Positions 1-64,000 of a stretch of DNA of 64,000 nucleotides are shown here, piece by piece; position 1 is the first letter of the stretch; each line of letters opens with the position of its first letter. The notes beneath the pieces were generated by a model. The model saw nothing but the letters and a program-made list of their open reading frames with translations. It had not been told where the DNA came from and ran no database searches. The stretch comes from Acidobacteriota bacterium (GTDB lineage: Bacteria; Acidobacteriota; Blastocatellia; Pyrinomonadales; Pyrinomonadaceae), in contig JAOAPY010000025.1 in assembly GCA_025463135.1 (NCBI GenBank), positions 62,001 to 126,000 on the forward strand, read 5' to 3'. A program made the translations under genes and the position numbers.

Positions 1-632
1 TACTTGAGTGACCAGGGGCTGAAGCGGCCCAGGCCGGCAATCAGAACATAAGCCTTCACCCGCTTCTCCACACCCGAGACGATCCCGCCGTACATGGATC
101 CATAGTCGTGACCGACATAGGCAACGCGCTTTCGATCGACTTCCTTCTGGGCCAGCAGCAAATCCAGCGCTCGCCGCGCTTCAATTGTCTGGTCAATGAT
201 CTTCTGCCGATCCGTCGGCCCATCGATCGGTTTTTCCGACCAGGGAAAGTATCCCTGGATCAAAACTGACACGACACCTTCTTTGGCGAGAGCGACTGCC
301 TCGTCGAGGAATTGTGTCCGGTCGCCCCTGGGGCGGCCCAGCCAGTGAAAGTAGAGAATACCGGCGAACGGTCCTTTCCCCTCGGGCTTTACGAGATAGG
401 CCTTAATGCGTCCATGACTCGGAGCATAAGCGGCATAGTTCAAGTCCTTGATCGTCACTCCGTCTTCCTGCCTGGTCGAAACTTCTTTCAGATCAAGAGC
501 CGCTGAACGATTGTAAGCAACCAGATTTTTCGTGTCGGCGTTTGGTCTCTTCGGCGCAGCGGCGACAACTGTGAGTGACAACAAAGAAACGGCAAAAAGA
601 ATCGGGCTTAGCTTAGAACGCGAGATGGGCAT
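1..632 (-). CDS. secreted alpha/beta hydrolase (dienelactone-hydrolase-like), 3' end outside window
   Basis: The first 210 residues are visible; the C-terminus runs off the window. The start ATG (632-630) is preceded by GGAGAAAACGT, a good ribosome binding site. Residues 6-26 form a hydrophobic signal peptide ending in VVAAA, so export is expected. Residues 75-130 have the beta-strand pattern and the YFHWLG loop of dienelactone-hydrolase-type alpha/beta hydrolases. The nucleophile elbow reads YVGHDYGSMYGG, placing Asp176 where most of these enzymes have Ser (GxSxG). An Asp elbow is typical of haloalkane dehalogenases and epoxide hydrolases. The His and second acid of the triad are not in view. 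The substrate is unknown. The fold call is fairly sure, the reaction is not. Confidence 0.8.
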   Translation of the reverse strand, partial: MPISRSKLSPILFAVSLLSLTVVAAAPKRPNADTKNLVAYNRSAALDLKEVSTRQEDGVTIKDLNYAAYAPSHGRIKAYLVKPEGKGPFAGILYFHWLGRPRGDRTQFLDEAVALAKEGVVSVLIQGYFPWSEKPIDGPTDRQKIIDQTIEARRALDLLLAQKEVDRKRVAYVGHDYGSMYGGIVSGVEKRVKAYVLIAGLGRFSPWSLK

Positions 633-800
633 ACGTTTTCTCCAAAGGTTGACGTGACCTGTTGCCGGGAATGGATAGGTGACGAAGTCTGCAGAGCGCT
701 TCTTGAGAGGTAACACAGCTCTCATTTCGTTGCCTGTGTATCCTGAGCCCCGCATTTTTCATACGCAAAAGTGAATGAAATCCAAGCGACCGAATTTGGG

Positions 801-838
801 AGTGCGGCGACCTGTCGCCGCTTTCTTTCGGCGGCGAC
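801..838. repeat. intergenic palindrome between glpD and the hydrolase gene
   Basis: GTCGCCGC (814-821) and GCGGCGAC (831-838) form an 8-bp hairpin, and a second small hairpin CGGCGA/TCGCCG overlaps it upstream. It lies 3' of glpD (minus strand), so it could act in termination, but no T-run follows. The rest of 633-909 holds no gene that I can support. Confidence 0.5.
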
Positions 839-909
839 GCGCGAGCCGTTACTGCGGCAGGTCGCAGCAGACCAAGCGCTAACAGGTTAGCCACTCCAAA
901 AAAGGCGAC

Positions 910-2538
910 TCAAGCCCCGAACGGTCGTTGCTTTCGATATTCGATCACTTCCTCGCGCGCTCGATCGGCGGACCAGCCGAGATGCTGTTGTGCAATCCTC
1001 GCGGCCGTTTCGTCCTCACCAACCCCGCCGGACGGCCCAAGTCCAATCATCGTGCGGCGCAGCAGGCAGTCGGTCAGGGTCCGGGCCAGCTCGTACTGAA
1101 AAGCGAAAACAATTTCAGCGGCGATGGCCCCTGTTTCGGGGCTGACGATTTCCAGAAGCGCGGGATCGCTGTCCGTTACTACCAGGACCTGAGGTGCGCG
1201 CGTTCCGTAGACTCGCAGCAAGTGGTCCACTGTCTTACCCGGCAGATACTCCGGTGCGGCAAACTGATAACTATAGGACGCGAGGGCCGAAGCCCTTGCG
1301 CCGGGTAAGGGCTCCTGGTGCGTCGAACAGGGCGGGACCTTCAACTCGAGCTTCCTGAATAAAAGATCAACCGCCTGCTGTGACAGACTGCGATAGGTTG
1401 TCAGCTTGCCGCCGATGATCGAAATGAAATTATTCAGTCGCGGCGCATGATCATGAATGAAATGCCGTCGGGTTATTTTCTCTTCATTACTGTTGCCGGT
1501 GAAGGGAAGCGGTCGCACGCCTGAGTAAGCGAAAAGGATCGACTCGCGGGTGAGGCGCGCCTGCGGTATGACCTGATTGGTTTCCGCGAGCAGGTACGCG
1601 ATCTCTTCATCATTAATTTCGACCGCATCGAGGTCGCCTTCATAATGAGTGTCTGTGGTCCCGATCAGCACCTGCCCATTCCAGGGAATGATGAAGAAGG
1701 GCCGGCGGTCGGCTTTGGCTTCGACATAGAGCGCGCTCGAAGGCGCGCCGGGAAAGGAAGCGACAACAATGTGACTTCCTTTTGTGCCGCCGATCATGCG
1801 CTTAATTCCCAGACCGGTCCCGATTTGCGTCTCGAGTGTGCCCGCAACCTGATCAACCCAGGGACCGGCAGCATTAATCGTGAGTCGACCATGCACCGTG
1901 CAGGTCTGGTGCGAGATCAGGTCTTCAATCTCCAGGCCGCCAACGTTATCCTCTTCGACGATAATTTTGTTAACACGTGCATAAGTCTTGATCGCGGCGC
2001 CGTGCTCTTTTGCCGAGAGCATATTTTCCAGCACCAGCCGTTCGGCATACTCAACCTGCGCGTCGTAATAAATGGTGGAGCCCAGCAGCCCTTCGATCTG
2101 AAGCCCGGGCGCCTGTTCAATCGTCTTAGTACGGTTAAGAGTGCGATGGCGTGGCAGTGACTTGCCTATCGACAGCGCGTCATAGGCCAACATCCCCGTC
2201 CGGATAGTCTTCGGTCCACGCCGGGAATCCTCGTAGAAAGGAATCAGCAGCGGCAACGGCCGGACCAGATGCGGGGCAATGCGAAGGAGAATTTCGCGCT
2301 CGCGCAGAGATTCGCGGACCAGGTCGATTTCCCCATGTTCCAGGTAGCGCAACCCGCCATGAATCAACCGGGTCGACCAGCTTGAGGTGCCACCGCCAAT
2401 GTCGCCTTTGTCCAACACCAGGACGTTCAAGCCGCGCATCGCAGCATCCCGCGCGATACCGGCGCCATTAATGCCGGCGCCAATGATGACTACGTCGAAC
2501 TCCTGGTCGGAAATGTTATCGTTGGGCATTGTGCGCAT
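910..2538 (-). CDS. glpD: FAD-dependent glycerol-3-phosphate dehydrogenase
   Basis: Oxidises sn-glycerol 3-phosphate to dihydroxyacetone phosphate at the membrane and passes electrons to quinone. The 542 residues match the usual GlpD length. The N-terminus has the dinucleotide-binding motif VIIGAGINGAGIARDAA, followed by the family hallmark GGGTSSWSTRLIHGGLRYLE. Further conserved blocks are INAAGPWVD, the GTTDTHYEG region and SGVRPL. The C-terminal alpha-helical DAO_C-like domain ends near residue 535. The start could be Met1 or Met4 (MPNDN); neither has a strong ribosome binding site. It stands alone, with no glpK or glpF beside it. The family call is secure. Confidence 0.95.
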   Translation of the reverse strand: MRTMPNDNISDQEFDVVIIGAGINGAGIARDAAMRGLNVLVLDKGDIGGGTSSWSTRLIHGGLRYLEHGEIDLVRESLREREILLRIAPHLVRPLPLLIPFYEDSRRGPKTIRTGMLAYDALSIGKSLPRHRTLNRTKTIEQAPGLQIEGLLGSTIYYDAQVEYAERLVLENMLSAKEHGAAIKTYARVNKIIVEEDNVGGLEIEDLISHQTCTVHGRLTINAAGPWVDQVAGTLETQIGTGLGIKRMIGGTKGSHIVVASFPGAPSSALYVEAKADRRPFFIIPWNGQVLIGTTDTHYEGDLDAVEINDEEIAYLLAETNQVIPQARLTRESILFAYSGVRPLPFTGNSNEEKITRRHFIHDHAPRLNNFISIIGGKLTTYRSLSQQAVDLLFRKLELKVPPCSTHQEPLPGARASALASYSYQFAAPEYLPGKTVDHLLRVYGTRAPQVLVVTDSDPALLEIVSPETGAIAAEIVFAFQYELARTLTDCLLRRTMIGLGPSGGVGEDETAARIAQQHLGWSADRAREEVIEYRKQRPFGA

Positions 2539-2889
2539 CTGCCTGACAAAGTAGCGCAGACTCCAAAGTTGTCGGACTTTTCATCCCATATAGTGCCGGA
2601 CATGCACCATCTCGCATGAGTCCGCCGGGTACTGTACCTGTTGTGCAAAAGTAACCAAAAGATTATCAAGTGCAAAATCATTACCTGGTTAAGAACTCGA
2701 CAGGCTCTCCACTCTAATAACACGACAGGCACAAGCCTTGCTCTAGCGCTCTGCAGCTAGAGAGCCCCTCCGAAAACGAATTTGATAAGCAGCCTCGTTG
2801 GCGAGGCTCGAGTACAAGTGTGCAACCCGGCAGCACGCAGGATGCGTGCGGTCCCAGGGCAGTCCGTGCAAATCAAAAGGAGCGATGCC
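2539..2889. other. intergenic region between divergent glpD and FecR/DUF6600 gene
   Basis: Holds the promoters of both divergent genes by position, but I cannot pick convincing -35/-10 boxes. Its right part carries a palindromic repeat (2833-2859) just upstream of the ribosome binding site of the next gene. Confidence 0.4.
2833..2859 (+). repeat. palindromic repeat, AGGAT-loop family, copy 1
   Basis: GCACGC-AGGAT-GCGTGC followed by GGTCCCAGGG. The same unit recurs at 5000-5024 (inverted), 5078-5103 and 5147-5173, and as a sequence variant inside a gene at 21785-21810. Confidence 0.85.
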
Positions 2890-4998
2890 ATGCGTCCTAC
2901 CAGACTTCACTTACTCTTTTCTCTTTCACTTCTACTAACGGTTCTCTCTTTTCCAACCAGTGCGCGTGCCGACGACGACACCGAAGGCGATGATTATGAC
3001 GTGAAAGCGCGCGTCGTACGGATCAGTCTCATCCATGGCGACGTGAGCTATAAACGCCACGAAACCAAGGACTGGGAAACCGCGCGCTTGAACACGCCTC
3101 TGGTTGAAGGCGACACCTTAGCCACCGGCAACAACGCCCGAGTCGAGATTCAGATTGACGCACGCAACTTTCTGCGGCTTTCCTCGGACTCGGTACTGCG
3201 CATTATTACCTTAAGAGATGAAGGCATCGCACTGAGTCTCGCTGAAGGTACGGCCACTCTGCGGCTGGCTCGTTTTGATCGCGACAAGGAGTATTTCGAG
3301 ATCGATGCTCCGAAGACAACCATTGCCGCGGAAAGTAAAGGTGTCTATCGCCTTACCGCGGGACGAAAGGGTGACATTCAGCTGACAGTTCGTGACGGTG
3401 GTCGGGCCCGCATCTATTCCGACACCGCCGGGTTCACGCTCAAGGATGGGCGCACCGCAACTTTGCGCTACGAAGGCGACGAAGCCGGTGACTGGCAAAC
3501 GGCCAGTGCCGCGACCATGGATAGCTGGGACGAGTGGGTCAACGAGCGCGAACGCTATCTGGCGACGAATTTCAAGTACGACCAGAACATGCGTTACTAC
3601 GATTCCGATATTTGGGGCGCGGAAGACCTCGATACTTACGGCAGTTGGGCCTACGCCAATGACTATGGCTGGATCTGGCGGCCGAATATCACCATCGTCA
3701 ACAACTACAACGATTGGGCGCCTTATCGCTATGGCCGCTGGGACTGGTGCGCGCCCTATGGCTGGACCTGGATAGGCGATGAACCGTGGGGTTGGGCGCC
3801 GTATCACTATGGTCGCTGGGTCTACTACGATAACTATTGGGCCTGGTGTCCGCACAGTTACTATCGCTCGCACCGCAGCTGGTGGCGGCCGGCGCTGGTC
3901 GCGTTCATCTCAATCGATTTCAATTTCGGGTCGAACTACTGTTGGTACCCGCTGTCCTATCGTCACAGAGATCCGCGCTCAACTTACTTTCATCATGATC
4001 GCCAGCGCCTGAGACCGCTGCGCGGAGACGAGCTGGCGAGCCTGCGGCGCATCAACCCTGCCTACCTGCGCGCGTTGACTACAGTGCCGGCCAGGGATTT
4101 TGGCAAAGGTCGTGGACAACCGGCCAACGGAGATCTGGCGCGGCGCGTAATCGATGCCCAGCCGTTGCGAGGAGACTTGCCGGTTCGACCAGCAGGAACG
4201 AACAGAAGTGATAGCCGCATTGCTCGTCCCGCATCAGCAGTGGCCCTGCGGCCAACTGGCGCGACCACGCGAACTCCCGGTGTGTCTCTTGATAATGACC
4301 TGCGGCGCAGTCGCATCTTCAATGGACGAGATCCGGTCTTAAGTCCGACTGTAAACACTCTTCGCACGCCGGAAATTAGACCAACCGGCGCGGTGACCCG
4401 GCCGGCGCGTTCCGCGGATCCGCCCAGGCGAAACCCGGACGGTTCGACCGGCGGTCCGCCTTCGGTCGATCATCCAGTCCGGCCGCGGCAGCGCGACGAT
4501 CGTCCGGTCGATCGCGGAGCGGAAGATCATAATCCGCCAGCCAGGGAAGAGGGTGAACGGCCCGGCGCTTCGGGAAGAAGCGGTATTCCAATCAGACCGG
4601 CGCGTCCAGTTGATCCCGGAGTTGAGGACCACAATCCACCGGCACGCGAAGAGCGGGAGCGTCCGGTGAGAAGCGAACCACCGCCGCGGCCGGAACGAGA
4701 TCGACCGTCGCGTGAGGATAGTCCGGCGCGTCCGGCCAGGGACGAGAGCCCGGCTCGACCTTCATCGTCACCGCGATCCGAGAGTCCGCGATCAGAGCCG
4801 CCTCAGCGACATGAACCACCGCCGCGATCCGAGCCGCCGCAACGCTCTGAACCACAACGTCACGAGCCGCCGCCGCAGCGTTCCGAGCCGGCGCCACAAC
4901 GGCATGAGTCACCGGCGCCTCGCTCTGAGCCTGCTCGTCCCAGTAAGCCGTCGGAAGATCGACCGACACGGCTGGAGCGAAAGAGCAGCGGTCGTTAA
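2890..4998 (+). CDS. secreted FecR-domain / DUF6600-type protein with Pro/Arg-rich tail
   Basis: A 702-residue exported protein of unknown function. The ATG at 2890 is chosen because AAAAGGAG lies 7 nt upstream and the protein then begins with a clean signal peptide (residues 5-27, ending TSARA). Residues about 40-180 look like a FecR domain (GDVSYKR, then LVEGDTLATG and a VRDGGRARIYS segment). Residues about 240-385 are extremely rich in Trp and Tyr, with repeated YG-W and APYxYGRW motifs; this matches the DUF6600 type found in acidobacteria. The last 250 residues are low-complexity Pro/Arg/Glu/Ser, including two near-identical EDHNPPARE blocks and RSEPPxRHEPP repeats, probably disordered and perhaps wall- or surface-associated. 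FecR family members sense signals or bind peptidoglycan-linked partners, but no sigma factor or anti-sigma gene is nearby. The role is unknown. Confidence 0.75.
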   Translation: MRPTRLHLLFSLSLLLTVLSFPTSARADDDTEGDDYDVKARVVRISLIHGDVSYKRHETKDWETARLNTPLVEGDTLATGNNARVEIQIDARNFLRLSSDSVLRIITLRDEGIALSLAEGTATLRLARFDRDKEYFEIDAPKTTIAAESKGVYRLTAGRKGDIQLTVRDGGRARIYSDTAGFTLKDGRTATLRYEGDEAGDWQTASAATMDSWDEWVNERERYLATNFKYDQNMRYYDSDIWGAEDLDTYGSWAYANDYGWIWRPNITIVNNYNDWAPYRYGRWDWCAPYGWTWIGDEPWGWAPYHYGRWVYYDNYWAWCPHSYYRSHRSWWRPALVAFISIDFNFGSNYCWYPLSYRHRDPRSTYFHHDRQRLRPLRGDELASLRRINPAYLRALTTVPARDFGKGRGQPANGDLARRVIDAQPLRGDLPVRPAGTNRSDSRIARPASAVALRPTGATTRTPGVSLDNDLRRSRIFNGRDPVLSPTVNTLRTPEIRPTGAVTRPARSADPPRRNPDGSTGGPPSVDHPVRPRQRDDRPVDRGAEDHNPPAREEGERPGASGRSGIPIRPARPVDPGVEDHNPPAREERERPVRSEPPPRPERDRPSREDSPARPARDESPARPSSSPRSESPRSEPPQRHEPPPRSEPPQRSEPQRHEPPPQRSEPAPQRHESPAPRSEPARPSKPSEDRPTRLERKSSGR

Positions 4999-4999
4999 T

Positions 5000-5173
5000 C
5001 TGGGACCGCACGCTTCCAGCGTGCTTGCGTTAGCGGGAGGGGCCTCTCTCCCGGTAACCAATATTTTGTAACGAAAAGCACGCAGGATGCGTGCGGTCCC
5101 AGGATATAGCCTCGCTCTCCCTTAATCAATCTCGTTTGCAACAGCAGCACGCTGGAAGCGTGCGGTCCCAGGG
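5000..5173. repeat. cluster of three AGGAT/TGGAA-loop palindromes
   Basis: Three copies fill the gap between two genes: 5000-5024 (CTGGGACC then GCACGC-TTCCA-GCGTGC, inverted), 5078-5103 (GCACGC-AGGAT-GCGTGC-GGTCCCAGG) and 5147-5173 (GCACGC-TGGAA-GCGTGC-GGTCCCAGGG). The first faces the other two. The tail of the last copy (AGGGAG) supplies the ribosome binding site of the following gene. Confidence 0.9.
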
Positions 5174-5181
5174 AGCCTGTC

Positions 5182-7260
5182 ATGTCAGTCACCAAATTCT
5201 GTTTCTACTTGATCCTGCTGCTCGCCGTCCTAACCATCAGCGCCTGGCTTTTCGCCGTAGCGAGCAGCGCACAGACAACTATCCCCGACCAATTAAGACC
5301 AGACGCGCCTCGGATTGCTTTTGCTTACCGCCAAAGTGTCCTGGACAGCAACGGTCGCGAGGGCGGTTATGTCCCGACGCGAGGGGCAGCAACCAGGCAA
5401 GTGCGCTCGCCGGAAAGCAACCGGACGCGTGCCGTCAGCGCGAAGAGCATGTCCAGACCGTTCGCCGGCATTGCCGGACCAATTGCTCCGGGAACTGCTT
5501 TGCACCGCATTCTGCACACCTCGCAACTTAGCCTCACATCCATAGCCGGATCGGATGAAGAGTTGCTGGATACCAATGGTGATGTCATTCAAGATCAGCG
5601 CAAGACTTTTGATAACGCCGGCGGCTCCACTGATTTGGCAGTCGGTCAATCCGGAGCTCGTTATGAAGTTTTCCCCGGCACCCTCGAGGGCAGAAACGTC
5701 GGCATTCTGGTTCTCGCGCTTGATACAAATGGTGATTACGTTGTCGACACCTCGAGCAAATTTGACTTGCGCCGCTACTTCGACCTGCCTTCAGCGGTGG
5801 CCGTCGTGACGGGAACTTCCAAATCCGGAAGAGAGTTCGTAGTAGTCTCGTCAAGCGGCTATTACAACTCCGCTGATCCAGGTGATCCTAATAATGAGCC
5901 TTCACCTGGTGTGATACTGATGGTCCGCGATCCGGTAAGCGGACTCTTTGATGATTCTCGCACGCGCACCCTGGTGCGTGTAGGTGATAACCGGCTTTAC
6001 AACGCCAACGCGTTGGCGCTGCTGCCGAATAACGATCTCCTGATTGCTGATTTTCATTCTAATGAGTTGCGTATTATTCGCGATACTGACGGTGACGGAA
6101 TGCCGGACCAGCTTAGCGCCGCCCCTTACTATTCCTATCGCTTTTCAGATGATGCGCCGCTGGACATTGCCGTCAATTCCCGCGGTGTCGTGTTCTCGCA
6201 CACGGCCGGCAACGACGTGGTGATGCTCGCTCTCTATGATGACAACACCGACGGGATCGCTGATCGAGACGAAGTTGTAGTAGCCGGCCTGTCGATTGAC
6301 GATAACCTGCTGCTGCACGGTTTGACTGTTGACCGCGTGGGAAATGTTTATGTGATCGAAGACGCCAGCGGCCCAGCCGATGGAGCCTCGGGCAATGGCA
6401 GCTCGCCACGCATCGATGCTTTCCCCGATCCCTGGCTTGATGGTTTTCTGCGGAACGGCGCCATCTTTTTTACGGCCGACGATCCAAACACACAGGGTTT
6501 GTCGGGACTTGCGTTTGGAGATGTCCTGCCAAATCAGATCAATGACGGGCAGTTCTTTGTGCGCCAGCACTATCTGGATTTTTTGAATCGCAATCCGGAT
6601 GGGCCAGGATTGAACTACTGGACAAGTCAAATTACGCAATGCGGCAACAATGATCTTTGTACCCGGGGCCAACGTATCACGGTCTCAGCAGCTTTCTTTA
6701 TCGAGCAGGAGTTCCAGGACACCGGTTCTTTTGTCTATCGCTTTTACAAATCTTCGTACGGTCGACGGCCGACTAATGCGGAGTTCGTCGTCGATCGTGC
6801 CGGCGTAATTGGCGGCGCTGACCTGGAAGCAAAGAAGCAGGCGTTTGCCAATGACTGGGTAGCGCGCGCGGCCTTTCAACAGATCTATCCCACCGCGCTG
6901 ACCGCGGATCAATTTGTGAATAAGCTGTTTGACACCGCTGCCCTGGTACCCTTTGCCGCTGAGCGTCAGCAGTTGATTGCCGACATGCAAAACGGCAAAA
7001 CGCGCGCTCAGGTCTTGCGCGAAGTCACGGAAATCTCGGCCTTCAAAACGCGTGAGTACAATCCATCATTTGTGTTGATGCAGTACTTTGGCTATCTGCG
7101 GCGAAATCCGGACCAGGGCGGGTATGACTTTTGGCTGAACGTGCTCAACAATCGCGCGCCCAACAACTATCGCGGAATGGTTTGCGCGTTCATTACTTCG
7201 CGAGAGTATCAGGAGCGCTTTGGTCCACAGTTACGAAGAACGAACGCGGATTGCCAGTAA
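5182..7260 (+). CDS. secreted DUF4214-domain protein with beta-propeller-like middle
   Basis: 692 residues. A signal peptide covers residues 6-31 (hydrophobic run, then SSAQT). Residues about 150-420 contain repeated strands of the NHL/PQQ type, such as ALALLPNNDLLIADFHSNEL and GLTVDRVGNVYVIED, interspersed with calcium-loop-like DTNGD/DTDGDGMPD motifs. Residues about 450-690 hold two DUF4214-like helical repeats, recognisable from RQHYLDFLNRNPDGPGLNYW and YFGYLRRNPDQGGYDFW. DUF4214 is often found in secreted proteins. No catalytic motif is seen. The start is fixed by AGGGAG 5-10 nt upstream of ATG. Probably a secreted or surface protein of unknown role. Confidence 0.75.
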   Translation: MSVTKFCFYLILLLAVLTISAWLFAVASSAQTTIPDQLRPDAPRIAFAYRQSVLDSNGREGGYVPTRGAATRQVRSPESNRTRAVSAKSMSRPFAGIAGPIAPGTALHRILHTSQLSLTSIAGSDEELLDTNGDVIQDQRKTFDNAGGSTDLAVGQSGARYEVFPGTLEGRNVGILVLALDTNGDYVVDTSSKFDLRRYFDLPSAVAVVTGTSKSGREFVVVSSSGYYNSADPGDPNNEPSPGVILMVRDPVSGLFDDSRTRTLVRVGDNRLYNANALALLPNNDLLIADFHSNELRIIRDTDGDGMPDQLSAAPYYSYRFSDDAPLDIAVNSRGVVFSHTAGNDVVMLALYDDNTDGIADRDEVVVAGLSIDDNLLLHGLTVDRVGNVYVIEDASGPADGASGNGSSPRIDAFPDPWLDGFLRNGAIFFTADDPNTQGLSGLAFGDVLPNQINDGQFFVRQHYLDFLNRNPDGPGLNYWTSQITQCGNNDLCTRGQRITVSAAFFIEQEFQDTGSFVYRFYKSSYGRRPTNAEFVVDRAGVIGGADLEAKKQAFANDWVARAAFQQIYPTALTADQFVNKLFDTAALVPFAAERQQLIADMQNGKTRAQVLREVTEISAFKTREYNPSFVLMQYFGYLRRNPDQGGYDFWLNVLNNRAPNNYRGMVCAFITSREYQERFGPQLRRTNADCQ

Positions 7261-7266
7261 GGGAAA

Positions 7267-7336
7267 TGTGGCATGCGCATGTTGTTCCCGAGCAGGCTTC
7301 TTGCGAGTGGTCCACGGGCGAGACGCCCGTGCCACA
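7267..7336. repeat. palindromic element between convergent genes
   Basis: Outer arms TGTGGCA (7267-7273) and TGCCACA (7330-7336) enclose the palindrome CATGCGCATG and the hairpin CACGGGCG-AGA-CGCCCGTG (7313-7331). Same architecture as the element at 15471-15568. It may also serve as a bidirectional transcription barrier. Confidence 0.75.
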
Positions 7337-7341
7337 AGTTA

Positions 7342-8346
7342 CTACTTGCCTTCAGCGAGTGATTTTTGCAGCTTCTGGATGAGCTCTCGTGCCTGTGGGG
7401 CAAACTCACCTTTGGGGGCAAGTTTCAGATACTCCTGATACTCGACCAGCGCGCGTTGCTGCTGGCTCACCCGGAGCAGAATGTTGCCGGCCAGTAGGTG
7501 AGCTTCAGCGAACTCCGGTTTCAATTGCAGGGTCTTGCCCACGTTCGCGCCGGCCTTCGCCACGTCACTCATGTCCCAGTAAAGTCGCGCCAGCGTAAAG
7601 TACCCGTGCCAGGATTTATCATCGATTTTCAACCCAGCCTGTAGAGTTTCTTCAGCATCCTTGAACCGTTTTTGCCGCCAGTAAACCTCACCCAGGGAAA
7701 GCATTGTGGTCGCATTCTCGGGCTTGAGATCCAGCGCTGCCTTCAACATGGTCTCTGCTTTGTCCCACTCTCGCAGGTCGATGAACGCAGTTGCCAGCAA
7801 GAGCCGAGCATCAAAAAATTCGGGAAAGGATGAAACTGCTTTCTGCAAATGAGTAACGGCTTCTGCGTAACTCTTGTGCGCCAGCGCGCTCCTGCCGAGC
7901 ACAAATTCTTCGCGAGCCCCAGCTGGTACGCGGGCGTCGATTACATCCGCGGAAGCCGTCAGGGCAGCCAGCGTGTTGGCTTTTTCAGAGATTAGTTCAA
8001 AGACGAGAAAGGTCTTGGACATCAACTGCAGGTCGGCATCCTGTTGCGAAGGCCTCAGCCCAGGCGCGTTGATGACAACCCGGTAGTAGCCGCGCTGGAG
8101 GTTTGTGAAACGGAACCGCCCGCGCCCGTCCGTGTTCATTTGATCGATGAGGCCGCCGGTAAATTTTTCGAGGCGGACCGGAACATTTTGCGCGGGTGTA
8201 CCGCTGTCATTGAAACTGACCTGGCCCGACACCTCGAAGCCCTGATTGTTGGGGTTATAAGTGTCACGGTCCCGCTGGGCACAAACAGAAGAGGCAATCA
8301 TTAACAGAGTAGCAACAATGAAAGGGCGAGAGATGGAACGCAACAT
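7342..8346 (-). CDS. secreted TPR protein with carboxypeptidase-regulatory-like domain
   Basis: 334 residues from the ATG at 8346, which has the strong ribosome binding site AGGAGGT 7 nt upstream. Signal peptide residues 1-23 (ending SSVCAQ). Residues about 37-110 form a carboxypeptidase regulatory-like beta-sandwich (VSGQVSFNDSG, then GRFRFTNLQRGYYRVVI). From about residue 145 there are consecutive tetratricopeptide repeats (ALAHKSYAEAVTHLQKAV, LREWDKAETMLKAALDLKP, QKRFKDAEETLQAGLKI, SDVAKAGANVGKTLQLKP). It sits downstream of the TonB-type receptor on the same strand, 304 bp away and beyond its terminator. A periplasmic scaffold role is inferred, and no enzymatic motif is seen. Confidence 0.85.
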   Translation of the reverse strand: MLRSISRPFIVATLLMIASSVCAQRDRDTYNPNNQGFEVSGQVSFNDSGTPAQNVPVRLEKFTGGLIDQMNTDGRGRFRFTNLQRGYYRVVINAPGLRPSQQDADLQLMSKTFLVFELISEKANTLAALTASADVIDARVPAGAREEFVLGRSALAHKSYAEAVTHLQKAVSSFPEFFDARLLLATAFIDLREWDKAETMLKAALDLKPENATTMLSLGEVYWRQKRFKDAEETLQAGLKIDDKSWHGYFTLARLYWDMSDVAKAGANVGKTLQLKPEFAEAHLLAGNILLRVSQQQRALVEYQEYLKLAPKGEFAPQARELIQKLQKSLAEGK

Positions 8347-8400
8347 GTTCGTTACCTCCTTCTTGTCAGAACCAGCTGCGGTGGGAACTCTCGAAATTCT

Positions 8401-8522
8401 CCGTTTAGAAGGCGGACTTGTCCGTCCGCTGCCGACACTCCAAAGCTGAACTGAAAGAAATCCATTTGCCTCTCGTTTGATCCAGTGCAAATGGCGGTGA
8501 ACAAGTCCGCTTTTCTAAACGG
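8401..8522. repeat. inverted-repeat element with GCGGAC palindromes
   Basis: CCGTTTAGAAGGCGGACTTGT (8401-8421) is repeated in inverted orientation at 8501-8522 with one extra base. The left arm also contains the hairpin GCGGAC-TTGTCC-GTCCGC. It lies just upstream of the TPR gene. The remainder of 8347-8578 shows no gene. Confidence 0.8.
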
Positions 8523-8578
8523 CCGGGTCTCTTTCATCTGTCAAGCGGATGACCCTGATGCGAAGTAACATCTTACAG

Positions 8579-8616
8579 AAAAAACGGGCCGGACGATTTC
8601 GAAAAATCGCCCGGCC
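8579..8616 (-). terminator. Rho-independent terminator of the TonB-type receptor gene
   Basis: Read on the minus strand, a 13-bp stem (GGCCGGGCGATTT paired with AAATCGTCCGGCC, one mismatch) is followed by CGTTTTTTCT. It lies 34 bp past the stop of the receptor gene. Confidence 0.9.
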
Positions 8617-8649
8617 GAGTTAAAGGTTTGAACAAGTCCTAAGACTGAA

Positions 8650-11600
8650 TCAATGTCTGTAGGTCAAGCCAAACTGGATCAACCGCGCCGGAACCACGGT
8701 GGTTGTGATTTGGCCGAACGTGTCTGGCGTGGCCAGAGCTACGGTTGACGGGAAACCGAAAACAGGATGGTTCCACATATTGAACATATCCATGCGGAAT
8801 TGGAACTCGTGTCCTTCCTTGAGATTGAATCTCTTTTGCACTGAGAAGTCCCAATTTTGCTGGAAAGGACCGCGGAAAGCATTTCGCGGTACATTGCCAT
8901 AGCCTGTTGCTCCAGCCGCCCCGTTGGGAACGACGGAGGACAAGCTAATGAAATTCGGATTCAGATAGTGAGCGAGTCGACCGTTAATCGAACCTGTGAC
9001 TATCGCATCCTTGACGGTGGTTGGCGTGCCCGGTGTGCAACCTGGCAGATTGGAAGTCGCCGGATTCAATTGATTGCCGGTATTGTTAGCCCCGACTGCC
9101 GTATTGAATGCTGGCCGGCAAACCAAAACGCCGGTGCCGGTACCGCCACCAAAGGCGCCGCCACTGGTGCTATCGGTAACTGAGAACGGCAGACCGCTTT
9201 GATAGGTAACAATACCGCTGATGGACCAGTTTTTGAAAAACTGATTTTGCATGAAGCTGCTCTTGCCGACAGGAATGTCGTAGGAGTAGCTCACCACCAA
9301 ACGCTGCGGACGGTCAAAATCGCCGCGCGCTTTATTCGCCTGAGCGTTGTCCTGAAGATTGAATATATTGCCACCGCCCTGGCCGTTGCGAGTGGCGTTC
9401 AACTCATCGGTAGCTTGCGAGCCGCTTACGTTGTCGACCGTCTTGGAGTAAGTGTACGCCGCCTGGAAATAGAGACCGCGGTGCAAGCGGCGAGAAATTG
9501 TCGCCTGCAGCGAGTTGTAATGTCCGAGGCCGATGTTGCCGGAGTAGCGAGAACCACGCCGCCGCGAAAGTCCCAGAACCTGGTGACGCAACTCTTCGTT
9601 GTTTACCGTGTTCGTCGTAATGGTGTAAGAGTTGCCGTTGTTGTCACTAACAGTAATCGGATTCGAGGGACTCGCCAGCTTGGCAATGTACGGATCCCAG
9701 ATGCCGATACCGCCAATGTAGTGCGTGCCCACGTAACCCACCTCAACAGCCCAACCTTTGGCAAACTCTCGTTGTACCGTGAAGTTGTACTGTTGAGTGT
9801 AGGGCGTGTACGCATTCAACGGCGCACTGGTAAATGACGCCAGATTGATGGAACAGTTTGTAGCCGTCCCGCCGTAATTCAAGCAGGCCTGGCCGGCGTC
9901 GTTTATGAAGATTGGACCTACGTTCGGATCATTTGGATCCAACAACCCCGTGCCGCTAATTCGCCTCAAGCCGGCAAACCTCGTGCGTGACGGGATGAAG
10001 TCAGCGGCAATGATCGACGGCGGCGGTATGCTCGCAAACGGATTTGCAAGTTGGAACGATGTCGGTGTCGTGGTGCTGGAAAGCGGTTGCACCGTGAACG
10101 GCGCCGCCAGCGAGTTTTGCAGGATGTTCTGGTTTGACAGCCGCTGGTAGTAGATTCCATAACCACCGCGGACCACCGTCTTCTGGTTGCCGTTCACATC
10201 CCAGGCAAAGCCTACGCGGGGCGCGAAGTTGTTGCCGTCAAAGCAACTCGCCAGAGCGCAGTCAGAGACTCCGGGTGTTCCTGTAAAACCAGCCAGGTTT
10301 ACTTTTTGCGGAATCAGGAATGGATTCAATCCCTGCGCCGCGCGCTGGGGATCGAAAACTCCGGCGCGGTAAAGTTTATCGTGCCCGAAACTCATTCCCT
10401 CCCAACGCAGACCGACATTAAAAGTCACCCGCGGGGACCAGCGATAATCATCCTGAACAAATCCCGCATAATCGGTCGCCACAAAGTTTCGCGCCGGATC
10501 ACCAAAGGCCGATTGGATTGCGGTCACGCGGCCTTGCAGGAAATTCTGAAACGCGGTGTAGGCGGGGTTCCCGCCGCCGGCGGGTGTGCTGCCGGTTGTC
10601 AGTGCTCCGCGAACAGCAAAATTATTGAACCGGTTGAGTTGATATTGAATTCTCTCGCCACCAATACGCAAGCTGTGCTTACCTTTGGTCCACGAAAAGG
10701 TTTCGACGATGTTGTACTGATTCGACACCGTACCGCGGTCGTCATTCACGCCGGTTCCTACCGAGAACAGTCCGGTTATCGAGAACTGATATATTCCCGG
10801 GAACTGTGAACTGTTGCCGCGTGAGGCGCCGATGTCAGCCACACCGATAGGGTCAGTGGGAATATTGGCAAAGAGGAACCGGCTGAAACCGAGTCTCAGC
10901 TCGTTCACCTTGGTGGCATCGAAAACATGCGTTTCATTGATGGAGAGGAAACGATTCAACTGGGTGTCGACGCGGGGGAACGCCAGATTGCTGGCAGTGC
11001 CGTACGGCTTGGACACCGCACCGTTGTCCCAGAACCAGCGACCCGAGATCTTGTCTTTCCCTTCGCGCATCACTCGGTCATAGCTGATCGTGTATTGGGT
11101 ATCCCTGATGGGTGCAACGGCGCTAAATTGGCAGCCAAAGGTTCCTGCCGCAGTCGCGGTTGCACCGGTTGGACCGCTGTCGCAACCGCCCTGGCCCAAA
11201 CGCGGGACGAGGAATTGTCCGCCATAGATGGTACTCTTCGCATTGAGGATATTCACTGCCACCGGATCGATTTGTGCTGCTGTTAACCCGAAGCCGGGAA
11301 CTGCTGAATTACCAGTAGCCAGCAGGGCCGCGGACGTGGTTCCATCCGCATTAGTTGCGAATCTCTGAATGGTGGGTGTAAGCGCGGAGCCATTCGGATC
11401 CAATCCATTTCGAGCTCTGACCCCCTGATAATTAAAGAACCAGAAGCCTCCGACTTTGGGGATGGGGCCACTGCCGCTGCCGCCAAAGACGTTTTGCAGT
11501 AAGCGCGCTCGCTTGCCGTTCAAATTCGGCTTGGTATTGCGGAACCATTCATTGGCATTGAGTGCGTCGTTGCGATGCTGCCAATAACCTTCCCAGTGAA

Positions 11601-12360
11601 AGTCTTTGGAACCGGACTTGATAACCAAGCCAAGGGCGCCGCCGCCTTTGCTGCCCTGCGAAGCATCGTAAAGTGAAGTCGAGACCTTCATCTCTTCCAG
11701 CGTGCTCGGATTGGGTAGAGGCACGGTGTCAAAGTGGGCCAGGTTGAAGTCATTCACGTTGATGCCTTCAAGCGAGATACTGTTATTGCTGGTTCGCTGT
11801 CCGTTGACATTGATGTCGGCAGTACCGCGGCCGGCGCTTCGGACATCGGTCGGCTCCCCGGCAGTTCCCGCGGAAAGCGACAACAGAAACAGGAAGTTGG
11901 GTGAAGCCAAAGGCAACTGGCGCAGCGTTTGGGCGTCAACCGCTTGCCCGGTTGTAGCACTGCTCGGATTAATCAACGACGGCGAGGCTTCAACATTAAC
12001 CGTTTCTTCAATGCGGCCCGCCTGAAGTGATACGTCCTGGCGAGTTAGTTCGGTGATTCGCACCTGAACCGCCGCCACTACAGCCTTCTTAAAGTTGTTG
12101 GCCGTGACCTCGACGCGGTACAGGCCTGGAGGCAACAGGTTGGTCGAATAAGCTCCGTCGTCCCCCGTGGTCAAGCTTCGCACTGCCTTGCCGGTGCCTT
12201 CGCTGACGATTTCAACCGTAGCACCCTTAACCAGGCCGCCACTCTGATCTGAAACAATACCCGAAATACCACCTGTCTGAATGGCTTGCGCCTGGGCTGA
12301 AACCACAAACAGAAGGCTCAAAACGATTCCGCTTCCCAGCAAGCGTAAAAAGCTTCGCAT
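8650..12360 (-). CDS. TonB-dependent receptor-like outer-membrane protein with carboxypeptidase-regulatory N-domain
   Basis: 1236 residues. Signal peptide residues 1-25 (hydrophobic run ending SAQAQ). Residues about 30-115 are a carboxypeptidase-regulatory-like domain (GGISGIVSDQSGGLVKGATVEIV, then LPPGLYRVEVTANNFKK). A plug-like domain follows (VKGT-type segment IKSGSKDFHWEGY), then a long beta-barrel with alternating aromatic strands ending in RLIQFGLTYRH, the usual C-terminal aromatic/hydrophobic outer-membrane signature. This Oar-like architecture is greatly expanded in acidobacteria. It likely moves or binds large organic substrates at the outer membrane. Start supported by GGAGGAAG 6 nt upstream of ATG. 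No TonB box was identified with certainty. A close architectural paralogue lies at 58203-62027. Confidence 0.9.
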   Translation of the reverse strand: MRSFLRLLGSGIVLSLLFVVSAQAQAIQTGGISGIVSDQSGGLVKGATVEIVSEGTGKAVRSLTTGDDGAYSTNLLPPGLYRVEVTANNFKKAVVAAVQVRITELTRQDVSLQAGRIEETVNVEASPSLINPSSATTGQAVDAQTLRQLPLASPNFLFLLSLSAGTAGEPTDVRSAGRGTADINVNGQRTSNNSISLEGINVNDFNLAHFDTVPLPNPSTLEEMKVSTSLYDASQGSKGGGALGLVIKSGSKDFHWEGYWQHRNDALNANEWFRNTKPNLNGKRARLLQNVFGGSGSGPIPKVGGFWFFNYQGVRARNGLDPNGSALTPTIQRFATNADGTTSAALLATGNSAVPGFGLTAAQIDPVAVNILNAKSTIYGGQFLVPRLGQGGCDSGPTGATATAAGTFGCQFSAVAPIRDTQYTISYDRVMREGKDKISGRWFWDNGAVSKPYGTASNLAFPRVDTQLNRFLSINETHVFDATKVNELRLGFSRFLFANIPTDPIGVADIGASRGNSSQFPGIYQFSITGLFSVGTGVNDDRGTVSNQYNIVETFSWTKGKHSLRIGGERIQYQLNRFNNFAVRGALTTGSTPAGGGNPAYTAFQNFLQGRVTAIQSAFGDPARNFVATDYAGFVQDDYRWSPRVTFNVGLRWEGMSFGHDKLYRAGVFDPQRAAQGLNPFLIPQKVNLAGFTGTPGVSDCALASCFDGNNFAPRVGFAWDVNGNQKTVVRGGYGIYYQRLSNQNILQNSLAAPFTVQPLSSTTTPTSFQLANPFASIPPPSIIAADFIPSRTRFAGLRRISGTGLLDPNDPNVGPIFINDAGQACLNYGGTATNCSINLASFTSAPLNAYTPYTQQYNFTVQREFAKGWAVEVGYVGTHYIGGIGIWDPYIAKLASPSNPITVSDNNGNSYTITTNTVNNEELRHQVLGLSRRRGSRYSGNIGLGHYNSLQATISRRLHRGLYFQAAYTYSKTVDNVSGSQATDELNATRNGQGGGNIFNLQDNAQANKARGDFDRPQRLVVSYSYDIPVGKSSFMQNQFFKNWSISGIVTYQSGLPFSVTDSTSGGAFGGGTGTGVLVCRPAFNTAVGANNTGNQLNPATSNLPGCTPGTPTTVKDAIVTGSINGRLAHYLNPNFISLSSVVPNGAAGATGYGNVPRNAFRGPFQQNWDFSVQKRFNLKEGHEFQFRMDMFNMWNHPVFGFPSTVALATPDTFGQITTTVVPARLIQFGLTYRH

Positions 12361-12541
12361 ATCAGCTTCCTCCTTCGATGAAATCCGGACTTTTGGTTGG
12401 CTAAGAGAACGATTTGAAACGTCGAGGCACCCGACTTTGGAACTTTGTCAAACGACGTTGCGGAGAAATAGGCAAGCCGCATTCCAACTTGTGGAAGTTT
12501 TATACGGATCAAGGAAGTGTTGAAATTAGGGAGGTAATCCT

Positions 12542-12592
12542 ATGAAGGCCCTGGTTGCCAAGGAGTTCGATGAGGAAAGTATGACTCATTGA
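12542..12592 (+). CDS. possible 16-residue peptide ORF
   Basis: ATG at 12542 opens MKALVAKEFDEESMTH and stops at TGA. GGGAGGTAAT lies 3-12 nt upstream, an almost ideal ribosome binding site. It is isolated on the plus strand in an intergenic gap and is followed by a hairpin at 12608-12639. It could be a genuine small protein or leader peptide, or chance. Composition is acidic and it has no membrane segment. Confidence 0.3.
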   Translation: MKALVAKEFDEESMTH

Positions 12593-12607
12593 GTTCAAAT
12601 TCATGGA

Positions 12608-12639
12608 GACTCTATAGATTTTCATAAATCCGAAGAGTC
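12608..12639 (+). other. hairpin downstream of the 16-residue ORF
   Basis: GACTCT-ATA-GATTT-TCAT-AAATC-CGA-AGAGTC folds into an 11-bp stem with a symmetric internal loop. There is no T-run after it, so it is not a standard terminator. The rest of 12361-12705 should include the promoter of the receptor gene on the minus strand, but no boxes are convincing. Confidence 0.45.
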
Positions 12640-12705
12640 GGTAGGCAGAGAAGTATCGTCCCAGGATGCCTGGGCTTCACCTATCCGGAAAATGGGTGAA
12701 AGGGA

Positions 12706-12999
12706 CTAGGAAGCTTGGGCTTCACCGGCAGCAGTAGCTTCGCCCGGTTCAGCCGGAGCGGCACTGTCATGGTGCTCGGTGTGCTCGGTCGTGTAAAGGC
12801 GCAGGATGTCCTGCCCCTGACGCGATCGAGGGTCAATAGTGCGCTGGTGTTTGCGACCTTGCATTTCCCAAATGGCAGTTACGACGCCGTCTTTTTCAAC
12901 TGCGTGGTAAGTAATTTCGTCCGTGCTCTGGGCCACGGCCTGATTATCTTTCGGTTCCTCAGGCGCGCTGGTGGTCGGCGCGGTTTCGTTCTCAGACAT
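12706..12999 (-). CDS. small acidic hypothetical protein
   Basis: 97 residues from MSENETAP. AGGAG lies 13 nt before this ATG; an upstream in-frame ATG would place the ribosome binding site inside the gene, so the downstream start is preferred. The ends are low-complexity Ala/Glu/Pro/Thr. The middle (ITYHAVEKDGVVTAIWEMQGRK, then HQRTIDPRSRQGQDIL) looks like a small folded beta hairpin plus helix. No signal peptide. No family recognised. It precedes a long stretch with no clear operon partner. Confidence 0.6.
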   Translation of the reverse strand: MSENETAPTTSAPEEPKDNQAVAQSTDEITYHAVEKDGVVTAIWEMQGRKHQRTIDPRSRQGQDILRLYTTEHTEHHDSAAPAEPGEATAAGEAQAS

Positions 13000-13154
13000 C
13001 AACTCTAAAGCTCTCCTTTTCACTATTCGCTTTTTCTTTGATTGTTCAAGGATTGTTGCATACGCGTATTGAGTGTGTCTACCTCAGGAAGATAGAACGA
13101 TCGCAAACTACCTAAAATTCTTGCAACAAAAGCGGCTGTCAATTCCGTTGTTTT

Positions 13155-14549
13155 CTAGTTTTCGGTCCCGGACGAAATGTCCATAGAATCGTTGAATTTC
13201 AGGGCAACTTCGACAGCCGGTCCGGCTCCCACGACACCCCACCCCTGACGTTCAACCTCTACGGACGGCACGCGCTCAGCGGTATCAATGAGGATGCGCT
13301 TAACAAGTTGGGGAGTAAGCCGCGGGTTTGCTTCCAGCATGCAAGCGACAATCGAGGAGACTATGGGCGCGGCAAACGATGTTCCGTCTACGTACTTGTA
13401 AAAGTGATTAATCACATTACCTTCGCGCAGCTTGATAGTGATTAGCTGACGCAGTAATGGAATTGGCAGGCCGCTCGCTTCGTCCAGATCGCGATCTATG
13501 CCGCGATGCGATTCCATGACTTCCCGCAGCTCGGCATCGGACGCTGCATCCAGCTCAGAGTAAAGATGGGCCTCGTCCGCGGTTGGTGTCCGCGGCAGGA
13601 TGGGAGCCGCCACCCAGATGCCCGGAGCGATCACTTCCGGCTTTTGCAAACCATCGATCGTTGGACCATAGGACGATCGATACATACCGCGCCGTGCCCG
13701 ATCCAGGGAATTCTGATCGTCGAGTCCACCCACGGAAATGGCCGCCGGCGAACAGGCGGGCGGCAGGACCGCATGGCCGGGCGCCATGCCCGCGTTACCG
13801 ACGGCACAAACCACTACCAGTCCTTCACGAACGGCGCGCTCAACCGTTTGGCATAATGAGTTGTCCAGATATGATTGCGGAAAGTCACCGCCGGCGGAAA
13901 TATTGACAATGCGGATGTCGTATTCTTTACGATGATCGATCACCCATTGCAAGCCGCGTTCGATATCTGAGTCGGGAATGTGACCCGTGCGGCCTATCTT
14001 CACCAGGACGAGGTTAGCTTCGGGAGCAATGCCGCGATACAAGCCGTCGCACAAATAGCCATTACCCGCGGCGACTACCGAAGTCATCATGCCGTGCCAG
14101 CTGGCTACGTCGGTTGTTTGCAGCGACGTCTGATCGACATCGCTGTCGAAAATACTGTGATAACCAATGATGCGATTCGCAGGCTTCGTTAGATCGTCGT
14201 GCGCAAAGAACCCTGAATCCAGGAAAGCGATGGTTACGCCGCGTCCGCTGAAGCGCTCGTCAGCCTGCATCCGTAACGGCGTCGGCAAGACAAAACTGGT
14301 TTGCTCGAAAATTTTGGCGTGCGCGTCAAGCTGGTTCTTTCCGCGGCGAAATATTTCAACGCAGGGCGCGCAAATTCTGGCCAGCTGATCTAAAGCGGAG
14401 GCGTTCGCCGAAACTATCGATCGCAGATCTTCCTGGACCTCCAACAGGGGAGTTGATCCCTCGGCGGCGTTGCGGCCACAAATATGACAGAGTTGATCCG
14501 GCGTGTGGTTCTGCGGCGGTGGCTCAGTGGCGCTCAGTCCTTCGGGCAT
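13155..14549 (-). CDS. S8 family (subtilisin-like) serine protease with N-terminal CxxC pairs
   Basis: 464 residues. The catalytic triad is visible: Asp111 (FLDSG), His152 (SWHGMMTSVVA) and Ser391 (DGTSFAAP), with the oxyanion Asn252 (AVGNAG). There is no signal peptide and no obvious propeptide, so it may act in the cytoplasm or leave by another route. The N-terminus has two cysteine pairs, C21xxC24 and C60xxC63, that could bind zinc. Residues about 316-382 form an insertion between the strand after PEVIAPG and the catalytic Ser; it includes a helical acidic stretch. No ribosome binding site is clear before the ATG at 14549, so the start is the least certain part. The substrate is unknown. 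Confidence 0.88.
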   Translation of the reverse strand: MPEGLSATEPPPQNHTPDQLCHICGRNAAEGSTPLLEVQEDLRSIVSANASALDQLARICAPCVEIFRRGKNQLDAHAKIFEQTSFVLPTPLRMQADERFSGRGVTIAFLDSGFFAHDDLTKPANRIIGYHSIFDSDVDQTSLQTTDVASWHGMMTSVVAAGNGYLCDGLYRGIAPEANLVLVKIGRTGHIPDSDIERGLQWVIDHRKEYDIRIVNISAGGDFPQSYLDNSLCQTVERAVREGLVVVCAVGNAGMAPGHAVLPPACSPAAISVGGLDDQNSLDRARRGMYRSSYGPTIDGLQKPEVIAPGIWVAAPILPRTPTADEAHLYSELDAASDAELREVMESHRGIDRDLDEASGLPIPLLRQLITIKLREGNVINHFYKYVDGTSFAAPIVSSIVACMLEANPRLTPQLVKRILIDTAERVPSVEVERQGWGVVGAGPAVEVALKFNDSMDISSGTEN

Positions 14550-14663
14550 TTGTGTTGTGGCGTTGATGCTTTCGTAATGTTAGGCATTGCAATGATGTCT
14601 GCGATAAACGTTTCCCGCAAGGAGGAAGCATAGCACAGGCTTCAGGAGGTCTGTTGCGTTCGT

Positions 14664-14923
14664 GAATTCTTGGTAGTGCTCCGTTGGCGTGTTGCTGAGA
14701 AAGAAAACACTGCCCGGCGAGTTACTGCGAGGCAATGAGGTCAGTACCACCTGCGGTAGCGGGTGGGTTGACGTTGGAGCAGCAATAACGCCGAGAGGAT
14801 CTGGTTTGCCCAGCGATCTTGTTCGGGAGCAGACCCACCCGCTACCGCAGGTGGTACTGACCTCATTGCCTTCGAACCGTCCCCTTTTTTAACAACACCT
14901 TAATGGAGCACTACCGAATTCTT
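14664..14923. mobile_element. MITE-like element with 8-bp direct repeats
   Basis: The direct repeat GAATTCTT occurs at 14664-14671 and 14916-14923. Inside it are terminal inverted repeats GGTAGTGCTCC (14672-14682) and GGAGCACTACC (14905-14915), which continue imperfectly for about 30 bp. Nested inside is a perfect 39-bp inverted repeat (14730-14768 against 14833-14871) around a 64-bp centre. The 244-bp body has no transposase gene. This is the structure of a non-autonomous element mobilised in trans. Confidence 0.85.
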
Positions 14924-15029
14924 GGAACCCCGTGCTTCCTGGCTTAACTCTGGTTGTGCTCAGCCAGAGGTGCGTTGTAAGGTATTTTCGAACCGATAAA
15001 CAACCAGCACAAGAAATCGAGGGACATCA

Positions 15030-15464
15030 ATGTCGGGCGAACAACCAACCGTTGCGGATATTTTTCGTCGTGCACAGGCCATCAAGCGCGACAGTCCCCA
15101 GACTTCTTACAAGCAGCTCAAGGCGCAGCTGGCCCGCGAGTACGCGGGTAAGCCCTTTCCGCCGCTATACAATCTGACGATCCCGGAACAGGATGCGCGC
15201 GCTCCGGAGGAAGATTGGACCGCCGGTCTCCCGCTGGTGCGGCGGGGCATACAGTTTCAGGATTGGAACGAGGTCGCCAGCGGTATCGTGCTGAGTCTGG
15301 AACAAACCGAGAATTATGAAAGCCAGCGTGGCGCCGAAGGCTCGCATGACGATTGGCACGATCGGTCTGTCGGGATCAACGAGGCCACGGCAAAAGGTGT
15401 AAGCAAGTGGCTGCCCGAAGAGTTGATGAAGCTGGCTGAAAAAAATAATCCTAACAAGGGTTAA
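15030..15464 (+). CDS. hypothetical protein, 144 aa
   Basis: No family recognised. The protein is hydrophilic and without signal or membrane segment. Residues 5-45 are helical and basic (IFRRAQAIKRDSPQTSYKQL), followed by a mixed region with several Trp residues (EEDWTAGL, DWNEVASGIVLSLEQ, DDWHDRSVGI) and a short helical C-terminus. GAGGG about 9 nt upstream supports the ATG. The gene begins about 100 bp after the MITE-like element, and a small hairpin (CTCTGG/CCAGAG, about 14947-14968) lies in its leader. Confidence 0.6.
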   Translation: MSGEQPTVADIFRRAQAIKRDSPQTSYKQLKAQLAREYAGKPFPPLYNLTIPEQDARAPEEDWTAGLPLVRRGIQFQDWNEVASGIVLSLEQTENYESQRGAEGSHDDWHDRSVGINEATAKGVSKWLPEELMKLAEKNNPNKG

Positions 15465-15470
15465 ATAGTA

Positions 15471-15568
15471 ACGTGGCACGGGCGTCCCGCCCGTGAAGGT
15501 GGGCCGGATTCAAGTGCAATGACAAGGAATTTTTTGCTACCAACATGGGCAGGATGCCCATGCCACGT
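15471..15568. repeat. paired palindromic element with GTGGCA outer arms
   Basis: Outer arms ACGTGGCA (15471-15478) and TGCCACGT (15561-15568) enclose two hairpins, CACGGGC-GTCCC-GCCCGTG (15477-15495) and ATGGGC-AGGAT-GCCCAT (15545-15561). The second uses the same AGGAT loop as the family at 2833 and 5078. Confidence 0.85.
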
Positions 15569-15662
15569 CCGCTTGGCCTGGCCTGCCCTTCCAACGCAAC
15601 GGCGCACAAGTGCGCTTACTATAAACGGGGGATCAGTGGAGGGGGTTTCGGAGGATTGAGTC

Positions 15663-15878
15663 GTGGCAATAATGAAGGGCCGACCTGATGCCGGACAAGG
15701 TGGGAAGCGTGGCCATTCCAATATGGACCATTGGGTCTATAATGACGAGATCAAAGAGGCGGCCCGCAAAGATCGTCGCCTTAGAGCAAAGCAGGATGTT
15801 GCACTTGGCCTGATCGAGTCGGCTGAATTAGATGACGACTCACAGGCGCAGGCGCCGGCGGTTAATGACCCTGAATGA
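15663..15878 (+). CDS. small hypothetical protein, 71 aa, GTG start
   Basis: A hydrophilic 71-residue protein. GTG at 15663 has GGAGG exactly 8 nt upstream, which decides the start. The N-terminus is Gly/Lys-rich (KGRPDAGQGGKRGHSNMDHW), the middle is a charged helix (EIKEAARKDRRLRAKQDVALGL) and the C-terminus is acidic. It ends 7 bp before the start of the MsrP-like gene, so the two are probably co-transcribed. No family recognised. Confidence 0.55.
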   Translation: MAIMKGRPDAGQGGKRGHSNMDHWVYNDEIKEAARKDRRLRAKQDVALGLIESAELDDDSQAQAPAVNDPE

Positions 15879-15885
15879 ATCAGCA

Positions 15886-16572
15886 ATGAGTTTCTTAAAT
15901 AATCTTTTCAACGATCCCAATTATCAGCAGATCGAGCCGCGCAAGCCGGAAGACATCAATGACCCGGACGTGATTATCAGTCCGGACACGCGCCGCGATA
16001 AGCGCATTCCCCAGGGACAATCGCGCACCAAAAAATGGCCGGTCCTGGATGCCCACGGCACGCCTGAGTTAGACCTTGCCACCTGGAAATTCGAAGTTGA
16101 CGGCCTGGTCGAAAAACCGCAGGCCTGGTCGCTCGATGAATTCATGCAGTTACCCGCAGTTAAGGTCTATGCCGACTTTCATTGCGTCACGCGTTGGTCG
16201 CGACTGGACAACATCTGGGGCGGCGTGCCGGCGCGCGCGATTGCGAACCTTGCCGGCGTAAAGCCCGAGGCGAAGTTCGTTGTCGCAGCCGCCTACGACT
16301 ATGGTTGGACCACGAACGTCCCTATCGAATATTTTTTGAAAGAGGATTCGCTGTTTGCCTGGTCACACGACGGACAGCCGATCCCGCCGGAGCATGGTGG
16401 ACCTGTACGTCTGATTATTCCGCAGCTTTACGCATGGAAGTCGGCAAAGTGGGTCAAGGGTGTGCGCTTTCTTGAAAGCGATCAGGCCGGTTTTTGGGAG
16501 GAAGGTGGCTATCACATGCGCGGCAATCCCTGGGTGGGCGGCGATGGCGAACGTTTTCGCGGGTCGCAGTAA
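15886..16572 (+). CDS. molybdopterin-dependent oxidoreductase, sulfite-oxidase/MsrP-like
   Basis: 228 residues containing an oxidoreductase molybdopterin-binding domain. The Mo-ligating cysteine is Cys100 in DFHCVTRWS. Other conserved blocks are FEVDGLVEKPQAWSLDEFMQLP and the C-terminal GGPVRLIIPQLYAWKSAKWVKG. Enzymes of this type reduce or oxidise sulfoxides, sulfite or related substrates. There is no Tat or Sec signal, unlike E. coli MsrP, so it may be cytosolic, and there is no haem partner (MsrQ-like) gene nearby. The ATG at 15886 is chosen as just after the preceding stop; an in-frame ATG at 15865 would overlap the previous gene. Substrate unknown. Confidence 0.85.
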   Translation: MSFLNNLFNDPNYQQIEPRKPEDINDPDVIISPDTRRDKRIPQGQSRTKKWPVLDAHGTPELDLATWKFEVDGLVEKPQAWSLDEFMQLPAVKVYADFHCVTRWSRLDNIWGGVPARAIANLAGVKPEAKFVVAAAYDYGWTTNVPIEYFLKEDSLFAWSHDGQPIPPEHGGPVRLIIPQLYAWKSAKWVKGVRFLESDQAGFWEEGGYHMRGNPWVGGDGERFRGSQ

Positions 16573-16587
16573 TTAGGGGGTGGGGTG

Positions 16588-16636
16588 TAGGGTGTGGCGA
16601 GAACACTACACTCCACACCCTACCCCCCAAAGTTTT
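16588..16636 (+). terminator. probable terminator after the oxidoreductase gene
   Basis: GTAGGGTGTGG (16588-16598) pairs with CCACACCCTAC (16613-16623), and AAAGTTTTT follows. The surrounding GGGTGTAGGGTGTGG motif resembles an intergenic repeat, so it may be a mobile palindrome serving as terminator. Confidence 0.6.
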
Positions 16637-16737
16637 TATGGCATTATGCAGAAGCTACTCACCTTGCTTGTGACTGCCGGTCTGTCGTTCTGACAGGCAT
16701 GCGGCGCAAGCTTAACCTCAAGACAGGAGAAAAACAG

Positions 16738-17001
16738 ATGAAAAGAAATCTCATTAAGTTCTCGCTGTTAATCGTTCTGCTCGCCACGATGCCCCAGATC
16801 TCCTCGGGGTCGGTATTTGCAGGTGCAGGGCAGAATACAAATTCATCAACCACCGCCACCACACGTACACCAAAGCCCAATCGCTGTGCGTGGAAATGCC
16901 GGGTTCGCTACAGATCTTGTTTGCATGCGGCAGGTAATGACCCCGCGAAAAGAAAAGCCTGCGCATGGCGCTATAGAGTGTGTTTGAGGCATTGCGGTTA
17001 G
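16738..17001 (+). CDS. secreted basic six-cysteine mini-protein
   Basis: 87 residues. The ATG at 16738 is chosen because AGGAG is 9 nt upstream and a signal peptide follows directly (residues 2-28, ending SVFAGAG). After a Thr/Ser-rich linker come about 45 residues with six cysteines spaced C-x3-C-x6-C-x13-C-x6-C-x3-C, a mirror-symmetric pattern. The two halves resemble each other (CAWKCRVRYRSC and CAWRYRVCLRHC). The mature region is strongly basic. A disulphide-linked helical hairpin is the likely fold. Such proteins can be toxins, antimicrobial peptides or binding modules; none is shown here. No family recognised. Confidence 0.6.
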   Translation: MKRNLIKFSLLIVLLATMPQISSGSVFAGAGQNTNSSTTATTRTPKPNRCAWKCRVRYRSCLHAAGNDPAKRKACAWRYRVCLRHCG

Positions 17002-17017
17002 ATCAAAACTCTTAACA

Positions 17018-17055
17018 GGGCGATGCCCGACCGTCAGAGCATCGCCCTCTTCTCG
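17018..17055 (+). terminator. terminator after the six-cysteine protein gene
   Basis: AGGGCGATGC and GCATCGCCCT form a perfect 10-bp stem around a 12-nt loop, followed by CTTCTC. It ends about 15 bp before the next start codon. Confidence 0.8.
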
Positions 17056-17069
17056 TCAGTCCACACTCC

Positions 17070-18647
17070 GTGAATAACACCGAAAATCCAGCCAATACTT
17101 CCGGTCAATCAACCACAGCTACACTAACGCCGCTTGTCACACCCAAAGACGCAGCGGCAGTCATTCTGCTGCGCGCTGATACCGACCCGAACAATCCCGA
17201 AGTGTTCTGGGTCAAGCGCAGCGAGAAGCTCGCTTTTCTGGGTGGCTACTATGCCTTTCCGGGCGGGCAAGTCGATCCGTCGGACGTCGAGGCACGGATC
17301 GAAAACAGCCCTGACGCTGCGACCGCGGCAATGATCAGCTGCGCTGCGCGCGAATTGTTCGAAGAACTGGGCGTGCTCGCCGTTCGCGGCGCCGGCTCGC
17401 TAACAACGGGCCAGCGCTCGTCGCTGCTCGACGATTTAGAATCGGGACGCATGGCCTGGCCGGCGCTGCTGGCCCATTACGATCTGCATCTGGATGCTCG
17501 CGATTTCACCTTCGTGGGGCGCTGGGTGACGCCACCATTCAACGCGCGTCGCTTCGATACCTGGTTCTTCCTGGCAGCTTGTCCGGCAAAGCAGGAACCA
17601 CACGTCATACCGGGTGAACTCGAGAGCGGCGCATGGACCACCGCGCGGGATGCCGCCGCCCGTTGGCAGAGATCGGAAGTGATCGCCGTGCCGCCTACGA
17701 TGCACCCGATGAGGACATTGGCGCGCGGCCTCAGTGACGATCTGGCGGAGCGCTTTCTTTCGATTCCCCAGGCCCACGGCGAGCCGATGAGGGGGATTGA
17801 GTTTCAACCGAACTACATTTGCTTTCCCGTACGCACACCGACCAGACCCCCGGCGACGCACACGAACTGTTACCTGATCTATACCTCACGCGAGGTGCTG
17901 GTGATCGATCCCGGCTCGCACTACGAAGACGAACAACACGCCCTGCACTCGGCCATCGACGACCTGCTCGCTGCCGGACGATCCCTGCACAGCATCCTCT
18001 TAACACATGTGCATCCCGATCACATCGGTGGGGTCAACGCACTTAGAGCCCACGCCGGCAAAGTCAAGGTTGCGGCACATTCATTCACGGCCCAGGCGCT
18101 GCACGACCATATCCGAGTCGATGCGTTGCTGGATGATGAAGACCTTATCCAACTCGGAGGTGAACCGTCGCTTGCTTTACGCGTGCTGCATACACCCGGT
18201 CACGCGCGGGGTCATCTTTGCCTGCACGAGCCGCGGACGGGGACCTTGATCTCCGGTGACAACATCGTGGGCCTCGGTTCAGTCCTGATCGATCCGCCTG
18301 AGGGAAACATGCGCGACTATCTGAAGTCGCTGGAACGAATGCGCGCGCTGCCGAATCTGTCGGTAATCTTTGGCGGCCACGGACCGGCCATCGCAAACCC
18401 TTACACAAAAATTGACGAATACATCAATCATCGTCTGGAGCGCGAAGAAAAAATCCTGCAAGCAGTTCGGGAGGGCGCCGGCCACGCCAAAGAAATCGTC
18501 GCGGTGGTCTACACTGATGTCTCTCCCAAAGCGCACGCCATGGCCGAACGCGCGGTGCTGGCCCATCTCGAAAAGCTGGTGGCGGATCAACTTGTGACGC
18601 GTACGGACGAAGCCTGGTCCGCGGTCGATCTCCAGTCAACCATGTAG
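17070..18647 (+). CDS. Nudix hydrolase / metallo-beta-lactamase fusion (LACTB2-like)
   Basis: 525 residues with three parts. Residues 25-210 are a Nudix domain: GGYYAFPGGQVDP leads into AARELFEELGVL, the Nudix-box core (RE..EE). Residues 255-440 are a metallo-beta-lactamase fold with THVHPDHIGG (His313, His315, Asp317, His318), TPGH (His378), SGD (Asp397) and GGHGP (His437). Residues about 455-515 form a winged helix as in LACTB2-type enzymes. Nudix domains cleave nucleoside diphosphate-X compounds, and LACTB2-like enzymes cut RNA or thioesters. Which substrate applies here is unknown. The start is GTG at 17070 with no clear ribosome binding site, so a slightly different start is possible. 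Confidence 0.85.
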   Translation: MNNTENPANTSGQSTTATLTPLVTPKDAAAVILLRADTDPNNPEVFWVKRSEKLAFLGGYYAFPGGQVDPSDVEARIENSPDAATAAMISCAARELFEELGVLAVRGAGSLTTGQRSSLLDDLESGRMAWPALLAHYDLHLDARDFTFVGRWVTPPFNARRFDTWFFLAACPAKQEPHVIPGELESGAWTTARDAAARWQRSEVIAVPPTMHPMRTLARGLSDDLAERFLSIPQAHGEPMRGIEFQPNYICFPVRTPTRPPATHTNCYLIYTSREVLVIDPGSHYEDEQHALHSAIDDLLAAGRSLHSILLTHVHPDHIGGVNALRAHAGKVKVAAHSFTAQALHDHIRVDALLDDEDLIQLGGEPSLALRVLHTPGHARGHLCLHEPRTGTLISGDNIVGLGSVLIDPPEGNMRDYLKSLERMRALPNLSVIFGGHGPAIANPYTKIDEYINHRLEREEKILQAVREGAGHAKEIVAVVYTDVSPKAHAMAERAVLAHLEKLVADQLVTRTDEAWSAVDLQSTM

Positions 18648-18702
18648 GCCCCTTAGAATCTTTCCACGCAAACGTATTAAGATAGGTTGAATGATTTTGT
18701 AG

Positions 18703-18780
18703 GGGCGGACCTGCGTGTCCGCCCTTTATAACGCAATCTGCCAGGTTGCGACGGATACGCAAGCCAGCAGCTTGCGGTAC
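18703..18780. repeat. palindromic repeats upstream of the ATPase gene
   Basis: GGGCGGAC-CTGCGT-GTCCGCCC (18703-18724) is an 8-bp hairpin. It is followed by CGCAATCTGCCAGGTTGCG and by GCAAGC-CAGCA-GCTTGC (within 18757-18780). They occupy the leader of the ATPase gene. Confidence 0.75.
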
Positions 18781-18799
18781 AAAAGGAAGCAAACCATCA

Positions 18800-20269
18800 A
18801 TGCAGCAAGCACGGACTCTGGGTGAGCTTAAAGAAAGCGATTACCAACGCGTTTCCGTCAAAGACGAGTTGCGCGCCAACTTGATCAGAAAATTACAGGC
18901 GGGCGAGAAATTGTTTCCCGGCATTGTCGGCTACGACGAAACGGTCATTCCTCAACTGGTGAATGCCATCCTCTCGCGGCACAACCTGATTCTTCTGGGC
19001 CTGCGCGGTCAGGCGAAAAGCAGAATCATTCGGCAACTTACCGAGCTGCTTGACGACAGCATTCCGATAATCGCCGGCTCGGAAGTCAATGACGATCCCT
19101 TCCATCCCATCTCGGCTTATGGCCGCCAACTGCTCGAGCTCCACCGTGATGCAACGCCTATTCACTGGATAGGACGCGATGCGCGCTTTGTTGAAAAACT
19201 AGCCACACCCGACGTGACGATCGCCGACATCATCGGCGACGTCGATCCCATCAAAGCAGCGAAGGGCGGCCATCTGTTAAGTGATGAATTGACGATTCAT
19301 TACGGCCTTTTGCCGCGCGCCAACCGAGGTATTTTTGCGATTAACGAACTGCCGGATCTCGCGGGCAAGATCCAGGTAGGGCTTTTCAACATCATGCAGG
19401 AAGGTGACGTGCAAATTAAGGGATACCCGGTGCGTCTGCCGCTCGATGTAATGCTGGTCTTTTCCGCGAACCCCGAGGACTACACGGCGCGCGGCAAGAT
19501 CATTACACCTCTGAAAGATCGCATCGGCGCCGAGATCACGACCCACTACCCCGCCGAGTTGCAGACAGCGGTGGAGATAACCAGGCAGGAAGCCTGGATT
19601 GCGCGCGATGGCTTGAGCGAGCGACTGCACTTGCCGGATTTCATTCGCGAAGTGATCGAACAGATCGCCTTTGAGGCCCGCGATGATAGTCGCGTCGATA
19701 AACATTCGGGCGTATCTCAGCGGCTGCCAATTACCGTTACCGAGTCTGTCGTCTCTAATGCTGAACGGCGCGCGTTGCTGACAGGTGAAGAAGAGATCGT
19801 GCCACGCATAGCCGATATCTACGCTTCGATTCCCTCGATGACGGGCAAAATGGAGTTGGAATACGAAGGCGAGCAGATCGGCGCGCAGCGCGTCGCTAAG
19901 GATTTGATCAAGCGCGCCGCCGGCGAGATCTTCGAAGGGTATTTCGTGGGCATCGATTTCGCCGGCACTATTCGCTGGTTTGAATCGGGAAACAACTTGC
20001 GCCTGGCCGATACCGCTTCTGCTTCTGAATGCCTTGGCTTACTCGAAGCCGTACCGGAGTTGATTGACACATCCTTGATACCGTTCAATTACAAACACTC
20101 CCAGGACGCCGAGGTAATCGCCGCCTGCGAGTTCGTCCTTGAAGGGCTGTACGCTGAAAACAAAATCAGCCGCAACGAAGAGGGCGGTTACACAGCCATC
20201 ACGAAAGCAAAGAAGGACAGGCGGGGGATGATCTATGATGACCTGACCGAGAGCGGTAAGTATAGTTAA
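18800..20269 (+). CDS. MoxR/Mg-chelatase-I-like AAA+ ATPase
   Basis: 489 residues from the ATG at 18800, which has AAGGAA about 11 nt upstream. The P-loop reads GLRGQAKS (residues 67-74) and the Walker B region is GIFAINELPDL (177-187), with Asn-Glu where most AAA+ proteins have Asp-Glu. A sensor-like block LVFSANPEDYTARG follows. MoxR and ChlI type ATPases work with a VWA protein as a chelatase or maturation factor. The VWA gene follows two genes downstream, and the pair is interrupted by a GxxExxY gene. The client protein is unknown. Not a sigma-54 activator: no GAFTGA loop is seen. Confidence 0.85.
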   Translation: MQQARTLGELKESDYQRVSVKDELRANLIRKLQAGEKLFPGIVGYDETVIPQLVNAILSRHNLILLGLRGQAKSRIIRQLTELLDDSIPIIAGSEVNDDPFHPISAYGRQLLELHRDATPIHWIGRDARFVEKLATPDVTIADIIGDVDPIKAAKGGHLLSDELTIHYGLLPRANRGIFAINELPDLAGKIQVGLFNIMQEGDVQIKGYPVRLPLDVMLVFSANPEDYTARGKIITPLKDRIGAEITTHYPAELQTAVEITRQEAWIARDGLSERLHLPDFIREVIEQIAFEARDDSRVDKHSGVSQRLPITVTESVVSNAERRALLTGEEEIVPRIADIYASIPSMTGKMELEYEGEQIGAQRVAKDLIKRAAGEIFEGYFVGIDFAGTIRWFESGNNLRLADTASASECLGLLEAVPELIDTSLIPFNYKHSQDAEVIAACEFVLEGLYAENKISRNEEGGYTAITKAKKDRRGMIYDDLTESGKYS

Positions 20270-20272
20270 TGG

Positions 20273-20289
20273 GCCACAGATGAACACGG
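20273..20289. repeat. left arm of inverted repeat flanking the GxxExxY gene
   Basis: GCCACAGATGAACACGG, perfectly matched in inverted orientation by 20688-20704. The start codon of the GxxExxY gene lies inside this arm. Confidence 0.95.
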
Positions 20290-20717
20290 AAGAACACAGA
20301 TTCAAGCATGGAGAAATAACGAAGGTAGTCATCGCCGTTTTCTACGAGGTGTATAACGAGCTGGGGTATGGCTTTTTGGAATCAGTCTATGAAAAATCCC
20401 TGCAAATTGCGCTGACTTCGGCGGGACTTAGGGCCCTCCAGCAAATCGAAATTCCCGTTTCATTTCGTGGCCAACGAGTGGGAGATTTCACTGCTGATTT
20501 ACTCATAGAAGACTGTGTTCTACTCGAACTGAAGGCTGCAAAGGCTTTCGATCCGGCCCACGTCGCCCAACTTCTCAATTACTTACGCGCAACAGAAATC
20601 GAAGTTGGCTTACTTCTGAATTTTGGCCTCAAGCCGGAGTTCAAGCGCCTTATATTCGATAATCCCCGTAAAGCCCTCCGTGGAAATCCGTGTTCATCTG
20701 TGGCTGATTTATTATGA
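20280..20717 (+). CDS. GxxExxY protein (PD-(D/E)XK nuclease-like)
   Basis: 145 residues. The family motif GFLESVY spans residues 31-37 (Gly31, Glu34, Tyr37). The nuclease-like core follows: Asp69/Asp73 in GDFTAD and E83-L-K85 in LLELKAAKAF. Family members are common in bacteria and are predicted nucleases, but their function is unproven. The ATG and first residues (MNTEEHR) are encoded by the left inverted repeat and the last residues (CSSVADLL) by the right one. Its stop overlaps the start of the VWA gene (ATGA), so the cassette is translationally coupled to a gene pair that it interrupts. No ribosome binding site of its own is clear. Confidence 0.88.
   Translation: MNTEEHRFKHGEITKVVIAVFYEVYNELGYGFLESVYEKSLQIALTSAGLRALQQIEIPVSFRGQRVGDFTADLLIEDCVLLELKAAKAFDPAHVAQLLNYLRATEIEVGLLLNFGLKPEFKRLIFDNPRKALRGNPCSSVADLL
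20688..20704. repeat. right arm of inverted repeat flanking the GxxExxY gene
   Basis: CCGTGTTCATCTGTGGC, the exact reverse complement of 20273-20289. It lies within the last codons of the GxxExxY gene. Confidence 0.95.
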
Positions 20718-22063
20718 AATTCACGCGCTACTCAAAATTCAACGGTCTCGATGTCTCGTCGCTCAATCTGGGCGAGCTGATGGAAGCCTTGTCCGATGAC
20801 TTGCTGCAATCGGGCTACAACGAAGATTACTACTGGACGCGTGAGCGCAGCCAGATCGACACGTCTCTCGACGCTTTACGTCGCGCGCTGTTAAAGGCAT
20901 TGATGGACCAGGGGCTGCTCGACGAACATCGCATACAGCAGATGCTCGCCGAGAACGAAGGCAAGTATAAAGGTTCGCAACTCGAAGAGATGCTCAATCA
21001 ATTGATTGAACGGTTGGTTGAGGAAGGCTATCTCACCTTACGCGAAGAAAGATCAGAGCAAGCGCAACGGCAGAGGGGCACGGGGCCGGGCCAGATGGGT
21101 GAACCTTTGCCGCACAACGTCAAATTCGAAGTCACCGAGAAGGGTCTGGATTTTCTCGGCTACAAGACGCTCAGAAATCTGCTCGGCAGCATGGGGAAAA
21201 GTTCGCTCGGGCGACATGACACGGCGTACCTGGCGACGGGAGTCGAAGCGGAAAGCGCCAGCAAGCCGTACGAGTTTGGCGACACCATCAACCTCGATGT
21301 GAATACAACGCTGCTCTCGGCCATTCAGCGCGAGGGATTAACAGTGCCGCTCAATCTCGAGTATGGCGACCTGCATGTGCATCAATGCGATTATCAATCT
21401 TCATGCGCGACGGTGGTGATGCTCGATTGTTCCCACTCGATGATCCTGTATGGCGAGGATCGCTTTACACCGGCCAAGAAAGTCGCGCTTGCCCTGGCGC
21501 ACTTGATCAGGACCCAGTATCCCGGTGATTCGCTGAAGATCGTTTTGTTTCACGATAGCGCCGAAGAGCTGGCGCTCGCCAAGCTCGCGACGACGCAGGT
21601 TGGTCCTTATCACACCAACACGGCCGAAGGATTGCGGCTGTCCCGCCGCATACTACAGGGTCAGCGCAAAGAGATGAAACAGATCGTGATGGTGACGGAT
21701 GGCAAGCCGACGGCGTGCTTTGTTGAAGGGGCGACGGTTGCAAGCGGTGTCGGTTCCGCCACGCGCGAGCGTACGGAATCGAAGGCAGGCAGGATGCCTG
21801 CGGTCCCGGGACGACGACTGTACAAGAACTCCATGGGCGGCGATCCATTTGTGATGGACGCCACCTTCAAGGAGGTTCAGGCTTGTCGCAAAGGCGGCAT
21901 CATGATCAATACCTTCATGCTCGCCAACGATTATTATCTGGTCGAGTTCGTCAAACAGATGTCGGCTATGACCAACGGCAAAGCCTACTTTGCGAATCCC
22001 AACAATCTCTCGCAATTCGTTTTGATGGACTTCATGCGCCGCCGCACCAGCCGCGTAAAATAA
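20714..22063 (+). CDS. VWA-domain protein, partner of the MoxR-like ATPase, with in-frame repeat insertion
   Basis: 449 residues. Residues 1-175 are helical and charged; the VWA domain starts near residue 225. The metal-binding MIDAS motif is Asp238-Cys-Ser-His-Ser (MLDCSHSM), with the later Thr ([10 protein letters not shown]) and Asp (MVTDGKPT) positions also present. The order ATPase then VWA matches MoxR/VWA and ChlI/ChlD pairs. Around residues 340-375 there is an insertion ([15 protein letters not shown]) encoded by a palindromic repeat (21785-21810), read in frame and falling in a loop between beta strands. The start overlaps the previous stop (ATGA). Client unknown. Confidence 0.87.
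21785..21810 (+). repeat. AGGAT-loop palindrome inside the VWA coding region
   Basis: GCAGGC-AGGAT-GCCTGC-GGTCCCGGG, a variant of the intergenic family at 2833, 5078 and 5147. It keeps the loop and the GGTCCC tail while both stem arms change together. Confidence 0.9.
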
Positions 22064-22072
22064 CCCGCCTGG

Positions 22073-22191
22073 TTACAGAACCGGTCGGATCCTACTCTCG
22101 ACCTTGTTTTTCTTTAACGGCCGGTGCCGGCGAGGTCGCCGGTTGCACGTTGATCGCAGGATCCGGTCGCTTACCGCTCTCGGTTCTGTAA
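22073..22191. repeat. inverted-repeat element between VWA and histidine kinase genes
   Basis: TTACAGAACCG (22073-22083) and CGGTTCTGTAA (22181-22191) are perfect 11-bp arms, and GGTCGGATCC and GGATCCGGTCG sit just inside them. About 119 bp in all, with no coding potential. It may be another small non-autonomous element or a termination structure. Confidence 0.65.
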
Positions 22192-22298
22192 TTCCGGAAA
22201 GCATGTACAATATGGGAACTGCGTGACTGTCCTGGATAAGGAAGACGACGCGACTCTGTTCTTCGAGCAACCTTCCGCGGGGAACCATAGGCAACTGA

Positions 22299-25200
22299 AT
22301 GTTATCGGCTAAGTCAAAAGTTAGTCAGAGTGCGACTCAGCATAGCTTCGTTCCTTATTTCACCTTGCTGCTTTCCCTGGTCATCACCCTCGCTTTTGCG
22401 CTTTATGTCCATCGCTCTGTGCGGGCTCGAGACCAGGCACGCTTTAACAGCGGCGTTCAGGACCTCACTACGTTTCTGCGCGGGCGGCCCAGGCTCTATG
22501 TCGAGGCGCTGCGGGCGGCCACCGGTTTGTTCGCCGTCAACCCTTCCATAAAACCCGGAGCATTCCACAAGTTTGTCGAGCGCCTGGAGCTGGCTGAACA
22601 ATATCCCGGCGCCGGTGGCATCGGGTTCCTCGCGCGCGTGACACGCAACCAAAAGCAATCGTTTAGTGCCACCATGCGGCAGGAGGGCCTGAAGGATTTT
22701 CAAATCTCACCGGAAAACGGTCAAGCTGAGTACCACCCGGTAATTTATTTTGAGTCGTTGGATCAGCGCAATCAGCCGGCACTCGGTTACGACATGTCAA
22801 CCGACTCAGTGCTGCGCGCTGCTATGGAAAGCGCCCGCGACACCGGCCTGCCCACGGCGTCGGGACGCGTGATGCTTAAGGGCGGCGGCAACGACGTGCC
22901 GGGCTTCTTTATCTACGTCCCCATTTACCGAAACGACGATACGCCCAGAAGCGTCGACCTGCGGCGCGAGACGCACTCTGGATTTGTTTATGCTCAATTT
23001 CGCGCTGCCGACTTGATCGGCTCGATCCTTGCCACGAGGAATTTCGGCGCCATCGACATGCGGATTTACGATGCCGCGCTACCGGCTCCTGAGAGCCTGC
23101 TTCACGAAACGGCCGCAGCAGACATCGGCAACGAACCGGCGAACCGGCTCAAGGCCGCCAGCACCGTCGATGTCGCCGGCCGGACCTGGTTTGTCGCTTT
23201 CGCCGCTCGTCCGGAATTTTATTCATCGAGTTGGGGCGTCTATTTTACGGCACTCAGCGGACTGTTCGTCGGCTTGGTTCTGTTCGCTCTGACCCGATCG
23301 CAGGTGCTGGCCGGAAGGGCTGCGGAGCGGGCAGCATCAGAACTGCGGATTTCAGAAAGCAGAGTGCGCAATACCCTCAGCGATCGCGAGCGGGCCGAAG
23401 AAGCGTTGCGTGAGAGCGAAGAGCGCTATCGCGAACTGGTCGAGAATGCTAACGATATCATTTACACGCTTGATCTCACCGGGAACGTAACCTCGGTGAA
23501 TAAGGCTGCCGAGTCGATCTGCGGCTACACGCGTGAAGAGATGCTCAAAATGAACTTGACTACCCTGCTTACGGCTGAATCCGCCGCTGCCGGAATTCAC
23601 ATGTTGGATCGCAAGCTGGGCGGCGAAGAGCGTACAAATTATGAGGTGGACGCGCGCGCGAAAGATGGGACGATCGTTACTTTGGAAATCAGCAGCCGCC
23701 TGGTTTCACAGGCGGGCCAGCCGTTCGGCGTTCAAGGTGTGGCCCGTGACATCACCAAGCGCCGGCTGGCCGAAGAGGCATTGCGCGAAGCCGATCAGCG
23801 CGCACTTACCGAATACGAACGGCTGCTCGAACGAATTTCCGGGCTGGCACAGGCCCTGGGCACGGCTCGTGACCTGCAGGCAATCTATAGCGGACTGAGA
23901 GAGTTTTCCCTCGCTTCCGTGCCCTGCAATGGGTTCTTCGTTTCTCTCTATGATCCGGCGCGCGACGTGCGCACCGCCAGTTATGGCTGGGGCGACGGTC
24001 TGGAGCTGGATGTCTCGGAACTGCCGCCCATGCCCATCACCGCCGAAGGACCCAACAGTCGCGCGGTGCGCACCGGCGAGATAATCATTACGGACAATTA
24101 TATGAGTGCGGCGCGCACGCACCCGGTCGTCATCGTGGGACCGGAGAATGGCTTGCGACCACAGAGCTCATTGGCCGCTCCCATGGCGGTGATGGGTCGC
24201 ATCATTGGGACCATTGAAGTGCAGAGCTACGAACGCGCGGCGTACAAAGAAGGACACATCACCGCGATGCGCATGGCCTCAAACCTGACCGCGGTCGCAA
24301 TCGAAAATGTTCGCCTGTTGGAACAGGAGAGCAGGGCCCGCGCCGCCGCCGAAGAATCGAACCGTTTGAAAGATGAGTTTCTGGCCACGGTTTCACACGA
24401 GCTGCGCACACCCCTGACTGCGATCCTGGGCTGGGCACGAATGTTGGAGACAGGTCTGGATCCTGAGACAGCCGCCCGCGCAATTGAAACCATACGGCGC
24501 AATGCGAGCAGTCAATCCCAAATCATCGACGACATTCTGGACGTTTCCAGGATCATCACCGGGAACTTGTATCTTGATCTGCAGCCGCTGGAACTCGCGC
24601 CGATTGTCGAAGCCGCGATAAATGTGGTGCGGCCCACCGCCGAAGCGAAAGGAATTGAGATTGAGGCGCAGTTTGATTCCCAACCAACATTGGTCCTGGG
24701 AGATGCGAACCGCCTGCAGCAAGTGATTTGGAATTTACTTTCAAACGCGATCAAGTTCACACCTTCGGGTGGCCAGGTGCAAATCTCCGTCATTCATGCC
24801 GAGTCATTCGCGGAGCTCAGGGTGAAGGACAACGGCCAGGGTATCACCCCTGAATTTCTGCCGTTTGTCTTTGACCGTTTCCGCCAGGCCGACAGTACGA
24901 CTACCAGAAGACACGGCGGGCTGGGCCTGGGGCTGGCCATCGTCAGACATTTGGTGGAGATCCACGGCGGCTCCGTGCGAGCGGAAAGCGAGGGCCCGGA
25001 AAAAGGTGCGAACTTTACCGTGCGGTTGCCTGTAGTTACCACACATACTCGGCCCAGCCCGAAGCCCGACATGTTCGAAATCGTTGAAATGGAAAACGCT
25101 CGGATCCTGAGCGGTTTGCAAGTGCTGGTGGTCGACGATGACGCCGATACTTTAGAGGTAATCGCCGCGGCACTTAGCGGTGGAGACGCAACGGTGACAT

Positions 25201-25514
25201 CGGCGCCCTCTGTCGAGGAAGCACTGGCGCGCATCAAAGAGTCCAGACCTGATGTGATAGTGTCCGATATAGCCATGCCATTGCATGATGGTTATGAGCT
25301 GATAGAACAACTGCGCGCGCTTGATAACAATCAGTTGCCATTTATTCCCGCGGTCGCAATTACAGCCTATGCGCGCGCCGAAGATCGCGAGCGAGCGCTG
25401 CTGGCCGGCTATCAGCAATACCTCGCAAAGCCTGTTGAGCCTTTGGAGTTAATCGCAATTCTGGCTAAGCTGGCAGGACGAACGGTCAGTGATGGCAATG
25501 GCAAAGTGAAATGA
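22299..25514 (+). CDS. membrane hybrid histidine kinase, CHASE-PAS-GAF-HisKA-HATPase-REC
   Basis: 1071 residues. Transmembrane segments at about 18-38 and 313-333 bracket a periplasmic CHASE domain (about 60-290, including YVEALRAATGLFAVNP). A PAS domain follows (about 375-490; ERYRELVENANDIIYTLD), then a GAF domain (about 508-675). The kinase core has the phospho-accepting His700 (ATVSHELRTPL), the N-box NLLSNAIKF, DNGQGI and GGLGLGLAIV. A receiver domain ends the protein, with acidic VVDDDAD (about 945-950), the phospho-accepting Asp990 (SDIAMP) and the Lys of AKPVEP. CHASE domains sense small extracellular molecules. No separate response regulator is adjacent. The ribosome binding site is weak. 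Confidence 0.93.
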   Translation: MLSAKSKVSQSATQHSFVPYFTLLLSLVITLAFALYVHRSVRARDQARFNSGVQDLTTFLRGRPRLYVEALRAATGLFAVNPSIKPGAFHKFVERLELAEQYPGAGGIGFLARVTRNQKQSFSATMRQEGLKDFQISPENGQAEYHPVIYFESLDQRNQPALGYDMSTDSVLRAAMESARDTGLPTASGRVMLKGGGNDVPGFFIYVPIYRNDDTPRSVDLRRETHSGFVYAQFRAADLIGSILATRNFGAIDMRIYDAALPAPESLLHETAAADIGNEPANRLKAASTVDVAGRTWFVAFAARPEFYSSSWGVYFTALSGLFVGLVLFALTRSQVLAGRAAERAASELRISESRVRNTLSDRERAEEALRESEERYRELVENANDIIYTLDLTGNVTSVNKAAESICGYTREEMLKMNLTTLLTAESAAAGIHMLDRKLGGEERTNYEVDARAKDGTIVTLEISSRLVSQAGQPFGVQGVARDITKRRLAEEALREADQRALTEYERLLERISGLAQALGTARDLQAIYSGLREFSLASVPCNGFFVSLYDPARDVRTASYGWGDGLELDVSELPPMPITAEGPNSRAVRTGEIIITDNYMSAARTHPVVIVGPENGLRPQSSLAAPMAVMGRIIGTIEVQSYERAAYKEGHITAMRMASNLTAVAIENVRLLEQESRARAAAEESNRLKDEFLATVSHELRTPLTAILGWARMLETGLDPETAARAIETIRRNASSQSQIIDDILDVSRIITGNLYLDLQPLELAPIVEAAINVVRPTAEAKGIEIEAQFDSQPTLVLGDANRLQQVIWNLLSNAIKFTPSGGQVQISVIHAESFAELRVKDNGQGITPEFLPFVFDRFRQADSTTTRRHGGLGLGLAIVRHLVEIHGGSVRAESEGPEKGANFTVRLPVVTTHTRPSPKPDMFEIVEMENARILSGLQVLVVDDDADTLEVIAAALSGGDATVTSAPSVEEALARIKESRPDVIVSDIAMPLHDGYELIEQLRALDNNQLPFIPAVAITAYARAEDRERALLAGYQQYLAKPVEPLELIAILAKLAGRTVSDGNGKVK

Positions 25515-25545
25515 AGTTCAAAATACGGGTCAGTAAAATAACTTT

Positions 25546-26343
25546 ATGAGCAAGATTCTGGTTCGAGGCTTAGAGATTGGATACGACGAAACCGGTTCCG
25601 GCACGCCGGTAGTGCTGCTGCATGGCTTTCCTTTCAATCGTACGATGTGGAGTGAGCAGATTGAAGCGTTGATTCCACGTCATCGCGTGCTCGCACCCGA
25701 CCTGCGCGGCCATGGTGAGACAACCGCGACGAGCGGATCCGCTACCATGGAAGAGATGGCCAGCGATGTGGCGGCCCTGATGGAGAAACTTAACATCTCA
25801 CGGGCGGCCGTGTGTGGGTTTTCCATGGGCGGATACGTCGCTCTGGCTCTTTATCGCATGTTCCCGCTACGCGCGCGGGCGCTGGTGCTCGCGGACACGC
25901 GTCCTGGCGCAGACACTGAAGAGGCGCAAGCCAACCGCGAGGCGCAGGCGCAGAAGGCGTTGCAGTCAGGCATGGCGGGTATTGCCGATGCGATGTTGCC
26001 GAAGCTGCTCTCACCAAAAACTGTGGCGCGGAATCCCGCGGTCGTCGCCCGTGTGCGCGAGATGATCTTGAAGACGAACCCCCAAGGGGCGGCGGCGGCA
26101 TTGCGTGGTATGGCCCAACGACGCAACCAGACTTCCTTTCTATCGCGCGTGGTCACACCGGCTTTGATAGTCGTCGGGCGCGAAGACATGATCACGCCTC
26201 TTGAAGAAGCAGAGCTAATGCACAAGGAGATTGGCGGATCGCGTTTGGAAATAATTGAAGATGCCGGCCACATTTCGAATCTGGAGCAACCGGAACGGTT
26301 CAATCAGGCGCTTACTAAGTTCCTGCGCGAATTGGAAGTATGA
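25546..26343 (+). CDS. alpha/beta hydrolase
   Basis: 265 residues of a compact alpha/beta hydrolase without signal peptide. The complete triad is visible: Ser93 in GFSMGG, Asp214 in GREDMITP and His242 in DAGHISNLEQP, with HGFPFN (oxyanion region) near residue 26. The pattern matches 3-oxoadipate enol-lactonase/esterase-type enzymes, but this does not fix the substrate. It begins 31 bp after the histidine kinase gene on the same strand, with no clear ribosome binding site. Confidence 0.85.
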   Translation: MSKILVRGLEIGYDETGSGTPVVLLHGFPFNRTMWSEQIEALIPRHRVLAPDLRGHGETTATSGSATMEEMASDVAALMEKLNISRAAVCGFSMGGYVALALYRMFPLRARALVLADTRPGADTEEAQANREAQAQKALQSGMAGIADAMLPKLLSPKTVARNPAVVARVREMILKTNPQGAAAALRGMAQRRNQTSFLSRVVTPALIVVGREDMITPLEEAELMHKEIGGSRLEIIEDAGHISNLEQPERFNQALTKFLRELEV

Positions 26344-26346
26344 CCT

Positions 26347-26440
26347 GACACGATTTACAGAAATTACAAACAAGCATAGCCGTCCGACTGAGCGACACAA
26401 TTTTTCTAATGTCTTTTTTGTAAGTCGTGTAAATCCTGTC
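26347..26440. repeat. inverted repeat between hydrolase and thioesterase genes
   Basis: GACACGATTTACA (26347-26359) is matched in inverted orientation by TGTAAATCCTGTC (26428-26440) with one mismatch. AT-rich and non-coding. Confidence 0.6.
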
Positions 26441-26453
26441 CGAGTGCTTTCTT

Positions 26454-26885
26454 ATGAGTGAATCCTGGAAGTACACGATTGAAGAGCGCGTGCGCTGGGG
26501 CGATGTCGATGCCGCGCGCATCATCTTCTATGGGGCTTACATTCGCTTCTTTGAAATCGCGGAGACGGAATTATTTCGCGCGGTGGGATTGTCCTACGGT
26601 GTGATGTTTGATGAGCTTGATATCTGGCTGCCGCGTGTGCACCTGGAATGCGATTTTCGTCGCGTGGCTCAACTGGATGACCTTTTGGAACTATCCGTTT
26701 ATGTCGGCCCGATCGGCAATACGTCTATGCGCATTAACTTTGAAGTGCGCAAGAAATTCCAACCAGAGATTGTTGCCGACGCCCACTTCGTTTTGGCGGC
26801 GGTTAGTCGCGAAGACTTCAAAACAGTTCCGATTCCAGATGATCTTCGTCGGCGACTGAAACCTTACACGATGCCGGTAGTCTGA
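26454..26885 (+). CDS. acyl-CoA thioesterase, hotdog fold (YbgC/4HBT-like)
   Basis: 143 residues, the usual single-hotdog size. The N-terminal VRWGDVDAARIIFYGAYIRFFE carries the conserved Asp and Tyr positions of the 4-hydroxybenzoyl-CoA thioesterase family, followed by a long helix and strands (VHLECDFRRVAQLDDLLELSV). It probably hydrolyses acyl-CoA or acyl-ACP thioesters in the cytoplasm. Which acyl chain cannot be told. The spacing to its neighbours does not prove an operon. Confidence 0.85.
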   Translation: MSESWKYTIEERVRWGDVDAARIIFYGAYIRFFEIAETELFRAVGLSYGVMFDELDIWLPRVHLECDFRRVAQLDDLLELSVYVGPIGNTSMRINFEVRKKFQPEIVADAHFVLAAVSREDFKTVPIPDDLRRRLKPYTMPVV

Positions 26886-26969
26886 AGTACAACAGGCTGC
26901 CAGCCGGTTGACTGCTCCTTAAAGGCATTTTGCCGTGGAACATCTGCAGGCGCTGCCAGCCTGCAGTAC
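26886..26969. repeat. paired palindromic repeat upstream of pdxH
   Basis: GTACAACAGGCTGCCAGC (from 26886) faces the hairpin CTGCAGGC-GCTGCCA-GCCTGCAG followed by TAC (26944-26969). It occupies what would be an N-terminal extension of pdxH, which argues for the downstream ATG. Confidence 0.7.
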
Positions 26970-26991
26970 ACAAAAGCCCGCAATACAAACT

Positions 26992-27624
26992 ATGAGCGAG
27001 CAGGAACCGCGTGCTGCGGACGAAACCTTAGACGAAGAGACCGCTGATCCCAACCCCATCAGTCTGTTCACGCGTTGGTTCGAGGACGCGAAAGCGGCGG
27101 GCATTCCCATGCCTGAAGCATTGACGCTGGCCACCGCAACTCCCGATGGCCGACCGTCGGCACGCATGGTGCTCTTAAAACAAGCCGATGCCGCTGGCTT
27201 TGTCTTTTACACAAACTATCAAAGTCGGAAAGCACGCGAACTCGAAGCGAATCCCTTCGCGGCGTTAGTCTTCTATTGGCAGAAGTTGGATTACCAGGTG
27301 CGAGTCGAAGGCCCGGTCGAACGCACCTCGGCCGCCGAGTCGGACGAATATTTCGCCACGCGACCACGCGATAGCCAGCTGGGCGCTCACGCTTCGCCGC
27401 AAAGTGAAGTGGTAACCGGCCGAGAGTTTCTTGAAAATCGCTTCGCTGACTTGGAAAAGAGTTATCGCGATCGAACCGTAGAACGCCCGGCCCACTGGGG
27501 TGGCTATCGACTGAAGCCCGAACGAATTGAATTCTGGAAATCCAGACCCGGCCGCCTGCACGATCGCCTCCTTTACAAGCGGCAATCCGACGGCGCCTGG
27601 CAGCTTACTCGCCTCGCGCCCTGA
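26992..27624 (+). CDS. pdxH: pyridoxamine 5'-phosphate oxidase
   Basis: Oxidises pyridoxine or pyridoxamine 5'-phosphate to pyridoxal 5'-phosphate using FMN. 210 residues, the normal size. Conserved blocks: TATPDGRPSARMVLLK (FMN site), FYTNYQSRKARELEANP, FATRPRDSQLGAHASPQS, and the C-terminal signature GGYRLKPERIEFWKSRPGRLHDR. A GTG at 26935 would extend the protein through the palindromic repeat; the ATG at 26992 is preferred. It is the only vitamin B6 gene in the window. Confidence 0.95.
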   Translation: MSEQEPRAADETLDEETADPNPISLFTRWFEDAKAAGIPMPEALTLATATPDGRPSARMVLLKQADAAGFVFYTNYQSRKARELEANPFAALVFYWQKLDYQVRVEGPVERTSAAESDEYFATRPRDSQLGAHASPQSEVVTGREFLENRFADLEKSYRDRTVERPAHWGGYRLKPERIEFWKSRPGRLHDRLLYKRQSDGAWQLTRLAP

Positions 27625-27640
27625 GCCTGGGTGATGAGAT

Positions 27641-27723
27641 AACAGGCGTTCAGAGTACCGACTTCAGTCGGGTTCTTGTGACCGCCTAAAGCCCGACTGA
27701 AGTCGGTACTCTAAACACCTGTT
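27641..27723. terminator. 32-bp inverted repeat between convergent genes, likely bidirectional terminator
   Basis: 27641-27672 and 27692-27723 pair over 32 bp with two mismatches around a 19-nt loop. Each arm itself contains CCGACTTCAGTCGG. It lies 16 bp after each of the two convergent stops. It may be a mobile paired palindrome co-opted as terminator. Confidence 0.7.
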
Positions 27724-27738
27724 GACTTTAAGCCCAAT

Positions 27739-28944
27739 TCATAACGGGCGCAGGGCGCTGCGCGCGAGTTTTCGTTTTAGACCAACGTAGCCCTGATGTC
27801 CGGCAACCAGATCGCCGAGCACGCGCTTGATGCCGCGATGGCCCCACGCAAATTCAATCATTCGTTCTGTAAACGGCGCCCCCCAAAAGTTGCCGTAGAA
27901 TTTCCGGCGCATCTCTGAAGCGCGCTGCAACTCGCGTCCGAAATCCTGTCGCCAGTTCTGCTCGTAACTGGCCGGCGAGCCCGCTAAGTAACTTTCAGCG
28001 AACAACTCCGCTGAACGCAGCGCGTAATAGATCCCTTCGCCCGTAACTGGATCGGCAAAACCCGCCGCATCGCCGAGCAATGCCCAGCCAGCGCCACACG
28101 CGCGACGAGTGTCCCATGTCTTCGGTAACAAGCCTGGTATGCGCGCGGCATAACGTTCGGCAGTCGCTTTCAGAAATTCGCGCAGCCGCACATCGCGCTC
28201 CCGATCAATTTTTCGACTGGTCCAAAGTTTGGCTTTGCTGTCTTCACGCTTGCGGTAATACCCCAACATGAAATCCCAGAGCAGGTCGTCAAGTGGCTGA
28301 TGCTCGAACGCGTCCTGAGAAGTCGCGATGCCGAATGAGATGTGGTCCACCCGCGGAAAGGCCCATGCATAGCCGACCCAATCAGGAAGAAAAGCAACTA
28401 CGGTTGGCGCCTCGTCGTTGGTGGGTAAGGGAGCGCGATAACCGAAAGCGACTTCCATCTCGGCCGCGGGTAATGGACCAGCGAGCATTTTGGCGATGGC
28501 GCTATTGGCGCCGTCAGCAGCCACCAGGAATTTGCCGCGCCACTCTTTGCCGTTGGCTCCCTTCAATAGCCAGCCGCTCTCGGTCTTCACGGTCCGGGAT
28601 CCGGAGATTTTTTCTTTGAGAACCTGAGCGCCGGCAGCAACGGCACGCCGGCGCAGATGAGCATCGAAAGCGCGGCGCGAGTAAATCGCGAACGGTTCGT
28701 CGAGTTTCAGTTGAATGCAACGACCTGAGGGTGCATACATCTCGAGTTCGTTGACCGAGCGACCCACGGCATCGAGCAGATGAGGCCAGGCCTTCAGCGC
28801 TTTGGCAGTGACACCGCCGCCACAGGCTTTGGGATCGCCTTCGGGCCGGCCATCGAACAAGGCCACGTGCACGCCGGTTTGCGCCAGCCTTTCCGCTGCG
28901 AATGATCCGGCGGGGCCGGCACCGACAATTAAGACTTCGAACAT
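27739..28944 (-). CDS. FAD-dependent oxidoreductase, geranylgeranyl-reductase family
   Basis: 401 residues from the ATG at 28944, which starts directly at the FAD-binding motif FEVLIVGAGPAGSFAAERL; an upstream start would add an unlike extension. Further family blocks are KACGGGVTAKAL, the LVAADGANSAIAKML region, and the second FAD motif LLGDAAGFADPVTGEGIYYALRSA. These flavoproteins reduce isoprenoid double bonds in lipids or act in related redox steps. No prenyl-transfer gene is adjacent. It is convergent with pdxH. A related flavoprotein lies at 56692-57888. Confidence 0.87.
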   Translation of the reverse strand: MFEVLIVGAGPAGSFAAERLAQTGVHVALFDGRPEGDPKACGGGVTAKALKAWPHLLDAVGRSVNELEMYAPSGRCIQLKLDEPFAIYSRRAFDAHLRRRAVAAGAQVLKEKISGSRTVKTESGWLLKGANGKEWRGKFLVAADGANSAIAKMLAGPLPAAEMEVAFGYRAPLPTNDEAPTVVAFLPDWVGYAWAFPRVDHISFGIATSQDAFEHQPLDDLLWDFMLGYYRKREDSKAKLWTSRKIDRERDVRLREFLKATAERYAARIPGLLPKTWDTRRACGAGWALLGDAAGFADPVTGEGIYYALRSAELFAESYLAGSPASYEQNWRQDFGRELQRASEMRRKFYGNFWGAPFTERMIEFAWGHRGIKRVLGDLVAGHQGYVGLKRKLARSALRPL

Positions 28945-29361
28945 TGCCCAGCATGATACGGGATGATTTCCAGCGGCAGCAATCAGGCGAGTGAACGGGC
29001 GTTCTTTATCTTTCACGCCCGTTTCAACTACATCAATATACTTAGGAAATAAAATGGATCTGTTGAGCTGTTTTTGTAACGCCGACGGAATGTGCCGCGG
29101 GACTGAGTCGTGTGAGTCAATCGTCTGACCGCGAAGGCCTCATAATTGAAAAATCTGGCCCGCATTTCCTTTTTGCGCTACCATCCAGTTCACCTTCCGA
29201 TTTGTGGTCCCTCCGAGGGAAAATGGCGCCGGCGCGGCGGCCGACAATCTGCTTCCCAGAGAACGGTCAATCGTCCGTGCGTCGACTGCGGAGAATATCT
29301 GGACGCCACTCCACGAGTCCTTCGGAACTTCGGAAGAATCTCGAAGAAATCGGAAAGCGCG
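28945..29361. other. intergenic region between divergent genes
   Basis: 417 bp. It must carry the promoters of the flavoprotein gene and of the winged-helix fusion gene. I see no repeat and no convincing promoter boxes. An open frame extends upstream of 29362 but its residues look random, so I treat it as non-coding. Confidence 0.45.
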
Positions 29362-31194
29362 ATGCCCAAGCAAACTGCCGAGTCTTACGCGTTCGGTCCC
29401 TTCCGGCTGGACAAAGTCGAACACTTCCTGCTGCGCGACGATGAAGTCGTGCCGCTGGCGCCGAAGCTTTTCGAGATCCTGGTCATGCTCGTCGAGAACA
29501 ACGGTCATCTGCTGACTAAAGAAGCGCTGATGACGGCCGTCTGGCCCGATAGTCATGTCGAAGAGGGCAACCTCTCGCGCAACATCTCGACGCTCCGAAA
29601 GCTTTTGAGCGACGGCTCATTGGAATCAAAGTACATAGAAACTGTGCCGAAGCGCGGGTATCGTTTCGTTGCTGACGTGACAGAGAGCATCGCAGACAAT
29701 GCTGATTCAAAATTGCGCGAGCGGATCCGCGCTCACGTGGTGATTGAAGAAACCAGTGACGATGAGATGTTGCCGGAAGCAAAGCCCGTCGCCCAACAAG
29801 CCGCCGGTACAAACGTCACCGAACCATCGCGTGAAGGCGAGCGAGTACCAGAACGTCCGCCGGAGACCATGTATGCGAGAAGCGGCGATGTAAACATAGC
29901 GTATCAAGTCGTGGGCAATGCTCCGCTCGATCTGGTATTTGTCATGGGGTGGGTTTCACATCTCGAATATTTTTGGCGGGAGCCTTCGTTCGCCCGCTTC
30001 CTCTTGCGTCTTGCTTCTTTCTCACGGCTAATTCTGTTCGACAAGCGGGGCACTGGACTTTCAGACAGGGTGCCAAATAACGAACTCCCTACACTGGAGC
30101 AGCGCATGGACGACGTGCGCGCGGTCATGGATGCGGTCGGTTCGGAACGCGCTGCCCTCTGCGGAGTTTCTGAAGGCGGTCCGCTGTGCAGTCTTTTTGC
30201 CGCGACCTATCCTGAGAAGACGCTTGCGGTGGTTATGATTGGTACCTATGCGAAACGCATACGCGACGCTGAGTATCCCTGGGCGCCGACCTCTGAACAC
30301 AGGCAACATTTCTTTGACGAGATCCGCGCCAACTGGGGAGGTCCCGTTGGTCTCGAGGACCGCGCGCCCAGTATGGCCGACGATGCAGAGTTTCGAGATT
30401 GGTGGGCGACCTATCTGCGCATGGGCGCCAGTCCCGGCGCGGCTTTGGTGCTGACGCAGATGAACGCGGAAATAGATGTCCGATCCGTGCTGCCAACGAT
30501 TCGTGTACCCACGCTCGTGATCCACCGCACGGATGATCAATGCTTGAAAGTTGAAGAAGGGCGTTTTGTTGCCGACAGAATTCCGGGAGCAAAGTTTGTG
30601 GAACTGCCGGGAAACGATCATCTTCCTTTTGTGGGCGACCAGGATGCGATTCTGGACGAAGTTGAAGAGTTCCTGACCGGGGTGCGCCACGCGCCGGAAC
30701 CGGATACAGTACTGGCGACAGTATTATTTATGCGCATTATCGGCTCAAAGGAATATGCCGAACGATTTGGGGAAAGCCGTTGGCAAGAGCTACTTACAAG
30801 GCTGCGTTCGCACATCGCCAAGGAAATCGAATGGTTCAGAGGACGAGCTATCGACATGATCGGGGATCATCCGCTCGCGATCTTTGACGGTCCGGCGCGC
30901 GCGGTTCGCTGCGCCGGCGCGATCATTGAATATGCCTCGCGCTTAGGCATTAAAATGCGTGCCGGACTGCACACCGGTGAATGTGAATTCGCAGATAGCC
31001 AAGTCGGCGGCGTTGCCGCGGAGATAGGCGCGCAAGTAGCCGGGCAAGCGCTGTCCGGCGAGGTGCTGGTTTCGAGCACGGTCAAAGATTTGGTTGCGGG
31101 TTCGGGCATCAGCTTTGAGGAAAGAGGCACGCATACATTTGCCGGCTTGGCTGGCGAGTGGCACCTGTTCAAGGCCAGGATGAAGGCTGACTAG
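29362..31194 (+). CDS. winged-helix / alpha/beta hydrolase / degenerate cyclase fusion
   Basis: 610 residues from MPKQTAES; GGAAAG lies about 6 nt upstream. Residues 8-107 are an OmpR/CadC-type winged helix (PKLFEILVMLVENNGHLLTKEAL, then SRNISTLRKLL and VPKRGYRFVADV). Residues about 168-440 are an alpha/beta hydrolase with nucleophile Ser270 (GVSEGG), and candidates Asp392 and His420 (GNDHLPF). Residues about 450-610 resemble a class III nucleotide cyclase, close to the pattern of Rv1900c-type hydrolase-cyclases. The first metal Asp is replaced: FMRIIGSK has Arg458 where FTDIVGST is usual, while Asp502 (IGDHPLA) remains. The cyclase is therefore probably inactive. It has no transmembrane segment, so it is a cytoplasmic DNA-binding sensor in inference. 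Confidence 0.85.
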   Translation: MPKQTAESYAFGPFRLDKVEHFLLRDDEVVPLAPKLFEILVMLVENNGHLLTKEALMTAVWPDSHVEEGNLSRNISTLRKLLSDGSLESKYIETVPKRGYRFVADVTESIADNADSKLRERIRAHVVIEETSDDEMLPEAKPVAQQAAGTNVTEPSREGERVPERPPETMYARSGDVNIAYQVVGNAPLDLVFVMGWVSHLEYFWREPSFARFLLRLASFSRLILFDKRGTGLSDRVPNNELPTLEQRMDDVRAVMDAVGSERAALCGVSEGGPLCSLFAATYPEKTLAVVMIGTYAKRIRDAEYPWAPTSEHRQHFFDEIRANWGGPVGLEDRAPSMADDAEFRDWWATYLRMGASPGAALVLTQMNAEIDVRSVLPTIRVPTLVIHRTDDQCLKVEEGRFVADRIPGAKFVELPGNDHLPFVGDQDAILDEVEEFLTGVRHAPEPDTVLATVLFMRIIGSKEYAERFGESRWQELLTRLRSHIAKEIEWFRGRAIDMIGDHPLAIFDGPARAVRCAGAIIEYASRLGIKMRAGLHTGECEFADSQVGGVAAEIGAQVAGQALSGEVLVSSTVKDLVAGSGISFEERGTHTFAGLAGEWHLFKARMKAD

Positions 31195-31230
31195 CTGACA
31201 ACCTATCGGTTGGAAAAGTGAGAGGCCGTG

Positions 31231-32607
31231 ATGGCATCCGTCCCTGCGATTGTTTTTTCCGGCATCGCGCCGCATCCGCCAATCATGGTACCGGAGGTGG
31301 GCCATGAAGCGATCGTGGACGTGCAGTCATCGATCGCGGCGATGGCTGAGTTCACGCTCCGTCTGGTTGCCAGCGGCGCTGAGACGGTTGTGCTGATTTC
31401 ACCTCATGCCCCTTTGGATCCGTCGGCCTTCGTTGCTTACCAGACACGCGATCTCTACGGCGACTTCGCAAATTTTCGCGCGCCCGAAACAACTGTTGAA
31501 GCCCAGCTTGATGAGGAACTGCTGACCACGATTGCCCGAGAAGCAGTGAAGCAGAGTTATCAAGTGGTCAGCCTCCGATCCGATCAATTGGACCACGGCA
31601 CGGCGGTGCCACTCTACTTTCTCCAGCACAACGGTTGGCAGGGCCGGGTCGTGGCATTCGGGTACAGCTTTCTCTCGAATGAAGACCATCTGCGTTTCGG
31701 CGCCTGCATCAGCCGCGCCGCCGCCGAAGTGGGACGACCCATAGCAATCGTGGCCAGTGGCGATCTAAGTCACCGCCTCAAGCCGGATGCACCCGCCGGC
31801 TATCATCCAACGGCACACTTGTTTGACCAGGAAGTAGTCGCGGCATTCAGGGACAATTCTCCCGCGCGCATCATCAACATGGATGAGGGGCTGAGAAGGA
31901 TTGCCGGCGAGTGTGGTTACCGATCGTTGCTGGTCGCCCTGGGAGCGACAAAGGACTTGCCATCGTCTTGCGAAGTCTTGAACTACGAAGCGCCCTTTGG
32001 CGTGGGGTACCTGGTGGCCCAGCTCACAAATCAAAAGAGCACCTCGCGAAATGCGGAACCGCAAACGCGAAGCGCGGGCAACGACGAGGGGCTCGAGTTG
32101 CCTAAACTGGCTCGCGAAACCATCGAGACATTTGTACTAACCGGCTCGCCGCCAAAGACGCTTGGGGAGGCATCAGGCTTGTTGGCAGAGCGAGCGGCGT
32201 GCTTTGTCTCAATCAAGACGAAGGATGGCCGGCTGCGCGGCTGCATTGGCACTATTGAACCAACTCAGGACACACTCCAGGAAGAGGTCATTGCCAACGC
32301 CCTGGGCGCCGCCACGCGCGACCCCAGATTCAAGCCGGTGACGGCAAACGAGCTGCCGCAGCTGCGTTACTCGGTCGACGTTCTGGCAGCGCCTGAGCCG
32401 ACGACGTTTGCCGAACTCGACGCAAAGACTTACGGAGTCATTGTAGAGGACGAAAATGAAGACCGGCGCGGATTGCTTTTACCCGACATTGAAGGAGTTG
32501 ATACAACGAGCAAGCAGGTGGAGATAGCTTCGCGCAAAGCAGGAATCGCCGCCGGAGAACCGATTAGACTCTGGCGCTTTCGCGTGGATCGATATGGTGA
32601 GGAGTAA
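31231..32607 (+). CDS. amrA: AmmeMemoRadiSam system protein A: LigB-like dioxygenase fold fused to AMMECR1
   Basis: 458 residues. The N-terminal half has the class III extradiol dioxygenase/Memo fold: metal-ligand candidates are His15 (APHPP), the SPHAPLDP His, the DHGTAVPL His and SGDLSHRL. The C-terminal half (from about residue 285) is an AMMECR1 domain with the signature LRGCIGT and an ATRDPRFKPV block. The fused form is a known arrangement, in which a separate radical SAM enzyme is expected; none is in the window. The biochemical role of the system is unsettled. ATG 31231 is preferred over the immediately preceding GTG. AGAGG lies upstream. It is convergent with gyrB. Confidence 0.88.
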   Translation: MASVPAIVFSGIAPHPPIMVPEVGHEAIVDVQSSIAAMAEFTLRLVASGAETVVLISPHAPLDPSAFVAYQTRDLYGDFANFRAPETTVEAQLDEELLTTIAREAVKQSYQVVSLRSDQLDHGTAVPLYFLQHNGWQGRVVAFGYSFLSNEDHLRFGACISRAAAEVGRPIAIVASGDLSHRLKPDAPAGYHPTAHLFDQEVVAAFRDNSPARIINMDEGLRRIAGECGYRSLLVALGATKDLPSSCEVLNYEAPFGVGYLVAQLTNQKSTSRNAEPQTRSAGNDEGLELPKLARETIETFVLTGSPPKTLGEASGLLAERAACFVSIKTKDGRLRGCIGTIEPTQDTLQEEVIANALGAATRDPRFKPVTANELPQLRYSVDVLAAPEPTTFAELDAKTYGVIVEDENEDRRGLLLPDIEGVDTTSKQVEIASRKAGIAAGEPIRLWRFRVDRYGEE

Positions 32608-32705
32608 CTCTCAGGCTGAGCAACTTGAGCGCTTAGTTTTTAGGTTCCAACCACAAATGGATGCGGCTCAGCCGCCGGAAAAATCGACGGCCTCCACATA
32701 AAGAC

Positions 32706-35168
<2,463 letters not shown>

Positions 35169-35208
35169 CTAGATCGCTCGTCGTGCCTGCAAACTGTTCC
35201 GTTCAGTG

Positions 35209-36345
35209 TCAGGGTTTTTCCACCGCGCTAATTACCTTCGGCTCAGCGGTTCCGACGACCACTCCCTCTTCGATCTCAAAAACATTTGCCTGGGAAAAAA
35301 ATCTGCCGACGTGGCTGCTTTTTGCGGTCGTGATAAATGTTTGTGTGCGTCCTTCAAGATATTCCAAGAGTTTCCCTATCCGTTTTTCGTCGAGTTCTGC
35401 ATCCACATCGTCGATGAGGAAAAGTGGATAATCATTATGCCAGGAATTATACAGGGAAATCGCCGCTAAGTCTAATAGTAACAATGCGCTACGCTGCTGG
35501 CCCGCGCTTCCGTAAATCCTCATTTCGTGGCCGTCAAAAAGGATTGCGAGGTCGTCCCGATGTGGACCAATCAGGGAGTGGCCCGCTGCCAGCTCGGCGG
35601 GCAGACGCAGCCGCAGTCGTTCTGCGATTAGCCCCTGATAGTCATCCAAATCGCCTTTGCCCTCGAGTGACGAAACATAATTGAGCGTTACTTCTTCGCG
35701 TCCAAAAACGCGGCGTTCCAGCACCTGGTTGAGCCTCTCTACATAATCGCATCGCCCGCGATGAACCTGGGCCGCCAGACCGATGAGCTGTTGGTTCCAG
35801 GGAGCGACTAAGTTCTCTGTTTCAAACAGGCTAATCTCTCGCTCTGCTGAATTGCGAAGGATGTGGTTCTTTTGCTTGATTACGCGGTTGTAATCCATCA
35901 ACGTCTGAACATAAGCAGGTTGCAGAGAGGCTACGCCGCGATCGAGAAATCGGCGGCGCGCATCCGGCATACCGCGCACGATATCCAACTCGTCGGCGGT
36001 TAGGGCGACGATATGAATCTGTGAGAGATAGCCGGTGAGTGGTTCGCGTTTTCCATTGAGGGAAATTGATTTGGTGTTGCCTTGTAGTGCTATCTGTAAG
36101 TCTCGGTGAATGTCAGCGCCGTGCGCCACCCGTCCGCGGACGACTGCCAACTGTTCGCCGAATTTTATCGACTCTTGTAGGTGTTGAGTGCGGAAGGATT
36201 TCGCTCGGGCCAGGGTGTGGATCGCTTCGAGCCAGTTGGTTTTCCCCTGACCGTTGCTCCCGTGGATGATGTTGAATCCCGGTCCCCAGAAAATCTTGCC
36301 ACTTAGATTTCTGAAGTTACTTGCCTCAATCCACTCAAGAAGCAT
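35209..36345 (-). CDS. recF: DNA replication and repair protein RecF
   Basis: 378 residues. An SMC-like ATPase that helps load RecA at gaps. Walker A is GSNGQGKTN (residues about 30-38), the N-terminus is the typical LLEWIEASNFRNL, and near the C-terminus are the signature SAGQQRSALLLLDLA and Walker B PLFLIDDVDAELD. Placed between dnaN and gyrB, as is common near oriC. The ribosome binding site is weak. Confidence 0.96.
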   Translation of the reverse strand: MLLEWIEASNFRNLSGKIFWGPGFNIIHGSNGQGKTNWLEAIHTLARAKSFRTQHLQESIKFGEQLAVVRGRVAHGADIHRDLQIALQGNTKSISLNGKREPLTGYLSQIHIVALTADELDIVRGMPDARRRFLDRGVASLQPAYVQTLMDYNRVIKQKNHILRNSAEREISLFETENLVAPWNQQLIGLAAQVHRGRCDYVERLNQVLERRVFGREEVTLNYVSSLEGKGDLDDYQGLIAERLRLRLPAELAAGHSLIGPHRDDLAILFDGHEMRIYGSAGQQRSALLLLDLAAISLYNSWHNDYPLFLIDDVDAELDEKRIGKLLEYLEGRTQTFITTAKSSHVGRFFSQANVFEIEEGVVVGTAEPKVISAVEKP

Positions 36346-36442
36346 GGAAGGATTCTAACACAGCGCTCAAGGACGCAACTTAACAGCACCGTCAGTGTAG
36401 TGTGCGCGCTGGTTGGCGCTTTCTTGTGCACTCGGAACTAAA

Positions 36443-37558
36443 TCACAAGCGCATCGGCATGACGATGTACTTGTACTCGTAGTCGCCGTCGTCAACGGGA
36501 CGGAGTTGTGCTTGTGAGTTTCCGTCCTTGAATTCAAAGGCTACCTTGCCATCGCTGTTGACGTTCATAAAATCCTGCAGGTATTGCGCGTTGAATCCGA
36601 TGTCGACGTCTTCGCCGGTGTACTCGGCCTGAACAGTCTCGCTGGCTTCGCCCTCTTCGGCATTCTGAGCGCTGATAACGAGTTGATTTGCCTCGAGGTG
36701 AAACCTGATTGCGTGGGACCTTTCGTCAGACATTAAGGCGACTCGGCGGACGGCCTGATTTAGAAGCGCACAGTCAAACTCAACCGACTTGTCAATATTC
36801 TTGGGAATTACCATTTCGTAATTGGGGAACTGTCCGGTCAGCATTCTCGATATCAACAACCTGGGTCCTACCTCGCAATAGATATGATTTTCATCCATAC
36901 CCAGACTGAGATCACCTTCGAAGCCGGCTGTAAGTTTCGTCAATTCCGCTAGAGTCTTTCGGGGGATCAGAGCATCCATCGATTCCTTCGTTTCATTCTT
37001 TACAACATTCGCTTTTGCAACGTAAGCCAGACGGTGACCGTCAGTGGTTACCATTTTCGCCCCGGATTCATCGAGAATGAATTTTGCGCCGGAAAGCGTG
37101 TAGCGCGACTCTTCCTGCGTAATCGCGAAAATAGTGCGATCGATGAAAGACTTCAAAACGTCGGCCGCAATTTTTGTGGGGGCGGATTTGAATGAGGGCA
37201 CTTCGGGAAAAGCGTCGCGCGCCACACCCACCAGTTTGAATCGAGTGCGTCCGGACTTTACCGTAACCCAATCGTTGTCCTCTTTTGTAAAACTGACTGG
37301 CCCATCCGGCAACAACCTGGCGATTTCAAATAGCTTGCGGGCTTGCACGCACATGGCTCCAGGCGTGGCTATTTCTTCCGCATCCATGTCACAACGAATA
37401 GTAACTTCAAGGTCGGTACCCGTAACTCGAATAGTTGTTTCGCCAACGGATTCGATAAGAATATTCGAGAGCACTGGAATGGTATTCTTTCTTTCCACCA
37501 CACCCTGAACAAAGCCAAGCTCTTTTTGCAAAATTTGTTTATTAACGACGAACTGCAT
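36443..37558 (-). CDS. dnaN: DNA polymerase III beta sliding clamp
   Basis: 371 residues, the normal clamp size. The ATG at 37558 (MQFVVNKQIL) is chosen because AAGGAG lies 7 nt upstream; a GTG 15 bases earlier would put this site inside the gene. Three clamp repeats are readable, with PVLSNILIES, GTDLEVTIRCDM and TDGHRLAYV in the expected places, and the C-terminal YKYIVMPMRL end matches the family. Order dnaA-dnaN-recF-gyrB on one strand. Confidence 0.97.
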   Translation of the reverse strand: MQFVVNKQILQKELGFVQGVVERKNTIPVLSNILIESVGETTIRVTGTDLEVTIRCDMDAEEIATPGAMCVQARKLFEIARLLPDGPVSFTKEDNDWVTVKSGRTRFKLVGVARDAFPEVPSFKSAPTKIAADVLKSFIDRTIFAITQEESRYTLSGAKFILDESGAKMVTTDGHRLAYVAKANVVKNETKESMDALIPRKTLAELTKLTAGFEGDLSLGMDENHIYCEVGPRLLISRMLTGQFPNYEMVIPKNIDKSVEFDCALLNQAVRRVALMSDERSHAIRFHLEANQLVISAQNAEEGEASETVQAEYTGEDVDIGFNAQYLQDFMNVNSDGKVAFEFKDGNSQAQLRPVDDGDYEYKYIVMPMRL

Positions 37559-37659
37559 CGATTTCTCCTTCACTCACTGTTGATAAAATTCGCAGCTTTC
37601 TAATATCACTGATTAGAAAACTAATCTATCTCTTTCCAGTAGTAGCAGTAGTGTGCTGT

Positions 37660-37825
37660 TGATTTGTGGAAAACTCGCTAACTTCTTGAAAGCACAGTCT
37701 CGATCCTTCCACAAGGAGGAAACTAATAATCGTTTTTAGCCCCGGTCGCAACTGTTGATTTCTTTTGCTTGGGACGAGTGTATTCAAATCCACAGGTGCG
37801 CAAGCGAAACTGTTTGTGGAAAAGT
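37660..37825. other. DnaA-box-like cluster between dnaA and dnaN
   Basis: Box-like 9-mers: TGTGGAAAA at 37665-37673 and 37815-37823, CCTTCCACA at 37705-37713 and AAATCCACA at 37786-37794. They match the TTWTCCACA consensus with one or two differences. One of two origin candidates. Confidence 0.6.
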
Positions 37826-37886
37826 GGAAAAAGGCGATCATCGTAACAGATATGGCGTAAGCCAAAATCTGGTTTCCTTGAAGGGG

Positions 37887-39314
37887 CTATTTCTCCAGAA
37901 CCTCGGTGATTTCATTCACGAGTCTTTGGATCTCGCTGTCACTCTTTACCAGAGTTTGAATTTTCCCGAAGGAGTGAATAACCGTTGTGTGGTGTTTACC
38001 GCCAAAGGCTCGTCCAATTTCCGGGTAACTGTGCTTCGTCATCTGCTTGCAAAGGTACATAGCGACCTGGCGAGGCAGAGAAAGACGTCTGGTGTTGCTC
38101 TTTGAAATTAGTTCGTCAACTTTGATTCTATAGCTAGCTGCTACTGCTTTTTGAATCTTTTGAATCGTGATTACATCTGATTCTACCTCAGCCGCGGTGT
38201 TCCGCATTGAATCCTGGGCTAAGGTCTTGGTTATTGGCACCCCCCGCAGTGAAGCAAAGGCCACAATCCGCACCAGTGCGCCCTCAAGTTCACGAATGTT
38301 GTTCTTTACCCGTCCGGCGATTACCAGGGCGACGTCGTCCGGCAGAACGACATGCATGGCCTCAGCCTTGCGCTTGAGGATAGCAACCTTGGTTTCGAGG
38401 TCCGGCGGTTCGATATCAGCGATTAGTCCCCACTCGAAACGGGAATGCAAACGTTCTTCAAGAGTGGGTATCTCACGCGGCGGACAATCTGAACTTATAA
38501 CAATTTGCTTTTGTTGGTCGTAGAGTGAATTGAAAGTATGAAAAAACTCTTCCTGGGTTCGCTCTTTTCCGGCCATGAATTGAACGTCATCTATCAGCAG
38601 CACATCGACTGAGCGATAGCGCTCTCGAAAACCCTGCGTGCGATCATAACGAATTGCATTAATCAACTCATTCATGAATCTCTCAGAAGAAATGTAGCAG
38701 AGCTGGAGGTGATTATTGCGTTGCTTGATCGCCTGACCGCAAGCATGCATCAGGTGTGTTTTGCCGAGACCCACACCACCATAGATGTATAGCGGATTGT
38801 AAGTTTTGCCGGGAGCGTCTGCGACCGCTGAGGAAGCCGCGTGAGCAAACTGATTGCAGGATCCAACTACAAAACTTTCGTATGTGTATCTTGGGTTTAG
38901 GGTTGGAGGTTGCAAAGCCCTCTTGTGACCGGCCGCGGCAAAAGAGCCAGCGGAAGTTGAAACTTCGGCTGGAGAGGAGGTTTCCCTGGGACCGGTATGA
39001 TCATCGTCAGCATGAGCCACAGTTTTCATTTCAAGCTGTTTCGTTGATCCCCCATTCTCTTCCGGCGTCCAAGCGACCAGGTAACCACCAAGACCGAGTT
39101 CTTCCAATGACTCTTCAATCAGGAAGGAGTAGTTGGTATTAACCCAGTTTCGGATGAGCGGACTTGGAGCGCGCAGGCGAACTACATGATTGGACTCATC
39201 AAGACCTTCGAAAGAAAGTGGCTGAAACCACCGATTAAAACTTTCAAGGCTCAGTTTTGACTCGATCGAACTAAGGATTCCCAGCCACACATCTCCGCCA
39301 ATAACGTTATTCAT
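37887..39314 (-). CDS. dnaA: chromosomal replication initiator protein DnaA
   Basis: 475 residues. Domain I covers about 1-90 (FNRWFQPLSFEG) and a Ser/Thr/Glu-rich linker follows. The AAA+ core has Walker A YGGVGLGKTHLMHA and Walker B VLLIDDVQFMAGKERTQEEFFHTFN. Domain IV ends with the DnaA signature PEIGRAFGGKHHTTVIHS, which binds DnaA boxes. AGGAATGCG lies just upstream of the ATG. dnaN follows 314 bp downstream. Confidence 0.97.
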   Translation of the reverse strand: MNNVIGGDVWLGILSSIESKLSLESFNRWFQPLSFEGLDESNHVVRLRAPSPLIRNWVNTNYSFLIEESLEELGLGGYLVAWTPEENGGSTKQLEMKTVAHADDDHTGPRETSSPAEVSTSAGSFAAAGHKRALQPPTLNPRYTYESFVVGSCNQFAHAASSAVADAPGKTYNPLYIYGGVGLGKTHLMHACGQAIKQRNNHLQLCYISSERFMNELINAIRYDRTQGFRERYRSVDVLLIDDVQFMAGKERTQEEFFHTFNSLYDQQKQIVISSDCPPREIPTLEERLHSRFEWGLIADIEPPDLETKVAILKRKAEAMHVVLPDDVALVIAGRVKNNIRELEGALVRIVAFASLRGVPITKTLAQDSMRNTAAEVESDVITIQKIQKAVAASYRIKVDELISKSNTRRLSLPRQVAMYLCKQMTKHSYPEIGRAFGGKHHTTVIHSFGKIQTLVKSDSEIQRLVNEITEVLEK

Positions 39315-39429
39315 TTAGACGCATTCCTAAGGCCTGTCTGTTCCCTTGTTCGAATATGGTACTAAGCTGGCTGTTGGACTTCAGAAGCCAAAGGTCGCGG
39401 GAGTTTAGCGCACACTGACGCCCAGATTT

Positions 39430-39560
39430 TCCCCGCGAACCTTTTCCACAAGCTTTTTCACAGGTCTGTGGAAATCACCAGATTCTTAAAGTAAAGCTTT
39501 AACCGTATCTTTATCAATGGTTTACAGGGAAACAAGAATTCGAGAGTCGGAGACTAGCAC
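39430..39560. other. oriC candidate region upstream of dnaA
   Basis: DnaA-box-like sites TTTTCCACA (39442-39450, perfect consensus form) and TGTGGAAAT (39467-39475, inverted), with a weaker TTTTCACA (39455-39462) between them. They are followed by an AT-rich stretch of about 60 bp (39481-39540). Located between divergent dnaA and rpmH, the usual origin position. The rest of 39315-39934 has no supportable gene. Confidence 0.65.
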
Positions 39561-39872
39561 AGTGCGATTCATCTTATCAAGGGTCGGGGAACATAAAACA
39601 CACGAGGCTGGATTTCCAAAATGTCTGCCGCCCTAATTGGTCAGGACGCTCCCAGAAGTATTGTTTTGGGACGGGTCAATCGGACGGCTATATTTTTCCA
39701 ACTTTAATGCGAAGGTGGTTATATTCCTGGTTCCATTACTCGTTATTGGACGGGCCTGGACATCGTTCATGCTTGGTAAGGCTAAGGCACGCCGGTCCAG
39801 ACGCAATGGGCGAATCATCATCATCCGGTCCATTTGCGAGAGGAATCAATCCGCGTAATACGGCACCGTTTC

Positions 39873-39901
39873 TTGACACAAAGAGGTTGGGCGTTTAGTC
39901 T
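39873..39901 (+). promoter_or_regulatory. sigma-70-like promoter of the rpmH operon
   Basis: TTGACA (39873-39878), 17 bp, then TAGTCT (39896-39901). It lies 33 bp before the rpmH start. Confidence 0.6.
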
Positions 39902-39934
39902 TATCGTTTCGTTTGAAGGGAGAATCGTAAACTT

Positions 39935-40081
39935 ATGTCCAAAAGGACCTTCCAACCCAACAACAGGCGCCGCGCCAAAACACACGGCTTTCGCGCCAGA
40001 ATGGCAACCAAGAATGGACGTTTGGTCCTGCAAAGACGCCGTGCGAAGGGACGAAAGCGGCTCACACCTTCCCATTACTAG
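39935..40081 (+). CDS. rpmH: 50S ribosomal protein L34
   Basis: 48 residues, [19 protein letters not shown] onward, ending RKRLTPSHY. The strongly basic sequence with the conserved N-terminal KRTFQPN and the [12 protein letters not shown] core is diagnostic. GGGAG lies 12 nt upstream of the ATG. First gene of the rpmH-rnpA-yidD-yidC run. Confidence 0.97.
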
Positions 40082-40087
40082 GCGCAC

Positions 40088-40432
40088 GTGAAAGTCCATC
40101 TGCGTCGTAGTGGTGAATTCAAAAACGTGTATCAGAACGGAAAACGCTACGACAGTTCCGTGATCACAGCCTTTGTGCTTCCCAACGATCAACCCAACCA
40201 TCGGCTGGGAATTACGGTTTCGCGAAAGACCGCAAGCAGGGCGCTGGATCGCAATAGAGCGAAGCGTTTGCTCAGAGAGACTTTCCGTATCAGAAAAGAT
40301 TCGCTCGCTGTACTGAAGAGAAAATATGATTGGGTGCTCAACGGTAAAAGATCCCTTGTCTCCGTAAAGGTGAATTCACCTCTCGCGGAGTTTGACAAAA
40401 TCATGATCAAGGTTGCGGCCGATGAGCCTTAG
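40088..40432 (+). CDS. rnpA: ribonuclease P protein component
   Basis: 114 residues, GTG start 6 bp after rpmH. Helps the RNase P RNA process tRNA 5' ends. The family signature ALDRNRAKRLLRETFR (RNR motif) is clear, with F.NVYQNGKR near the N-terminus. Confidence 0.96.
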   Translation: MKVHLRRSGEFKNVYQNGKRYDSSVITAFVLPNDQPNHRLGITVSRKTASRALDRNRAKRLLRETFRIRKDSLAVLKRKYDWVLNGKRSLVSVKVNSPLAEFDKIMIKVAADEP

Positions 40433-40451
40433 CTGTTAGCAAGAGTCAGCG

Positions 40452-40661
40452 GTGAAGAGAGTACTTATCGCATTACTTGGATTCTATAAAGTAGCTATCT
40501 CTCCTTTGCTGCCGCCTTCGTGCAGATTTGTTCCCACTTGCTCTGAATATGCCGTTCAGGCCCTTGAAAAGCACGGGGCCCTGCGAGGAAGTTCTTTGGC
40601 GATCCGAAGGGTGCTGCGCTGTCATCCATTTCACCCAGGCGGATATGACCCAGTTAAGTAG
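40452..40661 (+). CDS. yidD: membrane protein insertion efficiency factor YidD
   Basis: 69 residues, GTG start. The family pattern is plain: [27 protein letters not shown], then [10 protein letters not shown] and [12 protein letters not shown]. The cysteines and the amphipathic N-terminus are conserved features. It lies between rnpA and yidC as usual, and assists YidC. Confidence 0.97.
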
Positions 40662-40712
40662 AATTTCGACGACTGACTTTACAGGACGGCTTCCAGTAGC
40701 TTTCGAGAATTA

Positions 40713-42551
40713 ATGCAGCAGAAACGCCTAGTACTTGCACTTCTCATTTCCACGGCTGTCTTATTTGGTTGGAATTATCTCTTTCCAATTAAGGCGCCCC
40801 AGAACACTAACACCAATTCGTCTTCAGCTTCTCCCATACCCAGCTCGACCCTGCACGCACCCTCGCCGACGGCTTCAGTCTCTCCGGTACTTCCGACTAT
40901 TGCGGTTGACAGTGTTCGTGAGCGAGCATTGACCATAAAAACTCCGCTCTACGACGCCAGGTTTGACACGAGAGGCGCAGTTGCGATCAGTTGGATACTC
41001 AAGAAGAACAAAGATAACAATGAAGAGTTGTTTTCCGCGGGGGCGAATAAGAAAGCTCGCATGCCATTGGAGTTGGTGTCGCAGGAAGGATTAAAACGCT
41101 TACCTCGGGAAGCGCCTCTCGATCTCTTCACCAGTGACGCGGCATTAGATGCTTTGATTTCTGGCAAGAATTTCACCGTCGAAGGTTACCCGGACACCGG
41201 TGGCGACGTCGAGATTAATCTTGGCGCCAACGAAAAAAAGCGCCTGGAGTTCGTCTTGCGCGATCCTGCAACTAATCTTGAGGTTACAAAGGCCATTACG
41301 TTTGACGGTGACAGCTATGCAACTGAACTTGAAGTAAAAGTAAAACGCGGCGATCAATTCCTTCCCCAAGTCAAGATTCAGGTCGGGCCCAGCACCGGCG
41401 ACCAGGGAGTAAAGCACTACAACTTCTACTCCGTTGCGCCCGAGGCGATTGGGTTCGTCGGCGGTAAGGTCGAACGACACACGGCGGCGGAAATAAACGT
41501 CAATAAGGGTTCTATGGACCATTTGGTCCTGCCGGGGGATGTTGATTGGGCCGGGGTCGGTGATTCATATTTTGCCACGGTGGTTGTTCCCGCACGACGC
41601 ATGCAGGGCCTTGAATATCTAACCATCGCTTATGAGCAAAGCGATAGTGGAAAACCAGAGAAGAAGTTCCTGCTGCGGGCGTTAGTCCCTGTGCCGGCGG
41701 ATGGATCTAAAACGGTTGTTTATGTCGGCCCTAAGGACCACTACGTTTTGCAAAAGGCGAGCGCGGCGATCGGCGCTGAAGTGGGACGGCAACTCGATTT
41801 GGAAGGTTTGATTAATTACGGTTTTGGCGGAACGATTTCCAGACCAATTGCCGAGAAGCTGCTTTGGTGCATCAAGAAACTATATGAAATCACGGGCAGT
41901 TATGGTGTCGCGATTATTCTGTTCACCATAATTATTTATTCGGCGTTTTTCCCACTCAAGTGGCGCTCTTCCAAAGCAATGAAGAAAGCGCAGAAGCACG
42001 CGCCGAAAATGAAGGAGCTCCAGGAAAAGATCAAAGCAATGAAGCAGACCGACCCCCGTCTGAAGGAGTTGCAAATGGAGCAACTTCGACTGATGAAGGA
42101 AGCCAATCCTCTTGGAGGCTGCTTGCCGCTGCTCATTCAAATGCCGTTTCTGTTTGCCTTATATCGCGCCATTACCATCTCTCTGGATTTTCGCCAGGCG
42201 ACTTTCCTTTGGCTTCCAGATCTGTCGGCGCCGGAACCGTACTTCATACATGTTCTGCCGATCTTGATGGCCGCGACTATGATCGTGTTGCAACTGATTA
42301 CACCGGCTCCCTCGGCGGATCCTTTACAGCGAAAAATGATGGCCATCGGTATGCCGATGTTTATGCTCTACATATTGTGGTCCGCGCCCGCCGGGTTGTT
42401 GGTTTACTGGCTCGTGGGAAATATTGTAGGCTTCACACAGCAATTCATAATTAACCGCTGGACGCAGAGTGAAGAGGATATAGTGCCTCACGCTGAAACG
42501 ACTTCCAAATCTCGATCGGGGAAGAAGAATAACGGCGTCTCGCAAAAGTGA
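40713..42551 (+). CDS. yidC: membrane protein insertase YidC
   Basis: 612 residues. An N-terminal transmembrane segment (LVLALLISTAVLFGWNYLF) is followed by a Ser/Thr/Pro-rich linker and a large periplasmic domain (about 65-330) of the Gram-negative type. The conserved insertase core follows, with KKLYEITGSYGVAIILFTIIIYSAFFPLKWRSSKAMKKAQ, the PLLIQMPFLFALYRAI segment and two further membrane helices. The C-terminus is Lys/Ser-rich. It inserts and folds membrane proteins with or without SecYEG. Confidence 0.97.
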   Translation: MQQKRLVLALLISTAVLFGWNYLFPIKAPQNTNTNSSSASPIPSSTLHAPSPTASVSPVLPTIAVDSVRERALTIKTPLYDARFDTRGAVAISWILKKNKDNNEELFSAGANKKARMPLELVSQEGLKRLPREAPLDLFTSDAALDALISGKNFTVEGYPDTGGDVEINLGANEKKRLEFVLRDPATNLEVTKAITFDGDSYATELEVKVKRGDQFLPQVKIQVGPSTGDQGVKHYNFYSVAPEAIGFVGGKVERHTAAEINVNKGSMDHLVLPGDVDWAGVGDSYFATVVVPARRMQGLEYLTIAYEQSDSGKPEKKFLLRALVPVPADGSKTVVYVGPKDHYVLQKASAAIGAEVGRQLDLEGLINYGFGGTISRPIAEKLLWCIKKLYEITGSYGVAIILFTIIIYSAFFPLKWRSSKAMKKAQKHAPKMKELQEKIKAMKQTDPRLKELQMEQLRLMKEANPLGGCLPLLIQMPFLFALYRAITISLDFRQATFLWLPDLSAPEPYFIHVLPILMAATMIVLQLITPAPSADPLQRKMMAIGMPMFMLYILWSAPAGLLVYWLVGNIVGFTQQFIINRWTQSEEDIVPHAETTSKSRSGKKNNGVSQK

Positions 42552-42605
42552 ATTGAGGAGTAGTGTGCCTTTCTGAGCGCGTAGTGCGCCGCTGGAAAAA
42601 ATCCT

Positions 42606-43058
42606 ATGAACGTCAACTGCGAACAACCCGCCGAATTTCTGCGATCCATCATTGCAAGTGCTTCCCTGTCCCTCGAAGTGGCTGCCGAAGAATCCGATGA
42701 AGGCTGTCGTCTAAATATCGATGGTTCTGACGCCGATCTATTGATCAGCCAGGGAGGCGAACTGCTCGAGGCTCTACAACATTTAGTGAACCAGGTCTTT
42801 ATCCGTGAACTGCCTCGGGGTCAGCGCGTCGTTTGCGACGCGGAAGGCTTTCGAGCGACACGCGAAGCTGAACTGCGTGCTATGGCCAAACATGCAGCCG
42901 AGCGCGTACGCTCAACGGGCGCACCTTTCATGTTCGGCCCAATGACCGCGAATGAGCGCCGCATCATCCACCTCACGCTTAGCGATGACACTGATCTCTT
43001 CACAGAATCGATCGGTGAAGGCCAGGCCAGAAAGCTAAAAGTAAGCTTGAAGAAGTAA
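42606..43058 (+). CDS. khpB: R3H-domain RNA-binding protein KhpB/Jag-like, short form
   Basis: 150 residues. The KH part is readable from DADLLISQGGELLEALQHLVNQVF and the C-terminal R3H domain from MTANERRIIHLTLSDDTDLFTESIG. There is no N-terminal Jag_N domain, so this is the short form. The position directly after yidC and before mnmE is the standard context. It binds RNA and in other bacteria influences cell division and elongation. The gap from yidC is 54 bp. Confidence 0.9.
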   Translation: MNVNCEQPAEFLRSIIASASLSLEVAAEESDEGCRLNIDGSDADLLISQGGELLEALQHLVNQVFIRELPRGQRVVCDAEGFRATREAELRAMAKHAAERVRSTGAPFMFGPMTANERRIIHLTLSDDTDLFTESIGEGQARKLKVSLKK

Positions 43059-43117
43059 GCACTGTTGATACCCCTCCTTGGGAACCAACTTGAGATTTTC
43101 TCACCCCAATAGCGGCA

Positions 43118-44476
43118 ATGGATACAATCATCGCATTGGCAACCCCACCGGGGCGCAGCGCTATAGGCGTCATTCGTCTGAGTGGCCCAAACGCTCTTCC
43201 GCTGACTCGATCACTTCTCCGTGAAGCGCAGTATCAACCCACGCCCGGGCAGACCCTCCTGAAAGACCTCCGTTATCCTCCGACCGGTGAATTGCTCGAT
43301 CAAGCGCTGGTCTCTTATTTCCAGGCACCACATTCTTTTACCGGAGAAGATGTTGTTGAGATTAGCTGCCATGGATCTCCGATAATTCTGAGGCAAGTGA
43401 TCGATGCATTGCTGCAACTGGGAGCTCGGCTCGCTGGACCAGGAGAATTCACTTTGCGCGCGCTGGCCTCCGGCAAAATGAATTTGAGTCAGGCAGAGGC
43501 TATTCGCGATCTCATCAACTCCCAAACCGAGGTCGCTGCACAACAAGCCCTTCGACAACTTGGCGGCGAGCTCTCGGCGCGTCTCACACCGCTAAAAGAT
43601 CAACTGATTGGATTGATCGTTCCTTTGGAATCTGCACTGGAATTTGTCGAGGACGATCTTCCCGAGGTCGAGACGGAGCGAATCAAAGACGTGCTTCTTG
43701 GGTTAGTGAAAGAGACGGCTACACTCGCGAGCAGTTTTAGCTCCGGTCACTTCCTGAGAGAGGGTCTAAGGGTCACCTTGGCGGGGTGCCCCAATACGGG
43801 TAAGTCCAGTATTTTCAATGAGTTACTCAAAACTGACAGAGCTATTGTAACTGACCTGCCCGGGACGACCCGAGACACGCTAACTGAGACTGTAAATATT
43901 AAAGGGATGCCGGTTGTTCTCACTGATACAGCAGGCGTGCGCGAGTCCGGCAATCGCGTCGAGAGTATCGGGGTCGAACGAACCAGGCGAGCGATGGCGG
44001 ACGCCGATCTGTTGCTGGTCGTTGTAGACGGTGCGGTTCCTTTGACGACGGAAGACCTTGGCTTCCTTCAGCTCACAGCTGCGCAGAGGCGCGTCATAGT
44101 TGTCAACAAATCAGATTTATCTACCTTTCGAAATCAGCTTAAGAACGATCTCGACTTGAAAGCCCGGGTAGTAACCGTATCCGCGAGAAACCACGAAGGC
44201 CTGGAAGAGTTGCGCGAGGCGATCCTCGAACCCTTTATTTCGATCAACAACAGTGAGGGTGGTTTGCTGATCACGGACGCTCGTCACTATGATCTTCTGT
44301 GTCGCACCCAAGCTGAACTCGAGTCTGCTTCGAGAGCAATCAGCGCCGGAGCGTCCGAAGAGTTGGTACTTGTAGGCCTCCATAACGCATTGCGCTTTCT
44401 TGGTGAGATCACTGGCGAAACAACTGCCGAAGATGTACTCTCAAGAATCTTTGCGACTTTTTGCATCGGCAAATAA
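43118..44476 (+). CDS. mnmE: tRNA modification GTPase MnmE
   Basis: 452 residues. With MnmG it makes the cmnm5/nm5 modification at tRNA wobble U34. N-terminal [24 protein letters not shown] is typical, the folate-binding domain covers about 1-120, and the G domain has GCPNTGKSS (G1), DTAGVRES (G3) and NKSD (G4). It ends in the catalytic Cys tail FCIGK. Confidence 0.97.
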
Positions 44477-44491
44477 ACCCGCTTGGTAGTT

Positions 44492-46369
44492 ATGAGTTTT
44501 GACGAGACATTCGACGTAGTCGTAATAGGCGCCGGCCACGCGGGTTGTGAGGCTGCGTCGGCCGCAGCTCGCATGGGGGCTGAGACCGCGCTAATCACTA
44601 TCAATTTGGACCTAATTGGCCAGATGTCGTGCAATCCTGCTGTTGGCGGCATCGCGAAAGGCCATTTAGTTCGTGAGGTTGATGCCCTTGGTGGTCTGAT
44701 GGGCCGCGTCATTGATCGCACGGGGATCCAATTTCGGTTACTGAATCGTTCGCGGGGACCCGCCGTTCAATCACCCAGAGCACAGGCCGATCGCGCATTG
44801 TATCGCAAAGAGATGCGGCGCACTCTAGAGAATACGCCGAACCTGCACTTACGCCAGGGTATGGTTATCGACCTGGTGACCAAAGCCGCTTCAATAGTGG
44901 GCGTTGAGATGCAGGACACTCGACGGATCAGGGCGAAGGCCGTTGTCATTGCCACGGGAACATTTTTGAACGGCTTGGTACACACAGGACGGCGTACCTA
45001 TACTGCGGGGCGTGCGGGCGAACCTGCTTCAATCGAGTTAGCGGAAGCGCTCAAGAGATTGGGCTTTCCGGTAGGCAGGTTGAAAACCGGGACCCCACCG
45101 AGATTGGACGGACGGACGATTGATTGGGATGCTTTTCAAACCCAGTATCCAGACGAGGACCCGGTACCCTTCTCGTTCGCTACTGATCGGATCGCACAAG
45201 ATCAGATCAATTGTTATATAGGATATACGACCAATGAACTCCATCAGGCGATCCGGGCGAACCTTCATGAGTCTCCTCTCTATTCGGGCAAGATAAAGGG
45301 TGTTGGACCAAGGTATTGTCCCTCCATCGAAGATAAGGTCGTGAAGTTTGCGGATAAGGATCGTCACCAGCTCTTTTTGGAGCCGGAAGGTCACGACACG
45401 AATGAAGTCTATCTGAACGGATTTTCGACTTCCCTGCCGGCCGAGTTGCAGTTGGAGTTGGTGCGAATGGTTCCGGGGCTCGAGGAAGCTCGGATCATTC
45501 GACCGGGTTACGCGATCGAGTATGACTTTGTCGATCCAAAAGAATTGGGGGCGGATCTGCAATCCAGCAGAATCGGCGGGTTATTCCACGCTGGGCAGAT
45601 AAATGGCACGACGGGTTATGAAGAAGCGGCCTGTCAGGGCCTGATGGCCGGCATCAACGCTGCTCTCTTCATACAGAAGCGTGAAAGCTTTAGGCTTCGA
45701 CGAGATGAGTCCTATACCGGGGTCCTGATAGACGACCTAATTACGCAGGGAGTCGACGAACCCTACAGGATCTTTACTTCTCGTGCCGAGTACCGGTTGG
45801 CCTTGAGACATGACAATGCCGACTCGCGTCTGGAGCCGTACGGTCGGGCATTGGGATTAGTTGGGGATACAGACTGGGAACGGTTTAATGCCCGGAGAGA
45901 TCGAATTGCCGACCTGAGCGCTGCGTTGAACAACACCAGGCTGCGACGGTCCGATCCACGTTACGCCGCTGCCCAATCCGTATTAAATAGCGACTTGGGC
46001 GACGCGATTACTCTCGCGCAATTGGCGCAACGGCCAGGTATCAACACTTCAGTGCTGCTAAGCCTCTTATCTCCAGACGTTAGTCCGGTTTCGCTGCGGG
46101 ACCTGGAATCGGCTCTAGCTGATTCTCTCTATTCAGGCTACATTCAAACTCAGAAAAATACGATTGAGCGTCTGCATCAGCACGACGCACTGCGCATCCC
46201 AAGAGAGTTAGCCTTCACGGGCCTCGACGGATTGTCCCACGAAATGGCCGAGCGTTTAGAGCGTACTCGCCCGCTGACCTTTGGTGATGCCCGTCGGATA
46301 CCGGGGCTCACACCTGCGGCATTGTCACTGATTCTGGTGGAACTCACCGCCAGAAACCGCGCAGCCTGA
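44492..46369 (+). CDS. mnmG: tRNA uridine-5-carboxymethylaminomethyl synthesis enzyme MnmG
   Basis: 625 residues. The FAD-binding motif VVIGAGHAGCEAASAAARMG is followed by MSCNPAVGGIAKGHLVREVDALGG, and GRLKTGTPPRLDGRTIDW and the C-terminal DGLSHEMAERLERTRP region complete the signature. The ATG at 44492 is chosen; a TTG at 44483 would add three residues. It directly follows mnmE. In many bacteria rsmG comes next, but here parA does. Confidence 0.96.
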   Translation: MSFDETFDVVVIGAGHAGCEAASAAARMGAETALITINLDLIGQMSCNPAVGGIAKGHLVREVDALGGLMGRVIDRTGIQFRLLNRSRGPAVQSPRAQADRALYRKEMRRTLENTPNLHLRQGMVIDLVTKAASIVGVEMQDTRRIRAKAVVIATGTFLNGLVHTGRRTYTAGRAGEPASIELAEALKRLGFPVGRLKTGTPPRLDGRTIDWDAFQTQYPDEDPVPFSFATDRIAQDQINCYIGYTTNELHQAIRANLHESPLYSGKIKGVGPRYCPSIEDKVVKFADKDRHQLFLEPEGHDTNEVYLNGFSTSLPAELQLELVRMVPGLEEARIIRPGYAIEYDFVDPKELGADLQSSRIGGLFHAGQINGTTGYEEAACQGLMAGINAALFIQKRESFRLRRDESYTGVLIDDLITQGVDEPYRIFTSRAEYRLALRHDNADSRLEPYGRALGLVGDTDWERFNARRDRIADLSAALNNTRLRRSDPRYAAAQSVLNSDLGDAITLAQLAQRPGINTSVLLSLLSPDVSPVSLRDLESALADSLYSGYIQTQKNTIERLHQHDALRIPRELAFTGLDGLSHEMAERLERTRPLTFGDARRIPGLTPAALSLILVELTARNRAA

Positions 46370-46370
46370 G

Positions 46371-46386
46371 TGTTTCACGTGTCCCA
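46371..46386. promoter_or_regulatory. degenerate parS-like site
   Basis: TGTTTCACGTGTCCCA matches the left 11 bases of the consensus TGTTTCACGTGAAACA exactly; the right end diverges. It lies 77 bp before parA, right after mnmG. A partial ParB-binding site or chance. Confidence 0.4.
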
Positions 46387-46462
46387 TCCAAAAAACGTAG
46401 CGGAACAGTCCGGCCTTGTGCTAGTTTGATGGCTCCCTAATTAGGTTCCCGAACCAGACCAC

Positions 46463-47266
46463 ATGGCTAAAATCATCGCAGTCGCCAACCAAAAAGGCGG
46501 CGTTGGCAAAACCACGACCGCGGTAAACCTCGCGGCGGTTATTGCCAGCGCGGATATTCCGGTGCTCCTGGTTGATGCCGACCCGCAGGGTAATGCCACT
46601 TCTGGGGTCGGTGTTCAGCGGGGAAGTTTTCGAAAAAATATCTACAGTGCTTTGGTGTTGGGTGAACCGCTGACATCTCTTATCCTTATGACTGAAATCC
46701 CTTCTCTTCATGTCGTGCCGGCAAATAAGGAGCTCGCGGGAGCGGAAATTGAACTTGTCGATGTTGACCATCGGGAATTTCGACTGAAGAACGCTCTCGA
46801 GAGCGTTGAAGCCACCTATGAGTTCATAATAATCGACTGTCCTCCATCCCTCGGGTTGTTGACCTTGAATGCTCTAACGGCGGCCAAATCGTTGGTTGTT
46901 CCCATTCAGTGTGAATACTACGCCCTCGAGGGTGTTACTGAATTGTTCGACACGCTCGCCCGGATCAGGCGATTGCATAACCCGAATCTAACAATCGAGG
47001 GATTGTTGCTAACGATGTACGACGAACGCACCAAACTTTCATCTGCGGTCGCCAGCGACTTGAGAGACTTTTATGGTGGCCAGGTTTTTGAAACTGTAAT
47101 TCCGCGCAACGTAAGACTGGCGGAGGCGCCCAGTTATGGAAAGCCGATCGTGCTCTACGATATTCATTCGAAGGGCGCTGAGGCATATTTTCAACTAGCC
47201 AAGGAGATTCTGGCCCATGACACGAAAACCTCTGGGCAGGGGGTTGAACGCGCTACTATCGGCTGA
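46463..47266 (+). CDS. parA: chromosome partitioning ATPase ParA (Soj)
   Basis: 267 residues. The deviant Walker A KGGVGKTTTAVNLA sits at residues 11-24, Walker A' VDADPQGN and Walker B IIIDCPPSLGLLTLNAL follow. It moves ParB-origin complexes. The gene overlaps parB by 50 bp, which leaves the last residues (HDTKTSGQGVERATIG) unusually free to vary. Confidence 0.96.
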   Translation: MAKIIAVANQKGGVGKTTTAVNLAAVIASADIPVLLVDADPQGNATSGVGVQRGSFRKNIYSALVLGEPLTSLILMTEIPSLHVVPANKELAGAEIELVDVDHREFRLKNALESVEATYEFIIIDCPPSLGLLTLNALTAAKSLVVPIQCEYYALEGVTELFDTLARIRRLHNPNLTIEGLLLTMYDERTKLSSAVASDLRDFYGGQVFETVIPRNVRLAEAPSYGKPIVLYDIHSKGAEAYFQLAKEILAHDTKTSGQGVERATIG

Positions 47267-48083
47267 CGAAACCACGACGGCAGAAGCCAGTTCCGATATC
47301 GCCATCGATCTCATAGACCCCAGTCCGGTACAGCCGCGGAGCCACTTCGATGATCGCAGCCTAAAAGAGTTGGCGATGTCCATTCGGGAGAATGGCATCG
47401 TGCAACCGATACTCGTTCGGCCTAGTGGAGCCAGGTTTGAATTGGTGGCAGGGGAACGACGCTGGCGCGCGGCGCGGGCGGCGGGTCTGGAACGAATACC
47501 GGCTATTGTGCGGGAGATTGCGAATGACAAAGTTCTGGAACTCGCTCTCATTGAGAATATTCAGCGCGAAGATCTAAACGCCATCGAAGAAGCTCGCGCT
47601 TATAAGAAGCTGATCGAGACGGTGGGGTTAACGCAGGAGTCACTGGCCCAGCGCGTCGGTCGAGACCGGTCCTACATCACGAACCACCTTCGCCTACTGC
47701 GTTTACCTGACGATCTCCAGCAACTGGTCCAGGAGGGAAAGCTTTCCGCCGGGCACGCGCGAACTTTGCTCGGCACGGATGATGTTCCAGCGCAACGACG
47801 TGTGGCTAGAAAGATTATGGAAAAAGGCCTCTCGGTTCGTGAGACCGAGAGGGTAATTCAGCAACTCATCGAGAACAAGGGGAAGCACCCGGACGCCACA
47901 TCGCGCAGCGGCGCAGATCCAAATCTGAAAGCGGCAGAGGCTAAGTTGCGACGGAAGTTAGGCACTCGGATTAGCATTACACCAAGTGGCTCCCGGCCAG
48001 GTGGGAAGATCGAAATCGAGTATTATGACGATCGTGAGCTTGATCGCTTCTATGGTCTCCTCATGGCCGGGGAACCTGCGTAG
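47217..48083 (+). CDS. parB: chromosome partitioning protein ParB (Spo0J)
   Basis: 288 residues. Starts RKPLGRGLNALLSAD, the typical N-terminus. The ParB/Sulfiredoxin CTPase domain shows DPSPVQPRSHFDD, SIRENGIVQPILVRP, GERRWRAARAAG and ENIQREDLNAIEEA; a helix-turn-helix covers LTQESLAQRVGRDRSYITNHLRLL. The C-terminal dimerisation region is short (IEIEYYDDRELDRFYGLLMAG). The start lies inside parA, so the two are coupled. Confidence 0.97.
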   Translation: MTRKPLGRGLNALLSADETTTAEASSDIAIDLIDPSPVQPRSHFDDRSLKELAMSIRENGIVQPILVRPSGARFELVAGERRWRAARAAGLERIPAIVREIANDKVLELALIENIQREDLNAIEEARAYKKLIETVGLTQESLAQRVGRDRSYITNHLRLLRLPDDLQQLVQEGKLSAGHARTLLGTDDVPAQRRVARKIMEKGLSVRETERVIQQLIENKGKHPDATSRSGADPNLKAAEAKLRRKLGTRISITPSGSRPGGKIEIEYYDDRELDRFYGLLMAGEPA

Positions 48084-48300
48084 TACTTTTAACTTTTATT
48101 GAACAGTATTTTATACAACAGCAAGTTCAACCGCTTAAGAAATCTGTCGTCCAGGAACAGCCCGGTGAATGTCAGGCAAGTGCGTAGTCCTGATCAACCG
48201 GTTCCGTGAGCAGGTTTGACGGTCTCTTCAGGGGCGTGCTAGACTCGCCAGCTTTTTGATGAGACTCGAGTTTGCTGATTCCTGACGTGGACCTGGTCGA
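48084..48300. other. intergenic region between parB and the ATP synthase genes
   Basis: 217 bp. It contains AT-rich stretches and presumably the ATP synthase promoter. I see no clear terminator or repeat. Confidence 0.35.
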
Positions 48301-48759
48301 ATGATAATCTTCGCCTTCGCGGAAAATGCTATTCAATTAGTGCCCGACGGCACATTGCTTATCCATCTATTGTTGGTGGTGGTAATGGTGTTCGTCCTCA
48401 ATCGAACCCTGTTCCGTCCTATTAATAAAGTACTGGCAGAGCGCGATGCCCAAACAAGCGGAAGGCTGGGTCAGGCAAAGAAACTCAAGACCGATCTTGA
48501 AACCAGCCTATCGAAGTATGAGCGCGCCTTACGAGAAGCAAGGACTTCAGCCTACCAACTTATTGAGAGGGAGCGTATTGAGGCGCTAAAACTGCGCGAG
48601 CAGAGAGTAATGCAGATGAGAGAAGAAGTCCGTGCTCTGGTAGCGCAACAGAAGTCGGAGATAGAGCGCCAGGCAGACGAGGCGCGGCGAGCGCTCACTC
48701 AAGAGTCAGCCCAAAGCGCTATTCGAATCGGCTCCCAAATACTTCATCGCCCGCTTTGA
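48301..48759 (+). CDS. atpF': F0F1 ATP synthase subunit b' (second b-type)
   Basis: 152 residues. One N-terminal transmembrane segment (LLIHLLLVVVMVFVLNRTLF, about 19-38) and then a long charged coiled coil. FRPINKVLAERD at the membrane exit fits the b/b' stalk family. Two different b-type genes in tandem are known in cyanobacteria, alphaproteobacteria and others and form a heterodimeric peripheral stalk. Confidence 0.88.
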   Translation: MIIFAFAENAIQLVPDGTLLIHLLLVVVMVFVLNRTLFRPINKVLAERDAQTSGRLGQAKKLKTDLETSLSKYERALREARTSAYQLIERERIEALKLREQRVMQMREEVRALVAQQKSEIERQADEARRALTQESAQSAIRIGSQILHRPL

Positions 48760-48791
48760 TGACGCTTATAGTTTAAGATCGCGCTAACACC

Positions 48792-49340
48792 ATGCTGCCA
48801 ACTGTAGCAACATTTTTTGTAACCTTGATGATAGAAGGCCGAAGCTCCACCACCCCCTGGTGGGATTATCCTGGCTTGGAAGTGTGGAAATTTTTTAACC
48901 TTTTCATTTTTGTAGCAGTAATGGTTTATCTATTAAAGCGGCCCTTAAGCGATGCCTTCCGCAATCGGCGTGAGGCGATTCGCGCCGAGCTTTTGAAGGC
49001 GAGGACAGAGAGAGATGCGGCGCTGGCGAGGTTAGCCGAAGTGCAGGTGCGGCTCGACCGGCTGGATTCCGAGGTGGCCGGTATCAAAGAACACTCGGTA
49101 TCCGAGGCACAGGCGGAACGCGAGAGAATATTGCGAGATACAGAACAAGAGATACTTAAGCTCCAGGAACAATCCCAACGAGAAATCCTGAGCGCCGGTA
49201 AGGTTGCCAGGCACGAGTTGAGGCTTTTCGCCGCCCAACAGAGTGTCAAGGTGGCCGAAGAAGTCATACGTCGAGAGATAAGGCCCGAGGATGACTCGAG
49301 ATTGATGGAGCTGAACGTAGAACAATTGGGGAGGCGCTGA
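48792..49340 (+). CDS. atpF: F0F1 ATP synthase subunit b
   Basis: 182 residues. Hydrophobic VWKFFNLFIFVAVMVYLL (about 31-48) anchors the stalk; KRPLSDAFRNRREAIRAEL follows, then a coiled coil to the C-terminus. The second b-type subunit, closer to the delta gene as usual. It ends 2 bp before atpH. Confidence 0.9.
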   Translation: MLPTVATFFVTLMIEGRSSTTPWWDYPGLEVWKFFNLFIFVAVMVYLLKRPLSDAFRNRREAIRAELLKARTERDAALARLAEVQVRLDRLDSEVAGIKEHSVSEAQAERERILRDTEQEILKLQEQSQREILSAGKVARHELRLFAAQQSVKVAEEVIRREIRPEDDSRLMELNVEQLGRR

Positions 49341-49342
49341 CT

Positions 49343-49885
49343 TTGAGTTTGCAGACAATCGCTCGCCGCTACGCCATTGCGCTCGCGGACGTTGCCGTCG
49401 AGAACGGAGAGGCCGTTGCGGTCCAGGAGGAGTTGTCGGTCTGGGGTCAGATGATTTCTTCGAATGCGCTCCTCAAAGAGGCCCTAAGTAATCCTACGGT
49501 GCCTTACGACCAGAAAAGAAAACTACTTGAGGAGTTGATTAAGCGCACCAGGGTCCGCCCGACCACCGCTAATTTCCTGCAAGTACTGTTGCGGAATCAA
49601 CGCCTAAGTGAAATCAATGAAGTCAACAAGTGGTTCAGCCAGATTCTGGATGAACGGTCTGGCGTCATAGCGGCGGAAGTAACCACTGCACGGCCCGTCT
49701 CCGAGAAATCAGTGGAAGCCTTGCGTACCAGACTTACCGCCATCAGCGGCAAGCAGGTGCGGCTGAGTTTTATCACAGATGAAGATCTGATTGGCGGTAT
49801 GGTGGCCCGAATTGGCTCTACCGTATATGACGGATCTATTCGCAATCAACTACGAGAAATGGAGTTGAAGCTGTCAGGGAGCTAG
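49343..49885 (+). CDS. atpH: F0F1 ATP synthase subunit delta
   Basis: 180 residues with TTG start 2 bp after atp[13 protein letters not shown] at the N-terminus and the C-terminal signature [23 protein letters not shown] are diagnostic. Connects the F1 head to the b stalks. Confidence 0.95.
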
Positions 49886-49892
49886 GTACTAT

Positions 49893-51449
49893 ATGGAACC
49901 GATCAAAGCTAATGAAATAAACGAAATTATTCGGAAGCAGATTGTGAACTTCGAAGCCGGCGTCACGGTGATGGAAGTCGGTACAGTGATCAAGGTCGGC
50001 GACGGAATTGCAGAGATTCACGGTCTGGAAAAAGTGATGGCGGGCGAGCTGTTAGAGTTCCCCCACGAGGTGCGCGGCCTGGCGTTAAATCTCGAAGAAG
50101 ATAAAGTTGGCGCAGTGTTGTTTGGGGATTTTCAAACGATCAAGGAAGGCGATCTCGTAAAGCGAACCGGGCGAATCATGCAGGTCCCGGTAGGCGACGC
50201 GCTCATCGGTCGGGTAGTGGATGCGCTCGGCAATCCAATTGATGACCGTGGGCCGATCGTTACTGAAACCTTCAATCCAGTCGAACGAATTGCGCCCGGT
50301 GTGGTTGATCGTCAGCCGGTGAAGGAACCCCTGCAAACTGGTCTTAAGGCGATTGATGCGATGGTCCCTATTGGGCGCGGACAGCGCGAGCTGATTATCG
50401 GTGATCGTCAGACCGGAAAGACCGCGGTGGCCGTGGACACGATCATCAACCAGAAAGGTAAGGACGTAATTTGTATTTACGTCGCCATCGGCCAGAAAGC
50501 TTCCACGGTCGCACAAGTCGTGAAGACGTTGTCAGATCATGGCGCCATGGATTACACCATCGTGGTTAAGGCCACTGCTTCAGATCCGGCGGCGATGCAG
50601 TTCCTGGCTCCGTATTCCGGAGCTGCGATGGGGGAATTCTTTCGTGATACCGGCCGACACGCGCTGACGATCTATGACGATCTTTCGAAACAGGCAGCAG
50701 CCTACCGCGAAATTTCTTTGCTGCTTCGTCGTCCCCCTGGTCGCGAAGCTTATCCCGGAGATGTTTTCTATCTTCACTCACGTTTACTTGAGCGCGCTGC
50801 AAAACTCGCAGACTCCAAGGGCGGCGGATCGTTAACCAGTTTGCCAATCATCGAAACTCAGGCGGGTGACATCTCTGCGTATATTCCCACCAACGTCATT
50901 TCGATTACCGATGGACAGATCTTCCTCGAGGCGGATCTCTTCAACTCAGGCATTCGCCCGGGTATTAACGTAGGCAACAGTGTCTCGCGAGTGGGCGGTT
51001 CGGCGCAGATCAAGGCAATGAAGCAGGTAGCCGGTTCGCTGAGACTGGATTTGGCCCAGTTTAGAGAATTGCAAGCCTTCGCGCAGTTTGGTTCGGACCT
51101 GGACAAGGCCACGCAATCACAACTGGCACGTGGTGAGCGACTCACTGAAATACTGAAGCAACCGCAATATCAACCGATGTCGGTGGAGAAACAGGTTCTT
51201 GTGATCTGGGCGGCAACCAATGGTCATGTCGATGAAGTTGCCATTGAAGACGTGCGACAGTTTGAAGCGGAACTCCTGAAATTTGTCGAGAATTCACACC
51301 CGAGTCTTTTGCAGTCGATTCGAGAGAAGAAATCTCTAACTGAAGAGATCACAGCGGATTTGAAACAAGCGATAGCCGACTTCAAAGAATCGTGGAAAGA
51401 CAGGCGCGCCAGCGAAGCCTCCGCAGCCGTAGGGGCCGCCGCACAATAG
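49893..51449 (+). CDS. atpA: F0F1 ATP synthase subunit alpha
   Basis: 518 residues. Starts [17 protein letters not shown], Walker A is [13 protein letters not shown], and the signature [14 protein letters not shown]-like block appears as [18 protein letters not shown]. Conserved [39 protein letters not shown] is full length. Noncatalytic nucleotide-binding subunit of F1. Confidence 0.97.
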
Positions 51450-51517
51450 AGCCCGGGTTAACGGTACTCTGCGCGATCGTAACTATTCTCGACTAACAAG
51501 TTCTCAGTTTCTTATCC

Positions 51518-52408
51518 ATGCCGAATCTTTTGGACATTCGCCGGCGTATCAAGTCGGTCAAGAACACGCAGCAAATTACCAAGGCCATGAAAATGGTTTC
51601 CGCGGCGAAGTTGAAGCGCGCTCAGGATCGCGTGATCACCGCACGACCCTTCGCCAACAAGATGACGCAGGTGCTTAGCGCCCTGGCCGATCGCACCGAC
51701 GAAAATTTCCATCACCCGTTGCTCGACGCTCGCGGTGACGAACGTTATCTGTTGGTTCTGGTGACGGCCGACAAGGGTCTGTGCGGAGCCTTTAATACAA
51801 ATCTGATCAAAGCCGCTCAGGCGTTCATTCGAGACAATTCAAGCAAACAAATCGAACTCCTTACGGCGGGCCGGAAGGGACGAGATTTTTTCAAGCGGCG
51901 GCAGTTCACGATTGTAGGTGAGTACGTCGGACTGACAGGCAAGGGCCGAGTCGACTTTTCAGAAGCGCTGGAAGTCGCCGGCGACATCATCAAACGCTTC
52001 ACCGACGACGAGAAGATCGATAAGGTTTTTTTCATCTACAACGAATTCAAATCAGTGTTGCAGCAGCGAGTCGTGCTAGAACAGCTGTTACCCGTCGCTC
52101 GCACCAGCGCAAGCGAGCCGGATCCCGGCGCGTCTGGCGAAGAGCGCAATCTGGTTGATTACGTTTACGAGCAGTCGCCGGCTGAGATTTTCAGTGTACT
52201 ACTGCCGCGGTTGGTTGAGACGCAGGTGTTTCGTGCGTTGCTGGAGTCGGTGGCCTCTGAACAGGGCGCTCGCATGACGGCGATGGATTCTGCTTCAAAG
52301 AATGCTCGGGAACTGATTGATACCTTGACGTTGAACATGAATCGCGTACGACAAGCGGCGATTACCAACGAAATCATCGAGATCGTCGGCGGCGCTGCGG
52401 CTTTGTAA
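51518..52408 (+). CDS. atpG: F0F1 ATP synthase subunit gamma
   Basis: 296 residues. N-terminal LLDIRRRIKSVKNTQQITKAMKMVSAAKL and the C-terminal SASKNARELIDTLTLNMNRVRQAAITNEIIEIVGGA are the gamma hallmarks; they form the central shaft. The beta and epsilon genes that normally follow are absent: a terminator and an unrelated gene come next. Confidence 0.97.
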   Translation: MPNLLDIRRRIKSVKNTQQITKAMKMVSAAKLKRAQDRVITARPFANKMTQVLSALADRTDENFHHPLLDARGDERYLLVLVTADKGLCGAFNTNLIKAAQAFIRDNSSKQIELLTAGRKGRDFFKRRQFTIVGEYVGLTGKGRVDFSEALEVAGDIIKRFTDDEKIDKVFFIYNEFKSVLQQRVVLEQLLPVARTSASEPDPGASGEERNLVDYVYEQSPAEIFSVLLPRLVETQVFRALLESVASEQGARMTAMDSASKNARELIDTLTLNMNRVRQAAITNEIIEIVGGAAAL

Positions 52409-52433
52409 CGACATAGCGGTTCCGGGTATTGGC

Positions 52434-52470
52434 AATGGGAAGCAGCAAACGCGGCTTCCCATTATTATTA
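52434..52470 (+). terminator. terminator after atpG
   Basis: AATGGGAAGC (52434-52443) and GCTTCCCATT (52454-52463) form a perfect 10-bp stem, followed by ATTATTA. It ends the partial ATP synthase operon. Confidence 0.85.
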
Positions 52471-52485
52471 GCCGGGTAAATTTTC

Positions 52486-53007
52486 ATGGGTGAAGAAATT
52501 CTGCAGGGGAAAACTCATCCCGACCAAAGCCGTTTGCGTCGCTACCTGCCGCTGTTGATTTGGATGGCGGTGATTTTTTTTGCTTCGACCGGAGAGTTCT
52601 CAGCTTCGAATACGAACGCCCTGATTCAACCGCTGTTGCGCTGGCTCTTTCCTCACATCACAGACGAACGAATCGCTACCTTTCATTTTCTTTTGCGAAA
52701 ATGCGGGCATTTCAGTGAATACGCAGTGATGGGCCTGTTGGCGGCCCATGCCTTTATTGCGTCCTCTCATACCAAACTTCGCAGTCACTGGTTTGTTGTC
52801 GCGTTACTTCTGATCTGCGTTTACGCCCTCTCGGACGAATATCATCAAAGCTTCGTCGCCTCACGCACCGCATCGATCTACGACAGCCTTATCGATACGG
52901 CAGGGGGAACGACGGCTCTGATTCTCGTAGCCCTCTGGCGCCGCCGCAGCAGACGCAAACACGAACTCACCCAGCAGGTGTCTGCCGGGAAGCCAAGAGT
53001 TGCATAG
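52486..53007 (+). CDS. VanZ-like family membrane protein
   Basis: 173 residues. Four hydrophobic segments, about 22-38 (LPLLIWMAVIFFAST), 74-92, 102-120 and 136-152. The VanZ-like motif FLLRKCGHFSEYAVMGLL and the later LSDEYHQSFVASRTASIYDSLIDTAGG are clear. VanZ itself gives low-level teicoplanin resistance, but most members are of unknown function, and nothing here points to resistance. The C-terminus is basic. Confidence 0.8.
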   Translation: MGEEILQGKTHPDQSRLRRYLPLLIWMAVIFFASTGEFSASNTNALIQPLLRWLFPHITDERIATFHFLLRKCGHFSEYAVMGLLAAHAFIASSHTKLRSHWFVVALLLICVYALSDEYHQSFVASRTASIYDSLIDTAGGTTALILVALWRRRSRRKHELTQQVSAGKPRVA

Positions 53008-53123
53008 CGCGCAGTCCTTAGCTACTTATCGAGAGCGAACGCGTCTCTTGAACATCGCATGCGCTTTGCCCGTATAATGTGCATGCCGGCTGCAAGCCCG
53101 CCCAAAGGAGTTCTGGAGACAAT

Positions 53124-54272
53124 ATGGGAATACTTGACGCAATTCGCACGCAATTCATCGAAGTCATCGAGTGGCTCGACGACACGGGCAATACGATGCT
53201 CTTTCGTTTTCCCGTACACGGTCAGGAGATTAAAAATGGCGCGCGCTTGACGGTGCGCGAATCTCAAGCGGCGGTGTTTGTCTTTCAGGGGCAGATTGCC
53301 GACGTGTTTCCGCCGGGCTTGTATACCATCGACGGGGGCAACACACCCGTGCTGACAAAGCTGGGAGCGTGGCAACACGGATTCACTTCGCCTTTCAAAT
53401 CCGAGGTCTACTTTGTCAATACCAAACAGTTCACCGATCTAAAGTGGGGGACGCCGAATCCTGTGATGATGCGCGACACGGATTTTGGGATGGTGCGCCT
53501 GCGAGCATTCGGTATCTATTCGATTCGGGTTGCGGATCCCCGGGCTTTCATTAAAGAGATTGCCGGCACCAACGGGCGATTTGAAACCGAAGATATTGAA
53601 GGCCAACTCCGTCGCACACTGGTCAGTGGCTTTAGTGATGCCGTGGCCGAGTCAAAGATTGCGGCGCTGGATCTGGCAGCGCACTATGACGAGTTGGGCG
53701 GAGTGTTGCGCAGCAAGTTGGACCAGGAGTTTAAGTCGTTTGGCCTCGAGCTAACGAAGTTTGTGATCGAAAACATTTCGCTGCCGCCGGAAGTAGAAGC
53801 GGCGATGGACAAACGAACTTCGATGGGGGTCATTGGCGACGTCAATCGTTACACACAGTTCCAGGCGGCCGATGCGATGCGCGATGCGGCGCAGAATCAA
53901 TCAGGTGGTGCGGGATTGGGAGCCGGTCTCGGCGCGGGGTTTGCTGTCGGCAATGCGATGGCTGGCGCCCTGGGTAATGCGACAAATTCGCAAAGTTCCG
54001 GATCAGGTGCCGGCAGCGTAGCCACAATCATCTGTAACAAGTGCGGCGCCGCTACCCCGGCGTCCTCAAAATTCTGCAATGAGTGCGGCGCAAAGATCGA
54101 AGTCGCCGCCGCCGCGGCTCCCTGCGTTAAGTGCGGCGCCACTCTGCATCCGGGCGCCAAATTCTGCAGCGAGTGCGGAGCGAGTCAGGAAAAGCAAAAG
54201 TGTTCAAATTGTCAGGCTGAGCTGCCTTCGGGTACGAAGTTTTGTAACGAGTGCGGCACTAAGGTCGGCTGA
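53124..54272 (+). CDS. SPFH/Band-7 protein with three C-terminal zinc ribbons
   Basis: 382 residues from the ATG at 53124, with GGAG 5 nt upstream. Residues 1-240 are an SPFH/band-7-like domain (YdjI/virion-core type: FRFPVHGQEIKNGARLTVRESQAAVFVFQGQ, then LTKFVIENISLPPEVEAAMDKR). A Gly/Ala-rich hydrophobic stretch (GAGLGAGLGAGFAVGNAMAG, about 265-290) follows. Three zinc-ribbon units then end the protein: CNKCG..FCNECG, CVKCG..FCSECG and CSNCQ..FCNECG. No N-terminal membrane anchor is seen. SPFH proteins form large membrane-linked assemblies. The partner is unknown. Confidence 0.87.
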   Translation: MGILDAIRTQFIEVIEWLDDTGNTMLFRFPVHGQEIKNGARLTVRESQAAVFVFQGQIADVFPPGLYTIDGGNTPVLTKLGAWQHGFTSPFKSEVYFVNTKQFTDLKWGTPNPVMMRDTDFGMVRLRAFGIYSIRVADPRAFIKEIAGTNGRFETEDIEGQLRRTLVSGFSDAVAESKIAALDLAAHYDELGGVLRSKLDQEFKSFGLELTKFVIENISLPPEVEAAMDKRTSMGVIGDVNRYTQFQAADAMRDAAQNQSGGAGLGAGLGAGFAVGNAMAGALGNATNSQSSGSGAGSVATIICNKCGAATPASSKFCNECGAKIEVAAAAAPCVKCGATLHPGAKFCSECGASQEKQKCSNCQAELPSGTKFCNECGTKVG

Positions 54273-54290
54273 AGATCCAAGACCAGCGCA

Positions 54291-54388
54291 ACGTCCGTAA
54301 CAAGGCGCTTAGGGTTCATCAAACTTAGCTTGCATGCTTTGGCGAGCAGCAAGATAAGGATTGAAATCTAAACTCCCGTTACGGACGT
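54291..54388. repeat. inverted repeat downstream of the SPFH gene
   Basis: ACGTCCGTAAC (54291-54301) and GTTACGGACGT (54378-54388) are exact 11-bp arms with a 76-bp centre, and TTTGTATTT follows. The related core AAACTAACAGTTT lies further on (54422-54434). Confidence 0.7.
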
Positions 54389-54511
54389 TTTGTATTTCAG
54401 CATCCGCGGCCTACAGACCGAAAACTAACAGTTTGAATTGCAATACTGTATGCTGAGCACACTCATCGCATCGAGTCGAAATCTGGTGAACGCTTTACGA
54501 GAGGACGCAGC

Positions 54512-55777
54512 ATGTTGAGCCGCCTCAAGCAGCCCCGGCGTGTAGTAATCACCGGCATGGGGTGCATGACTCCTATTGGCTTGGGACGGGCAGCCTACTG
54601 GCAGGCTTTGTGCAATGGTGAAAGCGGCGTACGCCGGATCGAAAGTTACGACGTTTCAGATTCGGCCGTGAAGATTGCCGCCCAGGTACGCGGGTTTGAC
54701 TGGGAAGCCCAACTCAGTCCCAAAGATCGCAAACACGTACCACGCACCGTCCCCCTGGCGCTGGCCGCCGCACGGGAAGCACTCGAAGACGCCAACTATC
54801 CAACCAGCGATCTAACGCTGGAGCAACGACGCGCAATCGGAGTGGTGTTGGGAACTGGCGGCGGAGGTCTGGCCTTCACTGAACAACAGTACGAGTACTG
54901 GTACGTTGGGCCTCTTTACAAAGCCAGTGTCTACACAATTCCAGCTTCTACCCACGGCGGACTCTCCAGTGAACTCTCAATGGCGTTTGGCTTGCGCGGG
55001 CTCTCGCACATAGTCTCAACGGGATGCACCAGTTCGACCGATGCGATTGCCTACGCAGCCCAGCACATCGCGCTGGGCCGTCAGGATGTAATGCTGAGCG
55101 GCGGAGTGGACGCGCCGATAGCCCCGGGCATTATGGCCGGCTTTAATTTGATGACGGTCCTGACCAACGAATGGAATGATGAGCCACATCGGGCGTCAAG
55201 ACCGTTTTCACGCGACCGCTCGGGCATCGTGGTTGGCGAGGGCGCCTGGATATATGTGCTCGAAGAATTCGAGCATGCGGCAAACCGCGGTGCGCGAGTT
55301 TGGGCAGAGATCACGGGTTACGGTGCCACCTGCGACGCATATCATCGCGTACGTTTGGAAGAGTCGGGTGATGAACCCGCGCGCGCGATGGGGCTGGCGT
55401 TGGCGGACGCAGGACGTGATCCGGGTGAAATCGATTATGTAAACCTGCACGGAACGTCAACGCTGCTGAACGATAGGATTGAAACCAGCGCGCTGAAAAT
55501 CGCTTTCAACAGTCACGCGTCACGCATTCCCATGTCGGCCACAAAATCACAGATCGGGCATCCACAGGGAGCGAGCGGAGCCGCCGGACTGGGAGCGGCT
55601 TTGTGCGCTATGCATACCAAAATGATTCCTCCCACCATCAACCTGGACCAGCCGGATCCCGACTGCGACCTGGATTACGTTCCCAATCAGGCCCGCGAAG
55701 CAGAAGTCAACATAGCGCTGTGCAACTGCATTGGCTTTGGATCGAAGAACAGTGCGCTGGTCATCGAAAGACTCTGA
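54512..55777 (+). CDS. beta-ketoacyl-ACP synthase, FabF-like
   Basis: 421 residues. A ketosynthase of the KAS II type. The catalytic triad is readable: Cys172 (STGCTSSTDA), His313 (NLHGTST) and His350 (KSQIGHPQGASG). The N-terminus has VVITGMGCMTPIGLGRAAYW. It catalyses the Claisen condensation of an acyl primer with malonyl-ACP. The absence of nearby fabD, fabG or acpP genes and the following methyltransferase and flavoprotein suggest a dedicated secondary pathway, not bulk fatty acid synthesis. An upstream GAGAGGACGC gives a weak ribosome binding site. Confidence 0.92.
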   Translation: MLSRLKQPRRVVITGMGCMTPIGLGRAAYWQALCNGESGVRRIESYDVSDSAVKIAAQVRGFDWEAQLSPKDRKHVPRTVPLALAAAREALEDANYPTSDLTLEQRRAIGVVLGTGGGGLAFTEQQYEYWYVGPLYKASVYTIPASTHGGLSSELSMAFGLRGLSHIVSTGCTSSTDAIAYAAQHIALGRQDVMLSGGVDAPIAPGIMAGFNLMTVLTNEWNDEPHRASRPFSRDRSGIVVGEGAWIYVLEEFEHAANRGARVWAEITGYGATCDAYHRVRLEESGDEPARAMGLALADAGRDPGEIDYVNLHGTSTLLNDRIETSALKIAFNSHASRIPMSATKSQIGHPQGASGAAGLGAALCAMHTKMIPPTINLDQPDPDCDLDYVPNQAREAEVNIALCNCIGFGSKNSALVIERL

Positions 55778-55791
55778 ACCGGATTCTTTGC

Positions 55792-55861
55792 AACGCAAAC
55801 TGTTAGTTTGCGCGCGCGTGAGCGGCATCCAACGTGATCGCAAGCGAACAGCTTGCGTTAC
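55792..55861. repeat. paired palindromic repeat
   Basis: AACGCAAACTGTTAGTTTGCG (55792-55812) faces CGCAAGC-GAACA-GCTTGCGTTACC (55840-55863). Each is a hairpin and the two are imperfect inverted copies. AAACTGTTAGTTT also occurs inverted at 54422-54434. Confidence 0.75.
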
Positions 55862-55884
55862 CTTGACTCCGGTACTGTAAGGAC

Positions 55885-56679
55885 ATGTTCGATCGCTTTC
55901 ATCAACGCAGTTCTGAGTTGGAGCATCTCGACAAGGGCGACTACACAAGCGAAGAGTACGAAGGCTGCATTGTCGAACTGCAACTGGTAAATCGCTGGCT
56001 GGGAGACGCCCGGGCAGTGCGCCGCACCTTGCTGCGGGAAACAGAGCGTTCCGCCCGCACGGAGTTTTCAGTATTGGATGTGGGCGCCGGTTCAGGTGAG
56101 TTGCTGCGAGTAATCGCCGGGTGGACCAGAGGTCACGGCAAGTCGGGAAGGCTTGTGGGTGTGGAATTGAACTCCCGTTCCGCGCGCGCGATCCGCGACG
56201 AATCGCGGGCGTTTGCCGAAATCGTTTCGCTGCGCGCCGATGCCTTGCGACTTCCGTTCGCCGAAGATGAATTCGATTACGCCATGTGCTCGCTGTTTAC
56301 ACATCATTTCAAGGACGATCAAGTTGTAGCGATACTTCAAGAATTGGCTCGCGTTACTCGACACCGAATCTTTGTGATCGACTTGCACCGCCACCCGGTC
56401 GCTTACTATTTCTATACGACTGTGGGTCATCTGTTTTTGCACAATCGCCTGCTCCGCGAGGACGGCGCGCTTTCTATTCTCCGCAGCTTCAAACCGGACG
56501 AACTAAAGCAACTGGCGCAGGATGCTGGTCTTAGGAACATAACGGTCGAGCGGCATTTTCCCTATCGGCTGGTCCTTGCGGCTTCGCCGCCGCACAGTGC
56601 GGAAGGGCTCCGCCTTTCCGGTCCGATCTCTCGCTATGAGAGAAGCAGCGCTGCGACCAACGGCGGCGTGGCCTCATAA
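55885..56679 (+). CDS. class I SAM-dependent methyltransferase
   Basis: 264 residues. The SAM-binding motif I is LDVGAGSGELL (about residues 65-75); acidic motif VGVELNSRS and DALRLPF follow, with the post-motif strand FDYAMCSLFTHHF. The substrate-side C-terminal half carries hydrophobic segments (HPVAYYFYTTVGHLF) hinting at a lipid-like substrate. It lies between the ketosynthase and flavoprotein genes, all on the same strand. Confidence 0.85.
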   Translation: MFDRFHQRSSELEHLDKGDYTSEEYEGCIVELQLVNRWLGDARAVRRTLLRETERSARTEFSVLDVGAGSGELLRVIAGWTRGHGKSGRLVGVELNSRSARAIRDESRAFAEIVSLRADALRLPFAEDEFDYAMCSLFTHHFKDDQVVAILQELARVTRHRIFVIDLHRHPVAYYFYTTVGHLFLHNRLLREDGALSILRSFKPDELKQLAQDAGLRNITVERHFPYRLVLAASPPHSAEGLRLSGPISRYERSSAATNGGVAS

Positions 56680-56691
56680 CGTCACACTGTG

Positions 56692-57888
56692 ATGCTCGCT
56701 TCTTCCAACAGTTACGACGTGATCATTGCCGGCGCAGGACCCGCGGGCACCAGCGCCGCGATTCACCTCGCTACAAAGGGAGTGCGAGTCCTGCTCGTTG
56801 AACAAAAAAAATTCCCGCGCGCAAAACTCTGCGGCGAGTTTATCTCTCCCGAGTGTCTCAAACACTTCGACCGGCTGGGCGTCTCAGAGCGCATGCTGAC
56901 GGCCGGCGGCAGAGCCCTGACACAAACCGTTTTTTATGCGCGCGGAGGCCGCAGCGTCAATGTGCCCAGCAACTGGTTTGACAATCACACCACTGCACTT
57001 GGCCTCAGCCGCGCTGAAATGGATCACCGGCTGCTCGAACGCGCCCGCAACGTTGGAGTCAGCGTGCTTGAAGAGACACAAGCGACGGGATTGATAAACG
57101 AAGCGCGACGCATTCGCGGTGTAACACTCAAGTCGAAAGGTGTCGCACGTGAGTCGACAGCCGCCATCATTATCGATGCCACAGGCCGAACACGCGCTTT
57201 GGACCACCGCCTCAAGGCCACGGTGAAGGATTCGCAAAAGAACACGACACCACCACAGCGGGCGTCGCTGGTGGCTTTCAAGGCCCACCTGCGCGATGCA
57301 CAACCGCTGCCAGGTACTTGCGAAATATACTTCTATCCAGGCGGCTATGGCGGCTTGAGCGGCATTGAGAACGGTCTGAGCAATCTTTGTTTCATCGTTT
57401 CGGCGCGAGACGTACGCGCCTGCCAGGCTAATCCTGAAAGAGCAATGCGTGAATTAGTCACGAAGAATTCGCGCGCCGCCAACTCACTGGCGCACGCGCG
57501 AGTAGAGGGTAAATGGCTGGCTGTTGCACTCGAGAGTTTTGGTCGTCGAGACCCAGTGCCGGCAGACGGATTGCTCATGATCGGTGACGCTGCAGCTTTC
57601 ATTGACCCGTTTACGGGCAGCGGGATGTTAATGGCTTTAGAAGGTGGGGCGCTGGCGGCCAACGTTATCCTGCAACATCTTCCCGATTTGCGAAACGGCG
57701 CTTCATGCTCAGAGCTGGCGCGTGATTACCGGAGGCTTTATCGACGGCAGTTCGGATCACGTTTGCGCGTTTGCGCGATGCTGCGCCGGGCCGCATTTAT
57801 TCCCAGCCTCGCGGATGCTGCCATTCGTCTCTTCGGGGCGAGTGAGAGGCTGCGGCGGGCGTTGGCTCTGCGGACCAGGAAAGGTTGA
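56692..57888 (+). CDS. FAD-dependent oxidoreductase, geranylgeranyl-reductase-like
   Basis: 398 residues. FAD motif VIIAGAGPAGTSAAIHLA starts near residue 10; LCGEFISPECLKHFDRLGV and the second FAD motif LMIGDAAAFIDPFTGSGMLMALEGG complete the family. Starts with an ATG at 56692 or the immediately preceding GTG, 10-13 bp after the methyltransferase stop. Third gene of the ketosynthase trio. It likely oxidises or reduces the product made by its neighbours. Paralogue of the gene at 27739-28944. Confidence 0.87.
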   Translation: MLASSNSYDVIIAGAGPAGTSAAIHLATKGVRVLLVEQKKFPRAKLCGEFISPECLKHFDRLGVSERMLTAGGRALTQTVFYARGGRSVNVPSNWFDNHTTALGLSRAEMDHRLLERARNVGVSVLEETQATGLINEARRIRGVTLKSKGVARESTAAIIIDATGRTRALDHRLKATVKDSQKNTTPPQRASLVAFKAHLRDAQPLPGTCEIYFYPGGYGGLSGIENGLSNLCFIVSARDVRACQANPERAMRELVTKNSRAANSLAHARVEGKWLAVALESFGRRDPVPADGLLMIGDAAAFIDPFTGSGMLMALEGGALAANVILQHLPDLRNGASCSELARDYRRLYRRQFGSRLRVCAMLRRAAFIPSLADAAIRLFGASERLRRALALRTRKG

Positions 57889-58202
57889 AAGTGAGCGCGG
57901 CGAACAGCTCTAAACCTAACTGAATGAAATTAATAACACCCCCTGCCCCCATTTATAATGCTTGCCACAATTGGCCTTTTTGCGGTAAAAATACTGAGCG
58001 TTTTCAAACGGGTACACTGGGGCGCCTTCTCCACGGGCGTGACAGAGATCTGATGACGGCCGAATTCGCTCCCCGGAACACGTCAATTGATCTGGCTCGC
58101 AGCGTTTCTGTTTCTCAAGAGTTGTCCACTTTCACTGCTTTGTTGTGGTTGTTGTGAACGGCAGCCAGGACCGACCGCCTTTTATTTTGGTTTAAGGAGA
58201 AT
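57889..58202. other. intergenic leader of the second TonB-type receptor
   Basis: 314 bp. TATAAT occurs at 57954-57959 but without a matching -35 box at 17 bp. A 77-codon frame here looks random. No repeat is seen. Confidence 0.4.
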
Positions 58203-61200
58203 ATGACGATGTCCGCTTCTTCGATGCACTACCTCAAGGTCTCTTTACGGGCCATCCTGCTTTTGGCGATTGCCGTTGTTGGTGCGAGCGTGGCCTTCGC
58301 TCAATCCCAATCAGATGCGGCCGATTTGCGTGGCTATGTGAAAGACCAGCAGGGAGCCGTGGTTGCAAACGCGACCGTCACGGCCCGCAATACTGCGAGG
58401 AATCAATCGCGCACAACGACCACCAATGATGAAGGCTTCTATCAGCTCGTCAATCTAACACCAGGTGATTATGACGTGACCGTTGAAGCGGCAAGCTTCA
58501 AGAAAGCTTCATTGCCGGGCGTTAAGCTGACACTCGGGCAGCGTGCGGATTTGGACGTGGCGCTGGAAACGGGCTCGATCGACGCCGTCGTAACGATTTC
58601 CGGAGCGACCACCGAATTGGTGGAAACATCGAAGACAGCGGTCTCGACTACGATTGATCAGGAGCGCATCGAGAGCCTGCCCATCAACGAACGCAACTAT
58701 CTGTCATTTGCGCTTACTACTTCGACCGTTGGACGTGACAATGGTCGACCGATTGGACCAGCACCAACTACCGGACTGAATTTTGGCGGTCAACGTGGCC
58801 GGTCAAACCTGGTGCAAGTCGATGGTGCAGACAACACTGACAATTCAGTTAACGCTTCGCGTTCAACCGTGTCTCAGGAAGCGGTGCAGGAATTTCAAGT
58901 TGTCACCAACTCTTTCGCGCCCGAGTTCGGCCGGTCCGCGGGCGGCGTTGTCAATGTGGTGACCAAGAGCGGCACTAACCAACTCCGTGGAAACGTCTTC
59001 GGCTTCCTGCGTGACAATGACTTCCAGGCTCGTAACCCGTTTGCACCTATCGCTAAGCCACCCTTCCGACGTAGCCAGTACGGATTCACGATCGGTGGAC
59101 CTTTTGATACCGATCGCACCTTCTTTTTCTTTGCCTTTGAAAGACGCAAGCGCGATGAGTCAGGATTTTTTACCAGCAATGTGGCGCGCGGGCTAAACGG
59201 TTCCGCGACGATACCCGTGGTGCCAGGGCTCAATCCCGTGGCGCGCACCTTTAACAACATCACCCCGACACAGGCGGGTTATATCAATGGTCTGGTGGCG
59301 GCCGGCGGCGCCGCGATTTGTCTCGCCAGAGCTTACGCCTTTTTTGCGTCGAGTGGCGGCTCGACCGGACTGGCGGGAACTAATCCCCTGAGCAGTCCTA
59401 ATGACGGCAGCGTCTGTCCCGCGATTAGTCCTATCCTGCCGAGCGTTATCGGCTCGCGATTTATCTTATCGGGCGCTCCGGTTCCGGTGGGTACCACAAA
59501 TGCCGCCGGCCAGTTCATTGCTTTTCGTCCACTGAACAACCTGCAGACAGTATTCCCAATAACGGATCGCACCACGTTTAATTCCATTCGCATCGATCAT
59601 TCGATTACAAAAAGTCATCAACTCTCGATGCGCTTTGGCTACAACCCGAGCACCATCACAGGTATTCAAGTTGAGTCACAGAACCAGTCATTGGGTCAAA
59701 ACGATTTTTCACGTACCGGCATCCAGACGTTGAAAGACTATTCGTTTGTGACCACGCTCACTTCAACTCTATCCAATAGGATGGTGAATGAACTGCGCTT
59801 CAATTTTGGCGAGCGGCGCGCGACTTTCCGTTCACAGAACGGCGATGCGGTCGCCTTCAACATCTCCGGAACGGCATTCATTGGCCGCGAACTTTTCTCG
59901 CCGGTGATTCGCACAGAGACCCGTTATGAATACACCGACAGCCTCAGCCTGGTAACCGGAAATCACAATTTCAAGTTTGGCGGAGACGCAGCTTTTCTGC
60001 AGATCCCCAGCGCAAAATTTGAATTGAACTTTGCCGGCCTCTTTAACTTTGGCGGTCTTTCAGCTACCACTTTGAATCCTGCATTTGCGGGCGCGCCCGA
60101 TTTCACTCCGGTGCAGCAATACGGTCTCGGTTTCCCCGCTAACTTTATCCAGGGTTTTGGCGACCCGATAAGCCATCTGCGGAACAAACCCTTTGCCTTC
60201 TTCGCTCAGGATTCCTGGAAGGTTAGACCCAACCTGACGATCAATTATGGCGTTCGTTATGACGTCGAACTTACCCAGCTGATCGATCCCATCGGTTTGA
60301 AGGATCCGCTGTCAGGCATCACTCTTTCCGCTTCGGATATTCTGGCTGCGCAGGATGCGATGAATGTCAGACAGGGATTCCCGCGTGACAAGAATAACTG
60401 GGCCCCGCGATTGGCCTTCGCCTGGGACGTAAACAACAACGCCAAGACGGTTGTGCGCGCTGCCTTCGGACTTTTCTATGACCACCCGCTACAGGCAATT
60501 GCTTTTAACTCGGATATTGCCGATGCGGTGCAACAGCAGCAGGGAATCCTGATTCCAGGTAGTCCTTTGCCGACGGCTCTGCTGAATGCTGTGCAGGTAT
60601 TTCAGGGTACGGTTGTGGTTTGTAACTTTGTCGGCGCGGTTCCGGGCGTCAATTGTACCCCCGGCGCAGCCAGCAGCGCGCAGTATCAAGCGGGACGCCA
60701 GCGGTTCAACGATCAAACCTTTCCGGGCTTTGGTCCAGTCCTGCCGTTCACACTCCATGTTAGTAAGGACTTTGAGTACGCCTACGCAGACCAGGGAAGC
60801 GTATCGATTGAGCGGCAACTGACCCACGACATGACCGTCTCGGCAAACTACCTGTTCGTCGGTGCGCATCACTTGCCGCATCCGCTGGACATAAACGCTC
60901 CGCGCATAGATCTTCAGATGGCGAACTTCGCTCGTTTCTCGGGTCGCAATCCTACTAACACCACTGAAGCAGTGGCGTTCTCGATACCGAGCTCCAACAC
61001 TGCCGCCATACCGCTGTTCCCTTGTCCGGGTGGCGTGCCGCTCCTATGTTTCAACCAGGTGACTCCGGCGGGCGCTACCCCCTATCCAACCCAGGGTCAG
61101 ACATTCGCGCTGATCGTACCAGGAATGGTGGCAGCACCGCTGGCGAATCTCGGTAATCGCGTGGTGAATGCCGGCGTGGCGAATTTCTTCCGTCCCAACG

Positions 61201-62027
61201 CACCCAACTACTTCCTGGCCCAGGCTTTGACAGGCGGTCTGGTTACACCAGCGACTCTCAACGGCGCGCTGGTAGGATCGCTGCGCACGCCCGGAGTCGT
61301 TTCACCCTTTGGATCGATCAATGCTCAGGTCTCGGACGGCAACTCGAATTACAACGCTTTGAACGTTGATATTAAGAAGCGCTTTTCGAGGAACTTTCAG
61401 TTCCTGGCTTCCTACACATGGTCGCATTCGATCGACGATTCATCGGACCTGCAGACGCTGTTGCTGCCCCAGGACAACCGCAACTTCCGAGCGGAACGCG
61501 CCGACTCGTTGTTCGATCAGCGGCATCGATTTGTTTTCAGTGGAGTAGTTAATTCGCTGGGCGGCTGGCGCACTGGAGACGGCCTGCACAAGTTCCTGGC
61601 CGACTTTACCGTGGCCCCGATCTTCGAAGTCTCGTCCGGACGACCCTTCAATATTCTGACGAATCAGGATACGAACAACGATCAGTCCAGCCAGACCGAT
61701 CGTCCCAATGTAGCGGCGGACGGAACCCTGACCGTGCCCGGAGCATTCCAGTCCGGAACCTTAGGCAGGAATACCGGCATCACGCATCGTTTCATGGCAT
61801 TCGATATGCGATTGTCGCGATCGATCAAGTGGAACGAGCGGGTGAAACTGGACGTCATCGCTGAGGGCTTCAACCTTTTCAACCGCTTCAATGAAGGATC
61901 CGCGTCGCCATTCTTCGACGACGTCAACGCCTTTCACCAGCGCGCGAGCAATGGCCGCTATTACAGCCGCCCCACTGCCGCCTTTGACCCCCGGCAATTC
62001 CAGTTTGGTCTGAAACTGAGCTTCTAA
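58203..62027 (+). CDS. TonB-dependent receptor-like outer-membrane protein, second copy
   Basis: 1274 residues. Signal peptide residues about 8-34 (LLLAIAVVGASVAFAQ). Residues about 42-125 are a carboxypeptidase-regulatory-like domain (DLRGYVKDQQGAVVANATVTARN, then LTPGDYDVTVEAASFKK). The plug-like region has FAPEFGRSAGGVVNVVTKSGTNQLRGNVFGF, and the barrel ends in RQFQFGLKLSF. It differs from the receptor at 8650-12360 in the plug and barrel, so the two are distant paralogues. TAAGGAG lies close to two candidate ATGs (58203 and 58209); the second has better spacing. Substrate unknown. Confidence 0.9.
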   Translation: MTMSASSMHYLKVSLRAILLLAIAVVGASVAFAQSQSDAADLRGYVKDQQGAVVANATVTARNTARNQSRTTTTNDEGFYQLVNLTPGDYDVTVEAASFKKASLPGVKLTLGQRADLDVALETGSIDAVVTISGATTELVETSKTAVSTTIDQERIESLPINERNYLSFALTTSTVGRDNGRPIGPAPTTGLNFGGQRGRSNLVQVDGADNTDNSVNASRSTVSQEAVQEFQVVTNSFAPEFGRSAGGVVNVVTKSGTNQLRGNVFGFLRDNDFQARNPFAPIAKPPFRRSQYGFTIGGPFDTDRTFFFFAFERRKRDESGFFTSNVARGLNGSATIPVVPGLNPVARTFNNITPTQAGYINGLVAAGGAAICLARAYAFFASSGGSTGLAGTNPLSSPNDGSVCPAISPILPSVIGSRFILSGAPVPVGTTNAAGQFIAFRPLNNLQTVFPITDRTTFNSIRIDHSITKSHQLSMRFGYNPSTITGIQVESQNQSLGQNDFSRTGIQTLKDYSFVTTLTSTLSNRMVNELRFNFGERRATFRSQNGDAVAFNISGTAFIGRELFSPVIRTETRYEYTDSLSLVTGNHNFKFGGDAAFLQIPSAKFELNFAGLFNFGGLSATTLNPAFAGAPDFTPVQQYGLGFPANFIQGFGDPISHLRNKPFAFFAQDSWKVRPNLTINYGVRYDVELTQLIDPIGLKDPLSGITLSASDILAAQDAMNVRQGFPRDKNNWAPRLAFAWDVNNNAKTVVRAAFGLFYDHPLQAIAFNSDIADAVQQQQGILIPGSPLPTALLNAVQVFQGTVVVCNFVGAVPGVNCTPGAASSAQYQAGRQRFNDQTFPGFGPVLPFTLHVSKDFEYAYADQGSVSIERQLTHDMTVSANYLFVGAHHLPHPLDINAPRIDLQMANFARFSGRNPTNTTEAVAFSIPSSNTAAIPLFPCPGGVPLLCFNQVTPAGATPYPTQGQTFALIVPGMVAAPLANLGNRVVNAGVANFFRPNAPNYFLAQALTGGLVTPATLNGALVGSLRTPGVVSPFGSINAQVSDGNSNYNALNVDIKKRFSRNFQFLASYTWSHSIDDSSDLQTLLLPQDNRNFRAERADSLFDQRHRFVFSGVVNSLGGWRTGDGLHKFLADFTVAPIFEVSSGRPFNILTNQDTNNDQSSQTDRPNVAADGTLTVPGAFQSGTLGRNTGITHRFMAFDMRLSRSIKWNERVKLDVIAEGFNLFNRFNEGSASPFFDDVNAFHQRASNGRYYSRPTAAFDPRQFQFGLKLSF

Positions 62028-62055
62028 AACCAGCTCAAAGTCAATCCACAAATCA

Positions 62056-62092
62056 AAAGCGACTGGTGCCCTATAGCGCCGGTCGCTTTCCT
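62056..62092 (+). terminator. terminator after the second TonB-type receptor
   Basis: AAAGCGAC (62056-62063) pairs with GTCGCTTT (62082-62089), extended by TGG/CCG, then CCTT. A short T-run makes it a moderate terminator. Confidence 0.7.
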
Positions 62093-62143
62093 TAGGACGA
62101 GCCTCTTCCGAACGCGCGGAGCCCATCATTTGACGGTTCTTCG

Positions 62144-62203
62144 GTGTCCGCCAGAAACCGAATTGTGTCGGGAGTCGGCGACAAACTGAAGTTTGTCGGA
62201 CAC
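62144..62203. repeat. palindromic repeat in the gap before the TPR gene
   Basis: GTGTCCG (62144-62150) faces CGGACAC (62197-62203) and encloses the hairpin CGACAAACT-GA-AGTTTGTCG (62179-62198). The rest of 62093-62334 is non-coding as far as I see. Confidence 0.7.
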
Positions 62204-62334
62204 GTCAAGTTGCGCTACCCTATTGGCCGGGCAAACTCAACAGCGACGCGGCGCATCCGAGATGCTGGCTTTCGCACACGTTTTTGTTAACTATTTTCAA
62301 ATTCATAAGCTCTCTCCTGGAAAAGAGTCTCCGT

Positions 62335-63624
62335 ATGTTGTTTCGTTATTCACGGCGTTCCCCCGGCTTTACGGGCGGTCTGATTATTAGCGGCACCTTT
62401 ACCTTGCTGCTTGCGGGCGGAGTGATTGCACAGTCGAGCCGGCCGCGACGGGTGCAACCAAAACCAGTCCAGCAAAAAGAGGATTCACTGCTTTTGCCCA
62501 AGCCCACGCCGACGCCGACGGCCAGAAATACCAATGTTCCGCTGCTCGACATAAAGCCGGTAAAGCCCATCGCCGAATCATCCGCGCCGGTCGGTGCCCC
62601 GGCCGCGGGCTTGGATACCGGTGACACCAGCCATGCCTACACAATGTTCCAGCAAAAGCAGTATGCCGCAGCTGCCAAAGAGGCAAAACAGATAGCCAAA
62701 ACCGATCCGCAGAATACCGAGGCCTGGAAGATAGCGGGCTTTTCGGAACTAGCGTTAAAGCAATACGCCGAAGCTTCTACCGATTTACAAACTGCCCTCA
62801 ACCTTCAGGAAGTTGCCAAGCAGGAAGACGCGCCCACGATCGACGCTTTGGCCCAGGCCTACATCCTGTACGAAAAATTCGATCAAGCACTGCCGTTGCT
62901 GGTGAAGGCCACGTCACGCACGGGTGCGAAGCCCGATCCGCTGATGCTTTATTATCGCGGCTGGGCGGAATATAAAATCGGCAAAGTTGCGGACGCCGAG
63001 CGAACTTTTAACCAGGTCGTCAAGGCAAATCCAAAGGATGCGAACTCGCTTTATTTTCTGGGGCAGATTGCTCTTACTCGCAACGATCCCGGGGCGGCGA
63101 TTGCGGCCCTAAATCGGGCCACGGTGAACGATCCACGCATGGCCGGCGCCTGGCTGCTGTTGACCTCTGCTTATTTGCGCCGGGCCGCGTCGGCAACTGA
63201 TTCCGCTCAGGCTGATGCTGATTACCTGAGCGCGGTGCGCGCCGGCGAAGGGTTGATCAAGGTCCGCACCGATGCGGATGCGGTGATGTTGTTTGGACAG
63301 GCTTTGATTGGCGCCAAGCAATACGCGCGCGCGGCAACCGCATTGGAAAGGGTAGCCACCCCTGAGGCAAACTCATTTACGTTTTACCTGTTGGGCGTGG
63401 CCCAGTCTCGAGTCAAGAATTTTCCCAAAGCGATCGCGGCCCTCGAGCGCGCCGGTGAAAAGAAACCGGATGATGTGAACGTTTACCGCGAACTCGGCTA
63501 TGCCTATGAAGTCACCAAACAATACGGGAAAGCGTTGGGCGCTTATCAAAAGGGCTTAAATCTCGTGCCCACCGACGCTGACTTCAAAGAGTCGGTAGAC
63601 CGCGTGCGGCCGTTCGCGAAATAG
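62335..63624 (+). CDS. TPR-repeat protein with N-terminal signal or anchor
   Basis: 429 residues from the ATG at 62335. A hydrophobic segment (LIISGTFTLLLAGGVIAQS, about 17-34) is followed by a Pro/Lys/Thr-rich linker (residues 35-110). From about residue 115 there are eight or so tetratricopeptide repeats (AYTMFQQKQYAAAAKEAKQIAKTDP, LALKQYAEASTDLQTALN, and so on to QYGKALGAYQKGLNLVP). It is probably exported and acts as a protein-interaction scaffold. As at 7342-8346, a TPR protein lies next to a TonB-type receptor, though here on the same strand downstream. Confidence 0.87.
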   Translation: MLFRYSRRSPGFTGGLIISGTFTLLLAGGVIAQSSRPRRVQPKPVQQKEDSLLLPKPTPTPTARNTNVPLLDIKPVKPIAESSAPVGAPAAGLDTGDTSHAYTMFQQKQYAAAAKEAKQIAKTDPQNTEAWKIAGFSELALKQYAEASTDLQTALNLQEVAKQEDAPTIDALAQAYILYEKFDQALPLLVKATSRTGAKPDPLMLYYRGWAEYKIGKVADAERTFNQVVKANPKDANSLYFLGQIALTRNDPGAAIAALNRATVNDPRMAGAWLLLTSAYLRRAASATDSAQADADYLSAVRAGEGLIKVRTDADAVMLFGQALIGAKQYARAATALERVATPEANSFTFYLLGVAQSRVKNFPKAIAALERAGEKKPDDVNVYRELGYAYEVTKQYGKALGAYQKGLNLVPTDADFKESVDRVRPFAK

Positions 63625-63652
63625 TGCGCGGCGGCGGCAACCAGGCATAAAG

Positions 63653-63931
63653 TTGGCCGTTAAACTCATTAGCGACACCAACACCGCGGAAACGGCCCGT
63701 GCGTTTGCAACCTATGCGTTGGTTCCCTATTTGGGTATTCTCTTTTGTCCTGGTGCTTTACTGATGGGAAGCGTAGGTGTGGTCAGATCCTATCGCTTCC
63801 CGGAAAACGTCGGGGCTGCTTACCGCAGCGCGGGGATCACTTGGATATTCGTGGCCATAGTTGAACTCGCGGCGCAACTAACGTTGTGGTGGCTCTTGTA
63901 TAAAATCCCTGAATGGAGTCAAGTCCTTTAG
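63653..63931 (+). CDS. small membrane protein, 92 aa
   Basis: TTG start at 63653, 28 bp after the TPR gene. Two hydrophobic segments, about 21-41 (YALVPYLGILFCPGALLMGSV) and 62-82 (GITWIFVAIVELAAQLTLWWL). No family recognised. Probably co-transcribed with the TPR gene. The start codon is uncertain. Confidence 0.5.
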   Translation: MAVKLISDTNTAETARAFATYALVPYLGILFCPGALLMGSVGVVRSYRFPENVGAAYRSAGITWIFVAIVELAAQLTLWWLLYKIPEWSQVL

Positions 63932-64000
63932 CCGGCAGCAACACAAACCTACGCACCGGCATCACCGCAGAATCATCTGGTAGTACCTGTTCGAAAGGAA

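Follow-up and report, generated by a model that had tools for sequence, protein, structure and literature searches.

The closest described relatives of the arrangement reported here are the REPtrons and TIRtrons, in which a RAYT tyrosine transposase is combined with REP or TIR repeats (PMC3733652). In the sections of that paper drawn on here, a small gene lies between palindromic or inverted repeats, repeats of the same type are dispersed without the gene, a genome may hold several gene–repeat types, and the flanking repeats may overlap the ends of the gene; all of these are likenesses to the GxxExxY cassettes described below. The cassettes differ in carrying a PD-(D/E)XK nuclease rather than an HUH Y1 transposase, and in having arms built from short units in a row. 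Repeats like those around the gene are dispersed in the genome studied here; the gene itself matches PF13366 alone in Pfam, and no Y1_Tnp match lies within 2 kb of the two arm families. On the sections used, REPtrons and TIRtrons are the nearest described system, with a similar architecture and a different enzyme.

The MITEs of insertion sequences are short, gene-less elements with inverted ends, which internal deletion can produce from a copy that bears the gene. The GxxExxY loci resemble them in having terminal inverted repeats (62 of 73 loci) and a deletion derivative (L224), but differ in that no target-site duplication was found at the 62 loci and that the gene-bearing copy is without a known transposase, its gene matching PF13366 in Pfam and TIGR04256.

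Geobacter bemidjiensis has multicopy nucleotide sequences, which are dispersed intergenic families, some palindromic and others made of direct repeats of 6–42 nt (PMC2996986). The portions of that paper used here mention no associated gene, unlike the GxxExxY cassettes, and its families may include arm repeats of the kind described below. The protein family itself, TIGR04256/PF13366 (PDDEXK_3), is mentioned in print in passing and without terminal repeats, as far as the excerpts concerned go; among the matches listed, the open-licence literature held no link of GxxExxY, PF13366 or TIGR04256 to terminal repeats.

The locus studied lies in a window of 64,000 nucleotides (the whole stretch of DNA analysed) from an Acidobacteriota genome, G000. 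Its features are as follows.

18746–20269, plus strand: upstream host gene, a chelatase/MoxR-like AAA ATPase, outside the cassette (open reading frame; partial TIGR02442/TIGR02030 matches)
20273–20290, plus strand: left arm, GCCACAGATGAACACGGA, two repeat units, holding the ATG (sequence comparison)
20280–20717, plus strand: GxxExxY gene, predicted RecB/Cas4-like PD-(D/E)XK nuclease, 145 amino acids (open reading frame, profiles, structure model)
20687–20704, minus strand: right arm, an exact inverted copy of the left, encoding part of the C-terminal tail
20714–22063, plus strand: downstream host gene, a VWA-domain protein, outside the cassette (open reading frame, PF13519)

An earlier note on this DNA described a perfect 17-bp inverted repeat bounding the gene, and this was borne out with an exact match of 18 nt (GCCACAGATGAACACGGA, 20273–20290 and 20687–20704). 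When extended, the arms reach 29 nt at 86% identity, with 396 nt between them. The 17-mer arm has three matches in the window at up to three mismatches, against 0.15 expected from shuffles; an arm-like match at 30454, with three mismatches and no partner, was taken as chance. The reading frame begins, as had been claimed, at an ATG within the left arm and extends across the right arm in its final codons, and the TGA of the gene indeed overlaps the VWA start ATG at 20714. The setting between a MoxR-like ATPase and a VWA gene held in part: an ATPase and a VWA_2 protein (PF13519) are present, but the ATPase gave partial magnesium-chelatase/cobaltochelatase matches in the profile search and matched no MoxR model there. 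At E ≤ 0.001 the ATPase is matched in 52 of 60 genomes, our own included.

That relatives always carry the gene at this site, which the earlier note held would speak against a moving cassette, is not so: of 20 relatives in which the VWA start could be reached, none showed GxxExxY at the window gap, and neither did any of 29 other loci over the stretch available after the upstream gene (the tails of L116 and L133 are short). The proposed comparison of ATPase–VWA loci thus showed no GxxExxY in the relatives compared, but gave no clean empty site from which to read exact junctions, because the gap is divergent and occupied by other inserts. Several relatives have other palindromes or short open frames in it. 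Small inserts are common in the gap after the ATPase gene in L106–L134, where the short open reading frames look HicA/HicB- or PIN-like by eye; other palindromes lie in the ATPase–VWA gap of L107, L108, and L114.

The window protein is a clear member of TIGR04256 (2e-36; 124.9 bits against a cut-off of 35) and of PF13366 (2e-38). A search of the PDB by sequence gave one match, at E 0.13. The structure model has a pLDDT of 86.9, and the solved structures closest to it include Cas4 SSO0001, lambda exonuclease, and archaeal Hjc, with two matches at E ≤ 0.001, TM-scores of about 0.4–0.5 and sequence identity under 21%. Residues E34, D73, E83, K85, and Q97 are invariant in all 28 aligned proteins, and Y101 is present in 90% or more. 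The conserved pattern E, D, E-x-K, Q-x-x-x-Y, a further likeness to these enzymes, is what we take to be the RecB-type motif set. By predicted fold and by residues, the GxxExxY protein is therefore a putative PD-(D/E)XK nuclease of the RecB/Cas4 type; it differs from Cas4, lambda exonuclease, and Hjc in being about 130 residues long and stand-alone, with a gene bounded by repeat arms. The active-site E, D, E-x-K, and Q are kept in 67 of the 73 loci examined (61 by pattern, 6 by eye), the other six being truncated or missing an active-site residue. dN/dS is 0.07–0.13 in seven Sphingomonadaceae pairs, of which the five with dS above 1 give rough values, and 0.10 for G009 against G033; the protein is under purifying selection.

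The arms recur widely in the genome of the window. Allowing up to three mismatches, the window-type arm has 57 matches in the 6.48-Mb genome, against 5 for the reversed-pattern control. They form 16 convergent pairs of 71–236 nt, with no divergent pair within 250 nt, and the single convergent pair 250–3000 nt apart is the window GxxExxY cassette; the remaining matches have no partner at this stringency. Another GxxExxY gene of the same genome, L001, has a different arm, CCGCAGATTnCrCAGAT, for which there are 36 matches (control 0), forming 10 short pairs of 65–147 nt, one divergent pair, and one longer pair, which again is the GxxExxY gene. There is one long pair per repeat family, and therefore one gene-bearing copy in each of two families, both of them GxxExxY. 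The other two GxxExxY loci of this genome fall below our arm threshold (L003 scores 12; L004 is truncated). The gene-less pairs fold better as single strands than shuffled sequences, with z from −3.4 to −8.6 in the five of five that were folded. At the gathering score, Rfam gave no match in 8 loci.

These pairs could be palindromes moved by another enzyme, a RAYT or another transposase, with the nuclease gene a passenger or captured between two repeats. The genome does contain six matches to Y1_Tnp, the transposase family searched, and the nearest arms face the other way at some GxxExxY loci, L035, L047, L063, and L102 among them. At L137, on a Gemmatirosa plasmid, GGACTGAAGAA-unit palindromes stand on both sides of the GxxExxY gene (1772–2523) in an element–gene–element layout, as though two elements enclosed the gene. 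However, neither arm family has a Y1_Tnp match within 2 kb in G000, and the only arm pairs 250–3000 nt apart there, in both families, hold GxxExxY. We regard the passenger explanation as unlikely; if it holds, the finding reduces to a variant of REP-like repeats.

We then carried out a wider analysis of GxxExxY loci. The gene is present in 41 of 60 genomes (our own and 59 relatives) at 119 places, with up to nine copies in a genome. We examined 73 of these places, 4 in the window's own genome and 69 elsewhere; L057 repeats L001. Inverted arms scoring at least 13 flank 62 of the 73 loci, against 4 of 987 shifted control windows, and the 11 loci without arms at this threshold include two of the four in the window's own genome. 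The idea of a gene moving as a cassette ended by arms is supported well beyond the window locus. The expectation that the 17-bp arms would stand beside other GxxExxY genes held for the presence of arms at most of them, but not for the letters, which differ. Most of the arms consist of short units repeated in a row, such as CCACAGAG-n-CACAGAG, CCGCAAAG-n-CGCAAAG, CCGCGAAATACGCGAAA, and CCGCGGAT-n-CGCGGAT; read by eye, an arm is a few short direct repeat units of about 8–11 nt. In 57 of the 62 loci, the best or tied best match of a left arm is its own partner.

The gene runs in the same direction as its downstream neighbor at 62 of 73 loci, as its upstream neighbor at 56 of 71 callable loci, and as both at 49, where direction was taken from the longest open frame rather than from gene calling and the counts are raw. 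The earlier suggestion that the cassette preserves translation of its operon has partial support: it fits this co-direction, but the left arm holds an in-frame start codon at no more than 12 of 62 loci, and at 11 of 62 the stop falls within the right arm or past it. No excess of direct duplications of 2–8 nt was seen at offsets 0–6 in the 62 loci. This negative result fits a route unlike DDE transposition, without proving one.

Two repeat patterns, AGAG and RGAT, were counted in the 60 genomes, our own included; kinship was ignored in all these comparisons, and the cassette types of a genome were taken from the 73 examined loci only. The summed repeats have a median of 45 in the 41 genomes with GxxExxY and 3 in the 19 without (p 2e-7). 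AGAG repeats have a median of 44.5 in the 16 genomes with an AGAG-type cassette and 8 in the other 25 (p 8e-4), while the other pattern does not differ (9 vs. 11). Similarly, RGAT repeats have a median of 29 in the 12 genomes with an RGAT cassette and 6 in the other 29 (p 0.007), the other pattern being lower (6.5 vs. 24). Repeats also occur in genomes with no GxxExxY match (G034, 49; G031, 34; G010, 18; G040, 12; G001, 11). These genomes can be read either as having lost the nuclease or as having another mover, and the second reading would favor the passenger explanation. As a separate observation, CCACAGAGACACAGAG matches on contigs C3, C4, C8, C14, C16, and C17 of G058 are often clustered a few hundred bases apart, unlike the pairs elsewhere.

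Arm type was mapped onto a tree of 57 GxxExxY domains, leaving out the 11 armless loci and 5 that fitted no label, and merging AGAG with GGAG and AGAT with GGAT. It requires 12 changes, against 30.3 for shuffled labels, a value not reached in any of 200 shuffles. Taken one by one, it is the common types that cluster: RGAG needs 4 changes (18.1 shuffled), RGAT 3 (11.9), and AAAG 2 (8.5). The rare types GAAA, GAAT, and GAAG show no clustering on their own in this tree. Four arm types occur in genome G027, whose copies mostly fall beside those of like type in other genomes. That the commoner arm types track the nuclease tree argues against a passenger gene.

The fabD–fabG gap of the Sphingomonadaceae provides a site that can be compared between species. 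GxxExxY was sought there by motif on the coding strand only, and among 80 loci there are 25 cassettes, 2 decayed ones (L204 and L224), 51 gaps without a cassette (28 of them with a gap of at most 45 nt), and 2 that were unreadable, with no fabG in reach. L224 is an internal-deletion derivative that has kept both arms. In 23 of the 25 cassettes the left arm begins 0–15 nt after the fabD stop, the exceptions being L251 (43 nt) and L255 (another gene between). The letters of the arms differ between species while left and right match within a locus (17.4 of 18 with the own partner vs. 15.1 with others), and the own partner is the best or tied best match in 17 of 24 cassettes. At L251 an AAAG-type gene-less element is nested within a GGAG-type one, and the fab cassette of the same genome is AAAG-type.

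The arm types of the fab cassettes (25 rows, excluding L222, and with labels assigned by hand for L136 and L255) need 8 changes on the GxxExxY tree, a value that none of 200 shuffles reached, and 13 on the FabD tree, where the shuffled mean is 13.4 and 104 of 200 shuffles were as low. The whole signal is carried by the GAAG type, which forms one GxxExxY branch (1 change, support 88/93) and needs 6 changes on FabD; at this site the GGAG and AGAG types are clustered on neither tree. Arm type differs between S. faeni (L184, GAAG) and S. albertensis (L185, AGAG), which FabD places as close sisters. Since GAAG follows the GxxExxY tree rather than that of FabD, we conclude that, for this type at least, the gene and both arms travel together, apart from the history of the host genes. 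Strict vertical inheritance at the fab site was rejected: GxxExxY and FabD distances are weakly correlated (rs 0.30, p 0.009), compared with 0.73 for FabD and FabG (n 25).

That the same gap is filled across many species, and that one of the arm types does not follow the history of FabD, is what could be expected of homing, in which the nuclease would cut cassette-free sites and the cassette would be copied in by gene conversion, the arms being recognition sites or invaded targets. A PD-(D/E)XK fold, as predicted by the model, would suit this role. A same-genus flank search gave one empty site, an Acidobacterial pair in which L173 is the empty site for L051 and holds ACACAGAGGCAAAG, which resembles the arm units and is again consistent with homing; it also gave one shared cassette gene (L055/L176), partners of L058 and L039 with other sequence in the gap, and a right-flank match only for L076. 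On the one cognate site per element that marks a homing endonuclease the picture is mixed, the fab gap being occupied in many species but many other sites as well. Against homing, the cassettes and gene-less pairs lie at many different sites of one genome, and a unit-like 7-mer occurs in only 1 of the 28 empty fab gaps of at most 45 nt, and two adjacent units in none of the 51. We therefore consider homing improbable.

The strong single-strand folding of the gene-less pairs, together with the close match of arms to their own partners, would also suit a host factor: a nuclease that serves in cruciform or hairpin processing or in repair, with the arms as regulatory hairpins, of RNA or DNA, whose likeness selection or gene conversion maintains, and nothing moving now. 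The rarity of the gene on vehicles of transfer points the same way, GxxExxY being found in 8 of 72,556 plasmid records (a second query gave the same eight) and in none of 50,697 phage records. Against a host factor stand the varying occupancy of sites between related species, the conflict of the GAAG arm type with the FabD tree, the nested insertion in L251 and the deletion derivative L224, and the multi-copy, scattered distribution. It is an explanation to which we give little credence.

The GxxExxY cassette is thus a unit present or absent at fixed sites, the common arm types are linked to protein clades, and the genomes concerned also contain scattered gene-less pairs of the corresponding type. 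That the gene and its arms form one mobile unit is well supported; that the nuclease is the mover we infer. The explanation that we consider probable is a minimal mobile element whose PD-(D/E)XK nuclease would act on the element's terminal repeats and also mobilize gene-less copies in trans. The predicted nuclease would recognize its own repeat units and nick or process the ends, which might take the form of a cruciform or a single-strand hairpin; recombination or repair by the host would then complete the move without target-site duplication. Internal deletion would give gene-less pairs, which could be moved in trans, as RAYTs are supposed to move REPs. A cassette inserted after a stop codon but ahead of the following ribosome-binding site, and running with the operon, would leave the host operon in working order. 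Against this explanation count that no transposition events were observed and no target-site duplication found, the 11 armless loci, the six loci with a truncated protein or a lost active-site residue, the arm types that do not cluster, the presence of arms at only 4 of 8 plasmid loci, the genomes with repeats but no GxxExxY match, and the six Y1_Tnp matches in G000.

The broader proposal, on which we are evenly balanced, is that GxxExxY cassettes are a widespread and undescribed class of autonomous element, in which a Cas4/RecB-like nuclease would read a code in the end units (...GAG, ...AAG, ...GAT, ...GAA), move itself and many gene-less hairpins, and enter operon gaps without target-site duplication. 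Protein clade predicts unit type, and therefore the recognition code could be readable from sequence; the match of clade to unit type also makes DNA recognition directly testable. To our knowledge, no enzyme family known to move bacterial inverted-repeat elements fits GxxExxY, and because of this the kind of small mobile element would be categorically new. We found no role for GxxExxY in print, and the intergenic repeats described above have no assigned mover; joining the two gives a testable function, and offers a source for the hairpin repeats of many genomes. If true, this reading adds a nuclease-based route to the known ways in which DNA moves, and the Cas4-like fold bears on how such nucleases are recruited for DNA integration.

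Among loci on plasmids or chromids from other lineages, arms scoring at least 13 were found in 4 of 8 (Sphingomonas, Bacteroides, Bernardetia, and Gemmatirosa); below the threshold, the Fusobacteria and Treponema loci score 11, and those of Persicobacter and Prevotella gave nothing. On viral contigs, arms were found at one of two loci (L259). By eye, similar tracts flank GxxExxY in L135 (Fusobacteria) and L142 (Prevotella) in a seemingly direct, not inverted, orientation. L180 bears the title Arthrobacter sp. TPD3018, but its FabD and GxxExxY almost match those of Sphingomonas aquatilis, and it is probably mislabelled. Other palindromes, CCCGCGAAGGCGGGGATCC-like or CTGAACTTGTTTCAG-like by eye, lie in the fabD–fabG gap of L230, L241, L250, L252, L254, and L256. 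Finally, the left flank of the L045 cassette (contig 515 of G030) is repeated in contigs 65, 262, 499, and 635 at 95–100% identity, and is another repeat family adjoining a cassette.
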